Source of the DNA: a virus | Length of the DNA stretch: 24,011 nucleotides | Virus record (IMG/VR): IMGVR_UViG_3300005295_000054 | Location: 1-24,011 of that record | Direction: 5' to 3' (one strand) | In this document: positions 1-24,011 of the stretch, piece after piece | How the letters are laid out: each line of letters opens with the position of its first letter | How positions within the stretch are numbered: position 1 is the first letter of the stretch | Made by a program: the position numbers and the translations under genes | Notes under the pieces: model-generated | What the model saw: only the letters and a program-made list of their open reading frames with translations | Told to the model about the DNA's origin: nothing | Databases searched by the model: none

Positions 1-1
1 T

Positions 2-88
2 AATCAGTACTACAACACAAGATGGTGGTCTGATTTGGCTTATCCAGATGGATGGAATACTGTACAATTACTAGAGGTAAAAGAATGA
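2..88 (+). CDS. C-terminal end of an unidentified protein (partial)
   Basis: An open frame enters from the left edge and ends at a TGA at 86-88. The 28 visible residues are rich in Trp and Tyr (RWWSDLAYPDGWNTV) and end in LLEVKE, which looks like real coding sequence rather than noise. Its stop overlaps the next ATG as ATGA, the same coupling used further along this operon. The start and any domain lie outside the window, so no function can be given. Confidence 0.55.
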   Translation, partial: NQYYNTRWWSDLAYPDGWNTVQLLEVKE

Positions 89-228
89 GTAAAAAATGTA
101 ACCACAATTATAAAGAAGAAAAGATAGTTTATAGTGATTCTGGTTCTTACGTGGTTTATAAGTGTACAAAATGCGGAGATAGGTATACAGAATTACTAGG
201 TCTTAACAAAGGAGATTTAACTAAATGA
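85..228 (+). CDS. small zinc-ribbon-like protein, 47 aa
   Basis: The frame runs from an ATG at 85 that overlaps the previous stop (ATGA) to a TGA at 226-228, which overlaps the next ATG in the same way. The product carries Cys5-x-His7 near the N-terminus and Cys27-x2-Cys30 followed by Gly (KCTKCGDRY), the spacing of a small treble-clef or zinc-ribbon knuckle. Such mini zinc ribbons are common among phage early genes and often bind nucleic acid or a host protein; that role is inference. A purine-rich GAGG lies eight bases before the ATG. Confidence 0.7.
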   Translation: MSKKCNHNYKEEKIVYSDSGSYVVYKCTKCGDRYTELLGLNKGDLTK

Positions 229-437
229 CCAAGACAAAAGAAGAAATAGATAAGATGAGAGAGAATCTTATCTACTATATTGAGAATGCTTTAGCAATAA
301 AAGATAAGGATGGAAATCTAATACCTCTTAAATTAAACGATGTGCAAAGAAGGATCCTTGATGGAATTGTACAGAATGGATTTAAGTACTTCCAGATAGT
401 ATCATCTGCTAGGATAAGAAAGGGTTATAGATTATGA
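225..437 (+). CDS. 70-aa mini-protein resembling the N-terminal Q-motif region of this phage's terminase
   Basis: Unknown function. Residues 25-45 (IKDKDGNLIPLKLNDVQRR) align without gaps to residues 26-46 of the large terminase in this window (IKDPGGRLVRFIFNNLQIR). After a short gap, RIRKG (63-67) lines up with KMRKG at the start of the terminase Walker A loop. The protein stops there, so it has the adenine-recognition-like segment but lacks the GxAST of the P-loop and everything after it. It cannot be an ATPase alone. It lies on the strand opposite the terminase and is joined to both neighbours by ATGA overlaps, so it looks like a maintained gene rather than debris. A decoy or regulator of packaging is possible but unproven. 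Confidence 0.75.
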   Translation: MTKTKEEIDKMRENLIYYIENALAIKDKDGNLIPLKLNDVQRRILDGIVQNGFKYFQIVSSARIRKGYRL

Positions 438-739
438 GTGAAGAGAAAATAGAACCATACTTATTTATTGGTGGAATAAAAGATGGAGAATGGCATAATG
501 TTCCTGTTGGTAGTAGAAAATGGGCATTCCCTTATATTAAGTTTGAACCAATATATAATGCAACACCGAATTTTGGATATCAAGATACCGGAGAAATTAG
601 ATATATTAAGGTTTGTATGGATTCAAATCCCGAAACCAGATTATATTTGTTTGTTGAAGAATCAATATATGTGACTAATAAAAACTGGTATTGGGATATT
701 ATGTGCAAGCTAATTAATAACTACAAGGTGATTAAATAA
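434..739 (+). CDS. hypothetical phage protein, 101 aa, GGIKDGEWH type
   Basis: The ATG at 434 overlaps the previous stop as ATGA. The N-terminus YLFIGGIKDGEWHNVP follows the G-G-x-x-D-G-x-W pattern that I recall from many small phage proteins of unknown role. The rest is rich in aromatic residues, with alternating hydrophobic stretches (IRYIKVCMDSN, TRLYLFVEESIYV) that suggest a small beta-sheet domain. No signal peptide, membrane segment or catalytic motif is seen. The stop forms TAATG with the next gene. It is probably an early host-interaction protein, judged only from its position. Confidence 0.75.
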   Translation: MSEEKIEPYLFIGGIKDGEWHNVPVGSRKWAFPYIKFEPIYNATPNFGYQDTGEIRYIKVCMDSNPETRLYLFVEESIYVTNKNWYWDIMCKLINNYKVIK

Positions 740-939
740 TGAAAGAAATTATTAAACTAGTTGATGTAATTAAGAAACATTATAATGTTTCTGAAGCTTA
801 CATAGCTAGACAACTAGATATTCCAGAAGGAACATTTAATGCCTGGCTTACAGGTAGGCTTACTTGTAGACACAAAAGAATGCTAGGTCTAGCACTAGCT
901 AGATTAAAAGAAAAGATGGTTGAATTAAAAGAGTTTTAA
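739..939 (+). CDS. small helix-turn-helix DNA-binding protein, 66 aa (XRE/Cro-like)
   Basis: The protein has the length and helical pattern of a Cro-type repressor. Residues about 16-42 (VSEAYIARQLDIPEGTFNAWLTGR) fit helix-turn-helix: a first helix with IARQL, a turn at D-I-P-E, and a recognition helix GTFNAWLTGR. A basic stretch CRHKRM follows. It starts by TAATG coupling with an AAGG upstream. A copy of the genome-wide 15-mer overlaps its stop codon. It is one of two obvious candidates for the protein that binds that motif, since Cro-like proteins bind short palindromes as dimers. The HTH assignment is from pattern only. Confidence 0.75.
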   Translation: MKEIIKLVDVIKKHYNVSEAYIARQLDIPEGTFNAWLTGRLTCRHKRMLGLALARLKEKMVELKEF

Positions 940-949
940 ATAAATTAAT
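935..949. repeat. 15-mer motif site, gene junction
   Basis: TTTAAATAAATTAAT, last base off consensus. It spans the stop of the HTH gene and ends directly before the ATG at 950, which has no Shine-Dalgarno sequence. Confidence 0.85.
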
Positions 950-1204
950 ATGAGTTACTATAGAGATTTAAATGAGAATGAGAAGATCATTCATTGGCTT
1001 GAAACCATAGTAGGTAGATTGGATGTTATGAATAACAATCTAATATCTATTCTAAAATACCAACAACAAGGATTATCTACCATCAAAGGAACTACAACAG
1101 TTAAAGGATGTGATGGTACTGAGTTTGAAATTAATGAGTGTATGGAAGATAACGAAGGTTATATACATCACGTACATTGGTGTAAAGGAGAATGCAATCT
1201 ATGA
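950..1204 (+). CDS. hypothetical protein, 84 aa
   Basis: Not recognised. The N-terminal half is helical and could form a coiled coil (IIHWLETIVGRLDVMNNNLISILKYQQQ). The C-terminal half has two Cys (CDG, NECMED), a run of His (GYIHHVHWCKGEC) and a final CKGEC, so metal binding is possible. The ATG follows the AT-rich 15-mer with no Shine-Dalgarno in reach, which is unusual in this operon. The stop overlaps the ATG at 1201 as ATGA, which also supports the choice of start for the next gene. Confidence 0.7.
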   Translation: MSYYRDLNENEKIIHWLETIVGRLDVMNNNLISILKYQQQGLSTIKGTTTVKGCDGTEFEINECMEDNEGYIHHVHWCKGECNL

Positions 1205-1479
1205 AGATAAGCTATAAAGAAATGATGGATGATGTATGGTATCGTAAGACAATGCTAGAAATAGCACTTGAATTACATATGTATAATATGGGATCAAATC
1301 CTGATTTGTCTGAAGAAGATTATCAGAAAGGTTTAAATAATTTAAAGAAGAGATTGGCAGAATGGAAGCCAACAGATAATTGTTGTGGTAATCCTGATTT
1401 TGATTCAGCAATTAAGTTAGTAATTGAAATCACAATTATTGAATGTGAGTTACTGCCATTCAAAAAAGGAGATAAATAA
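1201..1479 (+). CDS. hypothetical helical protein, 92 aa
   Basis: Not recognised. I chose the ATG at 1201 over the one at 1192 because it overlaps the previous stop as ATGA and sits ten bases after GGAG; for the 1192 codon the GGAG is only one base away. The sequence is mostly acidic and helical (ALELHMYNMGSNPDLSEEDYQKGLNNLKKRLAEW), with a Cys-Cys pair near residue 64 and a late Cys. The LNNLKK stretch is encoded by an exact copy of the genome-wide 15-mer. The stop couples to the next gene as TAATG, with GGAG eight bases upstream of that ATG. Confidence 0.72.
   Translation: MKISYKEMMDDVWYRKTMLEIALELHMYNMGSNPDLSEEDYQKGLNNLKKRLAEWKPTDNCCGNPDFDSAIKLVIEITIIECELLPFKKGDK
1332..1346. repeat. 15-mer motif site inside a gene
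   Basis: TTTAAATAATTTAAA, full match and perfectly palindromic around the central base. It lies in frame to encode LNNLK. Confidence 0.85.
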
Positions 1480-1721
1480 TGCCTAGTGAAGAAGAGAGAA
1501 ATAAACCATATGCAGGAATAATAGAAGCTATGTTAGATGAAAAACTTTATGGAGCAGCATTATCTTCACTATCTGAAAAACTTAAACAAGTCAGACGAGA
1601 ACTAAATACAAAACTACTTAAAGAGTTTGTAGATTATCTTAATAAACATTACTACCCTATAAACGATGATGACGTAATGGAACAACAGATAGAAACTTTT
1701 TTAGATGAAAGGAACAAATAA
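1479..1721 (+). CDS. hypothetical charged helical protein, 80 aa
   Basis: Not recognised. The protein is strongly charged and predicted helical. Hydrophobic residues are spaced as in a coiled coil (GIIEAMLDEKLYGAALSSLSEKLKQVRRELNTKLLKEFVDYL). It has no Cys, no signal peptide and no catalytic signature. It starts by TAATG coupling after GGAG and passes translation on by a second TAATG at 1721. A helical adaptor or inhibitor that acts by binding a partner is a reasonable guess from composition, nothing more. Confidence 0.7.
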   Translation: MPSEEERNKPYAGIIEAMLDEKLYGAALSSLSEKLKQVRRELNTKLLKEFVDYLNKHYYPINDDDVMEQQIETFLDERNK

Positions 1722-2212
1722 TGAATAACAGAATTGATACAGTTAATGGAAAAGAAGTTACTGAATTTAAAAAGAATACAGATTACTTTGAGATGAGTGA
1801 TGGTGTATTCTGGACTGTCGAAGCATTGATGAAGAAGTATGATTCAGGAAGATCAACAATATATAACAAAGCTAGAGATAATAACATTCCCACAATGAGA
1901 GTTATTGATACAGTATGCTTTAAAGATAGTGATAAGTTTACGAAAGGTAAACCAGGGGGTAATGTTAAATCTATTGAACCTCATAAGCTTACAAGCTATG
2001 CTGAATTGCATAGGAAAGTTGAAGAACTTATTAAGACAGTTAGAGCGGCAACAATCCCTGATTTATCAGATAGAGAAAGACAGTCAGAAGACAAACTAGT
2101 AGGTATAGAAACAAGATTGTCAGTACTTAAAGACCTTATCCTAGATATGAATGAATGTGTTCATAATATCTTAGATGAAATGACAAAGGAGAAGAAAGAT
2201 GCCAGTAAGTAA
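1721..2212 (+). CDS. HTH protein with C-terminal coiled coil, 163 aa
   Basis: Residues about 27-62 (VFWTVEALMKKYDSGRSTIYNKARDNNIPTMRV) fit a winged or MerR/excisionase-like helix-turn-helix: a helix with VEALMKKY, then a recognition helix SGRSTIYNKARDNN, then a strand. Residues about 90-160 are one long amphipathic helix (LHRKVEELIKTV, KLVGIETRLSVLKDLILDM), which should dimerise or oligomerise the protein. A DNA-binding head on an oligomerising tail is what a protein acting at many sites would need, so this is a candidate binder of the 15-mer. AAAGGAA precedes the TAATG-coupled start. Its last 14 bases overlap the next gene. Confidence 0.75.
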   Translation: MNNRIDTVNGKEVTEFKKNTDYFEMSDGVFWTVEALMKKYDSGRSTIYNKARDNNIPTMRVIDTVCFKDSDKFTKGKPGGNVKSIEPHKLTSYAELHRKVEELIKTVRAATIPDLSDRERQSEDKLVGIETRLSVLKDLILDMNECVHNILDEMTKEKKDASK

Positions 2213-2441
2213 TTATGTAAAGCAATGGGTATTCACAGAGAATGGAAATGCATATGACTTAACTAAAATAAGTTCTGTGAATAGATATGAAACAAAGGTA
2301 ATGACTCCACAAACTGAATACGTTGTAGTATTAGATAATAAAGAAAATTTGTTAGTCTCTGAAAATGAAGCTAGAGAGATATTAAAAGCTTTAGTAGAAA
2401 GAGAATCAAATATAGAAAGGATAGTAAACAATAATGACTGA
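2199..2441 (+). CDS. hypothetical protein, 80 aa, PH-like or small beta fold
   Basis: The sequence begins YVKQWVFTENGNAYDLTKISSVNRYETKV and continues with a strand (EYVVVLDNKENLLVSENEAREILKALVE). This resembles a small beta-sheet domain closed by one helix. I do not recognise a named family. The ATG at 2199 overlaps the end of the HTH gene by 14 bases, with GGAG upstream inside that gene. Its own end overlaps the following gene by eight bases. No membrane segment or catalytic motif is seen. Confidence 0.7.
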   Translation: MPVSNYVKQWVFTENGNAYDLTKISSVNRYETKVMTPQTEYVVVLDNKENLLVSENEAREILKALVERESNIERIVNNND

Positions 2442-2745
2442 GAAAGAATTTCTAATTAAGTTTCTTGATTTTTGCTATGACAAGTATAATCCTTTGGCTA
2501 AAGAATATCATCCAGAATATCAGCAAAGATTAAATGAATCAACATTAGAATTTTTAATGGAACATCATAAAGAATACTTTGAAGTTGAGTTTGTTAAGAA
2601 AGAAGATATTGTTGTTGGTGTTGATCCAGCAGAACCAGGAAAGGATGAAACAGTTTACTTTAAAGGTGTTCCAATAGTATGGGACAAGGAAGAATTAGAA
2701 CTACAATCAGGTTTGCACAGTTCTGAAGATATACTTTTTAAATAA
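2434..2745 (+). CDS. hypothetical protein, 103 aa, with GVDPAEPGKDET motif
   Basis: The N-terminal half is helical (EKEFLIKFLDFCYDKYNPLAKEYH). Residues about 59-72 read VVGVDPAEPGKDETVY: a hydrophobic strand, G-x-D, a turn, and D-x-T-hydrophobic. Large terminases use this pattern for the first strand of their RNase H-like nuclease (here IGSDGAQGIKDGDEST in the terminase), and I recall similar stubs in other small phage proteins. The remaining catalytic acids of a nuclease are absent, so activity is unlikely. AAAGGA precedes the start. A 15-mer lies over the stop and just before the GGAG of the next gene. Confidence 0.7.
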   Translation: MTEKEFLIKFLDFCYDKYNPLAKEYHPEYQQRLNESTLEFLMEHHKEYFEVEFVKKEDIVVGVDPAEPGKDETVYFKGVPIVWDKEELELQSGLHSSEDILFK

Positions 2746-2751
2746 ATTAAG
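2737..2751. repeat. 15-mer motif site, gene junction
   Basis: TTTAAATAAATTAAG, last base off consensus. It spans the stop at 2745 and overlaps the ribosome binding site of the VWA gene, whose GGAG begins at 2751. Confidence 0.85.
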
Positions 2752-2758
2752 GAGAAAT

Positions 2759-3403
2759 ATGAAGAAAGATTACACCCATATTAGTATGATTTTGGATAGA
2801 TCAGGATCAATGAAAGATTTAATTAAAGATGCGATAGGTGGATTTAATTCCTTCCTAACAAATCAGAAAAGTATTAGTGGTCAAGCTACTATGTCAGTAG
2901 TGCAGTTTGATGAAGAGTATGAAATACTTCACGATTTTAAATTAATTAAAGATGTACCTGAATTGAATCTTAATACGTATGTTCCTAGAGGAATGACTGC
3001 TTTGATAGATGCCATTGGCAGAACAATAGAATCAACAGGCAAACATCTTGAAAGTTTGAAGGAAGAAAATAGGCCAGAGAAAGTTATAGTGGTTATAATT
3101 ACAGATGGTCTTGAGAATTGTAGTAAGCTGTATGAACCTTGCAAGGTTAAAGAAATGATTGAACATCAGACTAATGTTTATGGTTGGCAGTTTACTTTCA
3201 TTGGATCAAATCAAGATGCAATCCTTAGTGCTAGCGATTTAGGGATTGCTGCTGCTTCAGCATTAACGTATGATCCTAATCAACAAGGAACTAAAGCATC
3301 GTATGATGCACTATCGAGAAGTATTGGATCATTGAGAATGGGCATTACTAAGACATTGAGCTATAGTCTACAAGATAGAGAAGACGCACAGAAACTTAAA
3401 TAA
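2759..3403 (+). CDS. von Willebrand factor A (VWA) domain protein, 214 aa
   Basis: The whole protein is one VWA domain. The metal-ion-dependent adhesion site is complete: D13-R-S15-G-S17 in ILDRSGSM, Thr80 in GMTALIDA, and Asp116 in VVIITDGLEN. The alternation of strands and helices fits the Rossmann-like fold (MSVVQFDEEY, VIVVIITDG, WQFTFIGSNQD). There is no signal peptide or membrane segment, so it should act in the cytoplasm. Phage VWA proteins are known but their roles are mostly unknown; VWA domains usually bridge proteins, often with MoxR-type ATPases, and none is seen here. GGAG sits five bases before the ATG. It is the last rightward gene. Confidence 0.9.
   Translation: MKKDYTHISMILDRSGSMKDLIKDAIGGFNSFLTNQKSISGQATMSVVQFDEEYEILHDFKLIKDVPELNLNTYVPRGMTALIDAIGRTIESTGKHLESLKEENRPEKVIVVIITDGLENCSKLYEPCKVKEMIEHQTNVYGWQFTFIGSNQDAILSASDLGIAAASALTYDPNQQGTKASYDALSRSIGSLRMGITKTLSYSLQDREDAQKLK
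2936..2950. repeat. 15-mer motif site inside the VWA gene
   Basis: TTTAAATTAATTAAA, full match. It encodes FKLIK in the VWA protein, only 199 bases from the previous site. Confidence 0.85.
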
Positions 3404-3409
3404 ATTAAA
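3395..3409. repeat. 15-mer motif site at the end of the rightward operon
   Basis: CTTAAATAAATTAAA, first base off consensus. It contains the stop codon of the VWA gene. Confidence 0.8.
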
Positions 3410-3465
3410 AGCTCCCATTCCTCAGCCTTGTTGTGACCAAAAAAGGAAGCTTATCCTCAGCCATA
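3404..3465. terminator. convergent gene junction, weak terminator candidate
   Basis: Rightward and leftward genes end facing each other across 62 bases. An imperfect stem is possible between AAGCT..TTCCT (near 3409-3422) and AGGAAGCTT (near 3444-3452), with a bulge of about five bases. Read leftward, the structure is followed by a T-rich stretch. The direct repeat TCCTCAGCC occurs at 3419-3427 and 3454-3462. No strong GC-rich hairpin with a clean U-tract is present, so termination here is inferred mostly from the convergent layout. Confidence 0.3.
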
Positions 3466-3702
3466 TTATTTTCTACCTAGTCTATCATCCCATATCTTTT
3501 CAATTGCTCTTTCTATCTTATCAATAACCTTATCTACAGTTTTAATATGACCATCTAATTTATCAGAAGTATTACCAATCCTGCTTTCAATGCTTGTTAT
3601 CTTCTTACCTAATCTATAGGCTAAACCAAAGAAGATAGCAGCATATCCTATAAACTGAATAATAGCAAAAACTACTTGCCCAAATGTCAGCTTTAATTCC
3701 AT
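3466..3702 (-). CDS. small membrane protein with coiled-coil tail, 78 aa; possible lysis (holin-like) protein
   Basis: Residues about 8-28 (GQVVFAIIQFIGYAAIFFGLA) form one hydrophobic membrane segment. The rest is a charged amphipathic helix (ITSIESRIGNTSDKLDGHIKTVDKVIDKIERAIEKIW), like several phage haemolysin-XhlA or holin-associated proteins. It is the last leftward gene, after the ejection proteins. AAGGAG lies upstream and overlaps the stop of the 37-aa gene, so the two are translationally coupled. No endolysin is in the window to confirm a lysis cassette. An inner-membrane tether for another function remains possible. Confidence 0.65.
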   Translation of the reverse strand: MELKLTFGQVVFAIIQFIGYAAIFFGLAYRLGKKITSIESRIGNTSDKLDGHIKTVDKVIDKIERAIEKIWDDRLGRK

Positions 3703-3718
3703 TTATCAAAAATACTCC

Positions 3719-3832
3719 TTATTTAAAATATAGATATGCTAGAAAACTAGCAATAACAAACAAACCAACTATGACTATAAACAGCAAAACATATGATTTA
3801 CCATTACCGTTACCATTATGTCTTTGACTCAT
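3719..3832 (-). CDS. 37-aa single-pass membrane peptide
   Basis: The frame runs from ATG at 3832 to TAA at 3719-3721. It gives a polar head (MSQRHNGNGNGKS) followed by one uninterrupted hydrophobic segment at residues 14-34 (YVLLFIVIVGLFVIASFLAYL) and a YFK tail. Its end forms the ribosome binding site of the 78-aa membrane gene downstream, which supports a real pair. The weak point is initiation: the only purine-rich stretch (AAAGGAAG) is some 20 bases from the ATG. A lysis or membrane accessory role is likely by analogy with paired small phage membrane proteins. Confidence 0.5.
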   Translation of the reverse strand: MSQRHNGNGNGKSYVLLFIVIVGLFVIASFLAYLYFK

Positions 3833-3876
3833 ATCTAATACTGGGGGGAATCTTCCTTTCTATAATTTATATCGAG

Positions 3877-3891
3877 TTTAAATTATTTAAA
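3877..3891. repeat. 15-mer motif site at the end of the 1171-aa gene
   Basis: TTTAAATTATTTAAA, full match. It contains the last codons and the stop (F-K-stop) of the ejection protein gene. Confidence 0.85.
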
Positions 3892-6800
3892 AGTTTGTTC
3901 TCCTTGTGGGATAGGAGAACTAACTTGGTCTTGTGGAATGTTAGGATTTATACCTACTCCCCTAACAGCTAGATTCTTTCTTGCTTGTGAGTTCTCAGAA
4001 AGTAATCTAATATAATTGTTTAAATCATTTAAGTGTTTTTCAAATAAAGCTTCAGAGCCTTTGATCTTTGATGAACCTAATCCTGCCTCAGCCTCTTTTA
4101 TTTCTTTCTCCTTTCTTACCATTGAATACTCGCCAAGTTCTTTTAAATCCACTTGCTTAGTTTTAACTGGTGAAATCTCTTCACCTAATATTCTCATAGC
4201 TCCTGCTAATGGTCCCATTACATAACCCTCTAACTCTACATCCTTCAACGGATTAACAACATCCCTCAATGCTGGAATGAATTGCATTGTGTAGTATGAA
4301 AGAAATGGATTAACATAGGTTGTAGTTTTACCAGTAACAAGATTTGTCCTATCTTCCCACGACATTAAATCTTTAGCAAACTGTGGTAATATCTTTCCTA
4401 AGCTTCCTTCTATATTACCTAATGTGGATGATTGCTCTATAGTCTTTCCTGTAAAGAAATCTCTATCAACTAACTTACTTAATGGCACTTTGATGAAAGG
4501 TGTTAATGCTCCAAGTATTGATCTTTCAGCAGTACGCTTATAATCTAGTTGTCCCTGGTCATCATAGGTAAAGAAATTGAGCACATCAAAGGGAGTTAAA
4601 TTATTTAAAATGTTGATTGTTGCTTTTCCATCTTCACCAAAACCACTAAGCAATCTTGGTTGTTCAAGTAAGTAATTATTTCCTTTCTCATTGAAGATAT
4701 TAACTTCAGCATCATTTAATTCTTCACCACTAATCAATAACTTCTCAAATGTTTTCATTGTCTTTTCCATTATTGTAAAGTTTCCTGGTCTAGACAATGT
4801 CTCTTTTAATACAAATGGAATAGCAAATCTCTGAAATGTATAGAAAGGTACAACTCTCCTTATAATATTCTTCTCAATACTAGACAATCCTCTTTGATAA
4901 TCAAACAAGGCTTTGTTAACAAGCTTGCTTGCTCCATCAGCACTATAACCCATTCTCATTCCATTGAGAAATAACATCATCCTACCATAGTCTTCCACCA
5001 TAGCAGCGTGATTCCAAACCTTACCTAATGCACCAACAACATTCTTATAACTATTATCTTCTCTAAGTATCTCTCTTTCTAACTTCTGTGAAAATGCTTC
5101 ACCAGTTGCATCAAATCCCCTTATTATTCCTTTTTCCCTTGCAAGCTGTATTAACTCGTTGCCGCTATACTCTTCACCTAATGCTGTCTTGAGTTTAAAA
5201 TCACCAGCATAATTCATTAATTGATTATCGCCAAGTATCTTAGACGCAACCATTCTATTAGCGAGTATAGCATCCACGCCTTGATTGTCTGTAAAGTGCT
5301 TAGATATAAAATTAGTAAGAAATGCAGGTATGTTTTCTAGTGGTTTTCCTGCTCTACCAAGAAGTATGGCAGCATCAGCAGCAACTCTAGGATCAAGTGC
5401 TTTAAACGCTCTAGCTCCTGATACTAATGCAGCTTGTATTGTATTAGAAAACAACTGCTTAGTTGCAAATGATGGTCTAACTGTAGTAGCGCCACGCTTA
5501 AACCAAGACTGCAATCTATCAAAACCTCTTATCCAGCCTTTTAATGTATCGTTAATTCCAGATGGATACACTGATTCTCCTATCATCTTCATATCATCAA
5601 CAATACGCTTAGGTATGTTGGTTTCAGTTATTGCTGTGGGAAGAATACCAGTATGAGCAATCGTTGATCTTGGTTCATATGCACCAAATAGTTCTGTAAC
5701 TGAGTCTTTAAATTGTTTAATTGACAACGCTCTCTGACTTGATAACAATCTATGAGAATACAATAAAGCTGCATCAAATTCAGGAACTAATCCAGCAGCT
5801 TCTGCTTCTTCCTTAGTTAAAAACTTTCTTTGTTTACTTGAAGCAAGATAAGGTTGTGGTACAGCAGAACCATATTTACCCCTAGTAATTGCTGTCATAT
5901 CTTCCACATCTTCAATTATATCATAACCTCTAGGCGAATAATTCATAAGATTATTCTTTAAGAGACCAGCACGCATTTCAAGTAATGCAACTTCTTTGTA
6001 ATCCTGTTGCATCTGACTAACAATAGCCATCTGCTTTTCATCCAATCTAAATCTTTCAAATCCATTCTGTACAACCTTAGCAGCTTCACTATCGTTTAAT
6101 GGTGCTCCTTTAGATGCTTCGAGTAACCGTGTTTGATCGTCTACCCAATGCATTGTCTCACCAATTGTTTCTCTTCCTTCTTTATCTACATCCTTAAATA
6201 ATTTACGTGTATTACGAATCATTTGATCTGAAAGATACCCTAGTTGATTTTCTAGTTCATCTCTAAATCCAATGTATTCTTCTGGTAATCCGTAATTACG
6301 ACTAAATGTTTCTCCTATTAACTTCTGTCCAGCTTTAACTGTGCCAATAGCTTTAGCACCTAGAGCTGAAGATGATTCAATATATGAACTTAAAGCTTTA
6401 ATACGATTAGCTAATGGCTCAATACCAATAAGACGTAATACATCTTTTTGTTTACCAAAAGGCAAACCAACTTTAAGATAAACTCCTTTTGGTTCAAAGA
6501 TTTGTTTAGCTAACTCAGGACGTGTATTAGCTAATTCAACAATACGTTGATCAAGTCTCTGTCTAACCTCAGATGTAAATAATTCATCAGGTAATCTTGA
6601 ATCACCTATACGTTTTAAATCTTGTAGTGTTTCCTTCTTAGCTATAGTAGCAGCAGTAACAGCATTAGCTTTATCTTCACTTAATTTATTTAAAAAGCTT
6701 TCTATTTCATCTTGCTTAGCTCTAACCGCATCAAAATATCCTGCATCTTTTAATTCTTTTTCAATTTGTTTCTTAGCACCGATCGTTATTGAAGGATTTT

Positions 6801-7398
6801 CATACTTAGCAATTCTTGATTCAAGCTTACCTAATTTCTCAACAAGTTCAAGCGTACCGCTACCACTAACCAATACCTTTCTTGATGCTGATTCTAAACC
6901 TTGTTCTAATACCTTCTTAGTTGTGTTAGTGATGACTCTTGATCCCACTTGTATTCCACTTTTAATCAAACCAGTACCAAGATATGTTGTTGGATCAAGT
7001 GCAATATCACCAATGAATCCAATGATAGTTGTGGCTTTAGGATTTGCCATAGCCCAATCTGAATGTCTACGCCTGATAACATCTGAATAAGAAAGCTTTA
7101 GTCGCTTCTCAGGATCAAGTGTAAATGTTTCTGTAATAGCATCGGCTACTGCATCCAATATAGACTTAGATTCATCAGCTAAACTATCTGCAAACCTAGC
7201 AGAGCCGTATGAAGGACGCGCTAATACATCAAGTACAGGTGATAGAGTAGATAATACAGCCTGTGCGCCTGGAATTGAACCAATAGCAGAACCTATTTGT
7301 TCACCAATTCCTGATGTTTCTGGTGCTTGTGGTGAAAGCCTATCATAGGGATTGACAGGCTTTGCTTTATACAAACTATTGTAAGGATTATCAGGCAT
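3883..7398 (-). CDS. very large internal virion (DNA-ejection) protein, 1171 aa
   Basis: By size and position (last and longest gene after the tail genes) this corresponds to the large ejection protein of podoviruses, such as T7 gp16 in layout. The N-terminal 130 residues hold small hydrophobic and glycine-rich parts (GEQIGSAIGSIPGAQAV; IIGFIGDIALDPTTYLGTGLIKSG). Residues about 150-260 are charged coils. Around residues 800-850 is NHAAMVEDYGRMM followed by LFDYQRGLSSIEKNIIRRVVPFYTFQRFAIPFVLKE, a signature I know from large phage polyvalent/internal proteins (LPD38-like). No lysozyme or transglycosylase motif was spotted. The ATG directly follows a 15-mer and lacks a Shine-Dalgarno sequence. 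The protein is probably injected with the DNA to build the channel through the envelope. Confidence 0.75.
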   Translation of the reverse strand: MPDNPYNSLYKAKPVNPYDRLSPQAPETSGIGEQIGSAIGSIPGAQAVLSTLSPVLDVLARPSYGSARFADSLADESKSILDAVADAITETFTLDPEKRLKLSYSDVIRRRHSDWAMANPKATTIIGFIGDIALDPTTYLGTGLIKSGIQVGSRVITNTTKKVLEQGLESASRKVLVSGSGTLELVEKLGKLESRIAKYENPSITIGAKKQIEKELKDAGYFDAVRAKQDEIESFLNKLSEDKANAVTAATIAKKETLQDLKRIGDSRLPDELFTSEVRQRLDQRIVELANTRPELAKQIFEPKGVYLKVGLPFGKQKDVLRLIGIEPLANRIKALSSYIESSSALGAKAIGTVKAGQKLIGETFSRNYGLPEEYIGFRDELENQLGYLSDQMIRNTRKLFKDVDKEGRETIGETMHWVDDQTRLLEASKGAPLNDSEAAKVVQNGFERFRLDEKQMAIVSQMQQDYKEVALLEMRAGLLKNNLMNYSPRGYDIIEDVEDMTAITRGKYGSAVPQPYLASSKQRKFLTKEEAEAAGLVPEFDAALLYSHRLLSSQRALSIKQFKDSVTELFGAYEPRSTIAHTGILPTAITETNIPKRIVDDMKMIGESVYPSGINDTLKGWIRGFDRLQSWFKRGATTVRPSFATKQLFSNTIQAALVSGARAFKALDPRVAADAAILLGRAGKPLENIPAFLTNFISKHFTDNQGVDAILANRMVASKILGDNQLMNYAGDFKLKTALGEEYSGNELIQLAREKGIIRGFDATGEAFSQKLEREILREDNSYKNVVGALGKVWNHAAMVEDYGRMMLFLNGMRMGYSADGASKLVNKALFDYQRGLSSIEKNIIRRVVPFYTFQRFAIPFVLKETLSRPGNFTIMEKTMKTFEKLLISGEELNDAEVNIFNEKGNNYLLEQPRLLSGFGEDGKATINILNNLTPFDVLNFFTYDDQGQLDYKRTAERSILGALTPFIKVPLSKLVDRDFFTGKTIEQSSTLGNIEGSLGKILPQFAKDLMSWEDRTNLVTGKTTTYVNPFLSYYTMQFIPALRDVVNPLKDVELEGYVMGPLAGAMRILGEEISPVKTKQVDLKELGEYSMVRKEKEIKEAEAGLGSSKIKGSEALFEKHLNDLNNYIRLLSENSQARKNLAVRGVGINPNIPQDQVSSPIPQGEQTFK
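4595..4609. repeat. 15-mer motif site inside the 1171-aa gene
   Basis: GTTAAATTATTTAAA, first base off. It encodes ILNNL on the leftward strand. Confidence 0.75.
6680..6694. repeat. 15-mer motif site inside the 1171-aa gene
   Basis: CTTAATTTATTTAAA, first base off. It encodes FLNKL in the coiled region. Weaker two-mismatch copies at 4019-4033 and 5707-5721 break up the long stretch before it. Confidence 0.75.
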
Positions 7399-7413
7399 TT
7401 TAATTTATTTAAA
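7399..7413. repeat. 15-mer motif site, gene junction
   Basis: TTTAATTTATTTAAA, full match. It fills the gap between two ejection genes and touches the ATG of the 1171-aa gene. Confidence 0.88.
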
Positions 7414-8902
7414 ACTGTGTCAAAGCATAATTTAATCTACTTTGAATATCATTTATGATTTTCTGTACTGTATTTTTTTGTTCAGGTGTCTTTGCTCTCT
7501 TCATAGATTCCTGTGCAGCTTGCAATCTGGTTCGTAAATAGCCTACAGTTCCAGCTTTATCAAACCTTTCGCCTATAGCAGAAATACCTTTACCTATCCT
7601 ACTCTCCATAAAAGGAGTACTTGTAACACTCTCTTCAGTAAAAGTTGATGATGCAGTAGGTTTAATACCAAGTATTTCTATAGCTCTATTCTTTTCAGAC
7701 TGTGGAAGATCACTATTAAGTATTTGTTGCTTAACTTGTTCAGGTGTTTTAGTTTTCAAATCTTCTTTTATCTGATTTGTCAGTTGATCACCTTGTTCTA
7801 ACTTTTTATTAATAATATCTGTCTGTTGTTTTGTTTGACCAACAGCAGTATTAATCTGTAATATTCTTCTCTGTTGCTCAGCAATATTTTCAGCAGCAGG
7901 CAAAGCTATAGTAGTGTATTTCTCATTTATAGGAAGTTTATTAACTTCTTCAAGAGATATGATAGCACCACCAGGAGTTTTATAGAACTGAGTTTCCATA
8001 ATATCAAGCTTCTGTTTGGTTGCCCAATTCTGCATTGTATTATTGTAAGAAGCATTCTTTGCACTAATCATTGCAGCATTAGCACCTATCAATGCAGCTT
8101 GACCTCTTTGTCCAGATTCTTTAATATCTGCTCTTACCTTCGCTTCTGATAAATCTCTTTGTTCCTTAGCTTCATCAAATATAGCTTTATTAACAGCAAC
8201 AATTAATTCTTGTTCTTTAGTAGTAATAGGAGTAGGATCAATACCTGACTTCTTACTTACAACACTCTGCAATGTTGTAGGATCAGCATTAGGTACTAAA
8301 GCTTTAGCATTTGATTCCCACAATGCAGCATCTTTATATTTCTGTGGGAGTAAATCAATAACAGCCGCATTCTGTTTTCTTCTATTTCTTGCAGCCTCAT
8401 TCGCAGATTCAAAAGCTTCATTCTGTTCAAGTAAAGATTTATTACTAGCAAGTTGAATATCTGCTTCAGTTTGTTTCTGCTGTTTAAATAAATTAATTCC
8501 ACGCTGTTCTTTAGCAACTTCTTGTTTGAATAATCTTCCTTCTTTTCTAACCTCTGACTGTTCTCTTGCCATACCTTCAGCTCTCTGGAATCCAGCTTGC
8601 AGTGTAGCTTGATTGACAAGATTTTGTCTATTCTGTATTGCTTGTGTTGCTGCATTTCTTTCATCAGCTTTAGCTTTTAACTGTCCTTGTAACACAGCAC
8701 CTGGATCATTAGAAGCTGCAACAGCAGAAGCTTGAGCAATAGCAGTTAATATGCGCTCAAGTGTTCCCATTGGCTTTGCTCCTGTCAATGGTTGATTGTT
8801 TATGCCAGCAATCATTTCTTGTAAACGTGCGTATGGATCAGCCTGTTGTGGTTGATTCACATTTGGATTTAGAAAATCTAAATTCATAAAAGGAATTGGC
8901 AT
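7409..8902 (-). CDS. coiled-coil, Gln/Ala-rich probable ejection protein, 497 aa
   Basis: Composition is dominated by Gln, Ala, Glu and Lys. Long predicted helices run from about residue 75 to 180 (AKADERNAATQAIQNRQNLVNQ, EGRLFKQEVAKEQRGINLFKQQKQTEADIQ) and again from 240 to 400. The first 35 residues are proline- and asparagine-rich (MNLDFLNPNVNQPQQADPYARLQEMIAGINNQ). It lies between two other probable internal virion proteins, in the place of T7 gp15 or P22 gp20. No enzyme motif is seen. GGAGG sits six bases before the ATG. The call rests on position and composition. Confidence 0.6.
   Translation of the reverse strand: MPIPFMNLDFLNPNVNQPQQADPYARLQEMIAGINNQPLTGAKPMGTLERILTAIAQASAVAASNDPGAVLQGQLKAKADERNAATQAIQNRQNLVNQATLQAGFQRAEGMAREQSEVRKEGRLFKQEVAKEQRGINLFKQQKQTEADIQLASNKSLLEQNEAFESANEAARNRRKQNAAVIDLLPQKYKDAALWESNAKALVPNADPTTLQSVVSKKSGIDPTPITTKEQELIVAVNKAIFDEAKEQRDLSEAKVRADIKESGQRGQAALIGANAAMISAKNASYNNTMQNWATKQKLDIMETQFYKTPGGAIISLEEVNKLPINEKYTTIALPAAENIAEQQRRILQINTAVGQTKQQTDIINKKLEQGDQLTNQIKEDLKTKTPEQVKQQILNSDLPQSEKNRAIEILGIKPTASSTFTEESVTSTPFMESRIGKGISAIGERFDKAGTVGYLRTRLQAAQESMKRAKTPEQKNTVQKIINDIQSRLNYALTQF
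8483..8497. repeat. 15-mer motif site inside the 497-aa gene
   Basis: TTTAAATAAATTAAT, last base off. It encodes INLFK. Confidence 0.75.
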
Positions 8903-8903
8903 T

Positions 8904-9863
8904 TTATCCTCCGAAGCCTATTGTCGGTAAAGAAGAAGTTCCTGCACCACTAACCCCACCAAACAAACTGCCTCCAGCCACACCAGCACCTAAAGATGCA
9001 GCAGTTGTAACACCTTTCATTATATTATTAAACAAAGCTTGACGTTCTTGCATTCTCTTCATTTCATCAAACTGACGTATTTGCTCTTGCAATGTTCTAT
9101 AAAATTGATCGTTTTGATTAGTAACTTGTTCCTTCTGTACTCCAACTTGTGCGCCAGATACATCTCTATTTAATGACTGATTAAGTAAATTAAGAACAAA
9201 CTCTTGCATACCTTGATCTTGTGTTTGCTGTCCTTGAGTTAAGAATTGTTGAACTCCTAATTGTCTTTGTGCTTGCTGACCTTGTGCTTGACTTCTTACT
9301 AATCCTTGTCGTTGTTTCGCTTGTCCTAATATATCACCAGCAATAGAACTTGATCCAACACCTTGTCCAGTAAGTTGTGCAATTACAGTTCCAATCTCAT
9401 TATCAAATTGTTCTTGCAATGCTTGATCCTCAGCAGCTTTCATCTGTTGCAACAATGCTAGAGTTTGTGGATCAAGTTGTGACAATGCAAGTGGGTTTTT
9501 AAATAAATTAACTAGATTAGGTAGTAATGTATTTATTGCTGACTGCTCTCCTTTTGAAGAAGGAAGCACAGCAGGCCGATTAGTGGAAGATTCAGATACT
9601 TCACCTAATCTTGGATCAGTTCCACTAAGATTTCTAATAAGATTATGGATATATCCTTCTGGATCAGCATATGATACTTGCCCAGCAGTTCTACCAGTCA
9701 CCATACTTTCGTTGATTCCTGCTGGTAGTGGTATATTTCCATAAAACTTGCTAACTAAATCTTGATATTGTGGTGTACCATACACACTCTGCTGTGCTGC
9801 ACCTTTCAATCCCATTGATTTAGCTAACTTCTCTATCTCTAATTGAAATGGATTTAATGCCAT
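8904..9863 (-). CDS. Gln-rich probable ejection protein, 319 aa
   Basis: The N-terminal third is mixed (PFQLEIEKLAKSMG, GYIHNLIRNLSGTDP). The middle is an extreme Gln-rich helix (residues about 140-270: QALQEQFDNEIGTVIAQ, AKQRQGLVRSQAQGQQAQ). The last 40 residues form a glycine-rich hydrophobic segment (GVTTAASLGAGVAGGSLFGG) that could insert in a membrane. This layout, coil then glycine-rich hydrophobic tail, resembles the small ejection proteins of podoviruses (T7 gp14 or P22 gp7 type). Its ATG overlaps the previous stop as TAATG, with GAGG upstream. Confidence 0.6.
   Translation of the reverse strand: MALNPFQLEIEKLAKSMGLKGAAQQSVYGTPQYQDLVSKFYGNIPLPAGINESMVTGRTAGQVSYADPEGYIHNLIRNLSGTDPRLGEVSESSTNRPAVLPSSKGEQSAINTLLPNLVNLFKNPLALSQLDPQTLALLQQMKAAEDQALQEQFDNEIGTVIAQLTGQGVGSSSIAGDILGQAKQRQGLVRSQAQGQQAQRQLGVQQFLTQGQQTQDQGMQEFVLNLLNQSLNRDVSGAQVGVQKEQVTNQNDQFYRTLQEQIRQFDEMKRMQERQALFNNIMKGVTTAASLGAGVAGGSLFGGVSGAGTSSLPTIGFGG
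9498..9512. repeat. 15-mer motif site inside the 319-aa gene
   Basis: TTTAAATAAATTAAC, last base off. It encodes VNLFK. A weaker three-mismatch copy lies at 9180-9194. Confidence 0.75.
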
Positions 9864-10483
9864 TAGAACCTCGTTAAATTAATTAAAGCAACTGATTTTG
9901 TTACATCACCTAAGGTTGTTCCTTGTCCTCTAACTCTTATCACACTTGAATTGCTATCCATATTAGCTACTGTTAAACTACCACCCCTGGATATACATCT
10001 ACCACCAAACCCACCTACAACTGTTGGAGTACTGTCAACCTGGACTAAACCAGCTACTAACGTTATTGTGTATCGAACTGTTGTAGCATCAAATATACCA
10101 TATCTTATATGGAATTGCCAACCAAGATCATCAACATCAAATAACCCTGTTGTTTCTGCTGACTGTGCTGCAAATTCAGCAGCTAGGTTCTTATCATTAT
10201 TGTTAGTGTTGAAAAATCCACCGTAATAAACATCAAAGAAATCATTTGGTTTTAATGATCCTGCTGGTACGGTAAAACTATGTAAATCTGTCACTGCACC
10301 AGGAGCACCAGCAGCAGATTGAGTTAAACTAAAATTCTTATCAATGTTCTTAGCATATCCTTTTAAGAATACGTCTTGTGGAAAATTACCAGTTAAAGGT
10401 GGTGTTCCTCTTTGACCAATTAGACTATTAATATTTGGTAAATCTTTGTATCTTACAAATGATTCAGGAGAAAATAAAGACAT
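9863..10483 (-). CDS. beta-rich tail or receptor-binding-associated protein, 206 aa
   Basis: Not assigned to a family. After a polar N-terminus (SPESFVRYKDLPNINSLIG) the sequence shows the short alternating strands of a beta-sandwich (VTDLHSFTVPAGSLKPNDFFDVYYGGFF; WQFHIRYGIFDATTVRYTITLVAGLV; SVIRVRGQGTTLG). The gene follows the fibre-like genes and is joined by TAATG overlaps on both sides, with a good AGGAGG before its ATG. A fibre tip, capping or head-domain protein is plausible from fold type and position. Confidence 0.55.
   Translation of the reverse strand: MSLFSPESFVRYKDLPNINSLIGQRGTPPLTGNFPQDVFLKGYAKNIDKNFSLTQSAAGAPGAVTDLHSFTVPAGSLKPNDFFDVYYGGFFNTNNNDKNLAAEFAAQSAETTGLFDVDDLGWQFHIRYGIFDATTVRYTITLVAGLVQVDSTPTVVGGFGGRCISRGGSLTVANMDSNSSVIRVRGQGTTLGDVTKSVALINLTRF
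9873..9887. repeat. 15-mer motif site at the end of the 206-aa gene
   Basis: GTTAAATTAATTAAA, first base off. It lies in the last codons (LINLT) of the 206-aa gene, just upstream of the GAGG for the next. Confidence 0.8.
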
Positions 10484-10998
10484 TACATTCCTCCTGAAAC
10501 AACACCATCGTCTAGTGTTATTACTTCAACTTGAATATCTGATATAGTTGCTATTGCAGTTGCAGAATGTCCAACAGTAAAAGCTGAAGCTTGTATGAAA
10601 TCTCTAACGCGGACTTGTGTTAAATCTTGAGAAACTGAAAGACCTACACTAAAAACAGTTGGTCCTTGTGCGCTTGTCATATTAGTTCTTGATACTGCAA
10701 CGTTCCAAGCTCCACCACCATTTAAGCTATACTCTAAAGTAAATTGATTAGCACCAGTTGCACCGCTTCTAGTTCCATCGCTTGTATGCGTTATCTTTAA
10801 ATTTACAGCAGATTTAGGGCCAAATACATTAGCAATACCAGACCAAATACAAGTTTTAGTTTCATCATCTCCAATACCATCACCAGCAGCACTAGAAGTT
10901 GTAGATGCGTGTCCTGTGTTAGTAGGTCCAGTTACAGCAACACCACCTTGACCGGGATCAGGTGATGTGTTTGATGTTGTTGGTTTAATAACTAGCAT
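10483..10998 (-). CDS. beta-rich tail fibre or receptor-binding-like protein, 171 aa
   Basis: Rich in Ser, Thr and Gly with alternating strands (SAVNLKITHTSDGTRSG, ANQFTLEYSLNGGGAWNVAVS, DISDIQVEVITLD-like ending). The protein resembles a carbohydrate-binding-like jelly roll often seen in phage fibre modules. The first 45 residues are low-complexity (TTSNTSPDPGQGGVAVTG). No conserved enzymatic residues are seen. Its ATG overlaps a 15-mer and has no Shine-Dalgarno sequence. The stop joins the next gene as TAATG. Adsorption is the likely role, inferred from composition and place. Confidence 0.5.
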   Translation of the reverse strand: MLVIKPTTSNTSPDPGQGGVAVTGPTNTGHASTTSSAAGDGIGDDETKTCIWSGIANVFGPKSAVNLKITHTSDGTRSGATGANQFTLEYSLNGGGAWNVAVSRTNMTSAQGPTVFSVGLSVSQDLTQVRVRDFIQASAFTVGHSATAIATISDIQVEVITLDDGVVSGGM

Positions 10999-11012
10999 TT
11001 AATTAAATTAAG
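10998..11012. repeat. 15-mer motif site, gene junction
   Basis: TTTAATTAAATTAAG, last base off. It lies between two fibre-like genes and shares its first base with the start codon at 10996-10998. Confidence 0.82.
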
Positions 11013-11781
11013 TAGTTAGTTTTTGATAGCCTTCAATACCAATCCAAACGGATTTCTCTGTTTGACTTCCACCGATAGCAGCTTTAAAGAATGTAATAGT
11101 GTCACCAGGAGCTAACGTAAAATCAGCTATATCATTATAATAAACAACGTGTTGCGTGTTATTAGTGTTGTCAAGTGTAACGTTTCCTATATCAGCAGAA
11201 GCACCACCAGCAGAATTTCTTTTACGAATAGTATAGGTTAAAGTCTGTCCAGCAGTCCTACTGCCACTTGTCCATTTAATCCATAGTCTAGTAATCTTAA
11301 TTTCTACTGTATTATTAGGCGTAACCCAACCTTGCCTGTCTTCATTACTTAAAGTAGTAGCTGTTGGGTCAGCTTCAAACCCAACAGTAACACTAAACCA
11401 AACTCTGTGTGTAGCTAGTTGAGCAAAAGCAGCAGAATCTAAACCATCAAGTAAATCAGCATTTAAATTAGCTACTTTAGTAGTTGATGCTACCACAAAT
11501 GGAGCGGTACCAGTAGCAAGTAAAGATTCAAATTGTGCAAGATTATTTATCTTAGCTTTATCTACGCTATTCAATTGCCATATTTGCACAGGACCAGCAG
11601 CATTTAACTGATTTAAAGTTAATGCTGCAAGAGTAGGACTTGTTAATTTTATAATAGCTTCAACATTATTAGATGTTCCATTAAATAAATTAATAATCTG
11701 ATTAAAGTTATCCTTTAAATCATCAGCGTCTACTACTTCACCATTAGCTATTTGCGCTCCATTTAATAATGCTAATGCCAT
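11008..11781 (-). CDS. tail fibre-like protein, 257 aa
   Basis: The middle contains LNADLLDGLDSAAFAQLATH, matching the NADxLDGxxAsxF repeat found in many phage tail fibres. The N-terminal 60 residues (MALALLNGAQIANGEVVDADDLKDNFNQI) look like a virion attachment segment. The C-terminal 120 residues form a beta-rich domain (IKITRLWIKWTSGSRTAGQTLTYTIRKRN, DFTLAPGDTITFFKAAI), probably a jelly-roll head for receptor binding. The ATG overlaps the stop of the tail hub gene as TAATG, with GAGGA upstream. It should act at the cell surface during adsorption. Confidence 0.72.
   Translation of the reverse strand: MALALLNGAQIANGEVVDADDLKDNFNQIINLFNGTSNNVEAIIKLTSPTLAALTLNQLNAAGPVQIWQLNSVDKAKINNLAQFESLLATGTAPFVVASTTKVANLNADLLDGLDSAAFAQLATHRVWFSVTVGFEADPTATTLSNEDRQGWVTPNNTVEIKITRLWIKWTSGSRTAGQTLTYTIRKRNSAGGASADIGNVTLDNTNNTQHVVYYNDIADFTLAPGDTITFFKAAIGGSQTEKSVWIGIEGYQKLTT
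11680..11694. repeat. 15-mer motif site (two mismatches) inside the fibre gene
   Basis: ATTAAATAAATTAAT, both edge bases off, inner 13 exact. It encodes INLFN. A two-mismatch copy at 11603-11617 lies next to it. Confidence 0.6.
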
Positions 11782-13424
11782 TAAATTGTCCTCGCTTTTT
11801 TCCTAGTAAGCTTTGTATAATCAACCTGTAAGAATTTAAATATAAATCCTTCATTTGCTTGAGATGATGAGAATTCAAATGCTAATGTTCTAGCTTTCCT
11901 ACCATTAACATTCTTTTTAAATCTCTCCCAAATTACTTCTTCTCTAAAGAAATCTGATGCTGATCCATAAGTTGAAGTACCATATATTGCAGTACCATAC
12001 AAAGGTGGAGATATTCCAGTAAAGATAAAACTAAAATCATAATGACCATCTACATTTACATTATTGTTATAGAAATAACTTATAGAAAATGTTAAGATTT
12101 CAGATATTAAGTTTAAGGAACAACCAAATCTATTCCATAACTGACGAATCATTGGAGTATCACCAACATATGCTTTTGTCTTAATTAATTTAAGATAGTC
12201 TCCGCTATCATCTGCAAAAGTCTTAGTAGGATTAGATGGAGTATATTTATATATCTTAGTGTTTACACTAGCTACAGGATATGCACCTATGAGATATGTT
12301 TTGTAATCTCCATCTAATTTCTCACCAAAAGCTGTACCACAAATTAAACCATTAAACCTTACCCACCTTATTAATCCTTCTTTAATTCTTTGATAATCCA
12401 TAACATAAATTTCATTTACCCCTCTTGGTGAAAGAGTAGAAGGAATTGAAAGCCAGTATTGATTTACATCATCTAATACAAATGCGGTAACTTCTTCCAG
12501 TAATGCAGATGTCTTTTTTAAAATATTTAATTCTGCTATATTCTGTGATAAAATAGCAGATTTCAATTCACCATATTCGGATTGAGATAAACTAACAGCG
12601 CCACAATCAGATAAAAATACAACATCGTCTAATACAGGAAAAATAGTATGAGCAGATACACATCCTAAATTCTTAGTAAATACATCTACTCTAAGATTTG
12701 CTGGTATAGTAGCAGGAGATGATATTGGAGATACTACATTAATTTTTCTACGCTTGAATACAAAAAGTGCTCCCCTAAATACCTCTAAGCCTGTTATGAA
12801 ATCTCCATCGTTAGCATCAATATTTATTGTAATAGTTCCAGCATCACCTGTTGTTGACCAATCCTCTGGTAAATTTATTGCACTAGCTCTTAACTGATTT
12901 TGACTACCGCCTGTAGATGTTGCAAGCCAAACTCTTTCATTCCATACCCTAATATACTTAGCTTTTGGTGGCGAACCACCTAATGCAGCAGCAGTACCAG
13001 CATTATTAACTTTAACAGGATTATCACCAGATGTTGCTTTATTGACCCCTATTGCTAAATCTCCAAACATTGCCCATTGCCAAATTGTATTGTCAGGTAA
13101 TGTTAAAGCACCCGTAATATCTGTTATTGATGATCCATCCTCATTGCATTTAAATAATTTAGTTCCAGCAGTAAACAGAATAAGCACAGTACCATTTGAA
13201 TACTGCGCTCTGAATATAGAAGTTATTCTAGAAGTTGTCGAAGGTTGAATAAAAGATAATGCTCCTGTTCTTGTAACAAGATTACCTTCAATATCTAATT
13301 CAACATTTACTAAATCTTGTGCTGCTGTTGGTGGTAATTCTTCAGCAGGCAAAGATGTTATCATTCCATCTTGCCAAGATGTTTGTACCCTTGAATTACT
13401 TCTATTAATAACTTCTTGTGGCAT
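11781..13424 (-). CDS. tail hub/nozzle-like protein, 547 aa (P22 gp10 or T7 gp12 type position)
   Basis: The N-terminus INRSNSRVQTSWQDGMITSLPAEELPPTAAQDLVNVELDIEGNLVTRTG follows the opening of phage tail-stabilisation proteins, which begin with a discussion of bound data sources and then repeat beta blades. Repeated strands follow (WQWAMFGDLAIGVNK, YIRVWNERVWLATSTGG, FITGLEVFRGALFVFKRRKINVV), consistent with a beta-propeller. It lies directly after the head-tail adaptor, which is the expected order for a short-tailed phage. The C-terminal part (TAIYGTSTYGSASDFFREEVIWERF) is common in such proteins. The ATG touches a 15-mer and lacks a Shine-Dalgarno sequence. Confidence 0.7.
   Translation of the reverse strand: MPQEVINRSNSRVQTSWQDGMITSLPAEELPPTAAQDLVNVELDIEGNLVTRTGALSFIQPSTTSRITSIFRAQYSNGTVLILFTAGTKLFKCNEDGSSITDITGALTLPDNTIWQWAMFGDLAIGVNKATSGDNPVKVNNAGTAAALGGSPPKAKYIRVWNERVWLATSTGGSQNQLRASAINLPEDWSTTGDAGTITINIDANDGDFITGLEVFRGALFVFKRRKINVVSPISSPATIPANLRVDVFTKNLGCVSAHTIFPVLDDVVFLSDCGAVSLSQSEYGELKSAILSQNIAELNILKKTSALLEEVTAFVLDDVNQYWLSIPSTLSPRGVNEIYVMDYQRIKEGLIRWVRFNGLICGTAFGEKLDGDYKTYLIGAYPVASVNTKIYKYTPSNPTKTFADDSGDYLKLIKTKAYVGDTPMIRQLWNRFGCSLNLISEILTFSISYFYNNNVNVDGHYDFSFIFTGISPPLYGTAIYGTSTYGSASDFFREEVIWERFKKNVNGRKARTLAFEFSSSQANEGFIFKFLQVDYTKLTRKKARTI
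12180..12194. repeat. 15-mer motif site (two edge mismatches) inside the tail hub gene
   Basis: CTTAATTAATTTAAG; the edge pair C..G stays complementary, so the palindrome is kept. It encodes LKLIK. A further two-mismatch copy, TTTAAATAATTTAGT, lies at 13149-13163. Confidence 0.65.
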
Positions 13425-13438
13425 TTAATTAATTTAAA
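13424..13438. repeat. 15-mer motif site, gene junction
   Basis: TTTAATTAATTTAAA, full match. It overlaps the tail hub start codon by one base and fills the gap to the adaptor gene. Confidence 0.88.
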
Positions 13439-14123
13439 AGTGATTAGGATCAAGTCTAGCTAATTTTCGATCTCTAGTATTAGGTATATCTCTAGTTTGT
13501 AATCTAAGGTCATTAGCAGATTTAGCATTATCCTTGCCAAGCAATCTATCTAAAGTAGTATAGAATTGCTTAAGATATTTGTCAGATTGAATATCATTAC
13601 CGTCTTGTTCGTATATCTTAGATCGAACATAGTGTTTAATAGCACTAAACATCTGTCTTTGAACAGGAACATTAACATTACCTGTTATACTTAATGGATT
13701 AACAACACCAAGATATTCAATAGCATATGCTGCATCTGGAATAGAATTAAATTGTATTTTTAGTTGTGTGTCATCTGATTGAAATACAGAAGACTCCCAA
13801 AACCAGAATTGTGGTTTCTGAGTCTTCTCTAAATCCTCAGCTATACTATAAAGCATTTCGGCATCAAGATAATCAATCGGTTCATTGGTATCTTTAAATC
13901 GCATCTTTCTTATTTCAATCACATTCTGATCTACAGTATATACTGAATTTATAGTATCAGTTGTAAATTGCTTAGTACGCCTAAGCTCTTTCCAATCGTG
14001 AGCAAGAAGAAGTTCATCTATTCCTTCTTCTGTCCATTCCATAACAACGGCAAGATAGTCAGAATCAAGAGATGACTCATCTTGGTCACGTATCATCATT
14101 AATGCGAAATCTGATATAGTCAT
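13434..14123 (-). CDS. head-tail connector adaptor protein, 229 aa (P22 gp4 / T7 gp11 type)
   Basis: The N-terminus is helical (ISDFALMMIRDQDESSLDSDYLAVVMEWTEEGIDELLLAHDWKELRR), followed by TKQFTTDTINSVYTVDQNVIEIRKMRF, the helix-then-strand pattern of podoviral adaptor proteins that bind under the portal. A C-terminal helical region (FSAIKHYVRSKIYEQDG, KYLKQFYTTLDRLLGKD) fits the helical bundle. It lies upstream of the tail hub gene as expected. Start ATG has no Shine-Dalgarno in reach; a 15-mer ends eight bases before it. Role: connects portal and tail hub after packaging. Confidence 0.72.
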   Translation of the reverse strand: MTISDFALMMIRDQDESSLDSDYLAVVMEWTEEGIDELLLAHDWKELRRTKQFTTDTINSVYTVDQNVIEIRKMRFKDTNEPIDYLDAEMLYSIAEDLEKTQKPQFWFWESSVFQSDDTQLKIQFNSIPDAAYAIEYLGVVNPLSITGNVNVPVQRQMFSAIKHYVRSKIYEQDGNDIQSDKYLKQFYTTLDRLLGKDNAKSANDLRLQTRDIPNTRDRKLARLDPNHF

Positions 14124-14131
14124 TTAAGGAT

Positions 14132-14146
14132 TTTAATTTATTTAAA
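14132..14146. repeat. 15-mer motif site, gene junction
   Basis: TTTAATTTATTTAAA, full match, between the 136-aa gene (whose stop lies in it) and the adaptor gene. Confidence 0.88.
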
Positions 14147-14552
14147 AACTGTTGACCTGTCCTAGCCATTGAGTAGCAATCTCATCTTCAAATACAATCA
14201 AGTCTTCTTTGACAGGATGTGCTTCCCTCTTATGTTCAATTACTGCTTGAAGAACATCAGCTTTCTTAAAATCAGGAACTTTATACCAATTACCGTGCTT
14301 CTCTTCAGCAACATCAAAAGCACAAACATCACAAACCGATGGAGTAAGTTCTATTCGCTTACGCTTAGTAGTGAACTTATCAATAATCCAAGAACGAATA
14401 ATAAACCTTTTCCTAGCTGGTTTATCAATATTTGGTTTAATAACAACTTCACCTGGATTAACAGCAGGTTGCTGAAAACTCAAAACATTCTCTTGCTTAG
14501 GAGCAGTACTAACTGCCAAATTTAGTAGATCATTGTCAATATCAAGATTCAT
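14142..14552 (-). CDS. hypothetical protein, 136 aa, with Cys2-His2 pattern
   Basis: Not recognised. The N-terminal 45 residues are flexible and proline-rich (QQPAVNPGEVVIKPNIDKPARK). A basic middle (ARKRFIIRSWIIDKFTTKRKRIEL) precedes Cys74-x2-Cys77 (VCDVC). His107-x4-His112 (IEHKREAH) comes 29 residues later. This is a stretched Cys2-His2 arrangement that could hold one zinc ion. It is the first gene after the capsid-segment terminator, with AAGGA before the ATG. A small virion or head-completion protein is possible from its place. Confidence 0.65.
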   Translation of the reverse strand: MNLDIDNDLLNLAVSTAPKQENVLSFQQPAVNPGEVVIKPNIDKPARKRFIIRSWIIDKFTTKRKRIELTPSVCDVCAFDVAEEKHGNWYKVPDFKKADVLQAVIEHKREAHPVKEDLIVFEDEIATQWLGQVNSF

Positions 14553-14565
14553 ATTATCCTTTTAA

Positions 14566-14629
14566 GGAATTAAATTAATTAAAATAACTCCAAGTAAATA
14601 CGGAAAGAAATTTTAATTAATTTAATTCC
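14566..14629. promoter_or_regulatory. 20-bp perfect inverted repeat made from two facing 15-mer sites
   Basis: The left arm 14566-14585 (GGAATTAAATTAATTAAAAT) and the right arm 14610-14629 are exact reverse complements, separated by 24 bases. Each arm contains one 15-mer: 14569-14583 with its first base off, and 14612-14626 with its last base off. It lies 14 bases beyond the start codon of the 136-aa gene and next to the terminator of the capsid segment. It could be a double operator, loop out as a hairpin in leftward RNA, or mark a replication site. A smaller inverted repeat ACGGAA/TTCCGT uses the spacer and right arm (14600-14605 with 14626-14631). Confidence 0.7.
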
Positions 14630-14631
14630 GT

Positions 14632-14709
14632 AAAAAAAATTAAATTAGGGTTGTATACTGAGGACCAATGAGACACAGTTATTAGTTAGACACAATATAC
14701 AACCCTAAT
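14632..14709 (-). terminator. intrinsic terminator closing the capsid segment, 14-bp stem with 38-base loop
   Basis: Read leftward, the stem arm ATTAGGGTTGTATA (14709-14696) pairs perfectly with TATACAACCCTAAT (14657-14644). It is followed by TTAA and eight T residues at 14639-14632. The pattern stem then U-tract is that of a factor-independent terminator. The 38-base loop is unusually long and contains TGTGTCT twice. The U-tract is only on the leftward side, so termination should be directional. It sits seven bases after the stop of the 67-aa gene, separating strongly expressed capsid genes from the tail genes. Confidence 0.75.
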
Positions 14710-14716
14710 ATTTATG

Positions 14717-14920
14717 TTACTTCAAATCCAGTTTCTTTTTATTTACTGGCTCAGGAGCAACAAGATCATTTGATTTCTCTACAATTACCGGAACGGTAGG
14801 TGCAGTTGGAACAGCTTTACGCACAACCATTGTACTATCGTGCATTGGTTTAGCTTCAAGAATCTGCTCTCCATCTTCAGTAGTTACCAAATTAAATGGT
14901 TTATGTGGATTCTTTGCCAT
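14717..14920 (-). CDS. hypothetical protein, 67 aa
   Basis: Not recognised. The product is short and lacks clear secondary structure: a polar start (MAKNPHKPFNLVTTEDGEQILEAKPMHD), a Val/Ala/Pro-rich middle (VRKAVPTAPTVPVIVEK) and a basic tail (NKKKLDLK). No Cys, membrane segment or catalytic motif. AGGAG lies six bases before the ATG and it directly follows the decoration-like gene, so it is probably co-expressed with the capsid. It could be a small minor head protein. The terminator follows at once. Confidence 0.65.
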   Translation of the reverse strand: MAKNPHKPFNLVTTEDGEQILEAKPMHDSTMVVRKAVPTAPTVPVIVEKSNDLVAPEPVNKKKLDLK

Positions 14921-14928
14921 ATAATCTC

Positions 14929-15513
14929 CTAGTAAATGTAAACTTCTCCACGGAACTGTGTGGTTGAACCATCATCAATTGCCGCGTCAAGTTGAATAAT
15001 TGTACGTCCCTGGGCTGTGGCATCAGTAGCATCAGCAGATGAAAGAGTAGCCATATTACCTGTGGTAGATGAGCCTTTCATATCACTAGCAGCACCGGCA
15101 GCAGCCATCTTAGCACCATATCTAAGTGCAGCAGTTGCAGTACCAGCAGCTTGTGAAGGAACACGGCCACCTACTTGAATAAAACCAAAGCTATTAAGAG
15201 GAATTGCAATAACTGCAACACCTTCAATAGGTTGATCTGTAGCTGTTACAGGCGCACAAGCTCCAGGTTCATCTGTAGCACCAGTATCAATACGAACAGA
15301 ATCACCAATGGTAATAGCTGTTGATGCTCTGACGTACTTATACTTACCATCAGGAGAAAATTCCTTGATGATAGGAAGTGGATCATCAATAAACTGTTTG
15401 ATAGTAATAGGTCCACCTTGACCACCACGAACATCATCAACAATTAAACCTAGTTCGTGCTGTGCAACAGTGTCAACCCTAAAAATATCAATTCCAAGAA
15501 TTTTAACAGACAT
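14929..15513 (-). CDS. capsid decoration (cement)-like protein, 194 aa
   Basis: The sequence is rich in Ala, Gly, Thr and Val. The region SVRIDTGATDEPGACAPVTATDQPIEGVAVIAIPLNSFGFIQVGG reads like phage head-decoration proteins, in which a beta domain carries a GDxV...A...PIGVA-type stretch before a low-complexity Ala/Gly segment (QAAGTATAALRYGAKMAAAGAASD) and a closing strand. The gene lies immediately after the major capsid gene, the usual place for decoration protein. AAGGAG is seven bases before the ATG. Likely role: binds the capsid surface to stabilise it. A head fibre is a less likely alternative. Confidence 0.65.
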   Translation of the reverse strand: MSVKILGIDIFRVDTVAQHELGLIVDDVRGGQGGPITIKQFIDDPLPIIKEFSPDGKYKYVRASTAITIGDSVRIDTGATDEPGACAPVTATDQPIEGVAVIAIPLNSFGFIQVGGRVPSQAAGTATAALRYGAKMAAAGAASDMKGSSTTGNMATLSSADATDATAQGRTIIQLDAAIDDGSTTQFRGEVYIY

Positions 15514-15527
15514 TTCAAATCTCCTTG

Positions 15528-15542
15528 TTTAAATAAATTAAG
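15528..15542. repeat. 15-mer motif site, gene junction
   Basis: TTTAAATAAATTAAG, last base off. It contains the stop of the capsid gene, just before the AAGGAG of the decoration-like gene. Confidence 0.85.
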
Positions 15543-16560
15543 CGTTGACAGTGATACCAGTGATCGCCCCTTGACGCGCACGGTTGTTAATTGTCAAATT
15601 ACCATACACAATAACCTGACTAACCTTAGCATCTTGATTCTCTGGACGCTGCATATCAGTAACCACAAAATTCTTACCACGTCCAACTACAAATTTCATG
15701 AAATCAGCATTCAGGAACTTAACCTGATGATCTGTTCCACCCGCCAACAACGTGGCAGAAGGCATATCCTCATCAAAAACAACAGGTGTTTCCTTGAAAA
15801 GAAGATTCATAAAGCCAGCATCGGCCATCTTCTGATCTATCATTACACGATAGTTAGACGATGTTTGCTGCATTGAACGCTCATACAACTCATAGATCAA
15901 CTGATCGGTAATAATTACCGTAGGTCGAACCTTACCACGCATACAAGAGTTGTATATACGCATCCATTCTCCAAGCATAGCAAGAGTACCAGCAGAAGGA
16001 GCAGCAAGAGAAATGGCTGTTACTGAATCAAGCCACTGATTTCTCCAATAGGTGAAAGCGTTGGAGTCAATACCACCATAAGTTGACCAGACAGCACCAT
16101 CTTCAACAGCAAGACCAAGACCAGTAATATCTTTTCCACCATTACCAGTACCATCAGCCTGAAGCTGTCTATTGATTTCCATCATCATTGAGAGTTCAAG
16201 CTGTGTGATCTTAGACTGAAGCAAAGAAATGACCTTAGTCTTTGATCCACCATTCTTAAATTCCTCTTCACCAGAGATGGATACTGATCCTGCAACCTGT
16301 TTCCAATTGAATTCGGCAGCAGTAATACCAGTCTGCGGCGCAGTATCAATGATGTCATAGCCAGCGTATGATTTTACTGTGGTATTACGACCAACAAGCA
16401 ATGGCTCGACAATTGAAGTTCCGCCTTCGTCTTCTCTAACGAAGCCTCTTTCCTTCAACTGATACCACAACACTTGATGTGCCGTAATGTTATCAGCAAG
16501 ATTGGCCCTGTAGTTCTTTAGTGTAGTAGCTACCAGGGTATCAAAATTGGGATTGGACAT
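15538..16560 (-). CDS. major capsid protein, HK97 fold, 340 aa
   Basis: The protein follows the pattern of a widespread family of phage capsid proteins: an N-arm YRANLADNITAHQVLWYQLKERG (residues 17-39), then GGTSIVEPLLVGRNTTVKSYAGYDIIDTAP, the E-loop region, then AAEFNWKQVAGSVSISGEEE and a spine helix (VISLLQSKITQLELSMMMEINRQL). DGTGNGGKDITGLGLAVED and the late RPTVIITDQLIYELYERS are also typical of the family. GGAG sits eight bases before the ATG. It forms the icosahedral shell. The N-arm is echoed in the 67-aa product at 20004-20207. Confidence 0.92.
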   Translation of the reverse strand: MSNPNFDTLVATTLKNYRANLADNITAHQVLWYQLKERGFVREDEGGTSIVEPLLVGRNTTVKSYAGYDIIDTAPQTGITAAEFNWKQVAGSVSISGEEEFKNGGSKTKVISLLQSKITQLELSMMMEINRQLQADGTGNGGKDITGLGLAVEDGAVWSTYGGIDSNAFTYWRNQWLDSVTAISLAAPSAGTLAMLGEWMRIYNSCMRGKVRPTVIITDQLIYELYERSMQQTSSNYRVMIDQKMADAGFMNLLFKETPVVFDEDMPSATLLAGGTDHQVKFLNADFMKFVVGRGKNFVVTDMQRPENQDAKVSQVIVYGNLTINNRARQGAITGITVNA

Positions 16561-16587
16561 AAAAAGTTCTCCGATCTATTCAAACAG

Positions 16588-16602
16588 TTTAAATTATTTA
16601 AA
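16588..16602. repeat. 15-mer motif site, gene junction
   Basis: TTTAAATTATTTAAA, full match, in the gap between the scaffold-like and capsid genes, upstream of the capsid ribosome binding site. Confidence 0.88.
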
Positions 16603-16605
16603 AAC

Positions 16606-17517
16606 CTAATTGCCACCAAAGAGTTGATTAAAAGCATCATCCACAGCATCGGTTACTGTGTACTGCTTAGTTCCCTTCTTTGGATTGACATTAGTCATAA
16701 TTGTCCGCTGTGCGCCAGGAGTCTCTGTTGAAAGAGCATTAGCCCTTTGAACAAGCTCTTGTGCCGTCTGTGGCTGTCCACTCGGAGTAGACCCATTGGA
16801 CGGTTGAATAGTGCTATCCGTAGCGGTAACTGGTTTTGTCAATCTAGCTTGCTTAAGCTGTAAATGAATATTGACAAAATCCATATTCGGATCACTTTTC
16901 AGAACTCCACTTTTGATAAGATTATCTATGGTGGGAAGTGTACCTTCTAGGAAATCTTTACCAAACCTAGTAGCAGCATCATTAAAACTAGCTCTTACAC
17001 CTAGCTCTGCTTGCTTACCAATCAAAGGTTTGATTTCTGTACTGAATAAAGCCTTAAATTCATTGCGAATTATATCTCTGATATTATTAGGATCACTAAC
17101 ATCAACACCTGTATAATCGTATTCTTCTGGTTGTTGAGTTTGCTGTGGCTGTTGATTCTGTTGACCGTTTAAATTATTTAAATTCGCAGTCTTCTGTCCT
17201 TCAAGAAAAGAAGCGATAGTAGCAATACCTTGCTCAAGCCTAAGAAATCTTTCCTCATTAGGATCAGGTGTTTTAGATGATTCTTGTGTTTGTGCTGGTG
17301 TTTGTACTTGCTGCTGTTGAACTACTGGCTTTGGACCTATCTCCAAATTACCAGTATCTTGGTTAAGAATAAAAGAAAGGCTGTTAGGGTCTTGATTAAG
17401 AAATCCAGCAGGCGTACCTGGATTAGCAAACGGATTAGGCGAAGGCTTTAATACAGTTTGTGTATCACTAGGGGCGTTACTTGGATCAGGTATATTATTA
17501 TTGCCGTTTACGAGCAT
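16606..17517 (-). CDS. scaffold-like protein, 303 aa
   Basis: The gene lies directly before the major capsid gene, the usual place for the scaffold. The first 130 residues are disordered and rich in Pro, Gln and Asn (NIPDPSNAPSDTQTVLKPSPNP, VQQQQVQTPAQTQ). A helical centre follows (NNIRDIIRNEFKALFSTEIKPLIGKQAEL; LPTIDNLIKSGVLKSD). The C-terminal end (PKKGTKQYTVTDAVDDAFNQLF) has a basic patch before a helix, as in scaffolds that bind the inside of the coat. The ATG overlaps the zinc-ribbon gene by 20 bases, with AAAGGAAA upstream. No protease motif was seen. Confidence 0.75.
   Translation of the reverse strand: MLVNGNNNIPDPSNAPSDTQTVLKPSPNPFANPGTPAGFLNQDPNSLSFILNQDTGNLEIGPKPVVQQQQVQTPAQTQESSKTPDPNEERFLRLEQGIATIASFLEGQKTANLNNLNGQQNQQPQQTQQPEEYDYTGVDVSDPNNIRDIIRNEFKALFSTEIKPLIGKQAELGVRASFNDAATRFGKDFLEGTLPTIDNLIKSGVLKSDPNMDFVNIHLQLKQARLTKPVTATDSTIQPSNGSTPSGQPQTAQELVQRANALSTETPGAQRTIMTNVNPKKGTKQYTVTDAVDDAFNQLFGGN
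17168..17182. repeat. 15-mer motif site inside the scaffold gene
   Basis: TTTAAATTATTTAAA, full match. It encodes NLNNLN within the disordered region. Confidence 0.85.
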
Positions 17518-18016
17518 ATTTATTTCTTTCCTTTAACGTATTACCGTCAGGAGAAATCTCTACGCTCGCTAACTGTTGGTTCAGGAAATCATTTGTAGTT
17601 TTTGCTTGTTTCCTTTTATTATCTTTCTGTGTATTATACACGTTCTTTCTAACTGTGTCAAGTTCTTTTTTATCAACACTTACAATATTTTTATCTTTTA
17701 ATGTTTGTTCATACTGACTCTTAGATGTGAAATAACCAAACCTTGTATTTGTACCTGACCACATACTGTCAGGTTGCATTGCACACAAAGGTGCAACAAG
17801 TTCTTGAAATCCACCACACTTACAAACTTGATTTCTAAATCTGTCTTCACCACAATATATTAACTCATAACCAGGATGTACTTTATCTTTAATACGACGA
17901 AGTTCAGAACGTTCTTTCTTTGTTAAATCTTTATACTCCAAAAATTCAGTTATCCTCGGAAATAAAAACTCTGTTACTTCTTCGCAATCTACACATTGTA
18001 AATCGTATAATGGCAT
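17498..18016 (-). CDS. FmdB-like zinc-ribbon protein, 172 aa
   Basis: MPLYDLQCVDC at the N-terminus is the FmdB-type start with Cys8-x2-Cys11. A second knuckle comes after an inserted charged helix (LTKKERSELRRIKDKVH): Cys55 in IYCGEDRF and Cys65-x-Cys67 in QVCKCGGFQE. Together they can hold one or two zinc ions. The C-terminal 80 residues are lysine-rich and helical (KSQYEQTLKDKNIVSVDKKELDTVRKNVYN). The gene lies between portal and scaffold. Similar proteins occur near capsid genes in other phages, with unknown role. Its ATG follows a 15-mer by four bases and lacks a Shine-Dalgarno sequence. Confidence 0.75.
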   Translation of the reverse strand: MPLYDLQCVDCEEVTEFLFPRITEFLEYKDLTKKERSELRRIKDKVHPGYELIYCGEDRFRNQVCKCGGFQELVAPLCAMQPDSMWSGTNTRFGYFTSKSQYEQTLKDKNIVSVDKKELDTVRKNVYNTQKDNKRKQAKTTNDFLNQQLASVEISPDGNTLKERNKYARKRQ

Positions 18017-18020
18017 ATGT

Positions 18021-18035
18021 TTTAAATAAATTAAA
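18021..18035. repeat. 15-mer motif site, gene junction
   Basis: TTTAAATAAATTAAA, full match, between the 29-aa basic peptide gene and the zinc-ribbon gene. Confidence 0.88.
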
Positions 18036-18038
18036 TGT

Positions 18039-18128
18039 CTACTTCTTTTTCTTTGAGTAATAGACAGTTGGTTTACGTTTCTTAGTTACTTCCTTCTTTG
18101 CTGGTTTATAAACTATTTTCTTTTTCAT
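18039..18128 (-). CDS. lysine-rich basic peptide, 29 aa
   Basis: A short frame follows the portal gene, with its ATG inside the portal stop (ATGA at 18128-18125). The stop is TAG at 18041-18039. Thirteen of 29 residues are Lys and one is Arg (MKKKIVYKPAKKEVTKKR, ending SKKKK); the rest include three Tyr. AGGGA lies about nine bases upstream of the ATG. The coupling, the codon-by-codon lysine richness and the fit to the gap between two real genes favour a true gene. Such a peptide could bind DNA or the acidic portal or scaffold. Function unknown. Confidence 0.6.
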   Translation of the reverse strand: MKKKIVYKPAKKEVTKKRKPTVYYSKKKK

Positions 18129-19993
18129 AATTGCATCCCTAAAGGGTTTCCATTCTGAGTTATACCCTGTAACATTGCATTTAATCCTGGTTGCACTGGT
18201 GCTGTTGTTGGTACCGTCCCATTAGTAGCTTGCTTGTTTGGATCAGGTGGAGCAGGATTCTCTAGTATTGGTGGTGTTGGAGTCTGAGCAGGTAAGAAGA
18301 ATCTACCTGCATCCTTAATACCAAACTTCTCCATCATCCAGCCAAATAAAGCATTATAGTCTATTTGCAATAATCCAGGTGGTGCAGACGTAGTGATTTG
18401 CCAAACCTGTACTGCCATCTGCCTATCAACAAGTGGATCAACTTTAGGAGCAGAAATAGTATCCATAAAAATATCTATCTCTTCTCTTATCATTTCAGGT
18501 GTAAGCGTTTCCCAATACTCACCTTCAGGACCAAGCAATCTAACAACTCTATCTTTATTAAAATTACCTTTAATGTGTTGAAGAGTATGCTTAGCATTGG
18601 TCAATACAAATTTATCTATAGTAGCTATTCTATCTTCAAGCTTTAATCTAAATACAGATGTTCTTGTATTTACTTCTACGCCAGTTGTCCTAGCTGGAAC
18701 TGCCTGACCTCTTAGAACTGCGTCTAATCCTGTTGCTCCTTGGACATCAGACCGTATCATTCCTTCAACAAGTTGTGTATCATCTGGCATAGGTGCATCC
18801 GGTATTGGAACAATGGAACCAATTTGCTTAACTCTAACCATTGCACCATCTTCGCCATTAGCAAATCTTGTAAGCTCACCTTCATCTACACCAGGACCAA
18901 TCTCATACTTTCTTGCAGAAAACCTACGTCTATGTTCAAATGCGTAGGTACGATTTCTGTTAAGTTCAAACTGTTGGTCCTCTATTTGATATGGTATACC
19001 TACTCCGTATAACTCATCAGGTAAAGTAATATAATCAAATTTGGTGAATGGAAATTTATCCAACCACGGATAAGGCCAGTCTTTAACGAGTAGAGCTTCT
19101 GGTACTCCATCTGCATATGTTCTAACCTTTCCATATTTCCAATCCCATACTTCGTAAAGCAATACAAGTTTTGATTCTGGCAATGCAGGATCATCAGTCT
19201 CCTTACTTAAATTATTTAAAGTCGGATCATCAGCGTGAATACCAAAGGCAGAGTTCTTATAAAGAAGTGGGTAATATCCTGATTTAATCTTATTTCTTAC
19301 CTTAGAATCATATCTTTCATTGGAAACTATATCCCTCTCAGTCTTAAGAAAAATCTCTGCACACCATTTCGCAGTTTCCAAGTTTGCTTCACTTGCCGTT
19401 GGATCAATAAGAAAAAAGAAAGGGCTAACCCTTTTAACATATGGACTATCTTTTTTAATATAATTTTCATATACTAAAGTCTTTCCGTCCATCTTCTTGA
19501 TAGACTCGTCTAATTCAAAATTATAACCATCTTTGATAATACCGTGTCCACAAATAGCTCCATCATAAACAGATTTCTTAACTTGTTCAATGGCTTCCAT
19601 TTGTTCATATTCATAGTTAAGTGTCTCTGTCTGAAGCATTACCGATTTAGTTTTACTCTGACGCCTAGCTTTACCTTGAAAGTATGGATGGCTATTCATC
19701 AAGAATGGAACAATATCAAGAATAGACGATTGTGTAATATTAACTGTAATTCTATCCCTCAACTGATCGCTTGATGGATCTTCTTCCTGTCTATCTCTCC
19801 AATGTTTCCCACGAAACATATCGTAAGCTCTATTCCAATTCTTATCCCCGTTCCAATAATTTTGTCTCCATCTTAATGTTTGCTGAAGTCTAGACATCCA
19901 TATGTCATTGTCACCTTTGAGAGACATACCTTCTTGTATTTCAAGAGCAGGAATATTATTTGGTTCGTATTTACTTGTAAGACTTTTAGCCAT
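18125..19993 (-). CDS. portal protein, 622 aa
   Basis: Size and position, directly after the terminase segment and before the capsid genes, fit a podoviral portal. The N-terminal segment WRQNYWNGDKNWNRAYDMFRGKHWRDRQ and the following DRITVNITQSSILDIVPFLMNSHPYF match the wing region of P22-type portals. VSPFFFLIDPTASEANLETAKWCAEIFLK and PARTTGVEVNTRTSVFRLKLEDRI are also typical of this family. The C-terminal 80 residues are proline-rich (PAQTPTPPILENPAPPDPNK). The portal forms the twelve-subunit ring through which DNA passes. The ATG touches a 15-mer and has no Shine-Dalgarno. It is translationally coupled to the basic peptide. Confidence 0.88.
   Translation of the reverse strand: MAKSLTSKYEPNNIPALEIQEGMSLKGDNDIWMSRLQQTLRWRQNYWNGDKNWNRAYDMFRGKHWRDRQEEDPSSDQLRDRITVNITQSSILDIVPFLMNSHPYFQGKARRQSKTKSVMLQTETLNYEYEQMEAIEQVKKSVYDGAICGHGIIKDGYNFELDESIKKMDGKTLVYENYIKKDSPYVKRVSPFFFLIDPTASEANLETAKWCAEIFLKTERDIVSNERYDSKVRNKIKSGYYPLLYKNSAFGIHADDPTLNNLSKETDDPALPESKLVLLYEVWDWKYGKVRTYADGVPEALLVKDWPYPWLDKFPFTKFDYITLPDELYGVGIPYQIEDQQFELNRNRTYAFEHRRRFSARKYEIGPGVDEGELTRFANGEDGAMVRVKQIGSIVPIPDAPMPDDTQLVEGMIRSDVQGATGLDAVLRGQAVPARTTGVEVNTRTSVFRLKLEDRIATIDKFVLTNAKHTLQHIKGNFNKDRVVRLLGPEGEYWETLTPEMIREEIDIFMDTISAPKVDPLVDRQMAVQVWQITTSAPPGLLQIDYNALFGWMMEKFGIKDAGRFFLPAQTPTPPILENPAPPDPNKQATNGTVPTTAPVQPGLNAMLQGITQNGNPLGMQL
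19206..19220. repeat. 15-mer motif site inside the portal gene
   Basis: CTTAAATTATTTAAA, first base off. It encodes TLNNLS. Confidence 0.75.
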
Positions 19994-20008
19994 TTTAATT
20001 TAATTAAA
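19994..20008. repeat. 15-mer motif site, gene junction
   Basis: TTTAATTTAATTAAA, full match. It touches the portal start codon and overlaps the stop of the 67-aa gene. Confidence 0.88.
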
Positions 20009-20207
20009 CTACCAAACTTTTATCTTTTAACATCAGCCAAAGCGGACTAGGTGCTGTAATATTATCTGCTAAATGCGCCATAACTAATTTCATACCTGTT
20101 AAAAACTTTGCTCCTTTTAGTGGCAAAGAAATAACTTTTCCTATTGGACAAGCATCATAAGAGCGTCTAAATTTATAACCTTTTATACTAAATGTTTGAA
20201 TAGTCAT
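20004..20207 (-). CDS. 67-aa mini-protein with a capsid N-arm-like C-terminus
   Basis: Start chosen at the ATG at 20207, which overlaps the end of the previous gene by 20 bases; upstream in-frame codons would give an unlikely Cys/Ile-rich leader. Residues 46-66 (LADNITAPSPLWLMLKDKSLV) align without gaps to residues 21-41 of the major capsid protein (LADNITAHQVLWYQLKERGFV): 12 of 21 identical, including LADNITA, LW, LK and the final V. The first 45 residues (MTIQTFSIKGYKFRRSYDAC, then PIGKVISLPLKGAKFLTGMK) do not resemble the capsid. Function unknown; it could compete in capsid assembly or derive from a gene duplication. Confidence 0.7.
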   Translation of the reverse strand: MTIQTFSIKGYKFRRSYDACPIGKVISLPLKGAKFLTGMKLVMAHLADNITAPSPLWLMLKDKSLVV

Positions 20208-20496
20208 AATCGTACCAACCTTTTCTATACGCCTCTGGATTATATGTGAGCTTATTACCATCAAATACATACATCTTCTTTTTGAAAGATTCAGCACGCA
20301 TCTGATACTGCAATCTAGTAATACGAATTGTATTAAATCTATCAATAGGAATTTCAATCCATTTCGCTAAAGGTTCGATCTGTGCTTTAGCTTGCTCTAT
20401 TGCTTTAGATGTTACCGTTGGCCAACTAAAATTTCGCAATATCGGAATTGCTGCTATTGATACACTGAATGATTTTAAGAAGTTACGCCTATTCAT
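20188..20496 (-). CDS. small protein with Tat-type signal, 102 aa
   Basis: The N-terminus NRRNFLKSFSVSIAAIPIL fits a twin-arginine signal: R-R-x-F-L-K followed by a moderately hydrophobic stretch. No clear A-x-A cleavage site follows (RNFSWPTVTSKA), so the protein could stay anchored. The rest is mixed, with basic helix (RITRLQYQMRAESFKKK) and a Tyr-rich tail (AYRKGWYDYDYSN). No cofactor-binding motif is seen. It lies between terminase and portal, an odd place for an exported protein. AAGG precedes the ATG. Chance resemblance of a basic N-terminus to a Tat signal cannot be excluded. Confidence 0.65.
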   Translation of the reverse strand: MNRRNFLKSFSVSIAAIPILRNFSWPTVTSKAIEQAKAQIEPLAKWIEIPIDRFNTIRITRLQYQMRAESFKKKMYVFDGNKLTYNPEAYRKGWYDYDYSNI

Positions 20497-20507
20497 TTTA
20501 TTTACCT

Positions 20508-20522
20508 TTTAAATAAATTAAT
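20508..20522. repeat. 15-mer motif site, gene junction
   Basis: TTTAAATAAATTAAT, last base off. It contains the terminase stop and overlaps the AAGG used by the Tat-signal gene. Confidence 0.85.
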
Positions 20523-22320
20523 TGCCTCTCCGCATTGTTGGTCGTTTTCCTGCTTTAAGACCTAGCTGTTCAATATGCCAATCAACAGAACCTTTAGGTG
20601 ATTTGTTTGGTATTACTGGTCTAGGTATATGAACTTGTGTTGCTATTTGTCTTGCTATCATTGCCGCTATTAAAAGATCATCGTGCTTTCCTGGTGATGC
20701 TCCAATCTTTCCATTCTTGAGTTTAACAAATGTTTTCATCTGTGTCAAGAGTTTTTTTGACTTAATATAGATTCTATTGTTTTGTATATCATCATCAAAA
20801 TCTCTAATCATTATTGGCCTTGTTTGATCGTTGGTTTTCCAACCATAAGCCATATCACCTGCTGCTGCTTCATAGGGATTTATTCTATAATATAAGTTTG
20901 GATAATTATAAAAATCCATAAGCTTTTCATTAGCAGCAAATCCACCTGGATCATTAATCTCTACAGCTATTAAAGCTTTATTATATATCAAACCTAAATA
21001 ATTTAAAACTCCTGCAAATTCAGATGGTTTGATAATATCGGAGAAACAAGCGACTTCTTCCATTTCAGGAAGTCTGAGGACGTAAGCCGTGCTTTCATCT
21101 CCATCCTTAATTCCTTGTGCTCCATCTGACCCGATAACATAGTGAATTCCTTCTTGTGGAGCATTATATATTTCAAGGTGGCCATACTTAGCTCTGCAAA
21201 ACTTTCTTCCTTTGTCTTTAATGGTGTCATCATGTTGGTATACATAAGTTTCAGCTTTCAGTTTTAAATTATTTAAAATCTCTTCCATCTGAAGAATCTT
21301 CTTTATGGGAAAAATAGACTTGCTTGATCCTTCAAATGCGTCTTCAACGGTTATGGGATATTCCTGTTTAAATTTATCCTTATCTCCAAAGCAATCAACA
21401 TCTATCTTGAACCTTCTCCAATTAAGCCTAGCCATCAATTCCTGCTCAAGCTCATACTCTGTTGTAATCTGAGGATACCAGAATTTGATTTCTGGTATCA
21501 TTTTCTTACGTTCTTCTATTTCATTCCCATATTTGGATTGTGGATCTTCAGACAACTCAAAGTATTGATCTATGGAAATAGGCTTACGGTAATCTTCCTT
21601 TGCTATACATCCAATAAATATCTTTCTAAAACCATTGGTGTTATCATACCAAAAATCTTTTAGATCATTATCGCCTCTTGCTGTTGATTCACCAACTATG
21701 AATGATCTTACTCCATCTACGTTAGGAACAGCATTAAATAAAGCCACAAATCTTTCTTTAATATCAATGCCTAATTCTGGATACTGACCAAGTTCTGTCA
21801 GTAATACGAACTTAGGAGTCTTTGATCTACCTAGCGTTTTTGTATCTATTGTGGCAGAACCAATATAAGAATCTAAACCAACATCACCTGTTCTATCTGC
21901 TTCTTCTACTGGATTAGCAAAGTAAATCTCCTTACGGTTCATTGTTCTAGTTTTAGGTCTTAACCATTTCTCTGTACGTAAGTGAGTTGTTTGAACATTG
22001 TTAATCATTGTCTGTGCTGAATCATCATCGTGAGCAATGATTAAAGCATTTTGGTTTGCAAACATTGTGCATAGCCAATAGAAGAGATTTATAAACCAAG
22101 TAGATGCGCCTCCCTTGCGCATCTTAACCAACAACCACATTATTCTATTTTGATCTGATTTCCAATCTTCTTGGAATATCTGCCATAATCTTATCTGAAG
22201 ATTATTAAATATAAATCTTACAAGTCTTCCACCTGGGTCTTTAATCCAAATGTTATAAGCGCAATACTCCTGAAAGTCATGTCGGAATTGATTAAACTTT
22301 TGAAGTATTGCGCTATTCAT
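20518..22320 (-). CDS. terL: terminase large subunit, 600 aa
   Basis: Both enzyme domains are complete. ATPase: Q-motif-like FIFNNLQIRLWQ (residues 37-47), deviant Walker A KMRKGGAST (66-74), Walker B FVLLTELG (171-178, Glu176 as the catalytic acid). Nuclease: first Asp at D399 (YVIGSDGAQG), Glu454 (IAVEINDPGG) and Asp547/Asp548 (GKHDDLLIAAMIA), the usual RNase H-like metal ligands. It cuts and pumps phage DNA through the portal. The gene is preceded by an Acb2-like gene instead of a small terminase. The ATG has no Shine-Dalgarno; a 15-mer ends four bases before it. Confidence 0.95.
   Translation of the reverse strand: MNSAILQKFNQFRHDFQEYCAYNIWIKDPGGRLVRFIFNNLQIRLWQIFQEDWKSDQNRIMWLLVKMRKGGASTWFINLFYWLCTMFANQNALIIAHDDDSAQTMINNVQTTHLRTEKWLRPKTRTMNRKEIYFANPVEEADRTGDVGLDSYIGSATIDTKTLGRSKTPKFVLLTELGQYPELGIDIKERFVALFNAVPNVDGVRSFIVGESTARGDNDLKDFWYDNTNGFRKIFIGCIAKEDYRKPISIDQYFELSEDPQSKYGNEIEERKKMIPEIKFWYPQITTEYELEQELMARLNWRRFKIDVDCFGDKDKFKQEYPITVEDAFEGSSKSIFPIKKILQMEEILNNLKLKAETYVYQHDDTIKDKGRKFCRAKYGHLEIYNAPQEGIHYVIGSDGAQGIKDGDESTAYVLRLPEMEEVACFSDIIKPSEFAGVLNYLGLIYNKALIAVEINDPGGFAANEKLMDFYNYPNLYYRINPYEAAAGDMAYGWKTNDQTRPIMIRDFDDDIQNNRIYIKSKKLLTQMKTFVKLKNGKIGASPGKHDDLLIAAMIARQIATQVHIPRPVIPNKSPKGSVDWHIEQLGLKAGKRPTMRRGN
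21263..21277. repeat. 15-mer motif site inside the terminase gene
   Basis: TTTAAATTATTTAAA, full match. It encodes ILNNLK in the linker between ATPase and nuclease. A weaker copy, two mismatches, lies at 20993-21007. Confidence 0.85.
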
Positions 22321-22324
22321 AGTT

Positions 22325-22339
22325 TTTAAATAAATTAAA
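22325..22339. repeat. 15-mer motif site, gene junction
   Basis: TTTAAATAAATTAAA, full match, over the stop of the Acb2-like gene and four bases before the terminase ATG. Confidence 0.88.
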
Positions 22340-22571
22340 ACTCTCCCTTGAGAGCAACTGAAGCATTACAAGCCATCCTTGAATCAGACAATTTCCTAAC
22401 AGCAGCAGTTTTGCCTGGACCATCAGGAAGCAATGGGATAACTTTCTTTCCAAGTTCAATAAAAGCTTCATTAATCTTGGAGTATGTTTCAGCGTCAGCT
22501 TTATTAGGTGCGTGATAGGTGAAAATAAATTCTATTTTCTCATCGTCAAATTGTGGATAAAACTGTCCCAT
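22335..22571 (-). CDS. acb2: Acb2/Tad1-hairpin family protein, 78 aa: anti-CBASS cyclic-nucleotide sponge
   Basis: The sequence follows the family pattern: FTYHAP (residues 17-22), a Tyr and a long amphipathic helix (AETYSKINEAFIELGKKVIPLLP), a Pro-Gly turn, then a second helix TAAVRKLSDSRMACNASVAL (the AxxxLxxaxMxaNaxiAL pattern). Acb2 proteins form helical assemblies that soak up cyclic di- and trinucleotides and so block CBASS, a bacterial defence that kills the cell on infection. The usual length is similar or somewhat longer. AAAGGAA lies seven bases before the ATG, next to a 15-mer. The exact ligand cannot be told from sequence. Confidence 0.85.
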   Translation of the reverse strand: MGQFYPQFDDEKIEFIFTYHAPNKADAETYSKINEAFIELGKKVIPLLPDGPGKTAAVRKLSDSRMACNASVALKGEF

Positions 22572-22580
22572 TTTTATTCC

Positions 22581-22595
22581 TTTAATTTAATTAAA
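22581..22595. repeat. 15-mer motif site, gene junction
   Basis: TTTAATTTAATTAAA, full match. It spans the stop of the barrel gene and overlaps the ribosome binding site of the Acb2-like gene. Confidence 0.88.
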
Positions 22596-23088
22596 ACCTC
22601 AAGCCAAGTCCAGCAGAGAAGGTTTGATTAGCAGGAGAGAAGAAAGCTTCTGACCTCTGCCAACCAACTTCTATTGGACGAACGTATATATAACCAAAGT
22701 TAAGATCAGCACCAGCACTATAAATCCTAGTAAAGACTTTATCAGAATTGTAAGTAGTATTAAGACCAAATACGACTTGACCAAATGGTTCAACAAATCC
22801 AACACGATAGCTTAGCTTAGGACCAAAAGCATAAGTGTCTGTGGGAGAAGTAAAGTTATCTCGCTTGTAGTAGAAGACTCCAGCAAGACGAAATCCTTTA
22901 TTTTCATTCTGTGAGTAAACCTTAGCATCAAGATTTACTGACAATCCCTGAAGATACTCAATAGCATCAATGGGATTAAGGACATATTCTGAATTAACAA
23001 AGTTGATTCCAACTTTAACTGTATCCTGGGCAAGCCCGATTGTTGAAATCATTAAAAGAAAAGTAAGTGTCAAAAGCAATTTACGCAT
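22591..23088 (-). CDS. secreted outer-membrane beta-barrel-like protein, 165 aa
   Basis: I chose the ATG at 23088 rather than an earlier one, because it gives a clean signal peptide (MRKLLLTLTFLLMISTIGLA, cleavage probably before QD) and has GGAG seven bases upstream. The mature part is a run of amphipathic strands of porin type (FRLAGVFYYKRDN, YAFGPKLSYRVG, PFGQVVFGLNTTYN, AGADLNFGYIYVRPIEVGWQ), ending SAGLGLRF; a C-terminal Phe is the BAM recognition signal. It has the length of an eight-strand barrel. It probably goes to the host outer membrane, perhaps blocking or masking receptors, as some prophage barrels do. Confidence 0.75.
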   Translation of the reverse strand: MRKLLLTLTFLLMISTIGLAQDTVKVGINFVNSEYVLNPIDAIEYLQGLSVNLDAKVYSQNENKGFRLAGVFYYKRDNFTSPTDTYAFGPKLSYRVGFVEPFGQVVFGLNTTYNSDKVFTRIYSAGADLNFGYIYVRPIEVGWQRSEAFFSPANQTFSAGLGLRF

Positions 23089-23101
23089 TTTATTCTCCGA
23101 T

Positions 23102-23116
23102 TTTAATTTAATTAAT
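23102..23116. repeat. 15-mer motif site, gene junction
   Basis: TTTAATTTAATTAAT, last base off, in the 42-base gap upstream of the barrel gene. A two-mismatch copy (centre changed) lies at 23230-23244. Confidence 0.83.
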
Positions 23117-23130
23117 ATTACCAAGTTTCC

Positions 23131-23493
23131 TTATGGGATAAACATACCAGCAATAAGTACTCTAAATCTATGATCCTGTGCATTAGAGTTAATAGACATT
23201 TTGCATACAATGTCTGTATTCTCAGGAACTTTAATTGGATTAAACATTATATTCTCAATAACAGGAGTATCTGGAACTTCTCTCAATGGGACAATATTAT
23301 CATAAGTAGGTGAATTAGTTCCTATACTTATTTGAGCAGCAATAACTACAAAGTTTGTAACTATTGGCTCAATCTGTATTGACATAGGAATAAATTCATA
23401 AGTATCTGTGTTAGTTATAATCTGTGTTTCAAATGTCTCAGCATTAATCTCAGGTGATCTTACTCCGGTTACTCCAATTTGATTAGTCATCAT
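23131..23493 (-). CDS. hypothetical beta-rich protein, 120 aa
   Basis: Not recognised. Start chosen at the ATG at 23493, seven bases after AAGGA; a TTG three bases further up is possible. The protein alternates short strands (YEFIPMSIQIEPIVTNFVVIAAQISIG, PIKVPENTDIVCKMSINSNAQDHRFRVLIAGMF) and has a Thr/Asn-rich start. No signal peptide. The strand pattern resembles small virion surface or decoration domains. Being upstream of terminase and next to a barrel protein, it could also be an accessory protein. Confidence 0.65.
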   Translation of the reverse strand: MMTNQIGVTGVRSPEINAETFETQIITNTDTYEFIPMSIQIEPIVTNFVVIAAQISIGTNSPTYDNIVPLREVPDTPVIENIMFNPIKVPENTDIVCKMSINSNAQDHRFRVLIAGMFIP

Positions 23494-23520
23494 CAAGCAA
23501 TCCTTTCTGGGTTTAGGGTG

Positions 23521-23551
23521 TTTAATTTATTTGATTTTTAATTTATTTAAA
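23521..23551. repeat. two 15-mer sites in tandem
   Basis: TTTAATTTATTTGAT (23521-23535, two mismatches) and TTTAATTTATTTAAA (23537-23551, full match) are in the same direction and start 16 bases apart. The second encodes LNKLK at the end of the 60-aa gene; the first lies beyond its stop. Confidence 0.8.
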
Positions 23552-23709
23552 AATCCATTCCATTTACGAATCAGATAATATTTCAAATTATATGCCCAAT
23601 CATATTGGATTCTCTTCTCAGCTTTATGGAAAGATTCTAAAACATCTTTGTTGATCTTGTGGGTAAGACCTAACTTTTCACCTATCTTGTCAACTCTAGG
23701 TAATTCCAT
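23527..23709 (-). CDS. hypothetical basic protein, 60 aa
   Basis: Not recognised. I start at the ATG at 23709, six bases after GAGG; the upstream TTG at 23721 would overlap that ribosome binding site. The protein is basic and mostly helical (RVDKIGEKLGLTHKINKDVLESFHKAEKRIQYDW), with an aromatic middle (YNLKYYLIRKWNG) and a Lys-rich end. No Cys, no membrane segment. It starts 12 bases after the previous stop. A nucleic-acid-binding role is possible from its charge, not more. Confidence 0.62.
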   Translation of the reverse strand: MELPRVDKIGEKLGLTHKINKDVLESFHKAEKRIQYDWAYNLKYYLIRKWNGFLNKLKIK

Positions 23710-23721
23710 ATTAAACCTCAA

Positions 23722-23958
23722 TTAAACAAGATATTTAATATCTTTTGAACCTTCTGTCCTAATACATTCTTTCATAGAAAGAACTAGTTGATTTAGCTTC
23801 TGGTATAAAGTGTAATAAGATTTCCAATCCCCGGATGTAAATACTAATTTATCATCAATTACATCAACCTTAATATTAACTTTTTTACCAGTATCAACTT
23901 CTGATGTGAGATTAAATGCAGTAGCTATTCCTGTTTTATATATACCTTGTTCAAACAT
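23722..23958 (-). CDS. hypothetical protein, 78 aa
   Basis: Not recognised. The first half reads as strands (IATAFNLTSEVDTGKKVNIKVDVIDDKLVFTSGDW), the second as one helix (YYTLYQKLNQLVLSMKECIR), suggesting a small alpha+beta domain of about 80 residues. No signal peptide or catalytic signature. AAAGG lies upstream of the ATG, somewhat distant (11 bases). It is the first complete leftward gene in the window and part of the accessory set upstream of terminase. Confidence 0.65.
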   Translation of the reverse strand: MFEQGIYKTGIATAFNLTSEVDTGKKVNIKVDVIDDKLVFTSGDWKSYYTLYQKLNQLVLSMKECIRTEGSKDIKYLV

Positions 23959-23960
23959 AA

Positions 23961-24011
23961 TTAAGAAACCTTTCTTTCAAATGTTGTATCGAATATGGGA
24001 TTATTAACTGT
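23961..24011 (-). CDS. C-terminal end of an unidentified protein (partial)
   Basis: An open leftward frame enters from the right edge and ends at TAA (23963-23961), two bases before the next ATG. The 16 visible residues (TVNNPIFDTTFERKVS) look coding. The tight spacing to the next gene supports one continued operon. Nothing can be said about function. Confidence 0.45.
   Translation of the reverse strand, partial: TVNNPIFDTTFERKVS

Follow-up and report, generated by a model that had tools for sequence, protein, structure and literature searches.

The question raised by this locus is why a phage should carry, between its terminase and its portal gene, a small gene whose product resembles part of its own capsid protein. 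The window analysed here is a stretch of viral DNA of 24,011 nucleotides (positions 1 to 24,011 of the IMG/VR record IMGVR_UViG_3300005295_000054). An initial annotation of this window had described a mini-protein that copies the N-arm of the major capsid protein, and its gene, called X in the following, is located as described there: X follows gene A in the slot between terminase and portal and overlaps it by 20 bases. The product of X is MTIQTFSIKGYKFRRSYDACPIGKVISLPLKGAKFLTGMKLVMAHLADNITAPSPLWLMLKDKSLVV. The positions of X and of the other features discussed are collected in Table 1.

Table 1. Features discussed in the text; positions are those of the window except for the last line, which refers to the phage L096.
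Feature	Position	Strand	Evidence or remark
Major capsid protein, HK97 fold, 340 aa	15538-16560	minus	PHROG 9953, E=1e-71; NF033394, E=3e-76
Capsid codons 21-41, matched part of the N-arm	16438-16500	minus	Alignment to X
Candidate scaffold gene, possible partner of the N-arm	16606-17517	minus	Just upstream of the capsid gene; proposed from position and composition, no family match
Portal, downstream border of the slot	18125-19993	minus	PHROG 156; Pfam SU10_portal and P22_portal
Gene X, ORF of 67 aa	20004-20207	minus	Member of the capsid-arm family without Tat-type signal
X codons 46-66, copy of the capsid N-arm	20010-20072	minus	12/21 residues and 37/63 bases identical to the capsid
Gene A, 102 aa	20188-20496	minus	Tat-type start MNRRNFLKSF and small conserved domain; 20-base overlap with X
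Terminase large subunit, upstream border of the slot	20518-22320	minus	PHROG terminase matches
L096 slot gene	1413-1772	plus	Tat-type signal MNRRGFLKGLTAIIPVAVAS and a domain like head-decoration proteins encoded after the capsid

The ungapped match between residues 46-66 of X and residues 21-41 of the capsid, with 12 of 21 residues identical, could be confirmed. Its BLOSUM62 local score of 70 was reached by none of 5000 shuffled sequences (best shuffle 52), and the next-best frame across the whole window scored 33. Since only 37 of the 63 bases of the matched stretch are identical, the copy must be old, and a recent duplication of the window capsid gene was ruled out by this DNA identity together with a dN of 0.74. 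Taken alone, the similarity of the window copy to the capsid is modest: a profile of the capsid N-terminus, built from 47 other capsids with all X sequences excluded, scored it with E=0.027 and 14.2 bits among 16,220 scanned frames. The window copy had no match in PHROGs, Pfam or NCBIfam, and none in a tblastn search against 50,697 phage records.

A search with the window capsid led to 71 viral contigs. One of them, L003, represents a nearly identical phage (7912 of 7918 bases), and the capsids of L001 and L002 are 96% and 87% identical to that of the window. In L001 and L002 a longer X occupies exactly the same slot, overlaps gene A and is directly followed by the portal gene. Two further copies were found at other places. 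A scan of the DNA of the viral contigs for the pattern MNRRxFLK[G/S/R]F, which used no capsid criterion, gave five contigs including L002; the copy in L104 (MNRRNFLKRF...FVSFEERVRITLAKYRPIFADSITAKSPYVEFLRSRT), located immediately before a terminase, was found by this pattern and was assigned to the family because it is 49-54% identical to X of L001 and L002. A scan with the X alignment identified L109 on the L005 contig; its X (MNRRNFLKGLVCTGVVAIANP...PSFDELIATSLKLYAPKMRDNLFESKSIVWWQLRQRGYGFKESGSLIEPIIYGE) lies in the replication region beside genes resembling a primase/helicase and a DNA polymerase. With the window copy the family comprises five distinct members at three genome positions: the terminase-portal slot, the site just before the terminase and the replication region.

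The X proteins of L001, L002, L104 and L109 share one plan, a Tat-type signal followed by a copy of the capsid N-terminus, which extends up to capsid residues 5-58 and takes in the N-arm together with the beginning of the E-loop. In L002 the signal part MNRRNFLKGFLATAAVVTLAPLAPIVELPVQN is followed by ATFEALIATTLKNYRRVIADNITMKSCVWMKFKELGWIGGGQDIVEPIVY, and the latter aligns with capsid residues of about 5-58. The capsid profile mentioned above retrieved X of L002 (E=8e-13), L109 (E=3e-9) and L001 (E=3e-6), and weakly the arm of L104 alone (E=0.016); besides full capsids it matched a short frame located within the L020 capsid region, and the remainder was weaker noise. In the opposite direction, a profile made from X of the four signal-bearing members detected the capsid N-terminus in the majority of 73 records, with a best E value of about 1e-14, as well as the window-type copy in L003 (E=5.9e-4). 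Mimicry of the capsid N-arm, originally proposed for the window copy, is a trait of the whole family. That the resemblance arose by chance, or from a general motif unrelated to capsids, is an explanation to which the E value of the window copy taken alone might still lend some weight. For the family, the longer copies of L002 and L109, which hold about 50 residues of the capsid, refute it, and, given the shuffling result and the profile matches of the X proteins to capsids, the chance that it holds at all is negligible. It is also these longer copies that make the homology between the window X and the capsid certain. Searches of the 50,697 phage records by tblastn with X of L001, L002 and L104 returned nothing or noise (ribonucleotide reductase), the L002 protein reaching the Mx8 capsid at E=3, and the species genome contigs, searched with portal and X alignments, gave no confirmed match. 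The identity of the family is well supported; what follows on its function is inferred.

To see which part of the capsid is copied, an AF2 model of the window capsid was used (33 sequences, pLDDT 82.7), which in Foldseek groups with HK97-fold capsids (6j3q, T5, SU10). The copied stretch is modelled as helices at residues 4-26 and 30-37 and strands at 41-44 and 50-53, and its position in this HK97-fold model identifies it as the probable N-arm and start of the E-loop. A separate observation concerns the capsid gene of L030 (8001-9129), which an ORF reading as a LAGLIDADG-type homing endonuclease (8384-8908) interrupts about 100 codons from its start; an intron or an intein-like insertion is therefore likely in this gene.

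The second part of the X proteins, the NRRxFLK motif with its hydrophobic stretch, is present in all four relatives. Only X of L002 exceeds the curated Tat cut-offs (29.2 vs 22.7 in Pfam, 18.9 vs 16.7 in NCBIfam); X of L001 remains just under the Pfam cut-off (21.7 vs 22.7), and those of L104 and L109 are below the cut-offs. The window copy has neither an RR motif nor a hydrophobic core. Its first 45 residues, which the initial annotation had called unrelated, are indeed unrelated to the capsid, but they do resemble the signal segment of L002 (0 of 3000 shuffles better, z 4.8) and to a lesser degree L001 (10 of 3000 shuffles, z 3.2); a similarity to X of L104 was not detectable. The best interpretation of the window X is an orthologue in which the signal and a large part of the arm have been lost. 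A frameshift is not needed to explain its N-terminus, as the in-frame protein alignment to L002 works. The window copy would then be either a cytoplasmic variant or a decaying gene, and it may well be decaying.

The coding sequences of several signal-bearing copies show an excess of synonymous over nonsynonymous change (L002-L001, P=2.7e-7; L109-L002, P=1.6e-5; L001-L104, P=6e-5), in a test that is rough because synonymous sites are near saturation. The signal segment itself is under constraint between L001 and L104 (P=1.2e-5). No synonymous excess was detected for the pair L109-L001 (P=0.14) or for the window copy in any of its pair comparisons (P between 0.24 and 0.67). X evolves much faster than its neighbouring genes. 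The terminases and portals of L104 are only 39-43% alike to those of L001 and L002, below the likeness of the X proteins, and the gene therefore appears to move between phages. The rapid evolution of X, and a window copy without synonymous excess from which the signal and parts of the arm are gone, would also be in line with a by-product of recombination, that is, functionless chimeras of a Tat-type 5' end and a capsid 5' end which persist because they bridge genes, the window copy being a relic. We consider this improbable in view of the synonymous excess between several signal-bearing copies and of a two-part plan that four distant phages keep in open frames, at three positions and with saturated synonymous sites.

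What the arm might do can be approached from its partners in other phages, where it binds the E-loop once the shell has expanded and where its helices are reported contact sites for the scaffold and for the SaPI1 protein CpmB (PMC12749128). By analogy, the arm of X may bind the coat or the scaffold. The initial annotation had suggested that such a peptide tunes assembly, and in the corresponding explanation X stays in the cytoplasm, where its arm and that of the capsid compete for the spine helix of the coat or for the scaffold, and thereby tunes the head assembly of its own phage; in the relatives, the N-terminal segment would serve as a membrane anchor or be unimportant. The competition of SaPI1 CpmB at the N-arm helices that contact the scaffold (PMC12749128) agrees with this explanation, as does the window copy, which is signal-less and stands in the head gene cluster directly before the portal. 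It does not account for the constraint on the signal segment of the relatives, for the location of the L109 copy in the replication region away from the head genes, or for related phages with the same capsid type in which X is missing from the slot, and we regard it as unlikely. As a primary role, nothing that we found supports assembly tuning: the intact members are Tat-type, occupy three genome positions and are absent from the slot in related phages. The same three features mean that an accessory role at or beyond the membrane fits at least equally well.

Gene A combines its Tat-type start, which is below the cut-offs of the Tat models in the window, with a conserved domain of the form IEIPIDRFxTxxIT..QY. 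Homologues of gene A were found in the slot of L001 and L002; two others, L141 in the L030 phage and L146 in the L008 phage, lie near a gene resembling a DNA polymerase. A search for the origin of its small domain found no match to a virion protein. The slot position is dispensable, as X is present, absent or replaced among related phages: genes read as methyltransferase-like (L008, L093) or FkbM-like (L030) from their sequences take its place, L078 has a 62-aa ORF, and the slot of L005 is empty. In L096 the domain that follows the Tat-type signal of the slot gene matched a profile of head-decoration proteins from which L096 had been left out, with E=7e-5 to 4e-7. Small proteins of the Tat type are therefore carried repeatedly by these phages, and two kinds are built on parts of head proteins.

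Other small phage proteins with a Tat-type start have unrelated C-terminal parts (L076 6001-6303; L106 5001-5255; L110 6001-6378; on the minus strand, L103 4636-4956 and L105 574-888). Such small proteins of the Tat type seem to be a recurrent feature of phages.

The fusion of two different head-protein parts, arm and decoration domain, to the same kind of signal would be expected if X tethered heads to the membrane, with the signal docked at the inner membrane and heads bound, for assembly or storage there, by the arm or, in the case of L096, by the decoration domain. Most relatives do without X, and the position of the L109 copy in the replication region suggests another timing, so that we hold such a tether to be quite improbable.

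The explanation that we put forward, with somewhat less than even confidence, is that X is a mobile accessory gene which brings a mimic of the capsid arm to the membrane or the periplasm, where it acts in decoy or interference, and that the window holds a signal-less and possibly decaying copy. The Tat-type signal would bring X to the inner membrane, through it, or leave it anchored in it, and the arm would still bind the usual partners of the N-arm, the spine helix of the coat or the scaffold. X would then serve as a moron-type decoy or interference factor and not as an essential part of assembly, directed against related phages or against a host factor capable of recognising the capsid arm. 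X may interfere with a co-infecting relative, as already proposed in the initial annotation. We know of no periplasmic partner for the capsid arm. Tat passengers are usually folded, and the AF2 model of the L002 protein is poor (pLDDT 56), which together count against a simple export. A wider reading, which we regard as doubtful, is that these phages export pieces of their own heads (N-arm and decoration domain) via Tat and thereby block relatives, deceive a sensor of the host or keep heads at the membrane; the window copy would be a member whose signal was lost.

Compared with known families, X shares the N-terminal 58 or so residues of the capsids of PHROG 9953 and NF033394 (capsid_maj_Podo; e.g. 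those of the Myxococcus phages Mx8 and Mx9), but lacks the HK97 fold that follows, has 67-101 instead of 340 aa and carries an added Tat-type signal in four of five members. It does not belong to this capsid family: the fold is missing, L002 X matched NF033394 over positions 2-54 with E=7e-5 and 22.1 bits (cut-off 80) and PHROG 9953 with E=0.006, and the window copy matched neither. With Tat substrates (PF10518, TIGR01409) the signal-bearing members share MNRRxFLK and the hydrophobic stretch, whereas the passenger, a capsid arm, is not predicted to fold. The window copy is not a member of these families.

Small proteins that act on capsids also include the capsid-redirecting proteins of satellites, such as Sid of P4 and TcaP of PLE. 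CpmB, Sid and TcaP are satellite-encoded and, to our knowledge, have no export signal. These proteins bind the capsid and are not described as copies of it, which sets X apart, and the searches with X in Pfam, PHROG and NCBIfam gave no match pointing to any of them. One parallel is the capsid redirection by the small SaPI1 protein CpmB, for which binding at the N-arm helix is reported (PMC12749128). Another parallel is the sensing of capsids by host proteins, as with the Gol peptide of T4 Gp23 and with CapRel, where a short stretch of capsid suffices for recognition (PMC9712102); a copy of a capsid peptide could therefore act as a decoy. In these cases the sensed stretch is part of the capsid itself and is recognised in the cytoplasm, whereas X is a separate gene. 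A fusion of a capsid arm with an export signal is not described in PHROG, Pfam, NCBIfam or the literature searched. The X family is new to the libraries used, and its type of function, that of an accessory gene built on a borrowed virion part, would be a variant of known themes. No role of capsid parts beyond the inner membrane is known to us. If X reaches the membrane or the periplasm, it would represent a new exclusion or decoy device made from a virion part, or head assembly linked to the membrane.

Three further genes of the window were noted. The minus-strand ORF at 22335-22571, adjoining the terminase, encodes a protein of 78 aa that matches the Acb2/Tad1 hairpin domain below the cut-off (PF24729, 19.7 vs 27 bits) and is possibly a sponge of the anti-CBASS type; the product of L008 2239-2445, which has no Pfam match, resembles it by eye. 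The product of 22591-23124 (minus strand) carries a Sec-type signal and ends in F, in the manner of small outer-membrane beta-barrels, also without a Pfam match; look-alikes are encoded near the terminase in L005, L008, L030 and L078 and after the portal in L104, which suggests that these phages encode further envelope proteins. Finally, a plus-strand gene at 2759-3403 encodes a protein of 214 aa with a von Willebrand type A domain just below the cut-off (PF13519, 23.8 vs 27 bits).
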